Assembly (NCBI RefSeq): GCF_020782875.1
Contig: NZ_JAJGBN010000002.1
Coordinates: 434,001-498,000 of the forward strand
Direction: 5' to 3'
Length of the DNA: 64,000 nucleotides
DNA from: Allomuricauda sp. M10
Lineage (GTDB): Bacteria; Bacteroidota; Bacteroidia; Flavobacteriales; Flavobacteriaceae
Shown: piece after piece, positions 1 through 64,000 of the stretch
Layout: each line of letters opens with the position of its first letter
Numbering within the stretch: the first letter of the stretch is position 1
Notes under the pieces: model-generated
What the model was told of the DNA's origin: nothing
Databases searched by the model: none
The model's input: the letters and a program-made list of their open reading frames with translations, nothing else
Position numbers and translations under genes: made by a program

Positions 1-801
1 ACAGCGTTCATTGATGAAATCAACATCTTCCAAACTTCGAATGATCAGTTGCGGATTTTTACCATCCCTGACCAAAATTCCAGTTATGGAACCATTGCCC
101 TCCGGAAGGATTTCTGCCTGAAAATCTGCATACCCACTATTGAGCAAAACCGTTTGATTTTCCTCGCAATCCTGAAGATGTCGCTCGGTTTCTTCTGCGG
201 CAACAGCAAAGGGTTCTCCTAGTTCTTCATCTACAACTTCCAAACCATCCAGTTGCACCAAAATATTTAGAGGGAGAGTGTCCAAAGCTGAAATTGTGAT
301 CAAAAGAGGTTCTACATTTACCTTACCATCACAGGCTACCAAAACATGCTCAAACACTTTTTGGTTGGGCAATCTGCCGATGGAAAGATTTCCAAACGAA
401 GAAAAAGCACTCCCTAACCTGATATTCCCTTCCTTGTTGACCATATAAAGATCCTTCAACTTAAGCAAAACCTTGCTCCCTTCAGGATATATGAGATGGG
501 ATTGCCGCATATCTACTTCCAATTGCAGACCATAAGTAGGTTTGGATGGTTTGTCTTGAATGAAAAGGGTGCTGAAAAAATTTCCAGCCTTATCCGAAGA
601 TATCACATAGCCCTCCAAAATTAGGCTGTCCTTGATTTGCGATACCTCTTCCGTGGAAAGGGAATCCAATTCCACAAAATTGATGTTGGCCTTCAAGTCG
701 GTATTGCAATTTTCCTTCGGAACGTCAAAATTGGAACTTTCCACACAGGAAAACATCAACAGTAACAATATACCTACTATGGCAAAAACTAAATTTTTCA
801 T
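1..801 (-). CDS. DUF5689-type lipoprotein, C-terminus beyond window
   Basis: I translated this partial gene directly: 267 codons stay open from an ATG at 801 to the window edge. The N-terminus has a short hydrophobic stretch ending in LLMFSC, a lipoprotein signal with Cys near residue 19. The following ~240 residues (KDSLILEGYVISSDKAGNFF, then YGLQLEVDM, then LIYPEGSKVLLKL) look like DUF5689, an OB-fold-like domain of Bacteroidota surface lipoproteins. This assignment is from pattern memory. The ATG lies 11 bp after the TonB receptor's stop, so the two are probably one operon. Inferred role: surface lipoprotein partner of that receptor. Later domains cannot be seen. Confidence 0.72.
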   Translation of the reverse strand, partial: MKNLVFAIVGILLLLMFSCVESSNFDVPKENCNTDLKANINFVELDSLSTEEVSQIKDSLILEGYVISSDKAGNFFSTLFIQDKPSKPTYGLQLEVDMRQSHLIYPEGSKVLLKLKDLYMVNKEGNIRLGSAFSSFGNLSIGRLPNQKVFEHVLVACDGKVNVEPLLITISALDTLPLNILVQLDGLEVVDEELGEPFAVAAEETERHLQDCEENQTVLLNSGYADFQAEILPEGNGSITGILVRDGKNPQLIIRSLEDVDFINERC

Positions 802-812
802 GTTCTCAAGAT

Positions 813-3548
813 TTAAAAGCTTATTGCTAGATTTAAAAAATAGGTGCGTCCGTAGCTGTACCAATATTTTGGTCCAAAAGAGGGAACCCCGCTCAGGTTA
901 TCTTTTTGCCATTGGCCAAAATTGCCATTTCGACTTTGTTCATAACCTCCCGTCCTAAAAACTGAATCGAACAAATTGCTGACGCTGGCAAAAGCACTGA
1001 TGTATTTTTTGCCCCAAAGCCAAGATTTTCCACCCACCAAATTCAACAGATAGATATCCTCCATCTTTTTCTGTTGGAGGAGTTTAGCCACGTTTTCATC
1101 GGTGGCGTCAGGGAATTGCTCCCCTGTTTCTGGATCCAACAAAAAGCTTTGGGTACGGGCAATAGTGGAAAGGCTTATATAATTTTCGGTGAGGTAATTG
1201 GCGGTCGCTCCAAGCCACCAGTATTTGGGTGAGCGGTATTCCACCCCCCCTGCCAAGGCCGTTTGCGGACCTTGCGCCAATCGTAAATCTTTCAATTTGG
1301 CAATTCCCAGATCTACAGTTCCTTCGGTGGCGATAAGGTCTTCTTCGGAACCAGATGTATCAAAATTAATCTGTACCGAAGGGTCGCTCGCATACACATA
1401 ACTCCCCAAATTCCCTGCAAGATTCACCTTCACACTAGATGATGCCTCGTACTGGAATCCAAACTCGATGCCCTTGTGTAGCTTGTCCAATCCTGTGATC
1501 ACCTCTTGTACAAAATCGGAACCCAGCCCAGAATCCACAAATAAGAAATTGATATCCGTCGTATTCATAAACCGAGTATAGAAGGCGGTCACACGACCTG
1601 TGAGGGTAGGTAAGCGAACAAAATATCCAAGATCAACCGTCGTAATGGTTTCCTTCAGTATATCAGGGACCACCTCGTTGTGTTCTCTCGGATTGATGAA
1701 AATGTTCTGGACCACCGGGGGCCGTTCCAATTTGGCGGCACTCGCTGTTAACCAATGTCTGCCAGTCATGAAATAGGAAAATCCACCTTTCAACCCTAGT
1801 CCGGACAAGGCCACTTTTTCACTTGGCCCGAATGAATTTTCCAAATAACGTTCGTTGGTGAAAAGTCCGTTTCGCTGTGCATTGAAACTAGTGAAGGAAG
1901 CCGATGCATAACCGTTCAATTTATTAGCCGAGTAAGCCAACTGACCAAATCCTTCTAATTGTGCAGCATTAAATACATAATTGTAGTTGATGATCTCTCC
2001 TTCAACTTTCTGAAGATTTCCATCCATATCATTCACGGTATTGGAGAAGGTGTCCATATCCTCATAATATTCAGAACCCAACATATCCGTAATCTCGGCG
2101 TAGTTTTCCGATGTTAGTTTTCGGAAATTAACTCCCCCTCCAAACTGAAAACGCTCTCCAAGGCGATATTCAAAACTGGTGGCGGCAGTAATTGTTTTGT
2201 CTTCCACCACATCATCATAAAGGAGGTAGGCTGCATTACCATTGTTGTTGGCGTTTGCTTCATACAATTGGTTCCAAGACCATTGCGGATGTTCCAAAAA
2301 TGCTTCGCGGGCCAAGCTGGCGTTATAAAAATCGGCACCCAACGAACTGTTGATGTGATAACTTGGCAAATAGCGATAATATGTGGGATCTGGATTTGGA
2401 GCATTGTAATACCCCAATCTACTTCTGGAATATTTGCCAGTTTGATAGGACGCACCAACCGTCCAGTTCAGTTTTTCAGTTTCCAGAGTATAGTTCAAAA
2501 GGAAAAGGGGCTCAAAAATATCCCGCTCCCGTGAATTCCTGATTTTACCATCCTGTTTGCCCCAATATGGGTTGTATTGATTTCCCATCAATCCAAAAAC
2601 CTCTTCCGTCAACGCTGCGGAACGGCCTCTTCGGTTTCGGGCCAAAATTGCAGAGAAGGAGATACTGTTCTGTGGATTTGGCTGAAATTCCATAGCACCA
2701 AAAAAGGAATAGGCATCATATAAAGTGCCCTCGACATAGCCTTCTTTGGCCCATCTTCGTGAACCGGAAACCGTATAGGCCAAACCATTGTTTTGCAACC
2801 CCGAGTTGTAGGTGGCCATACCCCTTCCCCTGTAAGTTCGGTTAGACATGGAAGAAGAAACACGCAATCCTGGCCGCATTCCAGATGGTCGGGTATCGAT
2901 ATTGGTGTTCCCCAAAATACCACCAAAGGTGTATGGATTTTTTTCAAGCGCATTGGTGTATTCCTGATTGCGAATCACATCATTGAGACCGCCCCAGTTG
3001 TTCCATTGGGGTCGACCATCAATAAACTTGTTCATGGGAATGCCATTGATCAACACCACCCCATTTTGCGAGTCGTACCCCCGGACTTTGAAAAACGCCT
3101 GACCAAAATCGAAGGCGGCCCGGTTCAAAAAAATGTCCCGTGTGGACTGCAACAGTCCTGACACTCCAGAAATGGAAGTATCCTCATCTGAAAGTTCAAC
3201 ATCGGTAAGAGTGATAAGGTTGTCCGTTTTTTCCAAAACAATGTCCCTATCCAAGTAGACGGAACCTAAATCAATCGGATTCCCATCCAGAAATAAGGAA
3301 TACTTTTTTGGAACAAAATCCTGGGCAGTAAACACCAAGACCTGTTCCCCAGAAACCAAGGTTTTCATCTCAAATTTTCCTTCGGAATTGGTTGTAAATG
3401 TTTTTGAAGTGCCTTCAAAGGCCAAGGAAATGTTGGGAATAGGCACATTGATACCCCGTTCCAGAACATTCCCCTTGATCACTGTTCCCTGTTGGCCAAA
3501 CAACGTATTGGCACCACAGAGTACAGCCAAGAGCATAGCTGTTCTCAT
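813..3548 (-). CDS. TonB-dependent receptor with carboxypeptidase-regulatory domain
   Basis: A 911-residue outer-membrane receptor. A signal peptide (to about LFGQQ) precedes a carboxypeptidase-regulatory-like beta-sandwich (GTVIKGNVLERG to about residue 95). A plug follows, with FKVRGYDSQNGVVLINGIPMN near residue 155, then a beta-barrel ending in a terminal Phe (LNLAISF). No clear siderophore, heme or SusC signature was recognised, so the substrate is unknown. The DUF5689 lipoprotein follows after 11 bp and a secreted EEP nuclease/phosphatase is divergent 99 bp upstream. I recall this trio recurring in flavobacteria. A role in taking up products of nucleic-acid or phosphodiester cleavage is inference. 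Start is ATG. Confidence 0.88.
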   Translation of the reverse strand: MRTAMLLAVLCGANTLFGQQGTVIKGNVLERGINVPIPNISLAFEGTSKTFTTNSEGKFEMKTLVSGEQVLVFTAQDFVPKKYSLFLDGNPIDLGSVYLDRDIVLEKTDNLITLTDVELSDEDTSISGVSGLLQSTRDIFLNRAAFDFGQAFFKVRGYDSQNGVVLINGIPMNKFIDGRPQWNNWGGLNDVIRNQEYTNALEKNPYTFGGILGNTNIDTRPSGMRPGLRVSSSMSNRTYRGRGMATYNSGLQNNGLAYTVSGSRRWAKEGYVEGTLYDAYSFFGAMEFQPNPQNSISFSAILARNRRGRSAALTEEVFGLMGNQYNPYWGKQDGKIRNSRERDIFEPLFLLNYTLETEKLNWTVGASYQTGKYSRSRLGYYNAPNPDPTYYRYLPSYHINSSLGADFYNASLAREAFLEHPQWSWNQLYEANANNNGNAAYLLYDDVVEDKTITAATSFEYRLGERFQFGGGVNFRKLTSENYAEITDMLGSEYYEDMDTFSNTVNDMDGNLQKVEGEIINYNYVFNAAQLEGFGQLAYSANKLNGYASASFTSFNAQRNGLFTNERYLENSFGPSEKVALSGLGLKGGFSYFMTGRHWLTASAAKLERPPVVQNIFINPREHNEVVPDILKETITTVDLGYFVRLPTLTGRVTAFYTRFMNTTDINFLFVDSGLGSDFVQEVITGLDKLHKGIEFGFQYEASSSVKVNLAGNLGSYVYASDPSVQINFDTSGSEEDLIATEGTVDLGIAKLKDLRLAQGPQTALAGGVEYRSPKYWWLGATANYLTENYISLSTIARTQSFLLDPETGEQFPDATDENVAKLLQQKKMEDIYLLNLVGGKSWLWGKKYISAFASVSNLFDSVFRTGGYEQSRNGNFGQWQKDNLSGVPSFGPKYWYSYGRTYFLNLAISF

Positions 3549-3621
3549 AAATTAAGTAGGTTAATTAAATAAAAAGGGGTTGTAATTGCTGTACAAACTG
3601 CGAAAAGCGAACAATCTTACT

Positions 3622-3629
3622 TATTTTTG
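3622..3629 (+). promoter_or_regulatory. candidate -7 box for the EEP gene
   Basis: TATTTTTG matches the Bacteroidota -7 consensus TAnnTTTG and ends 18 bp before the ATG of the EEP gene. No TTG at the expected -33 distance is visible, so this is weak support. Confidence 0.3.
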
Positions 3630-3647
3630 TAGGAAATTCAAAATAGA

Positions 3648-4685
3648 ATGCGATTATTAATATGCCTACTTGTATTAATATCGACCTCACTACATGGACA
3701 AGAGTCCAAAACGTTTACCCTAAGAACCATTGCGTTCTACAATTGTGAAAATCTGTTCGACACGGAGAACGATTCGCTCACCTTTGATGACGACCGCACT
3801 CCGGATGGTAGTTACCACTGGACCCAGGAACGGTATCTAAAAAAGGTGGAAAACCTCTCGAAGGTGCTGGCACAAATCGGTGAAGATACTTCCAAAACCT
3901 CACCGGACGTTATCGGATTGTGTGAAGTGGAGAACCGAAAAGTGGTGGAAGACTTGGTGCATCATCCCAATTTGTTGGATAAGGGGTATGAAATCATCCA
4001 TTTTGATTCGCCGGACGAGCGGGGCATTGATGTGTCACTGTTGTACAAAACCTCCTCGTTTTTGCCCACTTCCTTTAAAAGCCATCGGCTCCTACTTTTT
4101 GATGATATGGGGGAAAGGGAATATACACGAGACCAGTTGGTGGTGGGTGGCATCATGGATGATGAAGAACTCTATTTTATTGTAAACCATTGGCCATCCC
4201 GAAGAGGTGGTCCTGCTAAAAGTCAGCCCTTCCGGGTACGGGCCGCTTTGTTGAACAAACGCATCATCGACTCGGTCCGAACATTGAATCCGGATGCCAA
4301 AATTATTGCCATGGGAGACCTGAACGACGACCCCATTGATGACAGTCTTAAAAAAGTTTTGAAAACCAAGGCAAAAGCGAGTCAGCTAGATAGTATAAGT
4401 CTGTTCAATCCGATGGAAAGTTTATTCCGAAAAGGCATCGGCTCCTTAGCCTATGGCGACAAATGGAACCTTTTTGACCAAATTTTTATGACCCCGAACT
4501 TGGTGACCGAAAATAGGGAAGGATTATCTTTTTGGAAAGCAGGGATTTTTTCCGCTCCTTTCCTTAAAACAGAAAAGGGGAGGTATAAAGGTTATCCTTT
4601 GCGAACGTATTCGGGTGGTACGTATACCGCAGGGTATAGCGACCACTTTCCTGCTTATGTGTTTTTGATCAAGGAGATTGAATGA
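3648..4685 (+). CDS. secreted endonuclease/exonuclease/phosphatase family protein
   Basis: A 345-residue protein with a signal peptide ending near HGQES and an EEP (DNase I/exonuclease III-like) fold. Metal and catalytic motifs are present in order: FYNCENLFD (residues 30-38), CEVENR with Glu93, NHWPSR with His181, MGDLNDDP with Asp224 and Asn226, and the C-terminal SDHFP with Asp332-His333. The set is complete, so a phosphodiesterase or nuclease activity outside the cytoplasm is likely. It lies divergent from the TonB/DUF5689 pair. The exact substrate (DNA, RNA, phospholipid headgroup) cannot be read from the sequence. Confidence 0.85.
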   Translation: MRLLICLLVLISTSLHGQESKTFTLRTIAFYNCENLFDTENDSLTFDDDRTPDGSYHWTQERYLKKVENLSKVLAQIGEDTSKTSPDVIGLCEVENRKVVEDLVHHPNLLDKGYEIIHFDSPDERGIDVSLLYKTSSFLPTSFKSHRLLLFDDMGEREYTRDQLVVGGIMDDEELYFIVNHWPSRRGGPAKSQPFRVRAALLNKRIIDSVRTLNPDAKIIAMGDLNDDPIDDSLKKVLKTKAKASQLDSISLFNPMESLFRKGIGSLAYGDKWNLFDQIFMTPNLVTENREGLSFWKAGIFSAPFLKTEKGRYKGYPLRTYSGGTYTAGYSDHFPAYVFLIKEIE

Positions 4686-4704
4686 GATTCGGAATGTAGA
4701 AATT

Positions 4705-4764
4705 GTCGCATCGAGCGGAGTCGAGATGTTTTGTCTACCTTTCGACTGCGCTCAAGATGACAAA
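4705..4764. repeat. imperfect inverted intergenic repeat (REP-like)
   Basis: Between two converging genes lie two arms, about GTCGCATCGAGCGGAGTCGAG and the near-complement TTCGACTGCGCTCAAGATGAC, separated by about 15 bases. They can fold into a hairpin with a few mismatches. Sequences of this kind (CGAGCGnAGTCGAGATG paired with CGACTGCGCTC) occur in many copies in flavobacterial intergenic regions, as far as I recall. Only one copy is in this window. Confidence 0.6.
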
Positions 4765-4780
4765 GGGATTACCCAAAGGT

Positions 4781-5218
4781 CTATCCCAACCACTGTCCCC
4801 AAGGAATACGGCTCAAGATCAACAAAAGGCCCAATCCGTAAAAAATGGAAATGGTCTTGAACTTTTTGTCGCTCTCCATAAACTTTTTATGTCTGGACCA
4901 ACCAATGGTAATCAAGGCCAAAGCGATGATATTGATAAAAGGGTGTTCTACGGCCAAAAGTCGGGCAGGGGCATTTAAACCACTCATTCCCAATGCCTGG
5001 ATGGCCTTTAGACCATTGGCAGAGACAAGATAGAGCACCAAACCTATCAACAACTGAATATGGCTCAATATCAACGCAAAAAGGCTGATGCGAAGATCTT
5101 TGTGCATGGTGAAGTCTTTTTTGCCCATCCAGCCCAAAAAAGCATTGATTACGGCAATTACCAAAACAGCCAAAACAATATAGGCCAAATAAGAGTGTAG
5201 GTTCCTGATGATTTCCAT
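4781..5218 (-). CDS. four-TM membrane protein with conserved histidines
   Basis: A 145-residue integral membrane protein. Four hydrophobic segments are visible (about residues 10-30, 43-66, 92-108 and 122-140). Histidines sit at the start (NLHSYLAY), in the second helix (LILSHIQLLIG) and in the third (VEHPFINII). This resembles small flavobacterial heme-binding or cytochrome b561-like membrane proteins, but no family can be named with confidence. It runs convergent to the EEP gene. The ATG start at 5218 is the only sensible one. Confidence 0.65.
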   Translation of the reverse strand: MEIIRNLHSYLAYIVLAVLVIAVINAFLGWMGKKDFTMHKDLRISLFALILSHIQLLIGLVLYLVSANGLKAIQALGMSGLNAPARLLAVEHPFINIIALALITIGWSRHKKFMESDKKFKTISIFYGLGLLLILSRIPWGQWLG

Positions 5219-5260
5219 GTGGTATAGTTTGTGGTTTTAAAAGTACGGATTTTAAGCAAT

Positions 5261-5288
5261 AAAAAACCCTGCCGATCGGCAGGGTTTT
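5261..5288 (-). terminator. rho-independent terminator of the 5310 TonB gene
   Basis: A perfect palindrome, CCCTGCC-GATC-GGCAGGG, is flanked by A and T runs. On the minus strand it is followed by TTTTTT and lies 22 bp after the receptor's stop codon. Confidence 0.85.
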
Positions 5289-5309
5289 CATTATTTGTTC
5301 AAGTTCGGA

Positions 5310-7991
5310 TTAGAAATCGTAACGCAAGGTAACGTTCCAAGTTCTGCCCAATCCAAAATATCCTTGGTTGGAAACATTGATTCCCTTGTAAGTCTCATCA
5401 CCAGCCTCAACAAAGTTTGCAGTGGTAAGCTCAGAGATATAGATATGGTTCAGAACGTTGTTCATGTTTGCTCTGATCTTCAATTGTTTTGATTTATCGA
5501 TACCCAATGGCACAGTAAAAGTTGCTCCAGCATCCAATAAAGAGAAAGAAGGTAATTCCAAGTTCTCTTTTATTGCTCCCACATCTGAATATAAATCGGT
5601 GTAGTATCTCCAATCTGAATCTACAGAGAAATTCTTATTGATTCTATAGGCAATACCCAACCCACCAGAAGTCTGAGCAGCTCCACCAACCTTTCCACCA
5701 TCATAATCGATAGTTTCAGTGCTAATCACGTTTCTGTTCTCATCGGTAATTTGAGTTACAGCGTTCCCTTTATAAACCCAGTCTCCAACAGAAGCAAAAC
5801 CATTGATGGACAATCCACTAACAGGTCTAAATTTGAAATCCAACTCAACACCTTGGTGCAATTGCTCGGTACCGAAGTTAGAGGTGTATGTAATCACATC
5901 GCTCTGAACAGTGGAACTTGAGGCTACCCTGTCTTTCCATGAGGTTCTGTACAAGTTCACATTTGCAGAGAACATAGCACTTGAGAATCCATAACCTGCT
6001 TCCAAACCAAAAATTTTCTCGTTTTCAGTCAATGGGTTCACTTGGTTAGTGAAGTTCAAGTAAATATTATCGTGGTATGGTTGACGGTTATAATAACCTA
6101 CGTTTCCATAAAAACTATGCTGCGAAGTTGGGTTATAGCTGAAACCACCTTTTGCGTTGTATCCAAAATTGTTTACTTTTTCAGAATCAACACCAGGTTC
6201 AATACCTGCTGGCAATGGCTCCCCTGTCCATTGAGGAGAGGTTCCATCAATCAGAGATTGATCAGCATATTGGTAATGATCGAATCTTTGGTGATACTGA
6301 TTTGACACAGATCCTTGGAAGAACGTAGAGAATGTATCGGTAGAATACTCCAATTGGGTGAACAAACCACCATAAGAAATACGCTCGTCATTGCTATATC
6401 CAATTTTTTGATCTTCAGGATAAGAGTTGAATGCGGCTTCCCAAGCAGATGGCTTAAAAGTTTCAGTAGCCGTTACAAACTTATAGGTACCAAATGTTCC
6501 ATAGGTTTGATGGTTATCGTTCTGATCTCTTAGACGAATATTATCTGTCCAAGAATTCAAACCGTGGAAATCAGAAACTACCCTAAAGTGTTTACCATAA
6601 TAGGTTCTTAAATCGAAACCAACATTCCAAGTCAAATTATCTCCAAGTTGTTTCTCAAGGTTAGAAATCAACCCGTACCAGTTATGAAGGTTCATGGATG
6701 AACGGGTAATGTAAGAAGGCTCAGAACCAAAGTTTACGGCATCACCATCTGTAACAGCGGCATTCTGGGCATAAATGGCATCATAATCAATACGTCCTTC
6801 AGCCGTTCTGATTCGGTTACCCAAGTTACCGGTTCCACCACCATTACCCCAAGAGGCATAAAGTACTGTGGATAAATTTGTGGTTTCGTTAACTTTCCAG
6901 TCCCAGTTCAAGTTGGCAACTGGCTTGTGATAAAAGTTCCTTCTTTCTGTCATGTATTGACCTTCGTAGGTACCCCAGTTATTGTTGTACCTTCTTCCAT
7001 ATTCCAAATATGAAGAAATGGATTTGGTGAAGTTTTGATCGTGGAACTGTGGTGCACCAGTAATCAAAAAGTTGAATCCATGGTTGTCATTTGGTCTGTA
7101 ACCAACAGAGATAAAGTAAGTTTGTCCTTCACCGAAGTTACCTTCATTGTAACCATCACCTTGCCAGTGGGAAAGCATAACGCTCATACCCCATCCCTTG
7201 TCAGAGATACCAGTGTTGTAACCAGCAGATGTTTTGATGTAATTGTTGTTGGCCACAGTAGCATATCCGAATCCTCCTTCGTTCATTTCAGTGGCTTTGG
7301 TAACAAAGTTTACGGTACCACCCACAGAAGAGATGGCCAATTTGGAAGAACCAAGACCCCTTTGGATCTGGATACCAGATGCAATGTCATTGATTCCCGA
7401 CCAGTTGGACCAGTACATTAAACCGTCTTCCATTCCGTTGATGGGCTGACCGTTCAATAGGAAAGCAGTGTTATCCTGCTCAAAACCCCTAACCCTCATA
7501 TTGGTATCACCAAAACCACCTGCTTGTCCAGAAACATAAACAGAAGGTGTATTTACCAAGGTCATGGTAACGTCTTGGGTACCTATTTTTTCCTGAATGA
7601 TTTTAACAGGAACCGAAGATACGGCTATCGGGGTCTTTCTGTCTGTAGCAAGGTCAATAATCCCTGTACCTACTACTACAACCTCACCCAATTCTTCCGC
7701 ATCGGGCATTAAAGAAATGCTTCCCAAGTTCCCGGTAGTAGTGAACGGAATGCTTTTGGATATAAACCCAATGTAAGAAATAATCAAAGTTCCTGAACTT
7801 TGGCTAACTTCCAAAGTGAAATTCCCATCAAAATCAGTTGATGTACCTGTACTGGTTCCCTTAACCATTACAGTTGCTCCTGGTAGTGGGCCGCCTAGTT
7901 CCCCGTCCACGACCGTACCAGAAATGGTCCCTTGTGAAAATGCCATTACGGACATAAAAAGAGCCGCAAAAGCCAAGTAAATTCTTTTCAT
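5310..7991 (-). CDS. TonB-dependent receptor with carboxypeptidase-regulatory domain
   Basis: An 893-residue outer-membrane receptor. A signal peptide ends near MAFSQG, and the CarboxypepD_reg-like domain (GTISGTVVDGELGGPLPGATVMVKGT) spans about residues 21-100. It is followed by EELGEVVVVGTG, a TonB-box-like stretch. The plug carries MRVRGFEQDNTAFLLNGQPIN (about residues 165-185), and the barrel ends in LRYDF. It is monocistronic, between a strong terminator and its own promoter. No SusD-like partner is adjacent, so it is not an obvious polysaccharide locus. The substrate is unknown. Confidence 0.9.
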   Translation of the reverse strand: MKRIYLAFAALFMSVMAFSQGTISGTVVDGELGGPLPGATVMVKGTSTGTSTDFDGNFTLEVSQSSGTLIISYIGFISKSIPFTTTGNLGSISLMPDAEELGEVVVVGTGIIDLATDRKTPIAVSSVPVKIIQEKIGTQDVTMTLVNTPSVYVSGQAGGFGDTNMRVRGFEQDNTAFLLNGQPINGMEDGLMYWSNWSGINDIASGIQIQRGLGSSKLAISSVGGTVNFVTKATEMNEGGFGYATVANNNYIKTSAGYNTGISDKGWGMSVMLSHWQGDGYNEGNFGEGQTYFISVGYRPNDNHGFNFLITGAPQFHDQNFTKSISSYLEYGRRYNNNWGTYEGQYMTERRNFYHKPVANLNWDWKVNETTNLSTVLYASWGNGGGTGNLGNRIRTAEGRIDYDAIYAQNAAVTDGDAVNFGSEPSYITRSSMNLHNWYGLISNLEKQLGDNLTWNVGFDLRTYYGKHFRVVSDFHGLNSWTDNIRLRDQNDNHQTYGTFGTYKFVTATETFKPSAWEAAFNSYPEDQKIGYSNDERISYGGLFTQLEYSTDTFSTFFQGSVSNQYHQRFDHYQYADQSLIDGTSPQWTGEPLPAGIEPGVDSEKVNNFGYNAKGGFSYNPTSQHSFYGNVGYYNRQPYHDNIYLNFTNQVNPLTENEKIFGLEAGYGFSSAMFSANVNLYRTSWKDRVASSSTVQSDVITYTSNFGTEQLHQGVELDFKFRPVSGLSINGFASVGDWVYKGNAVTQITDENRNVISTETIDYDGGKVGGAAQTSGGLGIAYRINKNFSVDSDWRYYTDLYSDVGAIKENLELPSFSLLDAGATFTVPLGIDKSKQLKIRANMNNVLNHIYISELTTANFVEAGDETYKGINVSNQGYFGLGRTWNVTLRYDF

Positions 7992-8060
7992 TTAATTCAG
8001 TGTTTAAGTGTTTAATTAGCGCTGCAAATGTGATCCATTTTTGACACACTGCGATTAAGC

Positions 8061-8093
8061 CAAAGTTAAATAAGGCTAAGATACTTAACACAA
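8061..8093 (-). promoter_or_regulatory. Bacteroidota-type promoter of the 5310 TonB gene
   Basis: On the minus strand TAACTTTG (8068-8061) matches TAnnTTTG exactly. A TTG (8093-8091) lies 22 bp upstream, close to the usual 19-21 spacing of the -33 box. The expected leader is about 60-65 nt. Confidence 0.5.
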
Positions 8094-8162
8094 AATTAAC
8101 AAACAATGTTACCTGACAAACAATTGTTTAGGGTTTTTGAGTATTAATAAAAACCCATCAAA

Positions 8163-9800
8163 TTACTTTTTAAAATTTTGCAATAGATGCAACGTTGAAG
8201 TGTCGTGTTTGCCGATTTCTGAATTTTCGATATCAGCAAGAATATTTTTTGCCAATTGCTTCCCTAATTCTACACCCCATTGGTCATAGCTGAAAATGTT
8301 CCAAACAATGCCCTGAACAAAAATCTTATGCTCGTAAAGGGCAATCAAAGCACCCAAACTCTTTGGGGTCAGTTTTTGGATCAATAAAGTGTTGGTGGGT
8401 TTATTTCCCTCAAACACCTTAAATGGAAGCAAGGTTTCTATTTCGGAGGCTGAAAGTTTTTGTCCTTCCAATTCTAGTTTGACTTCCTCTGGAGTTTTTC
8501 CGTTCATCAATGCCTCGGTCTGGGCAAAGAAATTGGCCATTAATTTATTGTGATGGTCCACATCTCCATGAAGGGATTCCTTGTAACCGATAAAGTCGGT
8601 CGGGATGAGTTTGGTTCCTTGATGGATCAACTGAAAGAAAGCATGTTGGGAATTGGTTCCGGGTTCACCCCAAATGATGGTCCCGGTTTGATGGCCCACA
8701 CGGTTACCTGCCCTGTCCACGCTTTTACCATTACTTTCCATGATACCCTGCTGCAAATAGGCAGAGAAACGGCTCAGATATTGGGTGTAGGGAATAATGG
8801 CCTCCGTTTCGGCACCATAAAAATTGTTGTACCACACACTGATCAAGGCCAGGATTACCGGAATGTTCTTATCAAACGGAGTTTCCTTGAAATGCATGTC
8901 CATTTCATGGGCACCTTCCAACAATTCCTCAAAATGTTGATGGCCAACGGCTATGGCTATGGTCAAGCCGACTGCACTCCAAAGTGAAAAACGACCGCCC
9001 ACCCAATCCCACATGGGGAATACATTTTCATCGGCAATGCCAAATTCACTAATCTTTTCAAGGTTGGTGGAAACCGCTGCAAAATGATGGGCAATATCTT
9101 TTTCAGAAGCAGACTTTAAAAACCATTTTTTAATGGTTAGCGCGTTGCTCAAGGTTTCTTGGGTAGTGAAGGTTTTGGAAACAATTACAAAAAGTGTGGT
9201 TTCCGGATTGAGTTCCTTCAATACTTCATACACATGATCCCCATCCACGTTGCTTACAAAATGGGTCTTCAAGTGATTTTTGTAAAACTTCAAGGCCTCT
9301 ACGACCATAACGGGGCCCAAATCTGACCCACCTATTCCAATGTTCACTACATCGGTAAAGGGTTTCCCTGTGTATCCTTTCTTTTCACCAGAAATGATGG
9401 CCTGCGAAAAAGTTTTGATCTTTTCCCTTACGGCATATACTTCGTCCACAATATTTTCCCCATCCACAAAGATTTTTTCATCCTTGGTAGCCCGCAAAGC
9501 GGTATGCAAAACGGCCCTGCCTTCGGTCTGGTTGATCGGTTCCCCTTCAAAATAGCTTTTAATGGAACTTTTTAGTCCAACTTCTTCTGCCAGTTCCAGC
9601 AAAAGGGAAAGGGTCTTGTCGGTTATTCTATTCTTTGAATAGTCCACCAAAAAATCCTTCCAAACCAATGAAAACTTCTCACCACGGTTTGCATCGGTTT
9701 CGAAAAGCTCCCTTAAATGTTTGTCCTTTGTTTCTTGATAATGCGCCTGAAGTTTTTTCCAAGCATTTGTGGTGGTAGGGTTGATTGTGGGTAGTGCCAT
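8163..9800 (-). CDS. pgi: glucose-6-phosphate isomerase
   Basis: A 545-residue phosphoglucose isomerase, interconverting glucose-6-phosphate and fructose-6-phosphate in the cytoplasm. Visible signatures are [15 protein letters not shown], the [14 protein letters not shown] phosphosugar box, [10 protein letters not shown] with the catalytic Glu, and [13 protein letters not shown] with the C-terminal Lys. The length fits the family. An in-frame upstream extension exists, but the ATG at 9800 overlaps the peptidase stop as TAATG, which supports this start and translational coupling. It is the last gene of a four-gene minus-strand run. Confidence 0.97.
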
Positions 9801-11077
9801 TACTGGTTGTAAGTGATTAAGGTTTCTTCGGGTTCGGGGGTTGGATCCACATACTCTATACAGTCCAATTGCCATTTGAGCGGTTCAATATGGGTCATAT
9901 AATCCGTTTTCAAGGAATCCGCAATGGGCTCTGCCGTTGGGAGTTTTTCTTGAAGGGGATCCACTTGCCTACCGTTTTTCCAAAAACGGTAGCATACGTG
10001 GGGACCACCCGTATTTCCGGTCATGCCAACCCATCCGATTACATCTCCTTGCCTGACAAAATCGCCCTTTTTCACATTTTGGGCCTTCATGTGTAGGTAC
10101 TGGGTGCTATAGATGCTGTTATGTTTGATCTTTACAAATTTACCGTTACCGCCTCTTCGGGTAGACTCCTCAACGGTTCCATCTGCGGTAGCAATAATAG
10201 GGGTGCCAATGTCTGCGGCATAGTCAGTGCCTTTATGCGGTCTTACCTTATAGCCGTAATAGGCAATCCTGCGTTTTAGGTTATAACGTGACGAGAGCCT
10301 GTACCCAAATTTGATAGGGGCCCTTAAAAAAGTGCTCCTGAGGTTGTTGGCATCTTGATCAAAATAGTCCATAATATTGTTGATCGAATCCGCCATATAA
10401 GGAAAGGCGTATATTGGTCTTCCCTTATGCTCAAAGTAGGCTGCCTTAATGCGCCCACGACCTGCATAAATACTGTCGTTAATATAGCGCTCATCAAAGA
10501 TGACCTTGAACTTGTCGCCTTTTTCCAGCTTAAAAAAGTCGATACTCCAGGCATATATTTCTGAAAGGCCAATGGTAACACTATAATCCACCCCTAAATC
10601 GTCCATGGTCACAGAAAGGCTGTTGTTGATAATTCCACCCACTTCCCTTTCCACAAGTTTTACCTTGCGCTTGCTCTTGTAGGCCACCACACTGTCACGT
10701 AAATCAAAAACGGTATAATTGATCTTGTCGTTCTGGTAGATAAATACTTTGGCAACTTCGGAGGTGTCCTTGGATTTTAGGATGATATAGGGTCTTCCCA
10801 CATTGATCTTGCGCACATCAAAAGTATCCTTGAAATTTTCGGATATGGCAGCAATTTTGGGGTAGTCCACTTTATTTTTGAGCATCAGTTCCCCAAAACT
10901 GTCCCCATTTCTTACGGTGTCGTGCACTACGTTGTATTCATCCAGGTTGAACCCATAATGAAGAACTGGAGGTTTCTCAATGACCTCCACATTAGCTACA
11001 TCTTCAACCGGTTCTTTAGTTTGATTGCATGACACCAATACGATCAGTGCCAAGATTGCCCCAATAAATTTTTGCAT
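9800..11077 (-). CDS. M23 family metallopeptidase lipoprotein
   Basis: A 425-residue envelope peptidase, lipid-anchored at Cys17 (LIVLVSC). The C-terminal LytM/M23 domain starts near residue 265. Zinc ligands His281 and Asp285 are in HKGTDYA, and catalytic His329 is in YLHMKA. The usual HxH is HVC here (His360, Cys362), so the last ligand is Cys instead of His. The DNA confirms a TGC codon. The N-terminal half is LysM/OapA-like in layout. It probably cleaves peptidoglycan cross-bridges or regulates an amidase. It overlaps pgi and follows the tryptophan dioxygenase gene by 3 bp. Confidence 0.88.
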
Positions 11078-11080
11078 TTT

Positions 11081-12055
11081 TTATTCCTTGTATTCCTTGT
11101 TCTCGGGATTAAAAATATGATCTACCCATTCCTTTCCCCACGTATCCAGTTCATATTCTGAGTACAAAGTTGGGAAAAATATTATTTTCTGAAAACTCGG
11201 CGGCAAATACTGTTTCCAATTTGTGCCTCCGGTCGCCTCTACATCCTTGCCCTCCTTGGCCAAATATCTGTATGCGGAGCCCATATGCATCAACGGCCAA
11301 TTTACGTTGGCATTCATATCCAATGTCTTTAACGCACTGATCAGTTCCTCATTATTTTTGGATTCATCGGGCAGTTGCAAATATTTTTGATATACGGTGC
11401 TGTCCTTCACCTGGTTGGCTATTCTCAACAGCCTTGGAGTGTACCTGATCTCGAACTGTTTCAAGGTCAACGTTTTTTCCCCGGTTTTTAGGTCGGTGGC
11501 ACCTTTCTTCCAATACACGTGTTCAAAAAGTCCCTCGATCGTCTTCTCACCTGAAAAATTGCCGCGATCGGTATGGTGCAACATGTTTTCCAGTGGGGTT
11601 GCGTAGATTTCGATCATCCGATATTGGGCCGACTGAAATCCACTTGCCGGTAAAAGGGCCATCCGGTAACGGAGAAACTGTTCCCTTTCCATCCCATTGA
11701 TCATTATGCTGAAGGAAGAGATCAACGCTTTAAAATAACTGTTGATCCTTCTTACCTTTTCAATGAAAAAAGTAAGATCTTGGGAGCGGTCCTCAACGAT
11801 CTGCTTCTGTTCATGCAAGATGAGCTTAAAGTAAAGCTCGGTAATCTGATGGTACATGATGAAGATTTCCTCATCCGGAAAATGGGTCCTGGGCACTTGA
11901 AGGCTTAAAAGGGTGTCCAAGTGAATGTAATCCCAATAGGTGAGGTAGCGTTGGTAAAGCAGCCCGTCAAGATACGAACTCAGGTCTTGGCCGGAGTTTT
12001 TGTACTTTTCTTCAAGTTTGTTGATTTGGGACTGAATTTTGGAATCCTGCTTCAT
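11081..12055 (-). CDS. kynA: tryptophan 2,3-dioxygenase family protein
   Basis: A 324-residue all-helical heme dioxygenase that would open the indole ring of L-tryptophan to N-formylkynurenine. Typical blocks are DYIHLDTLLSLQ, then FIMYHQITELYFKLILHE, which carries the distal-side His of the family. Later come FRYRMALLPASGFQSAQYRMIE-like residues and YLPPSFQKIIFF near the end. I start at the ATG at 12055; an in-frame TTG nine bases upstream is less likely. It sits in an operon with M23 peptidase and pgi. No kynurenine formamidase or kynureninase is nearby, but a 3-hydroxyanthranilate dioxygenase gene lies at 49.4 kb. Confidence 0.87.
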   Translation of the reverse strand: MKQDSKIQSQINKLEEKYKNSGQDLSSYLDGLLYQRYLTYWDYIHLDTLLSLQVPRTHFPDEEIFIMYHQITELYFKLILHEQKQIVEDRSQDLTFFIEKVRRINSYFKALISSFSIMINGMEREQFLRYRMALLPASGFQSAQYRMIEIYATPLENMLHHTDRGNFSGEKTIEGLFEHVYWKKGATDLKTGEKTLTLKQFEIRYTPRLLRIANQVKDSTVYQKYLQLPDESKNNEELISALKTLDMNANVNWPLMHMGSAYRYLAKEGKDVEATGGTNWKQYLPPSFQKIIFFPTLYSEYELDTWGKEWVDHIFNPENKEYKE

Positions 12056-12070
12056 CAATGCCAATCTGCG

Positions 12071-12850
12071 CTAGTTCATGATAATTTTGAATTGGTTCCT
12101 TAATCCATTATAGGCCTCGAGGTCTGCTTTTAGGGATCCCACCGCTAAATCTGCCTTTACGCGGATGGGAATCTTGTTCAGATCGTTGGACACCCAAAGG
12201 GTCAAACTTTCCTTTTCCTTAAAAACACGGCCCGACTGAACCAACGGTCTAAATTTAAGACATTCCACTTTGCCAAACTTGGTCTTTAAGATTTCTTTTC
12301 CCAAATATTTCAACTGGAACTTGAACATACCGTCGTCATCAAAAAGCATATCCAAATCAATGGATTGGCCTTCCACAAATTCATCATGTTTGTAATTGCT
12401 CCTTAAAAAATAGGAAGCCGAAATAAGGTCCTGTACTCCGTTGTGGATCTGAAAATCTTGCTGGGTACCATTTTTATGATCTTTGAGCACGGCATTGCGG
12501 GTATCGTAATCAAAATTGATTTCCATATCCTTGGTATAGCCTCCTTCGTCTATTTTGCGGACAAACTTGTAGGGCCTTCCATTTCTGCGACCAAAATAGC
12601 TCTCGTAAGTGTCGTCCACTTTAAAAAAAATGCTGGCAAAACCCGTAGTCTTGCCCGTGCCCACCACGTGGTAAACCGGAACACTATCCAAGGTCTCGGA
12701 AGTAAGGTGCATGGTAGCATAGCTGGCATTTAAGATTCCATAATGGATCCTGAACTTGAGCCATTCCCCATTCTTGAATGCCGGTGTGGAATTTTGCCCC
12801 AAAAGGGGAATCACCGAAAGCACAAACAATATGGACAGTAGTTTTTTCAT
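12071..12850 (-). CDS. DUF3108 domain-containing secreted protein
   Basis: A 259-residue periplasmic protein. The signal peptide ends near PLLGQNS. The rest matches DUF3108: GEWLKFRIHYGILNASYATM, the TGFASIFFKVDDTYESYF block, and the C-terminal LWVSNDLNKIPIRVKADLAVGS. Function is unknown; members are predicted beta-rich envelope proteins. The ATG at 12850 is preferred over an in-frame TTG two codons upstream. It is the first gene of the DUF3108-kynA-M23-pgi run; the gap to kynA is 15 bp. Confidence 0.85.
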   Translation of the reverse strand: MKKLLSILFVLSVIPLLGQNSTPAFKNGEWLKFRIHYGILNASYATMHLTSETLDSVPVYHVVGTGKTTGFASIFFKVDDTYESYFGRRNGRPYKFVRKIDEGGYTKDMEINFDYDTRNAVLKDHKNGTQQDFQIHNGVQDLISASYFLRSNYKHDEFVEGQSIDLDMLFDDDGMFKFQLKYLGKEILKTKFGKVECLKFRPLVQSGRVFKEKESLTLWVSNDLNKIPIRVKADLAVGSLKADLEAYNGLRNQFKIIMN

Positions 12851-12940
12851 AGTCAATTTTATGCGTATAAAATTAGCAAAAACGATGTTGGGGCCATCTG
12901 GTTTACATATACTTAAACAAATCTTATTCCAAAATAGTAT

Positions 12941-12974
12941 AAATAAAAAAAGCCCAGTCTTAAAACTGGGCTTT
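12941..12974 (-). terminator. terminator ending the patatin transcript or a small RNA
   Basis: Hairpin AAAGCCCAGT / ACTGGGCTTT with a 6-nt loop. Read on the minus strand it is followed by TTTTTTTATTTAT. It lies 213 bp after the patatin stop codon. Confidence 0.75.
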
Positions 12975-13048
12975 TCCTAAATAACCAACCAAACTTTAAA
13001 TTATGAAAAACCAATACTTAAAGTTATAAGGGAACCACCCCTTATCTG
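12941..13048 (-). ncRNA. candidate small RNA with two hairpins and an anti-initiation-region linker
   Basis: This occupies most of the 330-bp gene-free interval 12857-13186. On the minus strand it reads: 5' hairpin ATAAGGG/CCCTTAT (13045-13026), an unstructured linker, then a U-tailed terminator hairpin. The linker is the complement of CTAAATAACCAACCAAA followed by CTTTAAATTATGAAAAACC, which looks like a flavobacterial 5' leader plus start codon. The plus strand itself has only an 8-codon ORF (13003-13029) and no downstream gene. A TAnnTTTG box lies just upstream on the minus strand. It could instead be only the 3' UTR of the patatin gene. Confidence 0.4.
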
Positions 13049-13051
13049 AGA

Positions 13052-13059
13052 CAAATATA
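13052..13059 (-). promoter_or_regulatory. candidate -7 box for the small RNA
   Basis: The minus strand reads TATATTTG, an exact TAnnTTTG match, 4 bases before the candidate RNA start. The -33 box is poor: no TTG at 19-21 bp. Confidence 0.35.
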
Positions 13060-13186
13060 CGCCAGCACTTTGTAGGAAATTCAGTTTTTAACGGACTTTA
13101 ACTTAACCCCCTAGAAATTGATGCTTTTTAAATACTTTTTTGGCAAATTATTAAGAAATCCGAGGGATTTGATACATCCTCCATAA

Positions 13187-15451
13187 TCAAAACCAGAACC
13201 CTACACTAAAGAAAATACTGTCATTTTTTATCTCAGGCGACCAAGAATAGTAAATCTGTATCGGGCCGATAAATGATTCAAATCCGTACCCTACCCCATA
13301 ACCCGAATAACTGGGTTCCGCAAACCAATCACCAGTTCGGAAGAGGTCATCGGCCACATTGGCGAAATTGGTGGTAAACATCAGGTGGTGTTTGGGTGCC
13401 AACCGATAATCCATACGGCCATATGCTTTGACAAAACTGTTCCCTGGAATGCTGAGAAAATCATATCCGAAGAAGGGTACAAAATTGTTCACAAAGTCAT
13501 TACCAAACCCCCCCAGTACAAAATCAAAAGAGGTCACATCCGACGTCCCCAACTTTACTCCTCCTTCGGCCTCTAAATTAAAACTCAAATTGTGCAAAAT
13601 GGGTATGGCTGTTCCCAGCCTAGCCTTGGCAATGGAAAACTCCCTAAAGTTTTTGTTGTAATCCGAAGAGAAAAGATAAACATGGAAATCGCTATCGAAC
13701 AAAAGCCCCTTGGTCGGAAAATATTTGTCATCATAGGTGTCCAGTGTTATTTTGGAGAAGGCATTGAAATAATTGGATCTTTCAAAAGTGGTCCTTCCAT
13801 CATCATCGGTCAATGTTGCCTCGGCTTCGGTCCCTTGACCCAATGTTCTGGTACTGTACCGTAAAAATTTATGCTCCGCGCCAATGGTAAAGGCAAATTC
13901 CTCCTGCAGCACCGTTTGGAGATAAATTTGGTTGGTGAGATCGGTCACATCCAAATTGATCCTTCTGATATTGGGATCGTTGGGGACGTTGAAATTGCCC
14001 TCGATCAATGAAAAATCGATTTCCGAATTAAAATCCGTGAACTTGGAATTGATCCCAAAGCTCCAGTAATACCCTTTATCCAGATAGTATTGCATGTTGT
14101 ATCGGATATGATCGCCCAAAATAAAATCGAAAGAGGCCACATCGTCCTTCATCAAAAAATTCTTCTTGGTCAAGTTGAACAGGGCCGCACTCTTATAAAG
14201 GTCATCGTAATGGGCAGATACCTTGATGAACATTTTATTGGGGTTTTCCTTGATCTTCAAAATAAGGTCGGTTCCCAATCCATTGGAAACCAAATCATAC
14301 CGAATAGCCTTGAAGTTTCCGGTGGCGGAAAGGTTATTGATCCCTTGTTTCAGGTCTTCAAATGCAATTTTTTCAGCAAGGTTGAACCTCAATTTACCTT
14401 TAATATATCCCCTGGTATAGCGATCATTACCTTCTATGAGCATTCGATTGATCGTTAAACTATCCATGACCGGAATCTGCTTTTTAGGCTTGGGGACATA
14501 GTTTTGGCTCGCTGCAATCTTTTCCAATTCACCTAACTTGGTTCTGGCCGCTTTTTCTCCACTCTCTACAATGGACTTGCCGCGATTAAAATCGATAACC
14601 GAAAACTCATCTATGTCAGGCCGAATGTAGACATCGGTCTGGGCCGACTTTTTCTTCATGTCGTTCACCGTACGATAATTGTTGATCTGCAACAAAATCT
14701 CCGTGGCCGAGGACAGGGATTCCCTTGTGGATAGATCGTGTTGCACATCGACCCCGATGACAATATCGGCCCCCATGGCCCTTACTTGATCTATCGGGTA
14801 ATTGTTGACCACCCCGCCATCGATCAATACATTCCCATCAATTTCCGAAGGCTCAAAAAGGGATGGAAATGTGCCACTCGCCACAATGGCCTCGGGCAAA
14901 TAGCCATGGTCCAACAATACCTGTTCGCCTGTCTCCACATTGGTGGCCACACATAAAAAAGGAATGGGCAATTTGGCAAAGTCCTGAACATCCTTTACGT
15001 GGAAAAGCAATTGCACCAACATATTGTAGATGTTCTGCCCTCCTGAGATGGCCTGGGGAAAACTCACTTTAAAATCGGTAAAGGGCAAGGTAAGGGCATA
15101 ACGTTCAGAATCTTCCTTTTCATAAAAATTCTTGGCACTCCTGGGCACATGATCCTGAATGAGGTTGGTAAAGTTGGTACTCCTAAATATGGAATCCAGC
15201 TCTTTTGCCGAGTAACCAGAAGCATATAACGCCCCTACAATGGCTCCCATGCTGGTGCCACCAATGTAATCCACTTTGATCCCGGCCTCTTCGATCACCT
15301 TCAATGCACCAATATGTGCCAATCCTTTTGCCCCACCACCACTAAGTACCAATCCCACTTTTGGTGGGCGTTCCTGGGTTGTGGACTGGGCCATTCCAAA
15401 TACTCCGACAATAGAGCATATGATCGTAAAAATGGTTTTCCTAATGCACAT
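13187..15451 (-). CDS. patatin-like phospholipase with C-terminal outer-membrane barrel
   Basis: A 754-residue protein with a signal peptide (ending near GMAQS) and an N-terminal patatin domain. Its oxyanion loop is GGGAKG (38-43), the Ser67 nucleophile is in GTSMG, and the Asp211 dyad partner is in DGG. A POTRA-like segment follows (LTINRMLIEGNDRYTRGYIKGKL, about residues 330-400). The last ~350 residues form a BamA/TamA-like barrel ending in Phe. Inferred role: an outer-membrane-anchored lipase presenting or secreting the patatin domain. ATG at 15451 is chosen; a GTG at 15457 overlaps the uvrC stop. Probably cotranscribed with uvrC. Confidence 0.9.
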   Translation of the reverse strand: MCIRKTIFTIICSIVGVFGMAQSTTQERPPKVGLVLSGGGAKGLAHIGALKVIEEAGIKVDYIGGTSMGAIVGALYASGYSAKELDSIFRSTNFTNLIQDHVPRSAKNFYEKEDSERYALTLPFTDFKVSFPQAISGGQNIYNMLVQLLFHVKDVQDFAKLPIPFLCVATNVETGEQVLLDHGYLPEAIVASGTFPSLFEPSEIDGNVLIDGGVVNNYPIDQVRAMGADIVIGVDVQHDLSTRESLSSATEILLQINNYRTVNDMKKKSAQTDVYIRPDIDEFSVIDFNRGKSIVESGEKAARTKLGELEKIAASQNYVPKPKKQIPVMDSLTINRMLIEGNDRYTRGYIKGKLRFNLAEKIAFEDLKQGINNLSATGNFKAIRYDLVSNGLGTDLILKIKENPNKMFIKVSAHYDDLYKSAALFNLTKKNFLMKDDVASFDFILGDHIRYNMQYYLDKGYYWSFGINSKFTDFNSEIDFSLIEGNFNVPNDPNIRRINLDVTDLTNQIYLQTVLQEEFAFTIGAEHKFLRYSTRTLGQGTEAEATLTDDDGRTTFERSNYFNAFSKITLDTYDDKYFPTKGLLFDSDFHVYLFSSDYNKNFREFSIAKARLGTAIPILHNLSFNLEAEGGVKLGTSDVTSFDFVLGGFGNDFVNNFVPFFGYDFLSIPGNSFVKAYGRMDYRLAPKHHLMFTTNFANVADDLFRTGDWFAEPSYSGYGVGYGFESFIGPIQIYYSWSPEIKNDSIFFSVGFWF

Positions 15452-15456
15452 AGTCA

Positions 15457-17247
15457 CTAATGAAATGATTTATAGATTTTCTTCGCTTTGGCCATACCCA
15501 CAGATTCTGCGAGGCTTTCCAACGAAGCTTCCTTGATTCGTTTTACGGATTTAAAGTTCTTCAACAATTGCTCCGCGGTTTTTTCCCCAACGCCTTCAAT
15601 CCCCTCCAATTCGGAATTTATGGCTCCCTTGCTCCGTTTGTTCCTATGATGGGTGATCCCAAAACGGTGGGCTTCGTTCCTTAACTGTTGAATGATCTTT
15701 AAGGTTTCCGATCTTTTATCCAGATAGAGGGGAACGGGATCTTCCGGGAAATAGATTTCTTCCAATCTTTTGGCAATTCCGATAATGGCAATTTTACCCC
15801 TTAACCCCAATAGTTCCAAACTTTTCAATGCAGAGGATAATTGTCCCTTTCCCCCATCGATCACAATCAGTTTCGGCAGGGATTCATCTTCTGCCAACAG
15901 TCTTTTGTATCTTCTATGGACCACTTCCTCCATGCTGGCAAAATCATCTGGTCCTTCTACGGTTTTTATGTTGAAATGCCTATAATCCTTTTTGGAGGGT
16001 TTGCCATCCTTGAAGACCACGCAGGCCGAAACAGGATTGCTCCCCTGTATGTTGGAGTTGTCAAAACATTCAATATGTATGGGTTCCACCGATAGTCGAA
16101 GGTCCGCTTTCATTTGCGACATGATTCGCTTGGTGTGGCGATCGGGATCGGTAATCTTGATCTGTTTCAATTTGTCCTGCCGATAGAACCTTGCATTTCT
16201 TTCGGAGAGTTCCAAAATTTTATGCTTATCACCCAATTTGGGCAGGGTCACCTTCACATTATCCTCCACGGTTACGGGCATCTGCAAATAAATTTCCTTG
16301 GATTTGGAATGGAATCGTTGCCTGATTTCCGTGATGGCCAACTGCAACAGGTCCTCATCCGTTTCTTCCAATTTCTTTTTGATCTCCAACGTGTGCGATC
16401 GTACTATGGAACCGTGGGAAAGTTGCAAGAAGTTGACATAGGCATGGGTCTCGTCCGAAATGATAGTGAACACATCCACATTGTTGATCTTGGGGTTTAC
16501 CACGGTTGACTTGGCCTGGTAATTTTCCAAAATATCGATCTTATCCTTTACGCGTTGTGCCTTTTCAAACTCCATTTTATCGGCAAGCTCTTTCATCTGT
16601 TGTTTGAAAGATTGCAGCGAATCCTTCAGGTTTCCTTTGATGATTTGCCGGATATCCTCAATCTGGGCATGGTATTCCTGCTCGGATTGAAAACCTTCGC
16701 ACGGCCCCAAGCAATTCCCCAGATGATATTCCAAACATACCTTGTATTTGCCTGCATCAATTTTTTCTTCGGAAAGATCGTAATTGCAGGTACGGAGGGG
16801 ATAAAGGCTTTTAACGAGTTCCAAAAGCGTCCTGACCGTTTTCATACTCGTATAGGGGCCAAAATATTCCGATCCGTCCTTGATCAACTTTCGGGTAGGG
16901 AAAACTCTCGGGAACCTTTCTCTTTTAATGCAGATCCACGGATAGGACTTGTCATCCTTCAACATTACGTTATACCGAGGCTGCAGTTTTTTGATCAGAT
17001 TGTTTTCCAACAGCAGGGCGTCCGACTCGGTAGGTACCACAATATGGTTGATGGTCTGGATTTTTTTGACCAAGACCCTTGTTTTACCATACTCCTGGGT
17101 TTTGTTGAAATAGGATGAAACTCGCTTTTTTAGGTTTTTGGCCTTGCCTACATATAAGATCTTACCATCCTTGTCATAAAACTGGTAAACCCCAGGGTTA
17201 TCCGGAAGGGCACTAAGCTGTACAGGAATGGATGTAGGGTGGGACAT
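15457..17247 (-). CDS. uvrC: excinuclease ABC subunit C
   Basis: A 596-residue UvrC, the dual-incision nuclease of nucleotide excision repair. Domains in order: GIY-YIG (GVYQFYDKDGKILYVGKAKNL, residues ~18-40), a Cys-containing linker, the UVR UvrB-binding motif (~200-240), the RNase H-like C-terminal nuclease (HIECFDNSNIQGSNPVSACVVF, later VIDGGKGQL), and two HhH motifs (LEGIEGVGEKTAEQLL). Length and order are standard. The patatin gene follows directly, with only a few bases between stop and start. Confidence 0.98.
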   Translation of the reverse strand: MSHPTSIPVQLSALPDNPGVYQFYDKDGKILYVGKAKNLKKRVSSYFNKTQEYGKTRVLVKKIQTINHIVVPTESDALLLENNLIKKLQPRYNVMLKDDKSYPWICIKRERFPRVFPTRKLIKDGSEYFGPYTSMKTVRTLLELVKSLYPLRTCNYDLSEEKIDAGKYKVCLEYHLGNCLGPCEGFQSEQEYHAQIEDIRQIIKGNLKDSLQSFKQQMKELADKMEFEKAQRVKDKIDILENYQAKSTVVNPKINNVDVFTIISDETHAYVNFLQLSHGSIVRSHTLEIKKKLEETDEDLLQLAITEIRQRFHSKSKEIYLQMPVTVEDNVKVTLPKLGDKHKILELSERNARFYRQDKLKQIKITDPDRHTKRIMSQMKADLRLSVEPIHIECFDNSNIQGSNPVSACVVFKDGKPSKKDYRHFNIKTVEGPDDFASMEEVVHRRYKRLLAEDESLPKLIVIDGGKGQLSSALKSLELLGLRGKIAIIGIAKRLEEIYFPEDPVPLYLDKRSETLKIIQQLRNEAHRFGITHHRNKRSKGAINSELEGIEGVGEKTAEQLLKNFKSVKRIKEASLESLAESVGMAKAKKIYKSFH

Positions 17248-17282
17248 ATAGCCTTTTGAAAATGGTCCAAATCGATTTTACA

Positions 17283-17290
17283 CAAAGTTA
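17283..17290 (-). promoter_or_regulatory. candidate uvrC -7 box
   Basis: The minus strand reads TAACTTTG, 35 bases before the uvrC ATG. The upstream -33 region has TTTAAC rather than a clean TTG. The 346-bp interval 17248-17593 otherwise holds nothing I can identify. Confidence 0.4.
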
Positions 17291-17593
17291 TGGTTTAAAA
17301 CTAGTGTTTCCTGTTAAACTTGATCTATTGGCTTTTTGTATTGATAAGTATCAAGTTTGGGCAAAAGTAATTTGGAATGTGCACTAGGTCAGATTTTTAT
17401 ACAATTACCTTAAACTGTGGCGAATTATGGTTTTCCCTCAAAAAAACTATGGAAAATCCCCAGTTGAACAACTAAGATTTAGTCTAAATTGTTAAACTCT
17501 TGCAAAAAATGATGTATTTCATCGATAAAATGTGCATTTCATAGTGAACATTTCAATTGTTTTACTTAGATTTAACGATATAAATACAATCCT

Positions 17594-17683
17594 ATGGAAA
17601 ACTATGTAATCGTTTTGGGAATGTACTTGATTTTGATGCTTTTCTTCAAAATCTTTTTCTCCGTGGCAACAAAAGGAGAATAA
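17594..17683 (+). CDS. 29-residue single-TM peptide (candidate)
   Basis: An ATG opens a 29-codon frame: MENYVIVLGMYLIL, then a hydrophobic run through MLFFKIFFSV, ending in ATKGE. It would form one transmembrane helix with a short charged tail. The leader is AT-rich (TAAATACAATCCT), as in other starts here. It ends 42 bp before the formyl-THF cyclo-ligase ATG on the same strand. I know no family; the evidence is composition and position only. An opposite-strand ORF over the same bases looks less protein-like. Confidence 0.42.
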   Translation: MENYVIVLGMYLILMLFFKIFFSVATKGE

Positions 17684-17725
17684 AAAAGTGTTTCCCCAAA
17701 CCAACCCCTAAATCTTCAACAGTTA

Positions 17726-18289
17726 ATGTTGAAACATGACCTAAGAAAAAAATATAAAGATCTGAGAGCGGAAATTACTCCTCCTAAAGCCTCGGATTTA
17801 AGTTTGATTTTAGCCAATCATGTACTCCAAATCCCAATATGGGATTTTTTTTATTTCCATACCTTTTTGAGCATTGAGGACAAAAACGAAGTGAATACCC
17901 TACCCTTGATCACTTTGCTACAGGGAAAGGACAAAAACGTCATTGTCCCTAAAATTTCCGGTAACTCGGCTATGGAGCATTATCTCCTTACCGATAGTAC
18001 ATCCCTGAAAATAAATAGCTGGGGCATTCCTGAGCCTGTTGATGGCTTCTTGGTACCCGAGGATAAAATCGATGTGGTTTTTGTGCCTTTATTGGCTTTT
18101 GACATCCAAGGAAACCGTGTAGGGTATGGAAAAGGTTTTTATGATACCTTCTTGGGCAAATGCAGAAAAGAGACCCTAAAAATTGGTCTTTCCTTTTTTC
18201 AGGCCGAAGAGGACCTGATCACAGATGTGCATGAAAACGATATAAAACTGGATTACTGCGTTACCCCGAACAAGGTCTACGCATTCTGA
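17726..18289 (+). CDS. 5-formyltetrahydrofolate cyclo-ligase
   Basis: A 187-residue enzyme converting 5-formyl-THF to 5,10-methenyl-THF with ATP, a folate salvage step in the cytoplasm. The family is recognised by the N-terminal LRKKYKDLRAEIT helix, the IVPKISG segment, and the glycine-rich GNRVGYGKGFYDTFL motif (about residues 134-148), which binds phosphate. The 3' end overlaps the opposite-strand lspA by 13 bp, so the two are convergent. Confidence 0.93.
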   Translation: MLKHDLRKKYKDLRAEITPPKASDLSLILANHVLQIPIWDFFYFHTFLSIEDKNEVNTLPLITLLQGKDKNVIVPKISGNSAMEHYLLTDSTSLKINSWGIPEPVDGFLVPEDKIDVVFVPLLAFDIQGNRVGYGKGFYDTFLGKCRKETLKIGLSFFQAEEDLITDVHENDIKLDYCVTPNKVYAF

Positions 18290-18933
18290 TCAACAACTTC
18301 CTGCTGTCCTTTTTCCTCGGCATGCTTCGGAAATGCCTTTTTGTTGAAAACGATCAAAATACCTACCCCGGTACTGATGGCCGTATCCGCAATATTGAAC
18401 ACGGGTTCAAAAAACCGGAACCTTTGGCCTCCCAATGAGGGAACCCAATCGGGCCAAGTGGTATCGATCAAAGGAAAATAAAGCATGTCCACTACCTTAC
18501 CATGAAACAGACTTCCGTAAGGCTCGCTGGAAAACAAAGTAGCCACCTGCCCGTTGCTATGATCAAAGATCAAACCGTAGAACACAGAGTCGATGATATT
18601 GCCCATGGCACCTGCAAAAATAAGCGATACCGCCAATATCAAGGTTCGGGTAGACTGTTTTTTGATGATATCCCACAACCAATACCCAATACCGAAAACG
18701 GCAAAAATCCTGAAAATGGTCAGGATCAATTTCCCTACAGGTTCTGAGATGGGCAAAAGATCGCTCAACTTGGTCCCCCAAGCAGCACCTTCATTTTCAA
18801 TGAACAGGATCTTGAACCATCCGAACACATCATGGGATTCCCCCAAAATAAAATGGGTCTTGATGTAGATCTTGCTCAATTGGTCCACCAAAAGAAGCAA
18901 AACAATGATTAACAGGGATTTTTTTAAACTCAT
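18277..18933 (-). CDS. lspA: lipoprotein signal peptidase (SPase II)
   Basis: A 218-residue membrane aspartyl protease that cuts prolipoproteins ahead of the lipidated Cys. It has four TM helices. The catalytic pair is Asp115 (GNIIDSVFYG) and Asp183 (FNIADTAIS), and NEGAAWG lies near residue 48. It is longer than the E. coli enzyme because of a loop between helices 3 and 4, common in Bacteroidota. It lies at the end of the ileS/DksA-like gene run. It would process the many SPII lipoproteins in this window. Confidence 0.96.
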   Translation of the reverse strand: MSLKKSLLIIVLLLLVDQLSKIYIKTHFILGESHDVFGWFKILFIENEGAAWGTKLSDLLPISEPVGKLILTIFRIFAVFGIGYWLWDIIKKQSTRTLILAVSLIFAGAMGNIIDSVFYGLIFDHSNGQVATLFSSEPYGSLFHGKVVDMLYFPLIDTTWPDWVPSLGGQRFRFFEPVFNIADTAISTGVGILIVFNKKAFPKHAEEKGQQEVVDQNA

Positions 18934-18966
18934 CTTGTTAGTAAAGCGGTTGCAAAAATATAGATA

Positions 18967-19587
18967 TTATTTTGTTTTCCTGAGATGGATATTACCCTCA
19001 ACGGTCTTTAACACAAATTGGTCGTTCCCAAAGGGAATGGTTTCCTGTTCCACGTGCCCATAGGAGCTTTCGGCCAAAATGTCACCACTGGGTGCCGTTA
19101 GCCAAATATCTCCCTTTTGGGTCACCACCTCCACGGTTTCCGTAACGTTCTCCAAGGTACATCTACCATCCGACAGGGTAACATTAAGATTTTCATAATT
19201 GCCCGAAACCTTAACATCGCAATTGGTACCGTAAACCGCAACACTTTTATATTGTGGCACAGTAATTTCCAAGGCTATGGAAACTACCTTATGGGCACTC
19301 AGTTTGTCGTTCGGATCAATGAACAGGGGTTGAAAGCCGGCGCTGATCAGGGCAGTGGTACCCGTTTCTTCTATGGAAATGAGCAAATCCTTGGCATACT
19401 CCCCTTCCATACTGGCCGATACTTGTACCTCATCGGTCTTTGAAGTCTTCAAATCGATGTGGTAGCAATATTCCGAATCTATCTGTATGAAATCGATATT
19501 GGGGTCTATAAATGCCTTCTTCACCAGTTTTTGCCCGTTCAAGGACAGCATGGCGAACATGAGCAATATGGTTATCGATTCCTTCAT
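18967..19587 (-). CDS. secreted beta-helical protein, DUF4097/adhesin-like
   Basis: A 206-residue protein with a signal peptide (MLSLNGQ) and a body of short beta-strands: VAVYGTNCDVKVSGNYENLNVTLSDGRCTLENVTETVEVVT. The pattern of alternating short strands fits DUF4097 or head-domain (DUF2807) proteins of Bacteroidota. Function is unknown. It sits between the DksA-like gene and lspA, with a terminator directly upstream, so it may have its own promoter or depend on read-through. Confidence 0.65.
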   Translation of the reverse strand: MKESITILLMFAMLSLNGQKLVKKAFIDPNIDFIQIDSEYCYHIDLKTSKTDEVQVSASMEGEYAKDLLISIEETGTTALISAGFQPLFIDPNDKLSAHKVVSIALEITVPQYKSVAVYGTNCDVKVSGNYENLNVTLSDGRCTLENVTETVEVVTQKGDIWLTAPSGDILAESSYGHVEQETIPFGNDQFVLKTVEGNIHLRKTK

Positions 19588-19590
19588 AAA

Positions 19591-19614
19591 TAAAAAAACG
19601 CCCGAAGGCGTTTT
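19591..19614 (-). terminator. terminator after the DksA-like gene
   Basis: Hairpin AAAACGCC-CGAA-GGCGTTTT, followed on the minus strand by a T run. It begins 2 bp after the DksA-like stop and ends just before the next gene's ATG. Confidence 0.85.
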
Positions 19615-19616
19615 AG

Positions 19617-19997
19617 TTATTGCATGTTTTTCGCCTCAATGCTCAGAGTGGCATGTGGAACCAATTTTAAACGCTCCTTGTTGATGAGCTTTCCGGTTAC
19701 ACGACAAATACCATACGTCTTGTTCTCGATGCGCATCAAGGCATTCTTGAGGTCCCTGATGAATTTTTCTTGACGGATGGCCAACTGTGTATTGGCTTCC
19801 TTGCTCATGGTCTCTGAACCTTCCTCAAAGGCTTTGAAGGTTGGGGAGGTGTCATCGGTTCCATTGTTCCCATCGTTCATATAGGAACTCTTCAAAAGTT
19901 CCAGATGACTCTTTGCCTTCTCCATTTTTTCTTCGATCAAGACCCTGAATTCCTCCAACTCTTTATCTGAGTATCTTACTTTTAGTTCTTCTTCCAT
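19617..19997 (-). CDS. DksA/TraR-family protein lacking zinc-finger cysteines
   Basis: A 126-residue protein. The N-terminal two thirds is a coiled coil like that of DksA (residues ~10-90). The C-terminal globular part is YGICRVTGKLINKERLKLVPHATLSIEAKN, aligning with the DksA zinc module YGxCxxCGxxIxxxRLxAxPxAxxCxxC. Only the first of the four cysteines remains. Family role: binding RNA polymerase in the secondary channel, as in the stringent response. Without zinc it is like the Cys-less DksA variants. It follows ileS by 2 bp, an arrangement common in Bacteroidota. Confidence 0.85.
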   Translation of the reverse strand: MEEELKVRYSDKELEEFRVLIEEKMEKAKSHLELLKSSYMNDGNNGTDDTSPTFKAFEEGSETMSKEANTQLAIRQEKFIRDLKNALMRIENKTYGICRVTGKLINKERLKLVPHATLSIEAKNMQ

Positions 19998-19999
19998 GG

Positions 20000-22900
20000 T
20001 TAATGTTTTTGGATAAACAATTTTGTATTCACTTCATCAAAGGCGATGGCTACGCCTTCCTCTAATATTTCTTCGAAGTTGAGCTCTGCGGTCAAGGTTT
20101 CATTTTTGATGTATTCCTCGTTGCTCGTTATGGCACTTTCCACAAAGCCGTCCTTCAATATTTTGATATCGATTTTATCGGTCACTTCAAATCCGGATTC
20201 CTTGCGAAGGTTCTGGATCCTGTTCACAAGCTCCCTTGCAATCCCTTCGTTTTTCAGGGTCTCATCAATGGTCACATCCAAAGCAACCGTTAACGGACCG
20301 GAGCTTGCAACCAACCAACCTTCAATATCCTGGGAACTGATTTCTACATCGGCTAACTGTAAATTAACGGTTTTATTTTCCAATTGAAGTGTTAATTCTC
20401 CGTTACGCTCCATTTTTTGGATATCCTCCTGACCCATCTGGGAAACCACGGCGGCAATGGCCTTCATATCCTTACCAAATTTCGGGCCCAAGACCTTAAA
20501 ATTGGGTTTTATTTGTTTCACCAATATTCCCGAAGCATCATCCAACAACTGGATTTCCTTCACGTTCACTTCGGATTTGATCAAATTGGAAACCGCTTGA
20601 ATGTCCGATTTCTGATCTGCATCCAACACCGGAATCATGATCTTTTGCAAGGGCTGGCGCACCTTGATCTTTTCCTTCTGACGGATGGAAAGCACCAAGG
20701 AGGAAATCTTCTGTGCCAATTGCATCTTGCGTTCCAATTTTTGGTTGACCATGGCAGGGTCGTAAACTGGAAACTCTGCCAAGTGTACACTTTCAAAACC
20801 TTCCTTACCGGTCACGGCATCCAAATCTTTGTACAATCGATCCATAAAGAAAGGGGCAACGGGTGCCGATAGTTTGGCCACAGTCACCAAGCAAGTATAG
20901 AGGGTTTGATAGGCAGAGATCTTATCCAACTCATAATCTCCCTTCCAGAAACGCCTCCTACTCAATCGTACATACCAGTTGCTCAAGTTCTCCTGCACAT
21001 AATCCGAAATCATTCTAGATGCCCTAGTGGCCTCATAATCGGCATAGGCCTCATCCACATTCTTGATCAATGTGTGGAGTTCGGACAAGATCCACTGGTC
21101 TATCTCCGGCCTTTCCTGCAATGGAATTTCAGCCTCGGAATAGTTGAACTCGTCAATATTGGCATATAGTGACATAAAGGAATAGGTATTGTAAAGGGTT
21201 CCGAAGAACTTACGCTTTACCTCAACAATTCCATCTATATCAAATTTGAGGTTGTCCCAAGGGTTGGCATTTGAAATCATGTACCAACGGGTAGCATCCG
21301 GACCATGTTCGGGCAATACCTCGAAAGGATCCACGGCGTTACCCAAACGTTTGGACATTTTCTTCCCTTCCTTATCGAGTACCAAACCGTTGGAAACCAC
21401 ATTTCGGTAGGCAATACTATCGAACACCATAGTGGCGATGGCATGCAGGGTATAAAACCAACCACGGGTCTGGTCCACTCCTTCGGCAATAAAATTGGCC
21501 GGGAAGGCAACACCATCATCAATCAATTCTTTGTTTTCAAAAGGATAGTGCCATTGCGCATAGGGCATGGAGCCACTGTCGAACCAAACATCGATAAGGT
21601 CCGATTCCCTTTTCATAGGCTGACCACTTGGCGAAACCAAGGTAATGCCATCCACTATATTTTTGTGCAGGTCAATTTTGTCGTAATTATCCTCACTCAT
21701 ATCGCCCACCGTAAAATCGGCGAACACATCCTTGTCCAAAACTCCAGCTTCAACAGCCTTGGCCATTTCGGTCTTCAACTCTTCCACAGAACCGATGATC
21801 ATTTCCTCTTTGCCATCCTCCGTTCTCCAAATAGGCAATGGAATACCCCAATACCTAGACCGGGAAAGGTTCCAGTCGTTGGCATTGGCCAACCAGTTGC
21901 CAAATCGACCTTCTCCCGTTGCCTTTGGCTTCCAGTTGATGGTTTGGTTGAGTTCGAACATACGATCCTTTACATCGGTTACCTTGATGAACCATGAGTT
22001 CAACGGATAGTACAAAATGGGTTTATCAGTTCGCCAGCAGTTGGGATAACTGTGCACGTATTTCTCTACCTTGAAGGCTTTGTTCTCTTCCTTTAGTTTT
22101 ATGGCAATCTCAACATCCACTGATTTTTCAGGAGCTTCACCATCTTCGTAATATTCGTTCTTTACGTACTTGCCGGCGTACTCCCGCAACTCCGGACGGA
22201 ACTTTCCTTGAAGGTCTACCAACGGAACTGGGTTTCCATTCTCGTCCAAGACCAACATGGGAGGCACTTCAGGTTCTGCCTGTTTGGCGGCCATGGCATC
22301 ATCCGCACCAAAGGTGGGTGCCGTGTGTACAATACCGGTACCATCTTCTGTGGTCACGAAATCCCCGGCAATGACCCTAAAGGCATTTTCGGGATTTTGA
22401 TACGGCTGTACGTAGTCTATTAATTGTTCGTATCGGATTCCGACCAAATCCTTACCCAAAAAGCTTTCACCTACCAAAAATGGAATCTTTTTATCACTTT
22501 CTTTAAAACTGGCCAGTTCCTCTTCGGTTTCAACCTTTGTGAACTTTCCAGAGAAATTATAATTCACCAAGTTTTTCGCCAAAACAACCGTGATTGGCTC
22601 GAAAGTATATTGGTTATGGGACTTTACCAGAACGTATTCAATTTTAGGCCCAACCGTTAAAGCTGTGTTGGAAGGAAGGGTCCAAGGAGTGGTCGTCCAT
22701 GCCAAAAAGAAGATATCACCTTCCACATGCTTCAAGAAATCGGGAAGGGAATCCTTTTTAGCTTTGAACTGCGCCGTAACCGTGGTGTCCGTTACATCTT
22801 GGTAGGTGCCGGGTTGGTTCAATTCGTGCGAGCTCAATCCCGTACCCGCCTTTGGCGAATACGGCTGGATGGTATATCCCTTGTATAAAAGTCCTTTGTC

Positions 22901-23401
22901 GTAAATCTGTTTCAGCAACCACCATACCGACTCCATGTACTTGGGTTTGTAGGTGATATACGGATCGTCCATATCTACCCAGTACCCAATTTTCTCTGTC
23001 ATGTCGTTCCAGACATCAGTATAGCGCATGACCGCTTTTTTACAGGCGGCATTGTATTCTTCAACAGAAATCTTTTTGCCGATATCCTCCTTGGTGATAC
23101 CGAGTTCCTTCTCCACACCAATCTCGATAGGAAGTCCGTGGGTATCCCATCCGGCCTTACGTTTTACCTGAAAACCTTTCATGGTCTTGTACCTTGGAAA
23201 GATATCTTTTATGGTACGGGCCATTACGTGGTGAATACCGGGCATACCATTTGCGGAAGGGGGGCCTTCATAAAACACATAACTTTCCTTGCCCTCCCTG
23301 GTGGAAACACTCTTTTCAAATATTTGTTTGTCCTTCCAAAAGTCCAGAACTTCTTCCGATACTTTAGGCAAATCCAATCCTTTATATTCCGCAAACTTCA
23401 T
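20000..23401 (-). CDS. ileS: isoleucyl-tRNA synthetase
   Basis: A 1133-residue class Ia synthetase charging tRNA-Ile. The HIGH-like motif is PGIHHV (about residue 57) and the second signature is KMSKRLGN. The CP1 editing domain lies between them (AWTTTPWTLPSNTALTVG). The anticodon-binding region and a long C-terminal extension match the large form found in Bacteroidota and eukaryotes rather than the ~940-residue proteobacterial form. It heads a run with the DksA-like gene. Confidence 0.97.
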   Translation of the reverse strand: MKFAEYKGLDLPKVSEEVLDFWKDKQIFEKSVSTREGKESYVFYEGPPSANGMPGIHHVMARTIKDIFPRYKTMKGFQVKRKAGWDTHGLPIEIGVEKELGITKEDIGKKISVEEYNAACKKAVMRYTDVWNDMTEKIGYWVDMDDPYITYKPKYMESVWWLLKQIYDKGLLYKGYTIQPYSPKAGTGLSSHELNQPGTYQDVTDTTVTAQFKAKKDSLPDFLKHVEGDIFFLAWTTTPWTLPSNTALTVGPKIEYVLVKSHNQYTFEPITVVLAKNLVNYNFSGKFTKVETEEELASFKESDKKIPFLVGESFLGKDLVGIRYEQLIDYVQPYQNPENAFRVIAGDFVTTEDGTGIVHTAPTFGADDAMAAKQAEPEVPPMLVLDENGNPVPLVDLQGKFRPELREYAGKYVKNEYYEDGEAPEKSVDVEIAIKLKEENKAFKVEKYVHSYPNCWRTDKPILYYPLNSWFIKVTDVKDRMFELNQTINWKPKATGEGRFGNWLANANDWNLSRSRYWGIPLPIWRTEDGKEEMIIGSVEELKTEMAKAVEAGVLDKDVFADFTVGDMSEDNYDKIDLHKNIVDGITLVSPSGQPMKRESDLIDVWFDSGSMPYAQWHYPFENKELIDDGVAFPANFIAEGVDQTRGWFYTLHAIATMVFDSIAYRNVVSNGLVLDKEGKKMSKRLGNAVDPFEVLPEHGPDATRWYMISNANPWDNLKFDIDGIVEVKRKFFGTLYNTYSFMSLYANIDEFNYSEAEIPLQERPEIDQWILSELHTLIKNVDEAYADYEATRASRMISDYVQENLSNWYVRLSRRRFWKGDYELDKISAYQTLYTCLVTVAKLSAPVAPFFMDRLYKDLDAVTGKEGFESVHLAEFPVYDPAMVNQKLERKMQLAQKISSLVLSIRQKEKIKVRQPLQKIMIPVLDADQKSDIQAVSNLIKSEVNVKEIQLLDDASGILVKQIKPNFKVLGPKFGKDMKAIAAVVSQMGQEDIQKMERNGELTLQLENKTVNLQLADVEISSQDIEGWLVASSGPLTVALDVTIDETLKNEGIARELVNRIQNLRKESGFEVTDKIDIKILKDGFVESAITSNEEYIKNETLTAELNFEEILEEGVAIAFDEVNTKLFIQKH

Positions 23402-23432
23402 AACCTGCTATTCCTTCTCAATTTCAAGTTTG

Positions 23433-23440
23433 CAAAATTA
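23433..23440 (-). promoter_or_regulatory. candidate ileS -7 box
   Basis: The minus strand reads TAATTTTG, 31 bases before the ileS ATG. A TTG is found only at about 27 bp spacing, longer than usual. Confidence 0.38.
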
Positions 23441-23579
23441 TAAATTTAGATGGAATTATGGGCTACGCAATTGCCTAAGAATCCACATAACAGCCTTAAC
23501 CTAAATATGATACCCTTTCTGGGGTGAAATAGGCCATAATTCTGTACCTTCATCCTCCTAAACACTAAACCATTTTGTA

Positions 23580-23867
23580 ATGAAAAGAGTAATCATCGGG
23601 GCTCTTGCCCTAACGATGTCCCTATCGGTCCTGACTTCGTGTAAGGACGCCGCGGACAAGGCAAAAGAAGCCTCCGAGGAAGCGAGTGAAGCTTTGGAAG
23701 AAACAGGAAAAGACCTAAAAGAAGCCGCCAATGATGCAGCCGATGCGCTGAAAGAAGCTGGTGAAGATGCCAAGGAATTGGGTGAGCAAGCCATTGACAG
23801 TCTTAAAAAGGCAGGCAAAGAGGTGAAAGAAGAGGCCAAAAAGGTGATAGATAGCATCAAAATCTAA
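23580..23867 (+). CDS. small helical lipoprotein with 11-mer repeats
   Basis: A 95-residue protein with a lipoprotein signal (VLTSC, Cys21). The mature ~75 residues are almost entirely Ala, Lys, Glu and Asp. They have an approximate 11-residue period (EETGKDLKEAA, NDAADALKEAG, EDAKELGEQAI, DSLKKAGKEVK), reminiscent of LEA group 3 or apolipoprotein amphipathic helices. No known function. It is monocistronic and shares a bidirectional terminator with the next gene. Confidence 0.75.
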   Translation: MKRVIIGALALTMSLSVLTSCKDAADKAKEASEEASEALEETGKDLKEAANDAADALKEAGEDAKELGEQAIDSLKKAGKEVKEEAKKVIDSIKI

Positions 23868-23888
23868 ACACGAAAACAGGATAAAAGA

Positions 23889-23921
23889 AAAGGCTCGGAA
23901 GTTTCCGAGCCTTTATTTTTT
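23889..23921. terminator. bidirectional terminator
   Basis: Hairpin AAAGGCTCGGAA-GT-TTCCGAGCCTTT, followed by ATTTTTTCT on the plus strand and preceded by A-rich sequence. It serves the helical lipoprotein gene (plus) and the converging receptor gene (minus). Confidence 0.85.
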
Positions 23922-26342
23922 CTAAAACACATACCCTACACCCAAAATTAAATTGGTGCCCGGGGCCACAATGCCCGAGGAATACATTCGGTACCGCTGG
24001 TTGGTGATGTTTTCCAAGCCCACACTTGCCTTTAGCGCATTGGTGATCTGGTATTGCGATTTGAAGTTCAATGTATACCATGATGGGGAATACGGATTGC
24101 CATTGGCATCACTGGCATAAATGTAATCCTTGCTCTGTTCGGAGAGTGTTAAATCCTCATTGCTCACTTCCCCATTAAAATTCAGGAATACATCAGCTTT
24201 TAACTTTTGGTCTTGCCAAACCAAATGGGCATCGCCAAAAAGTGGTGGGGCATGCCTAGCCGGACTGTCTGTACCATCATCATCTTCTTCGGTTCCTTCG
24301 GTGATGGTGAGGTTGGATGCCAATGAAAGATTCTTGTTAAAATACGTTTCGAGACCAAGTTCAAACCCATACACATAGGTTCTGGCTGCATTCTGTATGG
24401 CCTGAACATTGCTCAATTCGCCATTGTATTCAATTTCATTTTGCCCGTTGAAGGTGAAGTCCCTTCTCACCAAGGCATCTACCAAATAAGTGTAGTATGC
24501 TGCCCCTTTCAGTACCAAAACATCATTGAAGTTTTTCCTCAAACCCAGTTCGCCATTGTAGGCATATTCAGGTTCCAGATCAGGATTAGGCACTACAACC
24601 GACCCAGGTTCAGAATCGAAGATTTTGCCAATATCATCAATATTGGGTGCCCTAAAACCAGTGGAACCGTTCAAGGTTACCTGAAAATCGGACCATGGAA
24701 ACCAACTGAATCCCAAACTACCGGTCAAAGCCCCGGTTACGATATCGGCTTCATCAAAAGGGAAGGGGTAAAAGGTGTTCTCAAATTTTGCATCTACCCA
24801 AACTTGACTATATCGAATACCGGACAAGAGACTGAAATTGGGTTTTATCTGATACTCACTGTTCACGTATCCTGCCAAGGTCTGCCAAGTGGCCCCATCA
24901 GGATAACGGGAAGCAGTGGGTTGCACTTCATCGGTTTCGATATCCTTTACACTGCCCGATGAATGTACCTTGTTGAACACATATTCGGCTCCGTAGTACA
25001 AGCGGAAATTGCCCATTTTTTTATTCTCAAAATCGAGGTTGACTGAAACCGCATCCACCTTTTCTTTTGTGGAATACAATTCCACATCCTGAAAACCCCT
25101 GTCGTGACGGCTTTCCTCAAAAAATTGATAGGCCGTGGTGAGTTTTACCCCATCATAAAATTTGTTCTTTCCTTTCTGTGTAATCTGAAAATTACCCATG
25201 AACCATTTCTGTGGACCATAGTACCATTCGGCGGAACGCAGGCCCAATCCGTTACTGGTGGGACGAATCAACCGATCGTATCGTGAATAATCCGAAGTCT
25301 CCGAATAATAGAGTCCCAAATCGTATTTCCAGGTGCTGCTTGGCCTGTAGGAAAACTTTTGAAGAAAATTCAATTGGTCATAACCCGTAACTACCTGTTT
25401 CCTTGGATCATCATTGGTTACAAGCACATCGGTCCCGTTCTCGGTGATGACGTAATTGTTTCTCAAATACGAATCCGGACCGTGTTTGCCCATTTTCAGA
25501 TCATCAAAATTGTTGTAGGTGAAGCTGGTATACGATGCCCATTTTTTCTGCCCAAAATTAAAATCGATGTGGGCCGTATTCTCATTGTTGGCCGTGGAAA
25601 ACCTATAATCGGCATTCCCAGTGATGGTCAGGCTATCGGTATAGGAAAAATGGGGTTGTTTCGTGTAGAAACTCATCACCCCTCCAATGGCATCGCTGCC
25701 ATAGATAACAGAACCAGGACCGAAGGTAATCTCGGTCTTTTTAACGGTGAAGGGATCAATGGAAATCACGTTTTGAAGGTTACCTCCCCTAAAAATAGCG
25801 TTGTTCATCCGAACACCATCCACCGAAAGGAGCAACCGATTGGTGGAAAATCCCCTGATCATGGGGCTGCCTCCACCCAATTGACTTTTTTGAACGAATA
25901 CCTTTCCACTGTTCTGTAAAAGATCGGCAGAAGTCTGAGGGGTGGTAAAAGCGATGCTTCGATCGTCAAGGGTTTCTACTTTTTGTGGAATCTGCTTTTT
26001 TTGCTGCTCCCATTTGGAAACGGACATGACCACTTCTTGAAGCTGTTCCGTTTTTTGATGAAGGTACACTCGGTTACCTCTTTTGGCAAGCTGCGATTTA
26101 GTGGTTACAAAGGTTTCATAACTGATGTGCTTGAACGTAATTTTTTCATCGTTTGAAAAAACATCCAAGTTGATTTTACCATTGGCATCCGAAACGGTGG
26201 ACTTAGACTGATCCTTGTTGAAAACGGCAATATTGTCAATAGGAACTCCGGTATCGGCATCCAATACGGTGGTTTCTTGAGCAAAAAGGGCAATGGAAAA
26301 AAATAAAAGAATTAAGGTTGAGGTTGGTTTTAGGTTACGCAT
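23922..26342 (-). CDS. TonB-dependent receptor, heme/hemoglobin type (probable)
   Basis: An 806-residue outer-membrane receptor. It has a signal peptide ending at ALFAQ, a short carboxypeptidase-like domain (~20-95), a plug with PMIRGFSTNRLLLSVDGVRMNN (about residues 160-180), and a barrel. FRAPNIDDIGKIF is followed by VVPNPDLEPEYAYNGELG. The FRAP and NPDL boxes are the signature of heme and hemoglobin receptors such as HmuR. YRMYSSGIVAPG near the end is also typical. Substrate assignment is inference. It lies 2 bp after recO, probably in one transcript. No heme-transport partner genes are next to it. Confidence 0.82.
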   Translation of the reverse strand: MRNLKPTSTLILLFFSIALFAQETTVLDADTGVPIDNIAVFNKDQSKSTVSDANGKINLDVFSNDEKITFKHISYETFVTTKSQLAKRGNRVYLHQKTEQLQEVVMSVSKWEQQKKQIPQKVETLDDRSIAFTTPQTSADLLQNSGKVFVQKSQLGGGSPMIRGFSTNRLLLSVDGVRMNNAIFRGGNLQNVISIDPFTVKKTEITFGPGSVIYGSDAIGGVMSFYTKQPHFSYTDSLTITGNADYRFSTANNENTAHIDFNFGQKKWASYTSFTYNNFDDLKMGKHGPDSYLRNNYVITENGTDVLVTNDDPRKQVVTGYDQLNFLQKFSYRPSSTWKYDLGLYYSETSDYSRYDRLIRPTSNGLGLRSAEWYYGPQKWFMGNFQITQKGKNKFYDGVKLTTAYQFFEESRHDRGFQDVELYSTKEKVDAVSVNLDFENKKMGNFRLYYGAEYVFNKVHSSGSVKDIETDEVQPTASRYPDGATWQTLAGYVNSEYQIKPNFSLLSGIRYSQVWVDAKFENTFYPFPFDEADIVTGALTGSLGFSWFPWSDFQVTLNGSTGFRAPNIDDIGKIFDSEPGSVVVPNPDLEPEYAYNGELGLRKNFNDVLVLKGAAYYTYLVDALVRRDFTFNGQNEIEYNGELSNVQAIQNAARTYVYGFELGLETYFNKNLSLASNLTITEGTEEDDDGTDSPARHAPPLFGDAHLVWQDQKLKADVFLNFNGEVSNEDLTLSEQSKDYIYASDANGNPYSPSWYTLNFKSQYQITNALKASVGLENITNQRYRMYSSGIVAPGTNLILGVGYVF

Positions 26343-26344
26343 TA

Positions 26345-27064
26345 TTAATTGAACACTGCATTTAATACGGCGAGGGACTTCGGTTCCCTGAATCCGTGCA
26401 CATGCAATCGGTAGAACAGTATCACCATTTTTAAGAGTTCCCGCCTGTTAGACTTAGTTAGTTGTATCGCATTTAATGCATCAAAATTCGTGCCTAAAAA
26501 TTTCTTAAAATCCAACAATATTTCGCTATGCATCAATGGGTTAAGTGATGGTGATGGGCAAAATTCCCCTTCCTGAAGATCAAAAAAAGGCAAATCTTGA
26601 AGAGATGTATCCGGATAGAACCCCAAATACTTGCTCAGGTTGAGCAAAAACAGGATATGGTAATCGGGCGGCAGGGGATGCGCATCCAGCCATTGCAAGC
26701 TATACTCCAAATAATTGAAAAGACTTTGATCCTGCTCTTGTTCATGGATGCTGTTGCCCAACATTTCGGCCAAAAAAAGCACCACGCTATTCTTTACAAT
26801 ATCGGTGTGGAGCGTTTTGTAGGGAACGGCCACCTTCACCTCACGGATACTTTCCAGAGTACCCTTGTTCTTATGGTAGGCTTCAATTTCCAATTGCATC
26901 AATGGAAGGAAATAGGCGGATTTCAACTTCCCTTTTTTGGAGGCCAAGACCCCCTTCAACAAATAGGACTTTAACCCATCCGATTCGGTAAAGGCGCGAA
27001 CGATCAAACTGGTATCCCCATATTTCAGGGAGGAGAGAACAATGGCCTTGGTTGTTACTTGCAT
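26345..27064 (-). CDS. recO: DNA repair protein RecO
   Basis: A 239-residue RecO, a mediator in RecFOR recombination that helps RecA load on SSB-coated DNA. The N-terminal OB-fold begins TTKAIVLSSLKYGDTSLIVRAFTESDGLKSYLLKGV, the family hallmark. The helical C-terminal half follows. The Cys4 zinc site of some RecO proteins is not seen. It precedes the heme-type receptor by 2 bp. Confidence 0.93.
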   Translation of the reverse strand: MQVTTKAIVLSSLKYGDTSLIVRAFTESDGLKSYLLKGVLASKKGKLKSAYFLPLMQLEIEAYHKNKGTLESIREVKVAVPYKTLHTDIVKNSVVLFLAEMLGNSIHEQEQDQSLFNYLEYSLQWLDAHPLPPDYHILFLLNLSKYLGFYPDTSLQDLPFFDLQEGEFCPSPSLNPLMHSEILLDFKKFLGTNFDALNAIQLTKSNRRELLKMVILFYRLHVHGFREPKSLAVLNAVFN

Positions 27065-27069
27065 GGGCT

Positions 27070-27123
27070 AAAAAAAGAAGCAGTTACCGGAAGTGTAAAA
27101 ATAAACACAACTTCCGGCAACTG
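27070..27123 (-). terminator. terminator of gdhA
   Basis: A long stem, CAGTT-CCGGAAGT / ACTTCCGG-AACTG, with an A/T-rich loop (27081-27123). On the minus strand it is followed by CTTCTTTTTTT. It lies about 30 bp after the gdhA stop. Confidence 0.8.
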
Positions 27124-27153
27124 CCAACCAAAAACCATTCTAGATGGTCTAAA

Positions 27154-28545
<1,392 letters not shown>

Positions 28546-28568
28546 TTAGTGAATTATGAATTTGACGG

Positions 28569-28576
28569 CAAAATTA
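28569..28576 (-). promoter_or_regulatory. candidate gdhA -7 box
   Basis: The minus strand reads TAATTTTG, an exact TAnnTTTG match, in a very AT-rich stretch about 70 bases before the gdhA ATG. The -33 position has TTC instead of TTG. Confidence 0.42.
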
Positions 28577-28626
28577 TATTATTTCCATAATTTGAACATT
28601 TATTTTTTATAAATTTTTCAAAATGT

Positions 28627-29781
28627 TTAGGTGAGGGCTTGCTCCAAATCGTCCATTAAATCCTCTACATCCTCAATGCCCACACTCAACCGGATCAAGG
28701 CATCTACCACTCCGCTTTTTTCCCGTTCTTCTTTTGGAATGCTCGCATGCGTCATACTGGCTGGGTGGCCGGCCAAACTTTCCACACCACCTAACGACTC
28801 AGCAAGGGTAAATATTTTCAGTTTCTCCACAATTTTTATGGCATCTTGATAGCTTCCGCCTTTGGGTATGAAGGAAATCATCCCACCAAATCCACTCATT
28901 TGATTCTTGGCCACTTTGTGATTGGGATGGTTCTCAAAACCAGGCCAATACACCTTTTCTATTTTTGGATGGTTGTTGAGAAAGTGAGCAATGGCCTCCC
29001 CATTTTCACAGTGCCGCTGCATTCGAACGTGCAGCGTTTTGATTCCGCGGAGGGTCAAAAAACTATCCATTGGGCCACAAACGGCTCCACTGGCATTCTG
29101 GATAAAATACAATCGGTCTGCCAATTCCTTGTCGCTAACCACCAAGGCTCCCACGACCACATCACTGTGCCCGCCCAAATATTTGGTGGCCGAATGCATT
29201 ACAATATCGACACCAAGATCCAACGGTCTTTGTAGATACGGAGTGGCAAAGGTGTTGTCCACCGCCAGCAACAAACCGTGCTTTTTGGTGATTTCGGAAA
29301 CAGCTTTTAGGTCGATAATATTCATCATCGGGTTGGTTGGCGTTTCTACCCAAACCAACTTGGTCTTCTCATTGATTTGTGACGAAATGTTGTTCACATC
29401 GCTCATATCCACAAACCGAAAAGTGATCCCAAATTTTTCATAGACCCTTTTAAAGAGTCGGTAACTGCCTCCATAAAGGTCACTTGTTGAAATGACCTCA
29501 TCACCCGGTGACAGCAATTTTATGACCGCATCAATAGCCGCCAATCCACTACCGAAGGCCATACCGTATTCTCCATTTTCAATACTGGCCAATGCCTTTT
29601 CCAAAGCCGTTCGGGTGGGGTTGGCGCTTCTGGAATATTCATAACCCAAATGCCCTCCCGGAGTGGATTGGGCATAAGTAGAGGTTTGATAAATTGGAGG
29701 CATCACGGCGCCATAGGCTTTATCCGGATGTTGCCCACCGTGTATAGTCTTACTGTTGAATTTTAACTCTTTTTTGCTCAT
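28627..29781 (-). CDS. Cys/Met metabolism PLP enzyme, cystathionine gamma-synthase type
   Basis: A 384-residue cytosolic PLP enzyme. The PLP-lysine site is VMHSATKYLGGHSDVVVGAL, preceded by ETPTNPMMNIIDL and VDNTFATPYLQRPLDLGVD. The segment SLGGVESLAGHPASMTHASIP is the family C-terminal signature. It could be cystathionine gamma-synthase, gamma-lyase or beta-lyase. These are hard to separate by eye; I favour the gamma-synthase/gamma-lyase branch. Monocistronic, with a well-formed promoter. Confidence 0.92.
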   Translation of the reverse strand: MSKKELKFNSKTIHGGQHPDKAYGAVMPPIYQTSTYAQSTPGGHLGYEYSRSANPTRTALEKALASIENGEYGMAFGSGLAAIDAVIKLLSPGDEVISTSDLYGGSYRLFKRVYEKFGITFRFVDMSDVNNISSQINEKTKLVWVETPTNPMMNIIDLKAVSEITKKHGLLLAVDNTFATPYLQRPLDLGVDIVMHSATKYLGGHSDVVVGALVVSDKELADRLYFIQNASGAVCGPMDSFLTLRGIKTLHVRMQRHCENGEAIAHFLNNHPKIEKVYWPGFENHPNHKVAKNQMSGFGGMISFIPKGGSYQDAIKIVEKLKIFTLAESLGGVESLAGHPASMTHASIPKEEREKSGVVDALIRLSVGIEDVEDLMDDLEQALT

Positions 29782-29799
29782 ATGGGTCCTTTCTACCTA

Positions 29800-29830
29800 C
29801 AAATGTATCGTTATCTTTCGGCGTTTTCAA
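29800..29830 (-). promoter_or_regulatory. Bacteroidota promoter (TTG-N20-TACATTTG)
   Basis: On the minus strand TTG (29830-29828), exactly 20 bp, then TACATTTG (29807-29800). This is the best match in the window to the -33/-7 consensus of the primary sigma factor of Bacteroidota. The leader to the PLP-enzyme ATG would be only about 10-14 nt. Confidence 0.62.
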
Positions 29831-29867
29831 TGAAGTCTTATTTTTGAAAGCTTTAAAACCCCAGTCC

Positions 29868-30611
29868 ATGAAAAAATGCCTTGGCGTAATCTTGATACTT
29901 TCTTTTGTTTTTGGTTGTGAAACGGAAAGCAAACTTACTTTTGACACCCTTCAACTTGCAGGTGAAAACTGCAAAAATTGCCCAAAAATTGACATTACCA
30001 TCCCCAATGCCATGGAGGAATCTTCCGTGGCCACGGCCATCAACAGATCTTTGAGCGAGGAAATTATTTCGCTCCTTTCATTCACTGCGGATGGAGACAT
30101 TGATAGCATTGACAAGGCCATTGCTTCCTTTAGTGATAGTTATAAAGAAATAAAGGAAAAATTTCCAGAGGAACCGGCTTGGGAAGCCCAAATCGATGGA
30201 GAAGTGGTGTATGAGGATGCGAACATTGTAACCATCAAATTGAACTCTTATTCTTTTACCGGGGGTGCCCATGGATATGCCTCCACCTCTTTTTTGAATT
30301 TTGATAAAGTGGAAGGAACGGAGTTGGAAAACTACGATCTATTTGAAGATTATGAGGGGTTTGCCCAATTCGCCGAAGCCCAATTTCGGAACCAGGAAAA
30401 AATTCCACAGGACAAAAACATCAATGCCACTGGATTTATGTTCGAAGGCGATGCGTTCCATTTAGCTCAAAATTTGGGCTACACCCCAAAAGGAATACAA
30501 ATGGTGTACAACCAGTACGAAGTGGCTTCCTACGCAGATGGACCCATTGTATTGACACTTTCTTTTAAGGACATCAACAAATTCTTGAAATTCAAGACCA
30601 TTAAACCCTAA
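29868..30611 (+). CDS. DUF3298/DUF4163-type lipoprotein (RsiV-like fold)
   Basis: A 247-residue lipoprotein (VFGC lipobox at about residue 17; ATG at 29868 preferred over an upstream TTG). The body matches the DUF4163 + DUF3298 layout of RsiV-like proteins: ITIPNAMEESSVATAINRSLSEEII, then VYEDANIVTIKLNSYSFTGGAHGYASTSFLNFD, and a C-terminal FMFEGDAFHLAQNLGYTPKGIQMVYNQYEVASYADG. RsiV of Bacillus binds lysozyme, but nothing shows that here: no sigma factor is adjacent and the protein has no TM helix. Its 3' end overlaps the converging DinB-like gene by 4 bp. Confidence 0.8.
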   Translation: MKKCLGVILILSFVFGCETESKLTFDTLQLAGENCKNCPKIDITIPNAMEESSVATAINRSLSEEIISLLSFTADGDIDSIDKAIASFSDSYKEIKEKFPEEPAWEAQIDGEVVYEDANIVTIKLNSYSFTGGAHGYASTSFLNFDKVEGTELENYDLFEDYEGFAQFAEAQFRNQEKIPQDKNINATGFMFEGDAFHLAQNLGYTPKGIQMVYNQYEVASYADGPIVLTLSFKDINKFLKFKTIKP

Positions 30612-31075
30612 CAATCCCTTTCCAAAGCGTGCTTTAAGGCCAATATGGCACCGAGGTGCAAGCCTTCATGGAAAACATTGAAAGCTAGGGCATCTTCCGC
30701 ACTGCTCAATCCAATTTTAACCGAGGTCATGTATTCTTGAAAGTTGTTGAACCTGCCGTGTTCGTAATCCAGTTGAATGTGTTTGATCGTGCTGAACAAG
30801 TAGGCATCTATTTTCTCCATTTCTGCTTTGGAAGGCTCACCGTTTGGGAAAGTTCCCTTTCGGTATTTATCAATCAATTCCTTTTCAATGGTAAAATCAC
30901 GACCGCTTAACCCGTACATCAGTAATTGTGGAGTTACCACTACATGGGCAATGTTCCACCAAATGTTATTGTTGAATCCTTCGGGAATCCTGAAAAGGTC
31001 CTCATGTGGGGTATTATGCAGAAAATCATGAAGTATCTTTCTGTTTTTCAGCAAGATGTCGAATAATTTTTCCAT
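30608..31075 (-). CDS. DinB-like four-helix protein
   Basis: A 155-residue cytoplasmic protein with a DinB/YfiT-like four-helix bundle. Metal-ligand histidines are seen at WWNIAHVVVTP (about residue 44) and HEGLHLGAILALKHAL near the C-terminus, giving the usual His-triad arrangement. Family members include metal-dependent thiol-transfer enzymes and many of unknown function. It is unrelated in position to the second DinB-like gene at 39.0 kb, which is secreted. Confidence 0.75.
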   Translation of the reverse strand: MEKLFDILLKNRKILHDFLHNTPHEDLFRIPEGFNNNIWWNIAHVVVTPQLLMYGLSGRDFTIEKELIDKYRKGTFPNGEPSKAEMEKIDAYLFSTIKHIQLDYEHGRFNNFQEYMTSVKIGLSSAEDALAFNVFHEGLHLGAILALKHALERDC

Positions 31076-31257
31076 GACATGGTTTTATTTGGTTCGATAA
31101 AACTAGTCTTAAAATTCGAAAAGCACCTATGACAAATCAACAAAAATGAACATTTCAAAGAAATAAAACACCTTGGTCAAAACCTGTTGAATTTACCTTT
31201 TCTTCATATGAAATGGAGTAAATTTGCCTTCCTTTGGCAATTCATCACCAAAATATC

Positions 31258-31611
31258 ATGAAAAAAATTTACCACTTGGGCAGTTGCTCAACCTGTCAGC
31301 GCATTCTTAAAGATTTGGAACCTTTGGACGGGGTGCTACTTCAAGAAATCAAATCGGAACCCATGACAGCCGCACAAGTTGATGAAATGAAGGAATTAGC
31401 AGGAAGTTACGAAGCCCTCTTTAGCAAAAGGGCCATGCTGTTTCGGCAAAAAGGTCTTCATGAGAAAGCACTTTCCGAACAGGATTACAGGGAATTGATC
31501 TTGGAGCACTATACCTTTCTGAAAAGACCTGTCATTCTAGTTGATGGGAAGATTTTTGTGGGTAACGCCAAGAATACGGTCCAAGCGGCCAAGGAAGCGT
31601 TGCATCCATGA
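31258..31611 (+). CDS. ArsC/Spx-family thioredoxin-fold protein
   Basis: A 117-residue protein beginning MKKIYHLGSCSTCQRIL. It is an ArsC/Spx-like thioredoxin fold with a CSTC redox motif at the first helix. The central KSEPMTAAQVDEMKELAGSYEALFSKRAMLF and RPVILVDGKIFVGN match arsenate reductase-like proteins (YffB/Spx group). No ars genes are nearby, so arsenate reduction is not implied. I start at ATG 31258. The stop overlaps the next ATG (ATGA), so the two genes are coupled. Confidence 0.85.
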   Translation: MKKIYHLGSCSTCQRILKDLEPLDGVLLQEIKSEPMTAAQVDEMKELAGSYEALFSKRAMLFRQKGLHEKALSEQDYRELILEHYTFLKRPVILVDGKIFVGNAKNTVQAAKEALHP

Positions 31612-32504
31612 GTAAAAGAACCCTGGCCATATTGGCTGCCATTGGGGCCACAACCATCTATGGCATTAACCATACTGTGGCCAAAGGGGTTATGCCCACC
31701 TATGTTCAGCCCTTTGGCTTTATTTTATTGAGGGTCACCGGCGCCGCCATCCTTTTTTGGATCATCTCCATTTTTGGCCCCAAGGAAAAAATTGAACGTA
31801 AAGATTGGGGTCGGATTTTGGCATGCTCCGCCTTGGGCATGGTAATAAATATGCTTTCCTTTTTTAAAGGGCTACAACTTTCCACACCCATCAATAGTGC
31901 GGTGTTGGTAACCATCACTCCTATTATTGTTGTGATTTTGTCCGCTTTGTTTTTGAGTGAAAGAATCACTTTAAACAAGGGTCTTGGGGTATTCCTTGGT
32001 TTTGTAGGCGCACTAGGGCTTATTCTTTTTGGGGTCGAAATTAGACAGGATGCACCCAATATTCCATTCGGTAATTTTCTGTTGATCGTGAATGCCTCCT
32101 CTTATGGTGCCTACCTGATCGTTGTAAAAAAACTGATTGAAAAATATCACCCCTTCACCTTGATGAAATGGTTGTTCACCATTGCCATCGTCATTAATCT
32201 GCCCATTACCTTGCCTGAAGTTATGCAAATGGATTGGGCCAACATCCCATTGTGGGCCTATGGTTCCATTGCCTTTGTGGTCATCGGCACCACTTTTACC
32301 ACTTACCTGTTCAATGTTTTTGCCCTGACCCAACTCAAGGCCTCTACCGTTGGGGCTTTTGTTTACCTTCAACCTTTGGTCGGAATCATATTTGCCCTAA
32401 TCGCGGGAAAGGACCACCTCACTTTAATAAAAGTGGCCGCCACAGCACTAGTTTTTATAGGTGTGTATTTGGCCAGTAAAAAGCCAAAACCTAATCTGGG
32501 GTAG
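31608..32504 (+). CDS. EamA/DMT-family transporter
   Basis: A 298-residue inner-membrane protein with ten predicted TM helices in two EamA repeats (about residues 1-140 and 150-293). Seen motifs include TTIYGINHTVAKGVMP at the first helix and LKASTVGAFVYLQPLVGIIFALIAG in the second repeat. Members export metabolites such as amino acids or purines; the substrate is unknown here. It overlaps the ArsC-like gene by 4 bp, and the link between the two is not obvious. Confidence 0.88.
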   Translation: MSKRTLAILAAIGATTIYGINHTVAKGVMPTYVQPFGFILLRVTGAAILFWIISIFGPKEKIERKDWGRILACSALGMVINMLSFFKGLQLSTPINSAVLVTITPIIVVILSALFLSERITLNKGLGVFLGFVGALGLILFGVEIRQDAPNIPFGNFLLIVNASSYGAYLIVVKKLIEKYHPFTLMKWLFTIAIVINLPITLPEVMQMDWANIPLWAYGSIAFVVIGTTFTTYLFNVFALTQLKASTVGAFVYLQPLVGIIFALIAGKDHLTLIKVAATALVFIGVYLASKKPKPNLG

Positions 32505-32527
32505 TTGTACAGTTTTCTTCCAGATAG

Positions 32528-33001
32528 CTATAGATCCTGAGGGACTTGTACAAACTTTCGGGTGTCCTCCTTGGTCAAAACCTTAAAATCATTAGATTGT
32601 TCCATGGCCTGGAACGCTTCCAAAAATTCTACGGGAAGACCTTTCAACTTTCGCTCCTTCAAATCGATCCAAGCACCCATCATCTCACAACGGGCAAAAT
32701 TTTTGCCTTTGAAATCGTAAAAGTTGTGCCGGAACTCAAAGAACATTCCATCCTCGCTCATCCCTACAAATTCCAAGGAAACTTTTACCGGTCTGCCAGG
32801 GAAGGCCTCCTTAAAATAATAGACGTGTTCATAGAAAACCACAGGCCCAATATTGTGGATGGCCATGCTCACCTGGTTGAAGCCCAACTGGCCCAAATAC
32901 GCCATACGGGTATGGCTCATAAAGTTGATATAGGCCGAATTGGCCATATGGCGATTGGCATCCAAATCGCTCCAACGAATCTCAAATTCTTTAAAAAACA
33001 T
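32528..33001 (-). CDS. acyl-CoA thioesterase, 4HBT hot-dog fold
   Basis: A 157-residue hot-dog thioesterase: IRWSDLDANRHMANSAYINFMSHTRMAYL is the YbgC/4HBT active-site helix with the conserved Asp. VFYEHVYYFKEAFPGRPVKVSLEFVGMSEDGMFFEFRHNFYD follows. It likely hydrolyses acyl-CoA or acyl-ACP in the cytoplasm; chain length is unknown. Divergent from the next gene (116 bp apart). Confidence 0.88.
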   Translation of the reverse strand: MFFKEFEIRWSDLDANRHMANSAYINFMSHTRMAYLGQLGFNQVSMAIHNIGPVVFYEHVYYFKEAFPGRPVKVSLEFVGMSEDGMFFEFRHNFYDFKGKNFARCEMMGAWIDLKERKLKGLPVEFLEAFQAMEQSNDFKVLTKEDTRKFVQVPQDL

Positions 33002-33117
33002 AGCAGGTTATTTTGTTATGCATGCATAATAATTGTAAAAATAGCATAGTTTTGAAGAACTGTTCCCATACAGTTGTGGAATAGTTTTTATTTTTAATCA
33101 TAGTTTAACATCACGCC

Positions 33118-34095
33118 ATGAGCCAAAAAGCCGATTTCATCCAGAACCTTTCCTTACCCGTTGTTGCCGCCCCCATGTTTTTGATCTCGGGGCCTAAATT
33201 GGTGATCGAATGTTGCAAGAATGGTATCGTCGGTACTTTTCCGGCATTGAACCAACGCACCAGTGAAGGTTTTGAGGAATGGCTCATCGAAATCAAATCC
33301 GAACTCCAAAAATTTGAGGAACAAACGGGCAAAAAAGCGGCTCCCTTCGGGGTAAACTTGGTGGTGCATCCCACCAATCCACGGTTGGAGGCCGATGTTC
33401 GACTCTGTATGAAACACAAAGTGCCCTTGGTCATCACCTCCCTGGGTGCCGTAAGCATGGTGGTGGATGCCATTCACAGTTATGGTGGCTTGGTCTTTCA
33501 TGACATCATCAAAAAAAGACATGCCGAAAAAGCGGCCGAAGCTGGTGTGGATGGATTGATCCTCGTATCAGCAGGTGCGGGTGGACATGGAGGCACCTTA
33601 AATCCCATGAGTTTAATCACCGAAGTGAAAAAATTCTTCCATAAGACCATTTTGCTTTCGGGATGCATCAGCACTGGACGGGACATTGCCTCTGCTATGC
33701 AAATGGGGGCCGATCTGGCCTATATGGGTACTCGTTTTATCAATACGGAAGAAAGTCAGGCTACGCCAGAATACCGACAAATGATCATTGACGCAGGAGC
33801 AAGTGACATTGTCTATACCGCTTCCATTTCCGGGGTGCATGCCAACTTTTTGGCCGCCAGCCTTAAGGCAGCAGGCATTACTGAAGAGGATTTGAAGAAA
33901 GATACCAAAATCGACTTTGGCAAGGAACTCAACACCGAGGCCAAAGCTTGGAAGACCATTTGGTCCGCTGGACAAGGAGCTACGGCTATTGATGATGTAC
34001 TTCCTGTTTCCAAACTCGTTCAAAAGTTGAAGGGCGAGTTCAAATTGGCCATAGAAGAGCAGACCAAACTTCTTGAAACCTACGCCAAAGATTAA
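33118..34095 (+). CDS. nitronate monooxygenase family FMN enzyme
   Basis: A 325-residue TIM-barrel flavoenzyme of the NMO/2-nitropropane dioxygenase family. Visible: LPVVAAPMFLISGPKLVIECCKNGIVGTFPALN at the N-terminus, GVNLVVHPTNPR, and the FMN-phosphate segment LVSAGAGGHGGTLNP with the catalytic-region His. Later come GCISTGRDIASAMQMGADLAYMGTRFI. It may oxidise propionate-3-nitronate or act on another substrate. Eight bp separate it from the next gene, so they form an operon. TAGTTTTG at 33047-33054 is a possible -7 box. Confidence 0.9.
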   Translation: MSQKADFIQNLSLPVVAAPMFLISGPKLVIECCKNGIVGTFPALNQRTSEGFEEWLIEIKSELQKFEEQTGKKAAPFGVNLVVHPTNPRLEADVRLCMKHKVPLVITSLGAVSMVVDAIHSYGGLVFHDIIKKRHAEKAAEAGVDGLILVSAGAGGHGGTLNPMSLITEVKKFFHKTILLSGCISTGRDIASAMQMGADLAYMGTRFINTEESQATPEYRQMIIDAGASDIVYTASISGVHANFLAASLKAAGITEEDLKKDTKIDFGKELNTEAKAWKTIWSAGQGATAIDDVLPVSKLVQKLKGEFKLAIEEQTKLLETYAKD

Positions 34096-34103
34096 ACAGC
34101 CCC

Positions 34104-35063
34104 ATGCCACAAATCGCCTCCAATTATAAACCACCCTTGTTTTTCCGAAATGGTCATTTGGCCACCATTTATTCGGGAATCATCCGATCCGTGAACGGAG
34201 TGGTGCAAAAAAGGGAGCGGTTGATCCTTTCCGATGAGGATTTTTTAGATCTGGACTGGAGCGAGGCAACTCAACCAACAGAAAAATTGGTCATCCTGCT
34301 ACACGGATTGGAAGGTGACGGACAACGGCCTTACATTACCGGAAGTGCCAAAATCCTGAATGAGAATGGTTACGATGCCTGTGCCGTGAATTACAGGGGC
34401 TGCAGTGGGGAAACCAACCGTTTGTATCGCTCCTATCACAGTGGTGCTACGGAAGATTTGATTGAAGTCATCGACCACATTCTCAACACAAGAAACTACA
34501 GTGAAATTTATTTAAAAGGCTTCAGTTTGGGTGGCAACCTTTTACTGAAATATTTGGGAGAGGGCAACCCAGTACCCAAAGAAATGAAGGGTGCCGTAGC
34601 GGTTTCCGTGCCCTGTAGCCTGCACAATTCCTGCACACAATTACTCAGCCCAAAAAATGTGTTGTATGCCAAGAGGTTCAAAAGGAATTTATTGGATAAG
34701 CTGAGGCAAAAGCAACAATTGTTCCCGGAGCGCATCACCAATGCCGACATTAGAATGATTAAGACGCTAAAGGATTTTGATGACATCTACACCAGTCGCG
34801 CCCATCAATTTAAGGATGCACTGGATTATTATGAGCAATGTAGTTCGCTTCAATTTTTACCCAATATCGCTGTACCAAGTTTGATCATCAACGCCAAGGA
34901 CGATTCTTTCCTTGGTCCCGAATGCTATCCATTTAAAGAAGTAGAAAACAATGCCAATCTTTATTTAGAGACCCCAACTTATGGTGGTCACGTCGGTTTC
35001 TGGGGCAAAAACAATATTACCTACACGGAAAAACGGGCCTTGGATTTTTTCGATTCCCTTTGA
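34104..35063 (+). CDS. YheT-like alpha/beta hydrolase
   Basis: A 319-residue alpha/beta hydrolase of the YheT/UPF0017 (ABHD1/3) group. It has KLVILLHGLEGDGQRPYITG (oxyanion region), the nucleophile elbow KGFSLGGNLLLKYLGE, the NAKDDSFLGPECYP acid region and the catalytic-His segment TYGGHVGFWG. Eukaryotic relatives cleave phospholipid or ester bonds; the bacterial substrate is unknown. It follows the NMO gene by 8 bp. Confidence 0.9.
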   Translation: MPQIASNYKPPLFFRNGHLATIYSGIIRSVNGVVQKRERLILSDEDFLDLDWSEATQPTEKLVILLHGLEGDGQRPYITGSAKILNENGYDACAVNYRGCSGETNRLYRSYHSGATEDLIEVIDHILNTRNYSEIYLKGFSLGGNLLLKYLGEGNPVPKEMKGAVAVSVPCSLHNSCTQLLSPKNVLYAKRFKRNLLDKLRQKQQLFPERITNADIRMIKTLKDFDDIYTSRAHQFKDALDYYEQCSSLQFLPNIAVPSLIINAKDDSFLGPECYPFKEVENNANLYLETPTYGGHVGFWGKNNITYTEKRALDFFDSL

Positions 35064-35169
35064 ATTGATCGCCCTGTGAGATTCAAAACAAAAAACTGCC
35101 CGATTATTACGGCCTAATGCCTATCTTAGTAGCTACATTTTACACAAACAAACATCAATTGAGCAAATA

Positions 35170-35649
35170 ATGAAAAAAGTAGTTCTATTCTTGGCCTTGG
35201 GTGCCATGATTGCAAGTTGCGGCGGAAAAAAGGAAGAGAAGAAAGATGGTTTTGAAGTAAGTAGAACCAAAACCGAGGATGCCAAGGCTCCAACCAGTCA
35301 GGAAGTTCCAGTAGACTTGAGCAATAAGGGCGTTGGCCCCATCAAGAGCGTGGAATTTGGCGCTGAAATTGACCAAGCCATGGCCGATAGGGGTAAAGGG
35401 AAATTCGAGTCTATCTGCGTGGCTTGCCACATGATCGACCAAAGAATGATCGGTCCTGCCCTTAAAGGTGTTTATGACAGAAGAAGCCCAGAGTGGGTCA
35501 TGAACATGATCTTGAACCCTGATGGTATGTTGAAAGAAGATCCTATCGCCAAAGCATTGCTAAAAGAATACAACAATGCCATCATGTTGAACCAAAATCT
35601 TTCCGAAGAGGATGCACGTGATGTAGCGGAGTACTTGAGGACGCTATAA
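35170..35649 (+). CDS. monoheme cytochrome c lipoprotein
   Basis: A 159-residue lipoprotein (MIASC lipobox, Cys17). A charged linker follows, then a class I cytochrome c domain with heme-binding CVACH (about residue 88). The C-terminal helix is DARDVAEYLRTL, and NAIMLNQNLSEED carries the probable axial Met. It would carry electrons on the periplasmic face of the envelope. It ends in its own strong terminator. Confidence 0.9.
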   Translation: MKKVVLFLALGAMIASCGGKKEEKKDGFEVSRTKTEDAKAPTSQEVPVDLSNKGVGPIKSVEFGAEIDQAMADRGKGKFESICVACHMIDQRMIGPALKGVYDRRSPEWVMNMILNPDGMLKEDPIAKALLKEYNNAIMLNQNLSEEDARDVAEYLRTL

Positions 35650-35670
35650 TAACCGACCTAAATTTTTTAA

Positions 35671-35709
35671 AATGCTGTTGTTTAATTGGTTAAGCAACAG
35701 CATTTTTTT
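35671..35709 (+). terminator. terminator of the cytochrome c gene
   Basis: Stem AATGCTGTTG / CAACAGCATT with a 14-nt loop, followed by TTTTTTA, 21 bp after the stop codon. Confidence 0.85.
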
Positions 35710-35731
35710 ATTTTAGGGTAAATCAAAAGCC

Positions 35732-36439
35732 ATGAAAAAAATCCTTTTTACCCTAGTCTGCTCTCTTTCGCTACTTTTTGCACATGCCCAGGATATTCAA
35801 GGGGCATGGACCACTACCGAATCGGATGGCAAAGGAAGTGAAATGGAACACGTGCTCATTTTTGCCAACAATTATTTCTCCGAAGGGATTTTTGAAAAAC
35901 AATCAGGGAAGTTTTTGGGAACCAAAGGGGGCAGTTTCCAACTTAGTGAAGGGGTATTGCAACTCCTTTTTGAATTCTCTACCATTGATTCTGCGATGGT
36001 TGGAAAAACCGATGCGGTTACCTTCAAAATAAACGGTGAAGAACTTGAACTTGGAAAATGGACGTGGAAGCGATTGGACAACGGAACCCCGGGAGATCTT
36101 CACGGCGCTTGGTTGATTTCTGGCAGAAAACAAGATGGCCAAATCGTGAAACGCGATACTTCAGGACCCAGAAAAACTATGAAAATCCTGTCCGGCACCC
36201 GATTTCAATGGATTGCCTACAACACCGAAACCAAACAATTTATGGGAACAGGTGGCGGAACCTACACCACCGTAGATGGAAAATATACCGAAAACATAGG
36301 TTTCTTCTCTAGGGACGACTCACGTGTGGGGGCTAGCCTTCAATTTGATTACGAACTAAAGGATGGGGATTGGCACCATTCCGGACTGAGCAGCAAAGGC
36401 GATCCCATTTACGAAGTGTGGAGCCTCAGAAATCCTTAA
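35732..36439 (+). CDS. secreted two-repeat beta-rich protein
   Basis: A 235-residue exported protein (signal peptide ending FAHAQ). Two similar halves are visible. The first runs from IQGAW, through SGKFLGTKGGSFQL, to about residue 115. The second runs from LHGAWLISGR, through TKQFMGTGGGTYTT, to the end. Each looks like a lipocalin-like (DUF4488-type) beta barrel unit. No function is known to me. It lies between the cytochrome and the META-domain genes, on the same strand, with 95 bp to the next gene. Confidence 0.72.
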   Translation: MKKILFTLVCSLSLLFAHAQDIQGAWTTTESDGKGSEMEHVLIFANNYFSEGIFEKQSGKFLGTKGGSFQLSEGVLQLLFEFSTIDSAMVGKTDAVTFKINGEELELGKWTWKRLDNGTPGDLHGAWLISGRKQDGQIVKRDTSGPRKTMKILSGTRFQWIAYNTETKQFMGTGGGTYTTVDGKYTENIGFFSRDDSRVGASLQFDYELKDGDWHHSGLSSKGDPIYEVWSLRNP

Positions 36440-36534
36440 TCACCAATCTTATCCATTTATTAACAGAGGAGAGTAAGGGTTGAAAATCAATTTTTTAGTA
36501 TTTTTCTGAAACATTAACCATTAATTTCCGTACA

Positions 36535-36954
36535 ATGAAAATCGCTGTTATCATTGCCTTTATGGCCATGGTACTGGCAGACTCCTGCAATAGGGCTGCA
36601 TCCAGTGCCGATGGACTTTATGGCACTACTTGGGAACTGGAATACATTACTGGTCCCCGTATTGCCTTTGAAGGGCTCTTCCCAGAAAAAAAACCTCAGA
36701 TTACCTTTGACCAAGAAACCCAAAAAGTTTCCGGCACCGATAGTTGCAATGGCTATTCTGCTGATTATGTGATCGAAGAGAACACTATTTCTTTTGGGGA
36801 ACCTGGCCCTACCACCATGATGTTCTGTGGGGGCAGTGAGCGCCAATTCCTTCAAATGATGGAAAAAATAGATGGGTTTTCCTTTGAGGATGACAAGCTC
36901 AATCTTCTGATGGGAGATATTCCCATGATGCGTTTCAAAAAAGTGGCGCCATGA
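36535..36954 (+). CDS. META domain-containing small protein
   Basis: A 139-residue exported protein. The N-terminal hydrophobic segment ends in LADSC, a possible lipobox. The META (HslJ-like) core is LYGTTWELEYITGP, then FDQETQKVSGTDSCNGYSADY, then MMFCGGSERQFLQMMEKI. HslJ of E. coli is an outer-membrane protein linked to novobiocin resistance; the biochemical role is not known. The stop overlaps the next ATG (ATGA). Confidence 0.82.
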   Translation: MKIAVIIAFMAMVLADSCNRAASSADGLYGTTWELEYITGPRIAFEGLFPEKKPQITFDQETQKVSGTDSCNGYSADYVIEENTISFGEPGPTTMMFCGGSERQFLQMMEKIDGFSFEDDKLNLLMGDIPMMRFKKVAP

Positions 36955-37757
36955 AAAAAATCCTTTTTGCAATCGTAGCATTGGTGTGCTTTTCCAGTTG
37001 TGTGGAAAAGAAAAAGGAAGTACCTGAAATGGAACCCGCCGAAGAACAACCGGATTCCACACCAGTGCGAAAAATAGAACCCATCGCCATGGAAATAGAC
37101 GGCAGTTATTTTAAGGCCACGGGCACTGAACCTTTTTGGGGCCTAAAGATCTATGACAACAAGGTGGAACTCAAAACTATGGAAGACACCATCGTTACAC
37201 CACCTTCCCCTCCCATTTTGGCACAGGATGCCAACATTAAAATGTTCCGTATCCAGACCGAGGCCACTAAAATGGATATCATCATCGCCCACAAGGAATG
37301 CACCAATGCCATGTCGGGCGAGGTGTCTCCCTACACAGTGACCATCTCCTATAAATCTACAGGATCGGATGAAAGTCAAGCGTTGGAAGGCTGCGGCACC
37401 TATGTTACCGATTATAGGCTGCACGATATTTGGGTATTGGAAGAAATGAAGGGGGCCAAGGTGTCCAAAGCTGATTTTAATGGACAAGATGTACCCAACA
37501 TGGAAATCAACATAAACAACAACCGATTTTCTGGATTTTCAGGATGCAACCGCATGACCGGAAGCCTTTTTTATGAAAAGGACCTGCTGCGCTTTTCCCA
37601 AGTGGCCTCCACCCGAATGGCCTGCCCCAACATGGAGAAGGAGTCTGAATTTTTGACCGCCCTGCAAGCCAGTACCCAATTTAAAGTGGAAAACAACAGA
37701 CTATATCTTTCCAATGGTTCCGAAACCCATTTGCTCACCTTCAAAAAAATAGACTGA
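36951..37757 (+). CDS. META domain lipoprotein with N-terminal extra domain
   Basis: A 268-residue lipoprotein (CFSSC, Cys17). The N-terminal half (about 45-150) resembles the E. coli YbaY/COG3650-type beta domain: FKATGTEPFWGLKIYDNKVELKT, then CGTYVTDY. The C-terminal half is a META domain: DIWVLEEMKGAKV, NNNRFSGFSGCNRMTGSLFYE, and STRMACPNMEKESEFLTALQ. The CNRMTG and MACPNME motifs are classic META. It is coupled to the preceding META gene and 2 bp before the next lipoprotein gene. Confidence 0.85.
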   Translation: MKKILFAIVALVCFSSCVEKKKEVPEMEPAEEQPDSTPVRKIEPIAMEIDGSYFKATGTEPFWGLKIYDNKVELKTMEDTIVTPPSPPILAQDANIKMFRIQTEATKMDIIIAHKECTNAMSGEVSPYTVTISYKSTGSDESQALEGCGTYVTDYRLHDIWVLEEMKGAKVSKADFNGQDVPNMEININNNRFSGFSGCNRMTGSLFYEKDLLRFSQVASTRMACPNMEKESEFLTALQASTQFKVENNRLYLSNGSETHLLTFKKID

Positions 37758-37759
37758 TC

Positions 37760-38230
37760 ATGAAAAAAATAGTTTTTACATCCCTTGTCCTGCTTTTGGT
37801 ATTTGCTTGCAAGTCCAAGGAAACCAAAGAAGTGGACAGCGAAGCACCGGAAACCGTGGCTCCTCCCCAACCAGTTCCCACTTTGGAAGAAGGTTGTTAC
37901 ACCTATGAAGGCAATGGCAACAAGGTGGTTTTGGAAATTACCCATATTAATGAAACAGTGCTGGGCAACCTCAGTTATGCCCTTTCTGAAAAAGATGCCA
38001 ATGCCGGGACGTTTGCGGGTGAGCTGCTGGACAGCGTGCTTATTGGCAAATACACCTTTATGTCCGAAGGGACCCAAGGCAATACTCGAGAGGTGGCCTT
38101 TTTGTTTAAGGATGGGCAATTGATCGAGGGGTATGGCGAACTGGACGAGACCGGAACAGCTTTTAAGGACAAAAACGCGCTGAGTTTTAGTTCTTCCATG
38201 CCATTATCCAAAATGGATTGTGAACCTTGA
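37760..38230 (+). CDS. uncharacterised lipoprotein
   Basis: A 156-residue lipoprotein (LLVFAC, Cys17) with a Pro/Glu-rich linker (EAPETVAPPQPVPTLEEG) and a beta-rich domain: CYTYEGNGNKVVLEITHINETVLGNLSYALSEKDANAGTFAGELLDSVLIG. No family recognised. It starts 2 bp after the META lipoprotein stop and ends the run of four envelope proteins. Confidence 0.7.
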   Translation: MKKIVFTSLVLLLVFACKSKETKEVDSEAPETVAPPQPVPTLEEGCYTYEGNGNKVVLEITHINETVLGNLSYALSEKDANAGTFAGELLDSVLIGKYTFMSEGTQGNTREVAFLFKDGQLIEGYGELDETGTAFKDKNALSFSSSMPLSKMDCEP

Positions 38231-38322
38231 TCGAATTGTATTATAGGTTAGAAGAAGATCAAATACATTGATTGTATACCATATTGGGCGTATAGAGATG
38301 TATTTTACGTCTATATAAACAA

Positions 38323-38972
38323 GTTGTAACCAATTTGAAGAAAGTCATATTCTGAAAAATTTAAGTCTAATTTTTAATGATAAATAAGAGAAAAACAGAT
38401 ATAACTTTTAAGTTTTTGATTCAAGCACTTTATGGTCAAAACGATTATTATAAATTAAAACATTCTCAAACAGTTGCGAAAACAAAACGTTATTATTTGA
38501 AAATTCTTGAAACATTTTCAATAGCAATAAATGAAACGATTGTTATTTCTGACAAAACTCATATGGAATTGTTGAATTCTATAATTCTGGAAGGAAAGGA
38601 AAGATTGAAAACTTTAAGCACATTTGATTCAGTTGACAATTCTTTTATAACTACCCAAACTGAATTGATATTTCAATTAATTGGAAATAATCCAACAAGA
38701 AATTTCGAAAAAAATGTACCAAATCGAAAAAATAAATGGAAACTAAATGGACATAGACAAATTCAATACACTCAAACAAATGAGCAAAAACTGAATCAGA
38801 TTTATAGCTTAGTTCAATCTAAATATCGTGATAGATTCCCAAACTTTATTGATGATTTCTTTCATAAAATTTATATGGATGAATGTCAAAGTGACTTTCG
38901 GAATTTAATGAATTGGATAAAAATGAATCATTCAGATATTTATTCTGAAATTATATAAAAACCGGTTACAAC
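38323..38972. mobile_element. AT-rich single-gene cassette bounded by 9-bp inverted repeats
   Basis: GTTGTAACC (38323-38331) and GGTTACAAC (38964-38972) are exact inverted repeats flanking one ORF. Hand-counted 60-base lines inside are 20-30% GC; a line in the next gene is 48%. The right end continues with AATGGCTATAAGTAATTGC, and the left end with AATTTGAAG. I recall similar ends around orphan genes in other flavobacteria. No transposase or integrase is encoded. The type is therefore a guess: integron-like cassette, MITE-like cargo, or a remnant. Confidence 0.5.
38377..38958 (+). CDS. orphan AT-rich protein
   Basis: A 193-residue protein of unknown family, without signal peptide or TM segment. 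It is rich in Lys, Asn, Ile, Tyr and Phe as expected from its low GC. The C-terminal part (DRFPNFIDDFFHKIYMDECQSDFRNLMNWIKMNHSDIYSEII) looks helical. Codon use is unlike both neighbours, pointing to recent transfer. The start is the ATG at 38377, 46 bp after the left inverted repeat, and the stop lies 5 bp before the right repeat, so the cassette holds just this gene. Function cannot be given. Confidence 0.65.
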   Translation: MINKRKTDITFKFLIQALYGQNDYYKLKHSQTVAKTKRYYLKILETFSIAINETIVISDKTHMELLNSIILEGKERLKTLSTFDSVDNSFITTQTELIFQLIGNNPTRNFEKNVPNRKNKWKLNGHRQIQYTQTNEQKLNQIYSLVQSKYRDRFPNFIDDFFHKIYMDECQSDFRNLMNWIKMNHSDIYSEII

Positions 38973-39040
38973 AATGGCTATAAGTAATTGCTTGTTCTCA
39001 CCCACCTCTGAAAATCCTTTTTACAATACCTTTACTCGAT

Positions 39041-39646
39041 ATGAAAAAATCCCAATTCAATACCATTCGCCTAATTTTCCTATTGCTAATCATTTCGTCC
39101 ATCAAAGCACAAAACATGGAACTTCCCTATAAAGAAATCCCTACCCCTCCTGCAACCTATGAACCTGGTAATTTGGTGGCCAGAATGATAGACGGCCTTG
39201 GCTATCGGTTTTATTGGGCCACGGAAGGATTAACGGAACAGGATCTGGCCTACAAACCCTCTACGGATGGCAGGACCATTTTGGAAACCATGGAACATAT
39301 CTATACCATGTCCAACAACATTTTGCTGGCCCCAGATGCCCAACCTTTTGAAAAAGCCTTGTTTCCCACCAACCTTCCGTATGAAGAACTTAGGGCCAAA
39401 ACCTTGCAAAACCTACAGGCTGCAAGTGGCAAAGTATTGGGAAAAAGTGCAGAGGATCTGGGAAAATTCAAGGTGATCTTTAAAAGAGGGGAGCAAGAAT
39501 CGGAGTTTGCCTTTTGGAACCTCATCAACGGCATGATCTCCGATTGTATCTACCACACCGGACAAATTACGTTAATGCGAAGGGCCAGCGGCAACCCACA
39601 AAACCCCAAAGTAAACCCGTTTTTAGGACAGACCAAAGGCGATTAA
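39041..39646 (+). CDS. secreted DinB-like protein
   Basis: A 201-residue protein. The N-terminal ~24 residues form a signal peptide (LIFLLLIISSIKAQ). The rest is a DinB-like helical bundle: LVARMIDGLGYRFYWATEGLTEQDLAYKPSTDGRTILETMEHIYTMSNNIL with the first metal His, and ISDCIYHTGQITLMRRASGNP with another. DinB-like proteins are usually cytoplasmic, so export is unusual, though seen in Bacteroidota. It lies just right of the AT-rich cassette. Confidence 0.78.
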   Translation: MKKSQFNTIRLIFLLLIISSIKAQNMELPYKEIPTPPATYEPGNLVARMIDGLGYRFYWATEGLTEQDLAYKPSTDGRTILETMEHIYTMSNNILLAPDAQPFEKALFPTNLPYEELRAKTLQNLQAASGKVLGKSAEDLGKFKVIFKRGEQESEFAFWNLINGMISDCIYHTGQITLMRRASGNPQNPKVNPFLGQTKGD

Positions 39647-39705
39647 GCCCCCTTCTTTGTAACATTTCTTGAAAATCCGTCACCAATAATAAAACGTTTT
39701 GGTCT

Positions 39706-39984
39706 ATGGGTTCTGCAAGTCAACCAATGTTAGTGGTCAAGGCCAACCGCGCTTTATTGCGTAAACGGCGTAGTTTCAAAGAAATTCGAGAAGCTTACGA
39801 AGGCTATGTGAACGACACCGAACTGAAGTTCAGAGAACTAACCCCGTTTGAGCAAAAGAAAATACGGGACAAGATCATTCAACAGGCCAAAAGAGATCGA
39901 TGGCTTGAAATTCAAAACTACTTTTTTGCCCTGCTGATTTTGGTCGCCCTTGGGTTCTTTTTTTATTTGCTGTTCATCGAGTAG
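39706..39984 (+). CDS. small membrane protein with basic coiled N-terminus
   Basis: A 92-residue protein. Residues 1-65 are highly charged (ANRALLRKRRSFKEIREAYEGYVN, then FEQKKIRDKIIQQAKRDRW) and likely helical on the cytoplasmic side. One TM helix follows at about residues 71-90 (FALLILVALGFFFYLLF). I do not recognise a named family. It converges on the SulP gene with 7 bp between stops. Confidence 0.6.
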   Translation: MGSASQPMLVVKANRALLRKRRSFKEIREAYEGYVNDTELKFRELTPFEQKKIRDKIIQQAKRDRWLEIQNYFFALLILVALGFFFYLLFIE

Positions 39985-39991
39985 GCAACAA

Positions 39992-41524
39992 TCAGTCGAT
40001 TTTATCGACCACAACCTTATAGGTTGGATCTTCCAAAACGTTTACCTCGATAATGTCATCGGCATTGGCCAAAAGGCGTTGACAGTCCTTACTCAAATGT
40101 TTCAGGTGGAGTTTTTTGCCCACTTTCCGGTAGCGCTCCGTAATCTTGTTTACGGCTTCAATAGCAGACATGTCCACCAAACGACTTTCCGCAAAATCGA
40201 TGATGACCTCGTCGGGATCGTTCAGCACATCAAACTTTTCAGCAAAAAGGGTGGTGCTCCCAAAGAAGAGCGGCCCATAGATCTCGTAATGTTTGATGCC
40301 TTTTTCATCCACATACTTTCTCGCCCTGATCCGTTTTGCATTGTCCCAAGCGAACACCAAGGCAGAAATAATCACCCCCACCAACACGGCCAAGGCCAAA
40401 TTGTGCAGGAACACGGTCACCAAGGTAACCAGTACCATCACCAATACATCCGATTTGGGCATACGGCGGAAGGTTTTTAAACTGGCCCACTCAAAGGTGC
40501 CCAATGCCACCATGATCATCAACCCGGTCAGGGCTGCCATGGGTACTTTTTCAATCAAACTGGAACCGAACATGATGAATACCAAGAGCATCAACGCTGC
40601 AAAAATTCCTGAAAGCCTGGCCCTAGCCCCGTTGGAAGTATTGATCAAACTTTGCCCGATCATGGCACAACCGCCCATCCCCGAGAAAAATCCGGATAAG
40701 ATATTGGCCGTTCCCTGGGCCACAGCTTCCTTGTTGCCCCTGCCTCGGGTTTCGGTAATTTCATCCACAATGTTAAGCGTCAACAAACTCTCGATCAAGC
40801 CAACCCCAGCCACAATCGCCGCAAAGGGAAAAATGATTTTCAAGGTCTCCCAAGTAAAAGGAAGATCGGGAATATGAAATGGAGGAAACGTTCCCTGAAT
40901 GGAGGCGATATCACCAATGGTACGGGTGTCCAATCCCAAGAAAAACACAATCCCGAACACCACCAAAATAGCGGCCAAGGATGCAGGAACCACTTTCGTT
41001 AATTTGGGCAATCCCCAAATAATCAACATCGTCAACAACACCAATCCCAAGAAAATGAAAAGCGTGCTACCTGTTAACCAATCTCCTTCCGGGGTTTTGA
41101 ACTGAGCCATCTGCGACATAAAAATGATGATGGCAAGGCCGTTCACAAATCCGAAAATTACCGGATGGGGCACCAAACGCATCAACTTGCCCAACCGAAG
41201 GAATCCGGCCAAAAGCTGTAAAATTCCTGCAAGCACCACCGTGGCAAACACATATTCCACCCCATATTGCTGGGCCAAGGTTACGATTACCACCGCAACA
41301 GCACCTGTGGCCCCAGAGATCATTCCCGGTCTACCTCCCAAAATAGAGGTGACCAATCCCATCACAAAGGCGGCGTACAATCCGGTCAATGGGGACAGAC
41401 CTGCAATGAAGGCAAATGCAATGGCTTCCGGCACGAGTGCCAAGGCCACGGTAAGGCCCGATAAGATCTCTGTTCGGTAGTTTACCTTTTGGGAAAAATC
41501 AAAAAGGTTGAGGTACTTTTTCAT
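39992..41524 (-). CDS. SulP-family anion transporter with STAS domain
   Basis: A 510-residue inner-membrane transporter. It starts with YRTEILSGLTVALALVPEAIAFAFIAGLSPLTGLYAAFVMGL, the SulP signature, and has about 10-12 TM segments up to residue ~395. A C-terminal cytoplasmic STAS domain follows (about 410-510: DEVIIDFAESRLVDMSAIEAVNKITERYRKVGKKLHLKHLSKDCQRLL). It may carry sulfate, bicarbonate or dicarboxylate; the sequence does not tell which. No carbonic anhydrase gene is adjacent. Confidence 0.93.
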   Translation of the reverse strand: MKKYLNLFDFSQKVNYRTEILSGLTVALALVPEAIAFAFIAGLSPLTGLYAAFVMGLVTSILGGRPGMISGATGAVAVVIVTLAQQYGVEYVFATVVLAGILQLLAGFLRLGKLMRLVPHPVIFGFVNGLAIIIFMSQMAQFKTPEGDWLTGSTLFIFLGLVLLTMLIIWGLPKLTKVVPASLAAILVVFGIVFFLGLDTRTIGDIASIQGTFPPFHIPDLPFTWETLKIIFPFAAIVAGVGLIESLLTLNIVDEITETRGRGNKEAVAQGTANILSGFFSGMGGCAMIGQSLINTSNGARARLSGIFAALMLLVFIMFGSSLIEKVPMAALTGLMIMVALGTFEWASLKTFRRMPKSDVLVMVLVTLVTVFLHNLALAVLVGVIISALVFAWDNAKRIRARKYVDEKGIKHYEIYGPLFFGSTTLFAEKFDVLNDPDEVIIDFAESRLVDMSAIEAVNKITERYRKVGKKLHLKHLSKDCQRLLANADDIIEVNVLEDPTYKVVVDKID

Positions 41525-41545
41525 GGCTTCTTTCTTGAAGCCGGC

Positions 41546-41575
41546 AAAAATAGGGTTATTAAAGGGAAGACCCTA
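41546..41575 (-). terminator. probable terminator of the dioxygenase gene
   Basis: Stem TAGGGT / ACCCTA around a 13-nt loop, followed on the minus strand by ATTTTTG. It lies about 32 bp after the phytanoyl-CoA dioxygenase stop and just upstream of the SulP ATG. Confidence 0.5.
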
Positions 41576-41606
41576 ATGGCCTCCCCATTTTTAAGGATTT
41601 GACAAT

Positions 41607-42581
41607 CTACCAGTTAGTCAAACCCAATAACTTTTCGCCAAGCGCACTTAATTTTGCGTTATCGTACCTCGTTTGCTCCCATTTTCTGGGATCCCCTGGA
41701 AAGGCGTAGCCCTCTGGAGCAATTCGGTTCTTCCAAGAATTGATGCGCCATTGCCGCATCTCGTCGTTATCCTCCTCGGCAGGCATCATGGAAATGTATT
41801 GGGCAATGCGCACTTTGTCCCCTGATTTATTCGGACGGATGCCGTGGGGTTGGGTACTGTTGAATATCATGAGGTCACCTGCTTCCAATTTCACTTTTAC
41901 GATTTTATCCTCCAGTCCAGTGACATCTGGTTGAAAGTGATCTCGATCTTCGGGCTGGGTCAGTTTCCAGGTATCGTAATTTCGGTACAACCAGGGAATG
42001 CATTGAAAACCTCCCATATTTTCATCCGTTTGGTCGGCCAAGGCCAAAACTCCCTGAACGTTTTGGGGTCGGGTCTCTGGATCGTAATCCCAATGGATGA
42101 ACCCTTTTCTATTTTCCCCAGGTCGCTGTGGAATGTTCAAATTGGCCCGATCGATGGTCACCCACAGTTTTTCGGTGCCCCAGATGTCCACAAAGGCATC
42201 GTACACCTTTTGGGTCTGACGGTTGTTCCACAAATGTTGATGGTTATAGACCTCTACCATCCCGGTTCCCGTCAATTCCTTCATCTTCATTTCGGCACGG
42301 GCAGGGGCGTACCAGGTTTCTGGGTCGTTGGGGTCTTTTTCATCGAACTCCCAAATAAAATCGGCCGTTGCCTGGGCCTGTTCCCGAGGCACCGCATTCT
42401 TGATCACAATGTATCCGTTCTCTATCCAAAAAGCCCAATCTTCTTCCGATAAAACCCTTAAGGGTTTTCCGTTGGATCGGTCGTTCAATCTGATCTTGCT
42501 ACTGGTAGCGGTAGAAGGGTTGCCTGGAATATTTTCGTGGGCCTTGTTGGCCATTTCCACCTTCATTTGTTGTTGCATCAT
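41607..42581 (-). CDS. phytanoyl-CoA dioxygenase (PhyH) family protein
   Basis: A 324-residue Fe(II)/2-oxoglutarate oxygenase. Iron ligands are the HWDYDP motif (HxD) and the distal His in NSTQPHGIRPNKSGDKVRIAQYISM, where the Arg after it binds 2-oxoglutarate. The segment EEDWAFWIENGYIVIKNAVPREQAQATADFIWEF is the PhyH N-terminal signature. The substrate is unknown; family members hydroxylate fatty acyl, ectoine or sugar-like compounds. I start at the ATG at 42581; a TTG at 42620 would add 13 residues. It is divergent from the AraC gene, which probably regulates it. Confidence 0.85.
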   Translation of the reverse strand: MMQQQMKVEMANKAHENIPGNPSTATSSKIRLNDRSNGKPLRVLSEEDWAFWIENGYIVIKNAVPREQAQATADFIWEFDEKDPNDPETWYAPARAEMKMKELTGTGMVEVYNHQHLWNNRQTQKVYDAFVDIWGTEKLWVTIDRANLNIPQRPGENRKGFIHWDYDPETRPQNVQGVLALADQTDENMGGFQCIPWLYRNYDTWKLTQPEDRDHFQPDVTGLEDKIVKVKLEAGDLMIFNSTQPHGIRPNKSGDKVRIAQYISMMPAEEDNDEMRQWRINSWKNRIAPEGYAFPGDPRKWEQTRYDNAKLSALGEKLLGLTNW

Positions 42582-42719
42582 ATCGTTTCTGTTTTTTAGG
42601 TTCAAAATTGAATTATTCAAAACTAGGGGGATGGTTTAAGGGTTTCCACCGTGACATTGACCAAATTTTGAACTTTATTGACTTTTATTTCCTAAATTGA
42701 AATTATAAAAGACAATAAA

Positions 42720-43562
42720 TTGAAAATTCAACTCGAAAACATACAACCGAACGACAAGAGTTCCTTTCATTTATTGCACAATCCGAAGCTGAACGATCTG
42801 TTCTTCTGGCATTTTCATCCGGAGTTTGAACTGGTTTATATTGAAGGGGTCAACGGGAAACGGCATGTGGGCCATCATTTGTCCAACTTTACCGGAAGTG
42901 ACCTAGTCCTGATCGGTTCCAACATTCCCCATTTGAATTTTGATCATGGCATCCGGACGGAATACCACAAGGAGGTGTTGCACATCAGTGCTTCCTTTAA
43001 AGAAAAGGTGTTCAGTGAAATCGAGGAACTGGAAGATGTTTATGAGCTTTTGGAAAAATCGCAACACGGCATTGCCTTTTATGGGGAGACGAAAAAAACC
43101 GTGGGACAGATTATGAAACAATTACAGCCCATGACCCGGTTTGGACAGTTTTTGGAGATTTTGAAACTGCTAAAAATCTTGGCGAAAAGCAATGAGTTTG
43201 AACTGTTGCATACCAACCCCATCATCAACGATAAGGCGAACAAACAGCAACAACGGTTGCAGCAAGTGTATTCCTATATTGATGAAAATTATTCCCAAAA
43301 AATTGAATTGGACGATATGGCCCAGCAAGTAAATTTGGGCAAGGAGGCTTTCTGCAGATATTTTAAGCAGAACACGGGCAGTACGTTCACCCAATTTTTG
43401 AACCAATACCGTATCACCCAGGCCAAGCGCCTTTTATTGGCCGGAAGAAACATCACCGAAACCTGCTACGAATGTGGTTTTGAGAGTCTTTCCTATTTTA
43501 ATAGGACGTTTAAAAAAATCAGTGGGGAAAACCCATCGACCTACAAACAGAAACAGTCCTAA
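42720..43562 (+). CDS. AraC-family transcriptional regulator, apparent TTG start
   Basis: A 280-residue regulator. The N-terminal cupin sensor (FFWHFHPEFELVYIEGVNGKRHVGHHLSNFTGSDLVLIGSNIPHLN) spans about residues 25-85. The C-terminal AraC pair of HTH motifs covers 180-278 (LDDMAQQVNLGKEAFCRYFKQNTGSTFTQFLNQYRITQAKRLLLAG, then ITETCYECGFESLSYFNRTFKKISGENPSTYK). No in-frame ATG lies near the expected start. The TTG at 42720 precedes MKIQLENI-like residues, so a rare start is likely. Effector unknown. Confidence 0.88.
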   Translation: MKIQLENIQPNDKSSFHLLHNPKLNDLFFWHFHPEFELVYIEGVNGKRHVGHHLSNFTGSDLVLIGSNIPHLNFDHGIRTEYHKEVLHISASFKEKVFSEIEELEDVYELLEKSQHGIAFYGETKKTVGQIMKQLQPMTRFGQFLEILKLLKILAKSNEFELLHTNPIINDKANKQQQRLQQVYSYIDENYSQKIELDDMAQQVNLGKEAFCRYFKQNTGSTFTQFLNQYRITQAKRLLLAGRNITETCYECGFESLSYFNRTFKKISGENPSTYKQKQS

Positions 43563-43620
43563 AAAGAACCGCCCCAAGTATTGCTACTTGGGGCGGCACT
43601 TAACTAAATAACCAACCAAA
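43561..43620 (-). terminator. terminator hairpin with conserved 17-mer (second copy)
   Basis: A near-perfect 12-bp stem, CCGCCCCAAGTA-TTGC-TACTTGGGGCGG (43569-43596), followed on the minus strand by TTCTTTTTAGG. It lies after the stop of the 43657 lipoprotein gene. Adjacent at 43604-43620 is CTAAATAACCAACCAAA, identical to 12977-12993 beside the first hairpin. On the minus strand the order is TTTGGTTGGTTATTTAG, then hairpin, then U-rich tail, the same as in the candidate RNA at 12.95 kb. Confidence 0.7.
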
Positions 43621-43656
43621 AAAACTATTAGTATAGTCGAACATTTCTGTTCTTCC

Positions 43657-44574
43657 TTACATATCTCGTTGTCGGGTTACGTTCATGGTCGGGTTAGTGA
43701 TCTTAGAACGTTTTTTACCCGCATCTCCTGATTTCAAAAACTGCATGTATCCTCTTCCTGTAAACTCATAGACCGTTCCGCTGGACACATGGTACAACTC
43801 TATTGTACTGTCATTAATAACGTACAACTCAAAATAATCATTGCCCAGGAAGTCATAATCCAGTGTTAAAGTTTTCAGGGTGGCATCGTTGGCCACATCA
43901 TACACTTCATAATCGCCTTCATAGTCCCATTGAATGTTGGAAATCGGGATTCCATTTCCATCAATGGAAGACCTGAAATACCCACCGCCATCGGAGAAGA
44001 ACTGAAGGTAATTTTCCTCGTCAAAATCGTTCAAGGCGCCAACTTCACTGGTATAGGTTTTCTCCCAAACCTGATATTCCTGCAAAAAGTAATGGATGTT
44101 ATCGTAGAACACTTGATCGTAATCAAAGTTGCTTCTTTGAAACCCACGAAGAATATAGGAGGTATTGCTACTGGCATCGTACAATTCTAAGGTGTTGCTG
44201 TTCACTGCATATACATCTAGGAGCCAAAGTCCATCCACATCGTGATCCACCTCCACTTGTCCAACAAAAGTTCCATAGGTCCCCACATCAATGCCTAATC
44301 CATTTCCGGTTTTGCCTATTCCCACCAAATTGTTATTGGCATAAACGACACCTCTGTCAAATGAAATGGTAAATGCGCGTTGCAAGAAAGGAACTTCGCC
44401 ATTTCCCTTGGTGGCGTTGATATCGATATACCACAGGTCATAGTTTTCCAAAACCAAGGCGGTATTGATGGGCGATTCTTCAATAAATCCATCGTCCACA
44501 ACGACCTCGGTGTAACAAGAACCGGCCAAAAGGCCTATCATTAAAATTCCTAAGAGTAGTTTTCCATTTTTCAT
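43657..44574 (-). CDS. flavobacterial lipoprotein of unknown function
   Basis: A 305-residue lipoprotein: LLLGILMIGLLAGSC (Cys20) then YTEVVVDD. The mature part is acidic and beta-rich. Similar-looking blocks suggest a weak internal repeat (VYAVNSNTLELYDASSNTSYILRGFQRS and LYVINDSTIELYHVSSGTVYEFTGRGYMQFL). I recall near relatives throughout flavobacteria but no experimental role. I start at the ATG at 44574, which places the signal peptide correctly; the longer frame adds 29 unlikely residues. Confidence 0.75.
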   Translation of the reverse strand: MKNGKLLLGILMIGLLAGSCYTEVVVDDGFIEESPINTALVLENYDLWYIDINATKGNGEVPFLQRAFTISFDRGVVYANNNLVGIGKTGNGLGIDVGTYGTFVGQVEVDHDVDGLWLLDVYAVNSNTLELYDASSNTSYILRGFQRSNFDYDQVFYDNIHYFLQEYQVWEKTYTSEVGALNDFDEENYLQFFSDGGGYFRSSIDGNGIPISNIQWDYEGDYEVYDVANDATLKTLTLDYDFLGNDYFELYVINDSTIELYHVSSGTVYEFTGRGYMQFLKSGDAGKKRSKITNPTMNVTRQRDM

Positions 44575-44698
44575 AATCGAGGCTTTAAAGTTCAACCTGT
44601 ATAGACCAATCACCGTGCCAAAATTTTTAACTATTTGATAATCAATTGATAATGAAGCCATGATTTTATTTTTTAGCTTTACAGCCTAATTTGGTTGC

Positions 44699-45700
44699 AT
44701 GCAAGACAAACTACGATTCGGTGTTTTTGGCGGAGGGAGCTGGGGAACAGCCATTGTAAAAATGTTGACGGAAAACGGGGACCGTGTTGGGTGGTATATG
44801 CGGAGTGATTCGGCTATCCGACATATTGTAAAGGAAGGGCACAACCCCAACTATTTGAGTTCGGTGGAATTTGAAGTGGATCAACTTCATTTGAGCCACA
44901 ACATCAATGAAATTGTGGAAGCCAGTGATGTATTGATCTTTGCCATCCCTTCTGCATTTTTGGAGGGCGAACTTCAAAAATTGACGGCTTCTTTAAAAGA
45001 TAAGATCATTTTTTCGGCCATCAAAGGGATTGTTCCCGAAAGTGGTTTAATCGTGGGAGAACATTTTCATGAAAAATATAATATTCCCTTTGAAAATATC
45101 GGGGTGCTCACAGGACCCTGTCATGCCGAAGAAGTAGCACTGGAACGGCTATCGTATTTGACCATTGCCTGCGCCGATGCCAAGAAGGCCAAGATGGTAG
45201 CCGAACATTTAAAAAGCGAATACATCCGCACCAAAATTTCCGACGATATTATTGGCACTGAGTATGCCGCTATGCTAAAGAACATTTATGCGATTGCCGC
45301 AGGGATTGCCCACGGTTTAGGTTATGGCGACAATTTTCAAAGTGTGCTTATGAGCAATGCAATTCGGGAGATGAAACGTTTTATAGACAAAGTCTACAAA
45401 ATGAAACGCAACATCAATGCCTCAGCCTACTTGGGCGACCTTTTGGTAACCGGGTATTCCGTTTTTAGTAGAAATCGCATGTTCGGGAATATGATCGGCA
45501 AGGGTTATACCGTAAAAAGCGCCATGATGGAGATGAATATGGTGGCCGAAGGGTATTATGCCACTAAAAGTGCCCATTTGTTGATGGAAAAATTGGAGAA
45601 GAAATCCAAGACACCCATCATCAATGCGGTGTACCAAATCCTGTACAAAAACAAGGATCCCAAAAAGGTTTTTGAGAAGCTTACGGAGAAGTTGGATTAG
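44699..45700 (+). CDS. gpsA: NAD(P)H-dependent glycerol-3-phosphate dehydrogenase
   Basis: A 333-residue cytosolic enzyme reducing dihydroxyacetone phosphate to sn-glycerol-3-phosphate for phospholipid synthesis. Rossmann motif FGVFGGGSWGTAIVKML (residues ~7-23). Later motifs are SAIKGIVPESG, GPCHAEEVALERLSYLTIA, and GTEYAAMLKNIYAIAAGIAHGLGYGDNFQSVLMSNAIREM, with the catalytic Lys. It converges on glpD with the two stop codons overlapping by 4 bases. Confidence 0.95.
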   Translation: MQDKLRFGVFGGGSWGTAIVKMLTENGDRVGWYMRSDSAIRHIVKEGHNPNYLSSVEFEVDQLHLSHNINEIVEASDVLIFAIPSAFLEGELQKLTASLKDKIIFSAIKGIVPESGLIVGEHFHEKYNIPFENIGVLTGPCHAEEVALERLSYLTIACADAKKAKMVAEHLKSEYIRTKISDDIIGTEYAAMLKNIYAIAAGIAHGLGYGDNFQSVLMSNAIREMKRFIDKVYKMKRNINASAYLGDLLVTGYSVFSRNRMFGNMIGKGYTVKSAMMEMNMVAEGYYATKSAHLLMEKLEKKSKTPIINAVYQILYKNKDPKKVFEKLTEKLD

Positions 45701-47364
45701 GCCCTATCCAACGAAAAATTGGAATGGCTTTCCAGTTCTGATTCCAGTTCCGTTTTGAACGCGTCCATTTCTTCAGACGAGTAACCATACGCCTTTTGGA
45801 ATTCATCAAAAATGGGTTTCATAAAATTCCGGACACTGTCGATATCAAAATAAAGCCTTCCCGTTCTTCGAATAAAAAAGTCTAGAGGATTCAAGGCCAT
45901 CTCATGTGCAATAGTGAATTGGGCTTCGGCACGGATCATTCTTTCCTGTAGATTTTCCACCTTTAATTGGGCGTACAGCTCCAAAATGGTCTCGGTCTGT
46001 TTGCCATAGGTGGTCACCAAATACCAGGCATCGTATTCCGTAAAGCCATTGTCATGCAATCGGTCAAAAACCGTGGCAATGTATTTTTTTACGTGTTTGT
46101 ACTTTTTAAAATCACTTCCACAAAGTGGAATTTTATCTGTGGTGCAAGGCTCCAATTTTCGGTCATGGTTCTCTTCCATATGTTTGGCAATGCGGTTTAC
46201 CGTGCGCTCCGCCATTTTTCGGTAGCCTGTCAGTTTTCCACCGGCAATACTGATCAAACCGGTATCCGAAGTGAAGATTTCGTCCTTACGTGAAAGTTCC
46301 GAAGCGGATTTGCCTTCTTCATGGATCAACGGGCGCAATCCGGCCCAAGAGGAAACAATATCGTCCAACTCCAAATGGATGTCGGGAAACATATGATTCA
46401 CAGCAGTAATCAAGTAAATAGCGTCGGCAATATCGGTGGTTACATGGTCCTTATCGGCATTGTAATTGGTATCGGTTGTGCCAATGTAGGTGACCTTGCC
46501 ACGGGGAATGGCGAACATCATCCGCCCATCGGGAATGTCAAAATAAACCGATTGCTGCACGGGTAGCTTTTCCTTTGGAAACACCAAATGCACCCCTTTG
46601 GTCAAATGCAATCGCTTTCCCTTTTTGGAATGGTTCACGCTTCGGAGTTCATCTACCCACGGCCCGGCGGCATTGATGACATAAGTGGAAGAAACGCTGT
46701 ATTCCTCCCCAAAAACCTCATCCTTGAAGGTTACACCGGCAACCTGCTCATCTTTATAAACAAAATCGGTGACCTTGGTATAGTTAAGGGCCTGAGCACC
46801 AAATTGAAGACTTGTCTTGACGTTCTCCAACGTTAGCCTAGCATCATCAGTGCGATATTCGGCATAGTAGCCGGCACCGTTCAATATCTTTTTGGGCAAA
46901 AGAGGTTCCAGTTTCATGGCCTCCTTTTTTTCCAACATCTGTCTTTTATCATCCCCAGTAACTTGGGCTAAAATGTCGTACACCTTCAACCCGATGGAGG
47001 TAAGCCATTTGCCATAGGAACCCCCTTCGATCAAAGGGAGCAACATTTTTTCAGGAATGACCAAATGGGGAGCCAGTTTGTGTACAATCGCCCTTTCGGA
47101 ACCGACTTCCTTCACCAACCAAAAATCGAATTGTTTCAAATACCGAAGTCCACCGTGGATCAACTTGGTAGATTTGCTACTGGTACCTGATGCAAAATCG
47201 TTCTTTTCCAACAAGAGGACTTTCAACCCTCGTGAAGAGGCGTCCAAAGCTATTCCCGCACCGGTTATTCCGCCTCCCACCACAATAAGATCATAGGTGT
47301 CGGCGGTTATTTTTTGAAGTTTTTCTTTTCGGCCAATGTTGGAAAAAGCAATGTCCTGGCTCAT
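45697..47364 (-). CDS. glpD: FAD-dependent glycerol-3-phosphate dehydrogenase
   Basis: A 555-residue membrane-associated flavoenzyme oxidising glycerol-3-phosphate to dihydroxyacetone phosphate and passing electrons to quinone. FAD motif: DLIVVGGGITGAGIALDASSRGLKVLLLEKNDFASGTSSKSTKLIHGGLRYL (residues ~24-75). The C-terminal regulatory-like domain contains TIAHEMALNPLDFFIRRTGRLYFD. It faces gpsA, the opposite-direction enzyme. It is followed upstream by two small genes reading the same way (47.4-48.0 kb), probably cotranscribed. Confidence 0.95.
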   Translation of the reverse strand: MSQDIAFSNIGRKEKLQKITADTYDLIVVGGGITGAGIALDASSRGLKVLLLEKNDFASGTSSKSTKLIHGGLRYLKQFDFWLVKEVGSERAIVHKLAPHLVIPEKMLLPLIEGGSYGKWLTSIGLKVYDILAQVTGDDKRQMLEKKEAMKLEPLLPKKILNGAGYYAEYRTDDARLTLENVKTSLQFGAQALNYTKVTDFVYKDEQVAGVTFKDEVFGEEYSVSSTYVINAAGPWVDELRSVNHSKKGKRLHLTKGVHLVFPKEKLPVQQSVYFDIPDGRMMFAIPRGKVTYIGTTDTNYNADKDHVTTDIADAIYLITAVNHMFPDIHLELDDIVSSWAGLRPLIHEEGKSASELSRKDEIFTSDTGLISIAGGKLTGYRKMAERTVNRIAKHMEENHDRKLEPCTTDKIPLCGSDFKKYKHVKKYIATVFDRLHDNGFTEYDAWYLVTTYGKQTETILELYAQLKVENLQERMIRAEAQFTIAHEMALNPLDFFIRRTGRLYFDIDSVRNFMKPIFDEFQKAYGYSSEEMDAFKTELESELESHSNFSLDRA

Positions 47365-47367
47365 AGA

Positions 47368-47676
47368 TTATGTATTGAATTCGTATTCCCGTTCCACAAG
47401 GCAAATTCTCACCTTGTACCAAGAATACCATTTTTTGATTCCATTTTTTTGGGCCTGCCTGTGGTCCATGTTCGCCTTCCAATTGGCTATGGCTTCCAAA
47501 CTTTCCCAATAACTTACAGTGATTCCAAGTCCGTCACGAGCACTTTCAACATCCAAAAAACCGGGTTGTTGTCGGGCCAGTTCCTCCATTTCGGCACCCA
47601 TTTGGGCGTAGCCTTGGTCTCCCTCGGTTCGTAAGCTAGTAAAAATTACGGCGTAATAGGGTTTTTGCAGTTCCAT
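47368..47676 (-). CDS. antibiotic biosynthesis monooxygenase (ABM) family protein
   Basis: A 102-residue single ABM (dimeric alpha-beta barrel) domain: YYAVIFTSLRTEGDQGYAQMGAEMEELARQQPGFLDVESARDGLGITVSYWESLEAIANWKAN. Members include quinol monooxygenases and heme-degrading enzymes. The IsdG Asn-His-Trp triad is not evident here. It overlaps the upstream gene by TAATG and precedes glpD by 3 bp, so all three should be one transcript. Confidence 0.83.
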   Translation of the reverse strand: MELQKPYYAVIFTSLRTEGDQGYAQMGAEMEELARQQPGFLDVESARDGLGITVSYWESLEAIANWKANMDHRQAQKNGIKKWYSWYKVRICLVEREYEFNT

Positions 47677-48032
47677 TATATGATGTATTCTTTTTCAAGG
47701 AAATAGTTGACAAGCGCCTCTTTCATTAGTACAGTCTGTTCCCCGGCCTTTAAAGGTGGCAATTGCTCCTTTACTTTGTAATGGGGCCAACCTTCGTCAT
47801 CAAAAAATTCGAAATCATAGTAACCATAAGGTTCCAACAACCTACAAATGGCAATATGCATCAGGTTTACCTTTTCATCTTTTTTGAAACTGCGATGGTA
47901 ATTTCCCAGTTCCTGCACACCCACTAGATAGATGATCCCGTCCAATTCTAAGGGATCCCCATCGGAAAACTGAGCGGACAGTTTTACCACTAAATCATCC
48001 CAGCGTTCCCTTAATTTTTCGTCTCTGGACAT
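47676..48032 (-). CDS. uncharacterised small protein upstream of the ABM gene
   Basis: A 118-residue soluble protein, acidic, no signal peptide: GDPLELDGIIYLVGVQELGNYHRSFKKDEKVNLMHIAICRLLEPYGYYDFEFFDDEGWPHYK. I do not recognise a characterised family, although it looks well conserved in style. Start at ATG 48032; a TTG seven codons earlier is possible. The stop overlaps the ABM ATG. Confidence 0.68.
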   Translation of the reverse strand: MSRDEKLRERWDDLVVKLSAQFSDGDPLELDGIIYLVGVQELGNYHRSFKKDEKVNLMHIAICRLLEPYGYYDFEFFDDEGWPHYKVKEQLPPLKAGEQTVLMKEALVNYFLEKEYII

Positions 48033-48092
48033 AAGTTTTTGTAAGAAATCCAAAGGTACAAATCAATATTCTATATTTGTTAAAACCTGCCT

Positions 48093-48626
48093 ATGAGCTT
48101 TTTTGATATCGTCATCGGAATTTTGTTGGTCTGGGGCCTTTACAAGGGCCTTAAGAACGGACTTTTTGTGGAAGTGGCTTCCTTGGCGGCCCTTATTGCA
48201 GGGATTTATGGTGCTATTCATTTTTCGCACATCACTGGAACATATTTGGCCGAACGCTTTGATTGGAGCGAGCAATACCTGAAACTGGCCGCTTTTCTCA
48301 TCACTTTTTTTGCCATAATCATTGTGGTGAACCTCGCCGGAAAATTCTTGACCAAGATTGCCGATTTTGCCATGTTGGGCCTATTGAACAAGGTTGCCGG
48401 TGGTCTTTTTGGCATGCTGAAAGTGGCTGTTATTTTAGGTGCGCTGCTTATTTTTCTGGAAAAACTTTCCGGTCCCATGAATATGATCAAGGAAGAAACC
48501 AGGGAGAATTCAATTTTCTATCAACCTGTCCGGGATATTGGCGCCTTTGTATTTTCATTGGTTTTGGATGATGATGAAGATTCCGATGAGGAGGAGAAAA
48601 TTGAGGCAAGCCAAGAAGTCATCTAG
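48093..48626 (+). CDS. CvpA family membrane protein
   Basis: A 177-residue protein with four TM helices in the first ~130 residues: SFFDIVIGILLVWGLYKGLKNGLFVEVASLAALIAGIYGA is the CvpA signature. An acidic cytoplasmic tail follows (DDDEDSDEEEKIEASQ). CvpA is needed for colicin V production and bile resistance in enterobacteria; the molecular role is unclear. It starts 60 bp from the divergent gene. Confidence 0.87.
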   Translation: MSFFDIVIGILLVWGLYKGLKNGLFVEVASLAALIAGIYGAIHFSHITGTYLAERFDWSEQYLKLAAFLITFFAIIIVVNLAGKFLTKIADFAMLGLLNKVAGGLFGMLKVAVILGALLIFLEKLSGPMNMIKEETRENSIFYQPVRDIGAFVFSLVLDDDEDSDEEEKIEASQEVI

Positions 48627-48809
48627 CAATCAATCCCAAAAGACAAAAAGCAAGATTTTTCGACAACTTGCAAGGGTAGAATTCAGTTGGTGCACTTCAA
48701 CGTGAGAAATTGCCTTTCTGCGGATATTTTATGGTAATGCCCACACAGTCCATTAGATTAGCAACCAGAACACTAGGGAGTTTAGAACACCCCCGAAAAC
48801 ACCCCGAAA

Positions 48810-49319
48810 ATGAAAAAAGTATATGGCACACTATTGGTCATAGTGCTCTTGTTTACCCTAAGCAAATGTAGCACAACATCTACTCAAGAAGAGGAACAAT
48901 ACACCGAGGCAACCCTTGGCAATGACAAAGTAACCATTGATCCCGTGGCCATGGAAGCGGATTTGTTGGCTTTGGTGAACCAACATCGTTCTGCTGTGGG
49001 ATTGAATCCGTTGGAAAACAGTTCCGTTTCTTACAAATATGCAGAGGAGCACAACGACTATATGATTTCCAAAAACTCTTTGAGTCACGATAATTTTGAA
49101 GCTAGGGCGACCAAAATCGCAGAGGAGACCAATGCGGTGAGCATTTCAGAAAATGTGGCGCGCTATTACACCACTGCCGAAAAAACTTTGGAGGGTTGGC
49201 TGAACAGTTCATCGCACAAAGCGGCCATGGAAGGTGATTTTACCCACACCACCCTTAGCATTGAACTGGACAAAAATGGAAGACCTTATTTTACACAGAT
49301 CTTCATGAAAGTGGAATAA
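48810..49319 (+). CDS. CAP/SCP-domain lipoprotein
   Basis: A 169-residue lipoprotein (LFTLSKC lipobox, Cys20). The CAP domain covers about residues 48-165: LLALVNQHRSAVGLNPLE, YKYAEEHNDYMISKNSLSHDNFEARA, ISENVARYY, and LEGWLNSSSHKAAM. The central cavity residues (His in EEHNDYM, Glu in SENVA, His in SSHK) are kept. Bacterial CAP proteins such as YkwD have unknown activity. The 183 bp before it, 48627-48809, hold nothing identified. Confidence 0.88.
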   Translation: MKKVYGTLLVIVLLFTLSKCSTTSTQEEEQYTEATLGNDKVTIDPVAMEADLLALVNQHRSAVGLNPLENSSVSYKYAEEHNDYMISKNSLSHDNFEARATKIAEETNAVSISENVARYYTTAEKTLEGWLNSSSHKAAMEGDFTHTTLSIELDKNGRPYFTQIFMKVE

Positions 49320-49342
49320 TCAAATCAAAATATTTATATGGA

Positions 49343-49371
49343 AAAGGCCTGCCATGTTGCAGGTCTTTTTT
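49343..49371 (+). terminator. terminator of the CAP-domain gene
   Basis: Stem AGGCCTGC / GCAGGTCT (one G-U pair) followed by TTTTTTT. It lies inside an apparent N-terminal extension of the next ORF, which argues against that longer start. Confidence 0.75.
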
Positions 49372-49427
49372 TATGCTATGTTATGCTGTCACCTAGGTTT
49401 TTTTTACCTTTCGTAAAATCTTCAATT

Positions 49428-49970
49428 ATGGCGATACAGGCTCCATTCAACCTGAACAAATGGATAGAGGAAAACCGGGACACCCTAAAACCTCCCGTGG
49501 GCAATAGAAATCTTTACAAAGAATCTGATGATTATATCGTGATGATCGTTGCAGGACCTAATGCACGAAAGGATTACCATTATAACGAAACCGAGGAGCT
49601 CTTTTATCAATTGGAAGGAACCATAGAAGTACATGTTCAGGATAACGGGCAAAAGAAAACCATGAAACTGGGGCCCGGTGATATGTACCTGCATCCTGCC
49701 AAGGTACCCCATTCACCTGTTCGGCATGAAGGTTCCATCGGATTGGTGGTGGAAAGAAAAAGGGTAGAACTCGATGCCAAAGATGGGTTGCTTTGGTTCT
49801 GCGATAACTGCAATCACAAATTGTACGAAGTTTATTTTCCCCTGAACGATATCGAAAAGGACTTTTTGGGTCATTTTAAACATTTTTACGGGTCGGAAGA
49901 ACTCCGCACCTGCGACAATTGCGGCACTGTTATGCCTATGGATGAACGTTTTGTAGCCAAAGAGGAATGA
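49428..49970 (+). CDS. 3-hydroxyanthranilate 3,4-dioxygenase
   Basis: A 180-residue cupin enzyme that opens 3-hydroxyanthranilate in the tryptophan-to-quinolinate/NAD route. Iron ligands are His51 (KDYHYNETEE), Glu57 and His95 (KVPHSP). The bacterial-type C-terminal rubredoxin-like iron site is present: CDNC (125-128) and CDNC (162-165). ATG at 49428 gives the family-normal start; the longer frame runs through a terminator. The stop overlaps the next gene's ATG. No quinolinate phosphoribosyltransferase is seen in the window. Confidence 0.93.
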   Translation: MAIQAPFNLNKWIEENRDTLKPPVGNRNLYKESDDYIVMIVAGPNARKDYHYNETEELFYQLEGTIEVHVQDNGQKKTMKLGPGDMYLHPAKVPHSPVRHEGSIGLVVERKRVELDAKDGLLWFCDNCNHKLYEVYFPLNDIEKDFLGHFKHFYGSEELRTCDNCGTVMPMDERFVAKEE

Positions 49971-50341
49971 TACTGATTTTAGCCAAGATCATCGTAGCTA
50001 TTGTGGCTTTGCTCCATCTGTATTTTTTATGGCTGGAGATGTTCGCATGGACCACCAAGGCAAAAAAGGTCTTTCGCCAGTTTCCCGAAGATTTGTTTGA
50101 ACCCACCAAAACCTTGGCGGCCAACCAAGGACTTTACAATGGTTTTTTATCGGCTGGATTGATTTGGTCTTTACTAATCAATGACCCTACGTGGCAGATG
50201 TATGTGGCCCTTTTCTTTTTGGGCTGTGTGGCCGTAGCTGGAATTTATGGCGCCTTGACTGCATCGAAGAAAATATTTACCGTGCAAGCACTTCCAGCAC
50301 TCTTGGGAATAGCCTTGTTTTTACTGCACAAAATGCTTTGA
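49967..50341 (+). CDS. DUF1304 membrane protein
   Basis: A 124-residue protein with four TM helices (about 4-20, 58-72, 76-93, 103-121). The DUF1304 motif is HLYFLWLEMFAWTTKAKKVF, then LAANQGLYNGFLSAGLIW. Function unknown. It is coupled to the 3-hydroxyanthranilate dioxygenase by an ATGA overlap. I see no reason in the sequence to link it with tryptophan breakdown. Confidence 0.85.
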   Translation: MILILAKIIVAIVALLHLYFLWLEMFAWTTKAKKVFRQFPEDLFEPTKTLAANQGLYNGFLSAGLIWSLLINDPTWQMYVALFFLGCVAVAGIYGALTASKKIFTVQALPALLGIALFLLHKML

Positions 50342-50415
50342 AAATCTTCCTTTTCCTGTGAAGTATTATTTGTATTTTTGTGAAAATATAACAATTCACC
50401 TTTAAAAAGTTATAA

Positions 50416-51969
50416 ATGTCAATAGTTGCCACAGATTTTGGAATGGATAAAGCCCTAAAACAACTTGGGATTCAAGAGATAAACAACGGAACATCCACCG
50501 GCTCGGAAAACTTTGGATCCGGTGAAGTGATTTCATCCATATCACCTGTTGATGGAACCCTTATCGGCAAGGTGAAAACTACCTCCCCAGAAGACTATGA
50601 AAGAGTAATGCAAACAGCAACGGCTGCCTTCAAACAATGGCGATTGGTTCCTGCTCCGCAAAGAGGGGAAATCGTTAGGCAGTTCGGCGAAAGGTTGCGC
50701 GAGCTTAAAGAACCCCTAGGAAAGTTGGTGTCCTATGAAATGGGCAAATCGTACCAAGAAGGGTTGGGCGAGGTCCAAGAAATGATCGATATCTGCGATT
50801 TTGCTGTTGGCCTATCCCGACAATTACACGGATTGACCATGCATTCCGAAAGATCGGGGCACCGGATGTACGAACAATATCATCCGCTGGGAGTGGTCGG
50901 CATCATTTCGGCCTTCAACTTTCCAGTCGCCGTTTGGGCTTGGAACACCGCCCTGGCCTGGATCTGTGGTGATGTTTGTGTTTGGAAACCATCGGAAAAA
51001 GTTCCGCTTTGTGGCGTTGCCTGCCAAAATATCATCGCTGAGGTCTTGAAAAAAAATAACCTTCCTGAAGGCATTTCGTGTCTCATCAATGGCGATTATA
51101 AGGTCGGTGAATTGATGACCAATGACAAAAGAGTCCCTTTAATTTCTGCAACAGGGTCCATCCGAATGGGCAAGATTGTGGCCCAAGCCGTGGCATCCCG
51201 TTTGGGTAAATCCCTTTTGGAGCTTGGTGGTAACAATGCCATCATCGTAACCCCGGATGCCGATATTAAAATGACCGTGATAGGAGCCGTTTTTGGTGCA
51301 GTAGGAACTGCTGGTCAACGGTGTACCTCTACCCGAAGATTGATCATCCACGAATCCATTTATGACCAAGTGAAAGATGCCCTGACCGCGGCCTACAAAC
51401 AGATCAAGATCGGAAATCCCTTAGATCAATCCAACCACGTAGGCCCATTGATCGATACTGATGCGGTTAAGATGTATCTCAAAGCCTTGGAAGAGGCCAA
51501 AAAAGAAGGTGGAAATATTTTGGTTGAAGGTGGTGTTTTGCAAGGAGAAGGATACGAAACGGGTTGCTATGTAAAACCTGCCATTGTAGAGGCCAATAAT
51601 TCATTTAGAATTGTACAGGAAGAAACCTTTGCCCCAATCCTCTATCTTTTGAAATATTCTGGTGGCATCGAAAATGCCATTGAACAACAGAACGGTGTGG
51701 TACAAGGACTTTCTTCTGCCATCATGACGAACAATCTAAGGGAAGCTGAGCGCTTTCTTTCGGCTGCAGGAAGTGATTGTGGAATAGCGAATGTGAACAT
51801 CGGCACCTCAGGAGCTGAAATCGGGGGTGCGTTTGGTGGTGAAAAAGAAACCGGGGGTGGCCGCGAAAGTGGTTCCGATGCCTGGAAAGTGTACATGCGC
51901 AGACAGACAAACACCATCAATTACACTACGGAACTACCTTTGGCACAAGGCATTAAGTTTGACCTATAA
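50416..51969 (+). CDS. aldehyde dehydrogenase, ALDH7/antiquitin type
   Basis: A 517-residue NAD-dependent aldehyde dehydrogenase. The folding and cofactor segments are VGIISAFNFPVAVWAWNTALAWICGDVCVWKPSEK and SATGSIRMGKIVAQAV. The catalytic Glu region is SLLELGGNNAIIV and the catalytic Cys region is GTAGQRCTSTRRL. The C-terminal NIGTSGAEIGGAFGGEKETGGGRESGSDAWKVYMRRQTNTINY is characteristic of ALDH7 (alpha-aminoadipic semialdehyde dehydrogenase, AmaB), which acts in lysine breakdown. A role for 2-aminomuconate semialdehyde, next to the dioxygenase, is possible but the signature argues for ALDH7. TATTTTTG at 50374-50381 may be its -7 box. Confidence 0.9.
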   Translation: MSIVATDFGMDKALKQLGIQEINNGTSTGSENFGSGEVISSISPVDGTLIGKVKTTSPEDYERVMQTATAAFKQWRLVPAPQRGEIVRQFGERLRELKEPLGKLVSYEMGKSYQEGLGEVQEMIDICDFAVGLSRQLHGLTMHSERSGHRMYEQYHPLGVVGIISAFNFPVAVWAWNTALAWICGDVCVWKPSEKVPLCGVACQNIIAEVLKKNNLPEGISCLINGDYKVGELMTNDKRVPLISATGSIRMGKIVAQAVASRLGKSLLELGGNNAIIVTPDADIKMTVIGAVFGAVGTAGQRCTSTRRLIIHESIYDQVKDALTAAYKQIKIGNPLDQSNHVGPLIDTDAVKMYLKALEEAKKEGGNILVEGGVLQGEGYETGCYVKPAIVEANNSFRIVQEETFAPILYLLKYSGGIENAIEQQNGVVQGLSSAIMTNNLREAERFLSAAGSDCGIANVNIGTSGAEIGGAFGGEKETGGGRESGSDAWKVYMRRQTNTINYTTELPLAQGIKFDL

Positions 51970-51973
51970 AAAA

Positions 51974-52008
51974 GCCGCCCAACTAGGATGAACACTAGAT
52001 GGGCAGTC
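51974..52008 (-). ncRNA. third hairpin-plus-tail element, orphan terminator on minus strand
   Basis: An imperfect stem (GCCGCCCAACTAG with CTAGATGGGCAGT) just after the dehydrogenase gene. On the minus strand it ends in TTTTTTATAGG. The adjoining tail TTAACTAACTCAAAC (52021-52035) shares CTTAACTAA with the 43.6 kb element. No minus-strand gene lies upstream that it could terminate, so it may end an unannotated RNA. The whole gap 51970-52323 has no ORF of note. Confidence 0.35.
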
Positions 52009-52043
52009 TTTAAAACCAACTTAACTAACTCAAACTTAACTTA

Positions 52044-52094
52044 AACCCTACTCCAATGCCGAACATTGTCGGGAGAAATAGGGTTGTTTGTCTT
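52044..52094 (+). terminator. structured terminator-like hairpin downstream of the ALDH gene
   Basis: Nested pairs AACCCTA...TAGGGTT, CTCC...GGAG and CCGA...TCGG (52044-52085), followed by GTTTGTCTTTT. It may end the dehydrogenase transcript or a small RNA. The rest of the gap (52095-52323) is AT-rich; an 8-bp inverted pair (AATGAGGA, 52129ff / TCCTCATT, 52207ff) is the only other structure I see. Confidence 0.45.
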
Positions 52095-52323
52095 TTATAG
52101 CATGCAATTTCATCAATATTGTTCGGGAAATGAGGAAGTATCTTACAAGTGGTCTTAAATAGTGTATGGTTGGTTCCTTTTGTTTCTTTTTTAGTTTATG
52201 AAATGGTCCTCATTGCTTAAAATTGAATGTAAACTGCTCAAATTCTCTTACTTAAATTCAAAATTTTAAGATTTTTTTAATATTTTGGATAAGCAGTTAT
52301 ACTGTCTCAAAACCTCGCACATT

Positions 52324-52881
52324 ATGGAATTGGAAGGCGCTAACATTTGGTATTGGATCATACTCGCCTTTGTGGGTATCATCGCGGCCGTACTGGGCTA
52401 TTTTTTTGGTAAATCGGACGCTCCTTCTATTCCGGACCTTTCGGAACAGTTCAGTATTTTAGAAATTGAAAATGCCAAACTGAAATCCGATTTGGATACT
52501 TGTAAAAAACGGCTTTCCGCTACCAAACCTCCCAAGATTTCGGAAGAACCATCCATCTCCAATGCTACAAAACATTATCCTGTTTTTGCTGCCGAGGAGG
52601 CCAAACTCGCGTTCGGTGCAAAAGTAAAAGAGGACGATCTTAAAATTGTGGAGGGCATCGGTCCGAAAATAGAAGGCCTGTTCCATAGTTTCAATATCAA
52701 AACATGGAAGGAACTATCGGAAACTTCTGCCGACAAATGCCAAGAAGTTCTGGATTCCGGTGGCAAACGTTACCGTATCCATGATCCGGCGTCATGGCCC
52801 ATGCAAGCGAAAATGGCTCACGAAGGCCATTGGAAACAATTGGCCGACTGGCAAGAAAAACACCGCGCCGGTAAATTCTGA
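52324..52881 (+). CDS. TM-anchored coiled-coil protein with helix-hairpin-helix-like domain
   Basis: A 185-residue protein. One TM helix (IWYWIILAFVGIIAAVLGYFFG, residues ~7-28) is followed by a short coiled coil (LSEQFSILEIENAKLKSDLDTCKKRL). The C-terminal HhH-like domain is DDLKIVEGIGPKIEGLFHSFNIKTWKELSETSADKCQEVLDSGGKRYRIHDPASWPMQAKMAHEGHWKQLADWQEK. This domain occurs in bacterial proteins annotated as predicted flap-endonuclease-like; function unproven. Start at ATG 52324 rather than an upstream TTG. Confidence 0.8.
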   Translation: MELEGANIWYWIILAFVGIIAAVLGYFFGKSDAPSIPDLSEQFSILEIENAKLKSDLDTCKKRLSATKPPKISEEPSISNATKHYPVFAAEEAKLAFGAKVKEDDLKIVEGIGPKIEGLFHSFNIKTWKELSETSADKCQEVLDSGGKRYRIHDPASWPMQAKMAHEGHWKQLADWQEKHRAGKF

Positions 52882-52888
52882 TCTTTTC

Positions 52889-53884
52889 TTAAAGTGAGCC
52901 GTTGGCCTCAACCCATTTAAAAGTCTGTTGGGTTTGGGGAAACTTCATACGTTCGGCAATACGCTCCAAACGTTCTGGAAGTTTCATCAAATAGTCCCTG
53001 GCCTTTTCGCCTTGTTCAGAAAGGGAGCTAAGATTCCCTATTTCCCAATAGCCGTTCAGTTTCTTCAAAATGTCCACGTAGTCTTGGGCGGTGTATACTC
53101 CCAACTTCTGTGCACAATTGGAAAAGTGCTCAAACGCAGCTCCAATACTTCCGCCGGATTCCCTTAAAAAATGGGCGGGCATCACAATTTTCCTTTTCAT
53201 CATATCGGCAAATGCCTGTACCATACCATCTGGATCCTGACCCATGATGGTCTTTACAAATTCTCTGTAGGCCAAGTGGTGCCTCATTTCATCCCCAGCG
53301 ATAATTGTACACATTTTAGCCAATAGTCCATTACTCTTTTGTTTGGCCATTTTGCCCACTCTTTTGTGTGAAATATTAGTGGCCAATTCTTGGAAAGACG
53401 TGTAAACAAAATTTTTGTAGGGATCCCTATCGGTGCCGATATCAAATCCATCTGAAATCAAATGTTGGGTAGTGATTTCTACTTCACGCATGTTCACCCT
53501 TCCAGATAGATAAAGGTATTTGTTCAACACATCGCCATGTCGGTTTTCTTCGGCGGTCCATGCTCGCACCCATTTGCTCCAGCCATTTTCCTTGCCATTG
53601 TGCTGGTCTATCCCTTCCACATCCATCAACCAAGATTCATAGGTAGGCAATGCCTCTTCGGTGATCGTATCCGCCACCAGGGTCACCCAAAAATCATAAC
53701 CGAGTTCTTTGGCTTCTTCCCTAATTTGCACCACTTCATCAAAAAAACTTTCGGATTGGGAATCTGGTAAAAAATCGGTGGGTTGCCATATATTCTCAGT
53801 TGGTATCAGAAACTCCTCCATAAAACCCTTAACCTGGGGTTCAATAGCCTGCATCACCTCCAACCGTACATTCTTAATCGACAT
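52889..53884 (-). CDS. acyl-ACP desaturase
   Basis: A 331-residue soluble diiron desaturase of the stearoyl-ACP Delta-9 type. Diiron motifs are EENRHG (Glu112-Gly117) and DEMRHH (Asp198-His203), with further ligands in the helices before them. It would put a double bond into acyl-ACP with ferredoxin and O2. Such soluble desaturases are common in plants and actinobacteria and present in flavobacteria. No ferredoxin gene is adjacent. It faces the HhH-protein gene, 7 bp between stops. Confidence 0.92.
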   Translation of the reverse strand: MSIKNVRLEVMQAIEPQVKGFMEEFLIPTENIWQPTDFLPDSQSESFFDEVVQIREEAKELGYDFWVTLVADTITEEALPTYESWLMDVEGIDQHNGKENGWSKWVRAWTAEENRHGDVLNKYLYLSGRVNMREVEITTQHLISDGFDIGTDRDPYKNFVYTSFQELATNISHKRVGKMAKQKSNGLLAKMCTIIAGDEMRHHLAYREFVKTIMGQDPDGMVQAFADMMKRKIVMPAHFLRESGGSIGAAFEHFSNCAQKLGVYTAQDYVDILKKLNGYWEIGNLSSLSEQGEKARDYLMKLPERLERIAERMKFPQTQQTFKWVEANGSL

Positions 53885-53938
53885 AAACTTGTTTTTTACA
53901 AAGGTCTCGATTAAAATTTATTCCGGGGCGATTTTAAC

Positions 53939-54664
53939 CTAATTTCTACCGCGTTCCCCAGGATAAAATGTGTGTACGGGATCGCTTTGCCAAAATTCCT
54001 TGGTTTCTACGTCCAAGATGGTGAGTCCGCCCTTGAAAGCAGCTCCGGTATCCACATTCCAAACGTTAGCCGCGTTTTTAGGATCAACAACGTCCGTCTT
54101 AGACAATGGGGTGTGCCCTATGAATACTTCTTTGTAATGGGTAAGTCTTTGAGGATATTTCGGGTGATTTGGCTCCAATGCGGGATTAAGTGCCGTGGCC
54201 AGTTCCCATAAAGTCCGATCCCAATAATAGGATTGCACAAAATACTCGTAATCAATCCCTTTGAGGTTGGTATACCCAGCATGAAGATACAGCCTATTAT
54301 CGCTGGCTAGATAGAAATTTTCTAGCTCTGCATAAAATTGAAGGTGTACTTCCCACTTGTCACGACCGGCATTCAAATACGATTGTCTGGTAGCAGTTCC
54401 ACCATGGGCCAACCATTGGGGATTTTCTTTTTGGGTTATCAACCAATCCCTGCAAAGTTCGTCATGGTTCCCCCTAATGAATGTACAGTTATAAGCATCT
54501 TTCAAATAGATCAGAAAATCCACCGTTTCCACAGCGGTACTCCAAGCATCTACATAATCTCCCAAGAAAATAATATGGTCATCGGAAGTTACTTTGGCCT
54601 TGTCCATAACCTGTTCCAAAGCCCTTATCCCGGAATGTATGTCGCCCACTACCAGTGTTCGCAT
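53939..54664 (-). CDS. metallophosphoesterase (PPP-type serine/threonine phosphatase-like)
   Basis: A 241-residue calcineurin-like phosphoesterase. The metal motifs appear in order: VVGDIHSG (residues 6-12), FLGDYVDAWS (about 33-42), RGNHDE (about 68-73), then LHAGYTN and FIGHTPLSKTDV, with the conserved His. NVDTGAAFKGGLTILDVE near the end is typical of PrpA/Ppp-like bacterial enzymes. It could dephosphorylate proteins or act as a diadenosine tetraphosphatase. Confidence 0.9.
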   Translation of the reverse strand: MRTLVVGDIHSGIRALEQVMDKAKVTSDDHIIFLGDYVDAWSTAVETVDFLIYLKDAYNCTFIRGNHDELCRDWLITQKENPQWLAHGGTATRQSYLNAGRDKWEVHLQFYAELENFYLASDNRLYLHAGYTNLKGIDYEYFVQSYYWDRTLWELATALNPALEPNHPKYPQRLTHYKEVFIGHTPLSKTDVVDPKNAANVWNVDTGAAFKGGLTILDVETKEFWQSDPVHTFYPGERGRN

Positions 54665-54770
54665 AGAGAAGTTTTTGGCAATATTACAACCAAATGCCGG
54701 GGATGATAAATTATTGGCGCAAAGTTTATCAACGGATTATACCACCCCATGTAAAAAGCGTTCCCTATTT

Positions 54771-54802
54771 TTGGCCGCGGTACAAAATTCTATGTACCTT
54801 AG
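54771..54802 (+). promoter_or_regulatory. candidate promoter of the fructokinase-amylosucrase operon
   Basis: TTG (54771-54773), 21 bp, TACCTTAG (54795-54802), one mismatch to TAnnTTTG, leaving a leader of ~10 nt before the kinase ATG. TATTTTTG (54766-54773) is an alternative -7 box of the exact consensus but lacks a -33 box. Confidence 0.42.
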
Positions 54803-54818
54803 GATAATTGCATAAAAA

Positions 54819-55763
54819 ATGAAGAAGGTATTCTGTATTGGGGAAGCATTGATCGATTTTGTGGCGGAACGGCAGGGAAGTGATCTTTCCAAAGCTGTAC
54901 AATTCACCAAAAAAGCAGGGGGTGCCCCGGCAAATGTGGCCTGTGCCATCTCCAAACTTGGTGGCAAGGGCGTTTTTATAGGATGCGTGGGCGACGATCC
55001 TTTTGGAAAATTTCTGCTCGATGTACTTAAACACGAAGGCGTTGATATTTCCCTCGTGCAATTGTCCAGAACCTTCACCACCTTGGCATTTGTTTCGTTG
55101 GCCGATGATGGGGAACGGGATTTTGTGTTCAGCAGAGGGGCCGATAAGGAACTGGAATATGACCATGACCTTAGAAAAACTTTAAAAGGAAACATTTTGC
55201 ATTTGGGTGCCGCTACGGCACTCTTGGGCGGTTCCTTGGAAAAGGCCTATGGCAAATATCTGTTCGATGGGCTCACCAAGGAAATGTTCATCAGTTTTGA
55301 TCCCAATTATAGGGAAGACCTTTGGAAGGATGAACAAGATGTCTTCATCAAAAAATGCATGCCTTTCATTGAAAAATCCCATTTGTGCAAATTCAGTAAA
55401 GAGGAAGCCCAACTGCTTTCCGGAAAGTTGGATATTTACGAGGCCTGCAATGTACTCCACGAAGTAGGGACACAGGTCATAACGGTGACCTTGGGTAGCG
55501 AAGGAACTCTTTTAAGTGCTCGGGGGAAGAAAAAAATCATTCCAAGTATCCCGGTAAAACCTGTGGATACGACCGGTGCCGGGGATGCATTTATCGGTTG
55601 TCTATTGAATCAGATTTCGAATCTTGGAAACTTTGATCCCGTTTTTGAAGACTTTGCCCTGCTTGAAAAAATGGTTGCTCTGGCCAACAAGGCGGGCGCC
55701 ATTACCACTACCAATTTTGGGGCCATTGTGGCTTTGCCCACCAAAGAACAGCTCGAAGCATAA
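54819..55763 (+). CDS. PfkB-family sugar kinase, probable fructokinase
   Basis: A 314-residue ribokinase-like kinase. The N-terminal signature is FTKKAGGAPANVACAISKLGG (residues ~29-49), and the C-terminal catalytic signature is VKPVDTTGAGDAFIGCLL with the base Asp. GKSLFD-type fructokinases are about this length. It is followed by amylosucrase with no gap (TAA then ATG). Amylosucrase frees fructose from sucrose, so fructose is the likely substrate. The gene lies divergent from the phosphoesterase. Confidence 0.9.
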   Translation: MKKVFCIGEALIDFVAERQGSDLSKAVQFTKKAGGAPANVACAISKLGGKGVFIGCVGDDPFGKFLLDVLKHEGVDISLVQLSRTFTTLAFVSLADDGERDFVFSRGADKELEYDHDLRKTLKGNILHLGAATALLGGSLEKAYGKYLFDGLTKEMFISFDPNYREDLWKDEQDVFIKKCMPFIEKSHLCKFSKEEAQLLSGKLDIYEACNVLHEVGTQVITVTLGSEGTLLSARGKKKIIPSIPVKPVDTTGAGDAFIGCLLNQISNLGNFDPVFEDFALLEKMVALANKAGAITTTNFGAIVALPTKEQLEA

Positions 55764-57692
55764 ATGAACCAGGCCAGCATACATAGATTAGTTGCCGCGC
55801 AACTCAAACAAAAGGATGCCGATGTACTTTTCGACCTTCGGTTGGCGGCCAATCTGCCGTTGATCCAAAATTTGTTTTCCTCCCTTTATCCTGATGATAA
55901 CCACCAAGGTCACTTTACCAAATTGATGGACCTGCTCTCTAAATTATATGCATCTAGGCCATCCGAATTAAAAAAACAAGATTTGAAAAGGTTGGACTCC
56001 GGCAATTGGTACCAGTCCGAAAAAATCATGGGCATGCAGCTCTATGTGGAGCACTTCAACAAAGACCTCAACGGTTTAAAGGAAAAGCTGCCCTACTTTA
56101 AGGATCTGGGGGTGAATTTTTTGCATTTGATGCCGATCACCACCCGCCCCAGTGGAGAAAATGATGGGGGTTATGCCGTGAACAGCTACTTGCAGGTTGA
56201 TAAAAGGTACGGTACCAAGGAAGATCTGTTGGCCTTGACCTCCGAGTTCAGAAAAGAGGGCATTTACCTGATGTTGGATTTTGTGGTGAACCATACTTCC
56301 AACGAATTTTCATGGGCCAAAAAAGCCATAAAGGGCGATAAAAAATACCAAGGGTACTATTACACTTTTGAGGATTACACCATTCCCGCAGAATTTGAAA
56401 AAACCCTTCCAGAGGTATTCCCTGAAACCTCCCCGGGCAGCTTTACCTATGTCCCCGAAATGGATCGGTGGGTCATGACCGTTTTCAACAGTTACCAATG
56501 GGACCTGAACTATACCAACCCCGAAGTGTTCTTGGAAATGCTCACCAATCTGGTAAAATTGACCGATCTTGGGGTAGATGTGGTCCGTTTTGATGCACTG
56601 GCTTTCCTTTGGAAAAAAATGGGGACTATCTCCCAAAACCTTCCTGAGGCCCATAATCTGGTTGCCTTGTTCCGAATGTGCCTTCAGGTTGTTGCACCGG
56701 GGGTAATCCTTTTGGCAGAGGCTATTGTGGCTCCAACCGATATCATCAAATATTTTGGCGAGGACCAAAAAATGGGCAATGAATGTGAGGTGGCCTATAA
56801 CGCCTCGCTGATGGCCCTACTCTGGAATTCCATAGCCACCAAAAGAACATCATTGCTTTACAAAAGTTGGGACCATGTGCCACCCAAACCAGTAGATTGT
56901 ACATGGATCAACTACATCCGTTGTCACGATGATATTGGGCTTGGCTACGAAAATCAATTGATCCAGGAATTGGGCTGGAACCCGGATATGCACCGCAAAT
57001 TTTTGTTGGATTATTATTGCCAACATTTGGATTGGTCACCCGCCAAAGGGCTCATGTTCATGTACAATCCCAAAACTGGGGACGGGCGAATCACCGGAAG
57101 TGCAGCCTCTCTATTGGGACTGGAAAAAGCACTGGAATTAAAGGATGATGTGCTGATCCACCATGCCATGAACAAAATCATCATGCTGCACGGCATTATC
57201 CTCGCTTTTGGGGGGATCCCCCTAATCTATGCTGGGGATGAGATAGCCACACTCAACGATTATTCTTTCCGAAATGATGATTCCAAAAAGGAGGATAGCC
57301 GATGGGTAAACCGACCTCTACAGAATTGGGAAACCATATCCAATTTGGACGACAAAGATCTTCCACAATCCAAGGTCTACCATACCCTTCAAAAATTGAT
57401 CAGCATTCGAAAGAGTGACCCTGTATTTGCTGACAATAATAGCCTTTCACTTTGCCATACAGGCAACGATCATATCCTGGTTTTTGAAAAAAGGGGCAAC
57501 CAACAAGATGGTCTGTTGGTCCTCTGCAATTTTGATGAAAACGCCCAAGTAATTGAAACAGGCTGGATCAAAAGGCTGGGCTATTTTGCCAAAGGTGATC
57601 CCATTAATTTGGTTACGGGTGAAAAATTAGTCATGAAAAGTGCACTTCTTGAAATTGCTCCCTACCAACTCATCTGGTTAAAAAGGGATTAA
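55764..57692 (+). CDS. amylosucrase (GH13)
   Basis: A 642-residue glucansucrase that builds alpha-1,4-glucan from sucrose and releases fructose. It has the helical N-terminal domain of the family (residues ~1-90), then a GH13 barrel: GNWYQSEKIMGMQLYVEHFNKDLNGLKEKLPYFKDLGVNFLHLMP. The catalytic nucleophile is Asp277 (GVDVVRFDALAF), the acid/base is Glu319 (LLAEAIVAP), and His388-Asp389 are in RCHDDIG. Length and order agree with Neisseria amylosucrase (636 residues) as I recall it. No signal peptide is visible, so it acts in the cytoplasm, next to its kinase. A sucrose importer is not in the window. Confidence 0.92.
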   Translation: MNQASIHRLVAAQLKQKDADVLFDLRLAANLPLIQNLFSSLYPDDNHQGHFTKLMDLLSKLYASRPSELKKQDLKRLDSGNWYQSEKIMGMQLYVEHFNKDLNGLKEKLPYFKDLGVNFLHLMPITTRPSGENDGGYAVNSYLQVDKRYGTKEDLLALTSEFRKEGIYLMLDFVVNHTSNEFSWAKKAIKGDKKYQGYYYTFEDYTIPAEFEKTLPEVFPETSPGSFTYVPEMDRWVMTVFNSYQWDLNYTNPEVFLEMLTNLVKLTDLGVDVVRFDALAFLWKKMGTISQNLPEAHNLVALFRMCLQVVAPGVILLAEAIVAPTDIIKYFGEDQKMGNECEVAYNASLMALLWNSIATKRTSLLYKSWDHVPPKPVDCTWINYIRCHDDIGLGYENQLIQELGWNPDMHRKFLLDYYCQHLDWSPAKGLMFMYNPKTGDGRITGSAASLLGLEKALELKDDVLIHHAMNKIIMLHGIILAFGGIPLIYAGDEIATLNDYSFRNDDSKKEDSRWVNRPLQNWETISNLDDKDLPQSKVYHTLQKLISIRKSDPVFADNNSLSLCHTGNDHILVFEKRGNQQDGLLVLCNFDENAQVIETGWIKRLGYFAKGDPINLVTGEKLVMKSALLEIAPYQLIWLKRD

Positions 57693-58825
57693 CTATACTT
57701 CACTTTTCTTAGGATGCGCTGTGATTCTTTCAGGGAGAGATACACATTCCTGTCGTACTCTTTCAATATTTCACGTGATTTGTCCATTTGATCTTTGGCC
57801 TCTTCGAATCCGTTCAGGTAACAGATCAAATAGGTTGCCGGAAGATGGGTCACATCAACATGTTCCGAAGCGGTTAAAGGAATATTGCTCTCCAGTTTTT
57901 TTAAAAGGGAATTATTGGCATTATACACGTGGAACAACGTCCGCTTGTCAAATAGGGGCGGTTCAAAAATCAATTTGCTGTTAATGGTGTACTTTCCATT
58001 TTCGGAAAAGGTGATCGTCATTTCTTCCAACGGATAATATTTTTGTTGGGTGCCCAATCCAAGCTGCACATATTCCACGGTACTGAAGGTATCCTCGTTG
58101 TATTCGATGGTAATCTCATCCAAAGCGGAATAGAATAATTTTACCTGTTCGTTGATCAATTCAATATCTACCCGTGAATAATAAATTTTGTTCTTTACCT
58201 TCTTCTTGTTCCCTGCCCAGCACACCACAAACTGTTCCTTGAACACCTTATAATCGCTGGTTAGGTCAGGATGTCGGGTGTTCATGAAATTGATGACGGC
58301 ATCAAGGGTAAGTTCAATATTATTTCGGGCATGTTGCTCGATCATGGCCACTTCCCCGGAATTGATGTCTTTTAGTTCCACCCCATACGCTTTGGGCAAG
58401 CTTATACTTCCTTCCCTGAAGAAAACCGAACCCCCGTAATATTTCCAAATGTTCTTGCGCAGGGAGCAGACTTTTCCATTAGAACGGATCGTGACCAAAC
58501 CCACTACCTTTCCTTCGGGTAAATGGGGAAATGGGATATTTTCATAAGAAATGATGGGTGGATTCTCCAAATAGGCATTCACCAGGTTTTGGATCTTGCT
58601 GTCATCGAAAAAATCGACCCCCACAATATCATTATCGGCGTCTTCCACACCGATTACAATAAACGAGTTGTTCTTGGGATTACTGTTCGCCAAGGCACAG
58701 ACGTGCTTCAGGAACTTGGCCTTGCCTTCTTTTTCCCCTATGGATATAAAACGCTTTTTATCGTAAAAACTATTCTCGTCGTTATGAGCCAATAAGTTTT
58801 TTACGAGTAGGCGTTTGTTAATCAT
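57689..58825 (-). CDS. AlbA_2 (Schlafen-type) DNA-binding-domain protein
   Basis: A 378-residue protein. The N-terminal ~150 residues match AlbA_2/divergent AAA_4: EKEGKAKFLKHVCALANSNPKNNSFIVIGVEDADNDIVGVDFFDDSKIQNLVNAYLENPP, then GKVVGLVTIRSNGKVCSLRKN and VFFREGSISLP. The rest has no recognised domain. Such proteins are listed as putative transcriptional regulators or ATP-binding proteins; the biochemical role is unsettled. It converges on amylosucrase with a 4-bp stop overlap. Confidence 0.82.
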   Translation of the reverse strand: MINKRLLVKNLLAHNDENSFYDKKRFISIGEKEGKAKFLKHVCALANSNPKNNSFIVIGVEDADNDIVGVDFFDDSKIQNLVNAYLENPPIISYENIPFPHLPEGKVVGLVTIRSNGKVCSLRKNIWKYYGGSVFFREGSISLPKAYGVELKDINSGEVAMIEQHARNNIELTLDAVINFMNTRHPDLTSDYKVFKEQFVVCWAGNKKKVKNKIYYSRVDIELINEQVKLFYSALDEITIEYNEDTFSTVEYVQLGLGTQQKYYPLEEMTITFSENGKYTINSKLIFEPPLFDKRTLFHVYNANNSLLKKLESNIPLTASEHVDVTHLPATYLICYLNGFEEAKDQMDKSREILKEYDRNVYLSLKESQRILRKVKYS

Positions 58826-58833
58826 AGTATAAA

Positions 58834-58861
58834 GTTTCGGGTTTCAAGTTGCGAGTTGAAG
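58834..58861. repeat. four degenerate 7-mers (GTTTCGG, GTTTCAA, GTTGCGA, GTTGAAG)
   Basis: Tandem 7-base units in the short gap between the four-helix-bundle and AlbA_2 genes. Such GTTTCGnGTTT... spacers recur between flavobacterial genes as I recall. Only one array is seen here. Confidence 0.55.
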
Positions 58862-58870
58862 CCTTTTATT

Positions 58871-59251
58871 TTAATCATATTTGGCTCCTTTTCTTTCAGA
58901 ATTTTTAAGATACACTATAAAAGCACCTATCTTTTTTCCTTCCTTTATTGTTTTTGAAAAAATCTCGTCAAACTGTTCTTTAGAAATATGCTTCCTATCC
59001 AAACATCGATAAAGCTGAGATCTCAACTCGCCACATGAAGCTTTTGCAATACTTAAAAATTGAATGAATTCCCTATTTCCATTTCTTTCAAATCCTTCTG
59101 CAATATTGTCCATTATGGAACCGGATGAAGCATTCATTTGATTTTTCAAACTGTAATCATTACCCAATGAGGTGTTCTCAATCAGTCCCCATACCTCGTT
59201 ACAAATTTCTCGCGCCAACTTCCATACATCCAATTCTTCAAAACCATTCAT
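58871..59251 (-). CDS. four-helix-bundle protein (23S rRNA-IVP/TIGR02436 type)
   Basis: A 126-residue protein: FEELDVWKLAREICNEVWGLI, then NQMNASSGSIMDNIAEGFERNGNREFIQFLSIAKASCGELRSQLYRCLDRKHISKEQFDEIF. This is the four-helix-bundle family first found as ORFs in 23S rRNA intervening sequences. Free-standing copies are frequent in Bacteroidota; function unknown. The coding sequence is more AT-rich than its neighbours, suggesting independent mobility or transfer. Confidence 0.9.
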   Translation of the reverse strand: MNGFEELDVWKLAREICNEVWGLIENTSLGNDYSLKNQMNASSGSIMDNIAEGFERNGNREFIQFLSIAKASCGELRSQLYRCLDRKHISKEQFDEIFSKTIKEGKKIGAFIVYLKNSERKGAKYD

Positions 59252-59292
59252 AATAGCTCTTTTAAACCTTCAACCCAAAACACGCAATACAT

Positions 59293-60048
59293 TTAGATGC
59301 TTTTCTTGACGATGGTGCTACTGGCCTGAGCCGTGGGCATGACGATCAGGTCCGCTATATTGACGTGATACGGTCTTGTAACCACAAAATGAATGATGTC
59401 CGCAATATCCTGAGGTTTAAGAGGTTGAAACCCTTTGTATACATTGGAAGCTCTTTCTTTATCTCCCTTGAACCGAACATCGCTGAATTCCGTTTCCACC
59501 AAACCTGGGTTCACTGCTCCAACACGGATACCATAGGCATTCAGATCCATACGCATTCCTTGGTTGATGGCATCCACGGCATGTTTGCTGGCGCAGTACA
59601 CATTCCCGTTCGGATAAACTTCTTTTCCTGCGGTTGATCCTATGTTGATGACATGGCCAGACTTGCGTTCCACCATTTGAGGTAGTACTGCTTTTGATAC
59701 ATATAACAGACCTTTTACGTTGATGTCCAACATGGCTTCCCAATCATCAGGGTTGCCTTTATCAATAGGGTCCAAACCATGTGCATTGCCCGCATTATTA
59801 ATCAAAATATCAATGCTTGAAAATTCATCCGGTAGATTTTCAATTGCCGAAAAGACCGCCTCCCGATCCCGAACATCAAAAGTTAAGGTGTGGATTTCTG
59901 TTTTGTTACCTAGTTCTTTTTTAAGTTCATCCAACCGTTCCTGTCTTCGTCCACAAAGAATCAATCTAAATCCTTCTTTGGCAAAAAGTTCTGCCGTAGC
60001 CTTTCCTATGCCACTAGTGGCACCCGTAATCAAAGCTGTTTTACTCAT
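59293..60048 (-). CDS. short-chain dehydrogenase/reductase
   Basis: A 251-residue classical SDR. Cofactor loop TGATSGIG (residues 9-16), NNAG (84-87), and the catalytic Ser138, Tyr151 and Lys155 (VYCASKHA). The overall pattern is of the YdfG/3-hydroxy acid dehydrogenase group (NAGNAHGLDPIDKGNPDDWEAMLDINVKGLLYVSKAVLP). It may oxidise serine or 3-hydroxy acids with NADP. It lies 11 bp after the aldo/keto reductase gene, in one run. Confidence 0.9.
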   Translation of the reverse strand: MSKTALITGATSGIGKATAELFAKEGFRLILCGRRQERLDELKKELGNKTEIHTLTFDVRDREAVFSAIENLPDEFSSIDILINNAGNAHGLDPIDKGNPDDWEAMLDINVKGLLYVSKAVLPQMVERKSGHVINIGSTAGKEVYPNGNVYCASKHAVDAINQGMRMDLNAYGIRVGAVNPGLVETEFSDVRFKGDKERASNVYKGFQPLKPQDIADIIHFVVTRPYHVNIADLIVMPTAQASSTIVKKSI

Positions 60049-60059
60049 TTCCTTTCTTC

Positions 60060-60932
60060 TTATGGCACATCATGGCCTTGGCTTGCCACCAAAAGGGAAA
60101 ACCAATCCTGAAGTTCCAGATCTATCTCCGCAGCTTTGGCGGATTCTTCAATTCTTTTCTTGTCGGTCGTGCCAATAACGGGGTAAATTTTGGCGGGATG
60201 TTTCAAGATCCAGGCCAACAACAACTGGCTTTCATTGGCGGAATATTTGTCTTCCAAAGGTTCCATGGCCTTTTTAATCCTTTTCGTCTGCTTGTCACTG
60301 TCCCTAAAATAACTCCCCAACGGACTCCATGCCATGGCCAATCGATTATTGGCGATACAATCATCAAAAGTTCCGTCGTACATGGGTTCGTCATGGGTCA
60401 GGGAGAACTCTACTTGGTTACCTGAAACGGGAATGGCCTTTTCTAACATGGCCACCTGTGTTGGGGTAAAATTGGAAACACCAACTTGTTTTACCTTGCC
60501 GCTATCAAGCAAATGTTGAAGGGCCTCGGCCATTTCATAAGGTTCCATCAATGGGCTAGGACGGTGCATCAAGAGCAGATCCAAATACTCTGTGTTCAGT
60601 TTTTTCAAACTTTGCTCGGCCGACCAAATGATGTATTCCCTGTCGTATTGATAGTGGTTGATCTTATTATCCCTTCCTCGGGTCAATTGGATCCCACATT
60701 TGGAAATCAACTGGATATCTTCCCTTTTGATACCACTTTCGGCATAGGCCTTACCAAAATCGGATTCGGTGGAATAGCTGCCGTAAATATCGGCATGGTC
60801 AAAGGTTGTCAACCCACATTCGATGCAATGGTGCATCAGTTCGATCATTTCTTTTTTGGAAAGTTTCTTCCCCCAACTTCCCCACGTCATGGTTCCAGAG
60901 ATAATTCTGGAAAATTTATTGTTCATTTGCAT
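60060..60932 (-). CDS. aldo/keto reductase, YdhF-like
   Basis: A 290-residue TIM-barrel oxidoreductase. The catalytic-Tyr motif is FDHADIYGSYSTESDFGKAY, Lys in QLISKCGIQ and His in LLLMHRPSPLMEPYEMAEAL. It resembles E. coli YdhF. It shares a run with the SDR gene, and both may reduce carbonyls; neither substrate is known. MQM start; a second ATG two codons in is possible. Confidence 0.9.
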   Translation of the reverse strand: MQMNNKFSRIISGTMTWGSWGKKLSKKEMIELMHHCIECGLTTFDHADIYGSYSTESDFGKAYAESGIKREDIQLISKCGIQLTRGRDNKINHYQYDREYIIWSAEQSLKKLNTEYLDLLLMHRPSPLMEPYEMAEALQHLLDSGKVKQVGVSNFTPTQVAMLEKAIPVSGNQVEFSLTHDEPMYDGTFDDCIANNRLAMAWSPLGSYFRDSDKQTKRIKKAMEPLEDKYSANESQLLLAWILKHPAKIYPVIGTTDKKRIEESAKAAEIDLELQDWFSLLVASQGHDVP

Positions 60933-61091
60933 ATAGGATGAAAGTATAAAATTAAACCCTTAAATCCTTCATAAAACTAGGGGTTTAGCGTTTTTTTTAA
61001 CCATTAATTAACAGGCGGGTTTTAAATAAATCTACATTTTGCACACCCTAGTAAAATCACTGACAGTAATACCAAACAACAGGAGCTTATA

Positions 61092-62093
61092 ATGGAAGAA
61101 AACACTACTATCGATATTAGTGCTGTGAATGAGAAAATTGCCCAAGAAAGTGCCTTTATCGATCTTCTTACCACTGAAATGAACAAGGCCATCGTTGGCC
61201 AGAACCATATGGTCGAACGATTATTGATCGGTCTCTTGGGAAAAGGGCATATTCTTTTGGAAGGCGTTCCCGGACTGGCGAAGACATTGGCCATCAATAC
61301 CTTGGCAAAAGCGGTTAAAGGAAGTTTTAGCCGGATCCAGTTTACCCCCGATCTTTTACCTGCCGACGTGATCGGTACCTTGATCTACAACATCAAGGAG
61401 AACGATTTCTCCATCAAAAAAGGACCCATTTTTGCCAATTTCGTTTTGGCGGATGAGATCAACAGGGCCCCTGCCAAAGTACAATCGGCCCTTTTGGAGG
61501 CCATGCAGGAAAAACAGGTGACCATTGGTGACGAAACCTTTAAGTTAGATGCACCGTTCTTGGTAATGGCCACCCAAAACCCAGTGGAGCAAGAGGGAAC
61601 CTACCCGTTGCCTGAGGCACAGGTAGACCGTTTTATGCTCAAGACCGTTATTGACTATCCCAAGCTCAATGAGGAACAACTCATTATCAGGCAAAACCTG
61701 AAAGGCGAAACGGAACCCATTAAGGCCGTAGTTTCCGTTGAGCAGATCCTTAGAGCCCAAAATACTGTACGTGAGGTGTACATGGATGAGAAAATCGAAA
61801 AGTATATCCTCGACCTGATCTTTGCCACACGTTACCCAGAAAAATACAATTTGGAAAACTTGAAGCCCCTGATCAGTTTTGGTGCTTCCCCAAGGGGTAG
61901 TATCAACCTGGCCAATGCTTCCAAGTGTTATGCCTTCGTCAAACGTAGGGGCTATGTGGTTCCCGAGGATGTTAGAGCCGTAGTGCACGATGTACTGCGA
62001 CACAGGATCGGCATTACCTATGAAGCGGAGGCGGAAAACATTACTTCGGAAGAAATCATCAACAAGATCGTAAACGAAGTAGAAGTGCCTTAG
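61092..62093 (+). CDS. MoxR-family AAA+ ATPase
   Basis: A 333-residue MoxR ATPase. Walker A is LLEGVPGLAKTLAINTLAKAV (GxxxxGKT variant GVPGLAKT). Walker B is ADEINRAPAKVQSALLEAMQEKQVTIGD. The sensor region is MATQNPVEQEGTYPLPEAQVDRFMLK. MoxR proteins act as chaperones assembling metal or VWA-domain complexes. It starts the Bat-type operon with DUF58 and a BatD-like protein. An AGGAG 5-9 bp before the ATG is one of the few Shine-Dalgarno-like sites in the window. Confidence 0.95.
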   Translation: MEENTTIDISAVNEKIAQESAFIDLLTTEMNKAIVGQNHMVERLLIGLLGKGHILLEGVPGLAKTLAINTLAKAVKGSFSRIQFTPDLLPADVIGTLIYNIKENDFSIKKGPIFANFVLADEINRAPAKVQSALLEAMQEKQVTIGDETFKLDAPFLVMATQNPVEQEGTYPLPEAQVDRFMLKTVIDYPKLNEEQLIIRQNLKGETEPIKAVVSVEQILRAQNTVREVYMDEKIEKYILDLIFATRYPEKYNLENLKPLISFGASPRGSINLANASKCYAFVKRRGYVVPEDVRAVVHDVLRHRIGITYEAEAENITSEEIINKIVNEVEVP

Positions 62094-62161
62094 CGGTTCA
62101 ATGTTTCTCGGTGTAAGTAGCCATACTTTAAGCCAACCCGAAAACCTATTTCTTGAACCAG

Positions 62162-63028
62162 ATGGATACAAAGGAACTACTAAAAAAAGTACGTAAGATT
62201 GAAATAAAGACCCGGCGTCTGTCCGACCATATTTTTGGTGGGGAGTACCATTCTACGTTCAAAGGTAGGGGTATGACCTTCAGTGAGGTGAGGCAGTACC
62301 AGTTCGGGGACGATGTAAGGAGCATTGATTGGAACGTGACCGCCCGCTACAATGAACCTTTCGTAAAGGTTTTTGAGGAGGAACGCGAATTGACCATGAT
62401 GCTGATGGTTGATGTCAGTGGATCCGAATTGTTCGGAACTTCTAATCAGTTCAAAAAGGAAATCGTTACGGAGATTTCGGCCACACTTGCTTTCTCTGCC
62501 CTACAGAATAATGATAAAGTGGGGTTGATCCTCTTTTCGGATGTAGTGGAACTTTTCATCCCACCGAAAAAAGGAAAGAGCCATGTGCTGCGCATCATCA
62601 GGGAGTTGTTGGAATTCACCCCAAAAAGCAGCAAAACGAACATTGCGGAGGCACTGAAGTTCCTGACCAATGTGATGAAGAAAAAAGCCATCGTATTCGT
62701 ACTGTCCGATTTTATAGCCGACGATTACCAGAACACACTGCGTATTGTGGGCAATAAACACGATGTGACGGGCATACGGGTGTTCGATGAAAGGGAGGAG
62801 TCCATCCCGAATTTGGGCATGGTACAGATGCAAGATGCGGAAACCGGGGAATACCAATTGGTGAACACCCAATCCAAACGCGTTCGATACGCTTACGGAC
62901 AATATTATAAAGACAAAGTAGCCTATTACACCGATTCGTTCACCAAGTCTGGTTGCGGGGTGATCAATTGCCGTACCGATGAAAGTTACGTGCGAAAACT
63001 ATTGGGGTACTTTAAACGAAGGGCATAA
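62162..63028 (+). CDS. DUF58 domain-containing protein
   Basis: A 288-residue protein. The N-terminus has the DUF58 core: YHSTFKGRGMTFSEVRQYQFGDDVRSIDWNVTARYNEPFVKVFEEERELTMMLMVDVSGSELFG, where DVSGS is a MIDAS-like metal site. The VWA-like fold continues to the end. DUF58 proteins pair with MoxR ATPases. Start at ATG 62162; a TTG three codons earlier is less likely. The stop shares a base with the next ATG (TAATG). Confidence 0.92.
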   Translation: MDTKELLKKVRKIEIKTRRLSDHIFGGEYHSTFKGRGMTFSEVRQYQFGDDVRSIDWNVTARYNEPFVKVFEEERELTMMLMVDVSGSELFGTSNQFKKEIVTEISATLAFSALQNNDKVGLILFSDVVELFIPPKKGKSHVLRIIRELLEFTPKSSKTNIAEALKFLTNVMKKKAIVFVLSDFIADDYQNTLRIVGNKHDVTGIRVFDEREESIPNLGMVQMQDAETGEYQLVNTQSKRVRYAYGQYYKDKVAYYTDSFTKSGCGVINCRTDESYVRKLLGYFKRRA

Positions 63029-64000
63029 TGCAGAGTGAATTTTTACATAGCAGAAAACAAAGAATCCAAGGACATTTTATGTCCGCCATTTTGGGTGTTC
63101 TTTTACTGGTGCCTTTTTCTGGAATTTCTCAAACCGACCCCAAAGTTGAAACCAAGGTGGACACCCTTGCCATCAAGATTGGGGAACAAATCCATTACAC
63201 CATCACTGTGGATGCGGATTCCACTGCAGTGGTGAATTTTCCCGAAGGACAGACTTTTTCTCCATTGGAAACCGTGAATGCCATCATTGGCGATACTATA
63301 AGAAACAAGGATCGGATTACCCTTCAACGAATCTATGCGCTCACCCAGTTTGATAGCGGTGCCTATACCATTCCTCCACAGATTGTCACCATAAACGAAC
63401 GCCAAATCTTTACCGATTCCTTCCGAGTAAAAGTGGCCGATGTTGCCGTGGATACCACCAAACAAAAAATGTACGACATCAAACCTTTGATAGAGGTTGA
63501 AAGAAGTACAGCTGATATGTGGATAACCGCCCTGATCATCCTGTTGGCACTGATTGTTATAGGCGGATTGGTCTATTGGTTCTTCATCAGAAAAAAACCG
63601 TTGACCGAAGAAGAAAAAGTGGCTTTGTTGCCCCCTTATGATCGGGCGTTGTTGGAACTCAAAAAATTGGAAAATTCCAAATACCTGATCCATGACGAAT
63701 ACAAACAATATTATTCCGAGTTGACCAATATTGTTCGGATGTACCTTGAGGAAGACGTTCATCTTTCTGCCATGGAAAGCACCACTTCGGAACTTATTAC
63801 CAAGTTGGAAATGCTTAAGGATTCCGGTGAGTTGAAATTAGGGGAAGACACGATACATCAATTCCAAAAAATATTGCAAACCGCTGATTTGGTGAAATTT
63901 GCAAAATCAAAACCCGCCACTTCCGTTGCAGAACAGGATCGAAAATTGGTGGAAGAAATTGTAGTAAAGACGCACGAGGCACTTCCAGAACCCACGGAAG
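63028..64000 (+). CDS. BatD-like membrane protein, 3' end beyond window
   Basis: I translated this from the ATG at 63028: 324 codons stay open to the window edge. A signal-like segment (SAILGVLLLVPFSGISQ, residues ~18-35) precedes a beta-rich periplasmic domain (VETKVDTLAIKIGEQIHYTITVDADSTAVVNFPEGQTFSPLE). One TM helix (ALIILLALIVIGGLVYWFF, ~residues 168-188) and a helical cytoplasmic tail follow. This is the expected third gene of the moxR-DUF58-BatD-like-VWA order in Bacteroidota. The rest of the operon (BatA, BatB, BatC) would be downstream. Confidence 0.78.
   Translation, partial: MQSEFLHSRKQRIQGHFMSAILGVLLLVPFSGISQTDPKVETKVDTLAIKIGEQIHYTITVDADSTAVVNFPEGQTFSPLETVNAIIGDTIRNKDRITLQRIYALTQFDSGAYTIPPQIVTINERQIFTDSFRVKVADVAVDTTKQKMYDIKPLIEVERSTADMWITALIILLALIVIGGLVYWFFIRKKPLTEEEKVALLPPYDRALLELKKLENSKYLIHDEYKQYYSELTNIVRMYLEEDVHLSAMESTTSELITKLEMLKDSGELKLGEDTIHQFQKILQTADLVKFAKSKPATSVAEQDRKLVEEIVVKTHEALPEPTE

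Follow-up and report, generated by a model that had tools for sequence, protein, structure and literature searches.

The minus strand of the gap 12941-13059 in a 64,000-nucleotide stretch of the Allomuricauda sp. M10 genome (the window) is, as read from its sequence, a stand-alone small RNA (sRNA) gene, and this gene is old and real. The best explanation of its function, to which we assign a probability of about two in three, is that it encodes a free-standing sRNA that acts in trans and, by base-pairing, represses translation of the SusC/RagA class of TonB-dependent importers and probably that of certain other exported proteins. What was computed here is the gene with its structure and conservation, an upstream element, and the complementarity of the RNA to SusC starts. 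A preliminary description of the gap had proposed a trans-acting sRNA able to mask several translation starts, and this proposal is supported by the promoter box, the hairpins, the terminator, the extra copies and the SusC complementarity.

Organization and structure of the sRNA gene

The features of the gene are collected in Table 1. Its RNA is predicted to have its 5' end near the AUAAGGGG hairpin, and we infer transcription as drawn there. The preliminary description had named a TAnnTTTG box, a 5' hairpin formed by ATAAGGG and CCCTTAT, a single-stranded linker and a terminator hairpin with seven Us. The box is present as TATATTTG, a putative Bacteroidota-type -7 box of the TAnnTTTG consensus, and both hairpins were found, each with a covarying stem. 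The linker survives in part: about 12991-12980 is unpaired in the predicted fold of the window copy, and the remainder of what had been called single-stranded forms hairpin 2.

Table 1. Coordinates of the sRNA gene, its signals and its neighbors in the window
Feature	Position	Strand	Basis or remark
sRNA gene, predicted transcript of ~100-105 nt	12945..13046	minus	fold, conservation, covariation; ends predicted
Conserved upstream element GTTAAAGTCCGTTAAAA (GTTAAA-N4-GTTAAA)	13086..13102	minus	column conservation and motif count in upstream regions
Putative Bacteroidota-type -7 box TATATTTG (TAnnTTTG)	13052..13059	minus	kept in the same or similar form in other genera; neighboring bases vary
Hairpin 1 AUAAGGGGUGGUUCCCUUAU (ATAAGGG..CCCTTAT)	13026..13045	minus	GUGGU at 13038-13034 constant, stem changes
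Hairpin 2 (AACUUUAAGU..AUUUAAAGUU)	12992..13025	minus	apical UUUUUCAU is the complement of AUGAAAA at start codons
Linker UGGUUGGUUAUU, predicted single-stranded	about 12980..12991	minus	complement of UAACYAAC of SusC leaders
Intrinsic terminator hairpin with U7	12944..12979	minus	stem covaries
DUF3108 gene, downstream of the sRNA	12071..12856	minus	Pfam PF11306, E 9.5e-59
Patatin/Omp85 gene, other flank of the sRNA gene	13187-15457		neighbor of the gap

The 106-nt stretch folds at -37.9 kcal/mol, compared with -20.0 kcal/mol (sd 3.1) for 200 dinucleotide shuffles, none of which was as low (z -5.8). The apical part of hairpin 2 in the window copy, AUUGGUUUUUCAUA, is predicted to be open except for an inner three-pair helix (UGG/UCA). 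The stem therefore separates two accessible sites, the loop and the linker, where the preliminary description had seen one. Two-sided changes were found at 12 of the 14 consensus pairs of a 62-sequence alignment, nine of ten in the terminator and three of four in hairpin 1, and some copies (for example L088, L089 and L091) have replaced the hairpin 1 stem by another stem and retained GUGGU. When nine copies were folded individually, including three from the large genus g152 with a different second stem, they mostly formed three hairpins, hairpin 2 carrying UUUCAU or UUUUCAU at its top or close to it; in L091 and L200 these bases were partly paired. Fold and covariation together amount to the conserved structure of a trans-acting base-pairing sRNA, which is accompanied, by sequence, by a promoter and an intrinsic terminator.

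Three smaller observations concern the same region. The bases GUGGU at 13038-13034 of the minus strand stay constant as the stem around them is replaced, and we found no role for them. By eye, GGGGUGGUUCC looks partly complementary to the 3' end of 16S rRNA. Between the sRNA and the DUF3108 gene, TTGGAATAAGATTTGT (12932-12917, minus strand) has the sigma54-promoter-like form GG-N10-G[CT].

Distribution and conservation

The sRNA was found in all 60 genomes drawn from the genus Flagellimonas/Allomuricauda at E <= 1.6e-39 in a 146-base DNA search, mainly over 13045-12945, and the same search of 39 genomes of other families gave a best match of only 1.4e-5. In a draw of 397 genomes from the family, with the two best candidates per genome scored, about 90 had a match at E <= 1e-8 (counted by eye). 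The RNA occurs in many other genera of the family. A covariance search had been suggested as a check across Flavobacteriaceae; applied to 395 genomes of the order, the model added 36 genomes of g152, tentatively labeled Flavobacterium, at E <= 1.7e-5 (a hand count given without a fraction, the misses in g152 having been listed in part), and the best listed match outside the family was 1.2e-5. A pattern scan of named genomes returned at least 119 stretches, and Arenibacter, Maribacter, Zobellia, Cellulophaga, Robiginitalea, Kordia, Galbibacter, Sinomicrobium and Capnocytophaga are represented among the 80 listed. For eleven genomes of the family in which the first covariance search listed no match, the best E obtained with a second model was 6.3e-4. 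The RNA is therefore common in the family and not universal, or is too diverged in these genomes to be recognized.

Of 59 loci selected by BLAST, 27 lie outside the genus. Over all 59, identity is 95-100% at each position between 13024 and 12968, and the flanks and the terminator loop are variable. The statement of core invariance is drawn from these loci because two larger sets, of 124 distinct copies and of 159 copies, were chosen by core match; many of their members come from close relatives.

Predicted pairing with SusC/RagA translation starts

Candidate targets were sought in contig C12, which makes up 22% of the window's own genome and holds 694 genes by a simple rule. Start windows were scored against a 39-nt seed with a pairing energy model that ignores target accessibility, and some of the shuffle counts given below are small (44, 60, 80). 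Over C12 starts as a whole the sRNA seed was no better than shuffled seeds, 20 of 60 being as low; three SusC/RagA importers stood among the first 14 genes with the most negative z-scores. We then defined a SusC set as all 23 genes of this genome above the TIGR04056 cut-off, 18 of which lie outside C12 and are therefore independent of the source of the idea. The 23 starts had a mean pairing energy of -18.6 kcal/mol, versus -14.8 (sd 0.87) for dinucleotide-shuffled seeds, and none of 1000 shuffles was as low; for the 18 outside C12 the values were -18.1 versus -14.8 (sd 0.94) kcal/mol, and a single shuffle in 1000 was as low. For the SusC set, complementarity to mRNAs encoded elsewhere thus exceeds chance; for starts in general it does not.

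The predicted duplex spans the start codon in 19 of the 23 SusC genes (hand count). Typically, the linker pairs with bases resembling UAACYAAC that lie about 15-40 nt before the start codon, the loop pairs with AUGAAAA, and both contribute to the pairing in this genome. UAACYAA occurs in 6 of the 23 SusC leaders versus 18 of the 689 non-SusC leaders of C12. The strongest leaders are L339, L352, L348, L350 and L334, and some others, such as L337 and L346, have no match. The preliminary description had held that the linker complements a leader together with its start codon; the plus-strand CTAAATAACCAACCAAACTTTAAATTATGAAAAACC is indeed present and SusC starts do match, but the matches are shorter than had been supposed and fall into two parts.

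Literal searches were less informative. Strings resembling TAACCAACCAAA, which had been expected near start codons, were not enriched over reversed patterns either in the window's own genome or in the 60 genomes of the genus. The 28-nt antisense string occurs in its own genome, at up to three mismatches, solely in the sRNA itself; AACCAACC-N(0-25)-ATGAA has 16 places there, one of them the sRNA, versus 13 for the reversed pattern; and the 19-nt anti-linker string, at up to two mismatches, has 102 places in the 60 genomes, of which 60 are the sRNA and the 42 others compare with 43 for the reverse. A 27-nt pattern tolerant of G-U pairs gave 16 places, again including the sRNA, versus 5 for its control, places being counted irrespective of starts. 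The best single target in C12 is an amidohydrolase-like gene, by our own reading of its product (L304, C12:411001-412428). Over its start and leader, two blocks of 12 nt are perfectly complementary to the loop and linker of the sRNA (-33.3 kcal/mol; none of 44 shuffles did as well). The match is absent from the 29 relatives examined, all of other genera and 57-73% identical, and a species- or genus-level target is a possibility. Antisense-only BLAST matches in other genomes, taken as the top-scored per genome, included starts of genes that we read as transporter-like.

An alternative account of the SusC match is that the RNA acts in trans mainly on other targets, and that SusC leaders match it through a general A/C-rich leader style. 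We regard this as unlikely. The 689 non-SusC starts of C12 do not behave as the SusC starts do (z -0.3, 22 of 60 shuffles as low), nor do the 264 non-SusC genes of C12 with a signal-peptide-like start (z -0.85, 14 of 60), and dinucleotide-shuffled seeds hardly ever equal the sRNA on SusC starts; in the window's own genome linker and loop both contribute. On the other hand, the 83 non-SusC C12 genes that begin ATGAAAA lean the same way as SusC (z -1.8, 5 of 60), as the alternative would have it, and several results from other genomes also speak in its favor.

For these genomes the non-SusC starts of C12 served as a stand-in control. The SusC leaders fetched, out of all SusC matches, numbered 20 of 33 for G567 (g152), 19 of 21 for G121 (Capnocytophaga-like), 10 of 10 for G313, 8 of 8 for G130, 10 of 10 for G277 (Kordia-like), 10 of 11 for G318, 20 of 36 for G242, 13 of 20 for G087 and 7 of 12 for G063 (the last two tentatively labeled Chryseobacterium-like); the names given to G121 and G277 are inferred from near-identical sRNA copies in named genomes. 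The rule for choosing a start succeeded in 19 of 20 fetched leaders for G567, 18 of 20 for G242, 12 of 13 for G087 and all of those of the other genomes. In several G567 genes translation probably begins at an ATG further upstream, and the longer stretch used for cross-genome scoring includes it.

SusC pairing agrees in four of the five other sRNA-bearing genomes. The own-type seed gave z -4.3 in G567, -4.4 in G277, -3.0 in G130 and -2.7 in G313, with 0 of 80 shuffles as low in each, and the genomes' own seeds gave -4.9 in G567 and -4.1 in G277. The fifth, G121, is weak despite its three copies of the sRNA (z -0.9, 15 of 80, with the own-type seed; -1.7, 5 of 80, with its own), a point in favor of main targets other than SusC. 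The Chryseobacterium-like genomes G087 and G063 were negative with the own-type seed (z +0.7 and -0.3); with the Kordia-type seed of G277 the SusC starts of G087 do match (z -3.3, 0 of 80) and those of G063 reach z -2.1 (1 of 80), so they are not a clean negative control, and the same alternative gains by this. It gains also from G318 and G242, whose SusC leaders match (z -3.6 and -2.7) though neither model detects an sRNA above noise. The leader style thus does not need the RNA and extends beyond the genomes in which the RNA is recognizable: either a diverged RNA is present in G318 and G242, or the leader style is the older of the two and the RNA makes use of it. UAACYAA itself was counted in 10 of 19 SusC leaders of G567, 4 of 19 of G121, 3 of 8 of G130, 2 of 10 of G313, 2 of 10 of G277, 3 of 10 of G318, 1 of 18 of G242, 1 of 12 of G087 and 0 of 7 of G063.

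Gene neighborhood and upstream element

The position of the gene raises a second alternative, that the RNA works in cis, as leader or attenuator of the DUF3108 gene that follows it, and a homologous same-strand gene does follow in 33 of 37 loci. Copies of the sRNA in other surroundings oppose this reading. The window's genome has one full copy, and some others have two or three, arranged in tandem (L090, L091 and L092) or unlinked (L093 and L094, which with a third make up the three copies of G121); these extra copies carry their own -7 box, upstream element and terminator, as does the copy at L095, where the next gene lies on the opposite strand. Moreover, 130 of 166 copies have a site of the form GG-N10-G[CT], presumably a sigma54-type promoter, 3' of the terminator and ahead of the next gene (a loose pattern, counted without a chance control). 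We therefore rejected the cis-leader reading, which we consider very improbable. Extra copies with their own promoter box, covarying hairpins and terminator fit a free-standing gene. On the upstream side of the 37 loci, one family is found in 21, which by our own reading of the translations is 4-hydroxyphenylpyruvate-dioxygenase-like, and the patatin/Omp85 family in 11.

The least probable account is a protein-binding, sponge-like RNA in which a protein reads GUGGU and the linker and so holds both constant, an idea that suits the persistence of GUGGU through replacement of its stem and a conserved run longer than a pairing seed requires, but that leaves many of the constant bases matching SusC starts as well; base-pairing and protein-binding roles could coexist in one RNA.

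The upstream element lies outside the gap 12941-13059 covered by the preliminary description. GTTAAAGTCCGTTAAAA is a direct repeat with a period of 10 and covers roughly -57 to -41 relative to the predicted transcript start. Over the 59 loci its GTTAAA columns are 98-100% conserved, three spacer columns 64-95% and the last A 90%. Of 159 upstream regions, 158 contain GTTAAA at least once, 125 contain it twice or more and 110 show a spacing of 10; among mononucleotide-shuffled upstream regions, 8% have at least one GTTAAA and 0.4% two or more. The element is probably the binding site of an activator; direct repeats spaced by roughly one helix turn at this position would fit an activator of the OmpR/CpxR type. 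The repeat occurs, with at most one mismatch, at one other place in the window's own genome (L263 1501-1517, 5' of an outer-membrane-protein-like gene), and in that genome it is not commoner than a reversed control (2 versus 3 places).

A palindrome, ATGCTTGCAT or a near form of it, lies between GTTAAA and the -7 box at L088, L089, L091, L092, L095, L147, L165, L184 and L545, and perhaps marks a second regulator in some lineages; TGCNNGCA occurs in 15 of the 159 upstream regions.

Discussion

If the sRNA represses SusC translation by base-pairing, its linker UUGGUUGGUUA would bind UAACYAAC in the SusC leader, the UUUUCAU of the hairpin 2 apical part would bind AUGAAAA at the start codon, and the seed bases GGUUGGUUA would pair with the matching bases of the susC leader. 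With the start region covered by both sites, initiation would be blocked. The sRNA would probably be switched on by a regulator reading the GTTAAA element. We infer pairing in the cell, the direction of its effect on SusC, and an inducing signal. Bacteroidota mostly initiate translation without Shine-Dalgarno pairing, and the bases just upstream of the AUG matter, so that the proposed pairing site would be an effective one.

Three described systems invite comparison. The FopS sRNAs of Bacteroides thetaiotaomicron pair close to the start codons of SusC-like transporters and so repress their translation, as was shown for a SusC mRNA, and their in-silico targets are enriched in SusC; they are ~65-70 nt long, form a group of 14 paralogues (12-15 copies) and consist of an unstructured 5' stretch with an R1' seed followed by a terminator (PMC11697453). 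The flavobacterial RNA belongs to the same phylum and, here by computation only, likewise targets SusC translation initiation regions; by the available part of the FopS account it differs in its length of ~100 nt, its three hairpins, a 5' end formed by a hairpin, a seed split between loop and linker, and one full copy in the window's genome rather than 12-15 (PMC11697453). Most likely, then, our comparison suggests, it works like FopS and yet is not a FopS member by the features tested, structure and copy number.

GibS, also from B. thetaiotaomicron, is an intergenic sRNA that pairs across start codons and uses two seed regions for one target (PMC7366714). The flavobacterial RNA is predicted to share these three traits, whereas GibS, as far as the available text describes it, has other targets and a long single-stranded 5' part and is described within Bacteroides (PMC7366714). 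Closer by taxonomy are Rfp18 and its siblings Rfp11, 13 and 15 of Flavobacterium psychrophilum, which are conserved outside the species and have at least three stem-loops (PMC9723704). Rfp18 is thus like our RNA, by description only, in its family, its strong multi-stem-loop structure and its conservation across species, and differs from it in its predicted targets, which are metalloproteases reached through the third stem-loop rather than SusC (PMC9723704). Rfp18 or a sibling could be the g152 copy of the sRNA (L377-L393). If Rfp18 is that copy, a 2021 study had already detected the RNA and connected it with metalloproteases (PMC9723704), and its family-wide range and its link to SusC would, on the literature covered here, still be new. 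A search of the open-access literature yielded no paper that we recognized as describing the flavobacterial sRNA.

Beyond the pairing with SusC, we tentatively propose, at somewhat less than even odds, that the sRNA serves much of the Flavobacteriaceae as a core regulator: mostly single-copy, near-frozen in sequence and induced by the GTTAAA regulator, it would lower many SusC importers through its split seed and would have arisen independently of FopS. The signal to that regulator is perhaps one from the envelope or from nutrients. If this proposal is true, two distant families of Bacteroidota would have arrived at one solution by way of different RNAs. A large part of algal polysaccharide is broken down by marine flavobacteria, which rely on SusC/SusD importers for this. 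Our open-access literature search found no account of post-transcriptional tuning of the flavobacterial SusC importers, of which these bacteria have dozens; with one conserved RNA set against many SusC starts, such tuning becomes testable with a single deletion strain of a species amenable to genetics.

An Rfam 15 scan of window positions 12800-13250 and of six loci found no family that reaches its gathering threshold on the sRNA, and weak hits to rnk_pseudo, MicC, BTnc231 and rteR were rejected as far below threshold. The scan (cmscan) lists no FopS match, a result that is informative only if the Rfam copy used includes a FopS model. Near other copies of the sRNA, Rfam hits comprised a Flavo-1 RNA and two DUF805b motifs (L390 31-111; L091 594-628 and 1286-1318). 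Possible reduced relatives of the sRNA lie at L085 ~1490-1575 and L078 ~1500-1570; they end in a terminator, contain GGTTGGTTAGTTAG or GGTTAGTTAGTTAA and lack the full set of hairpins.
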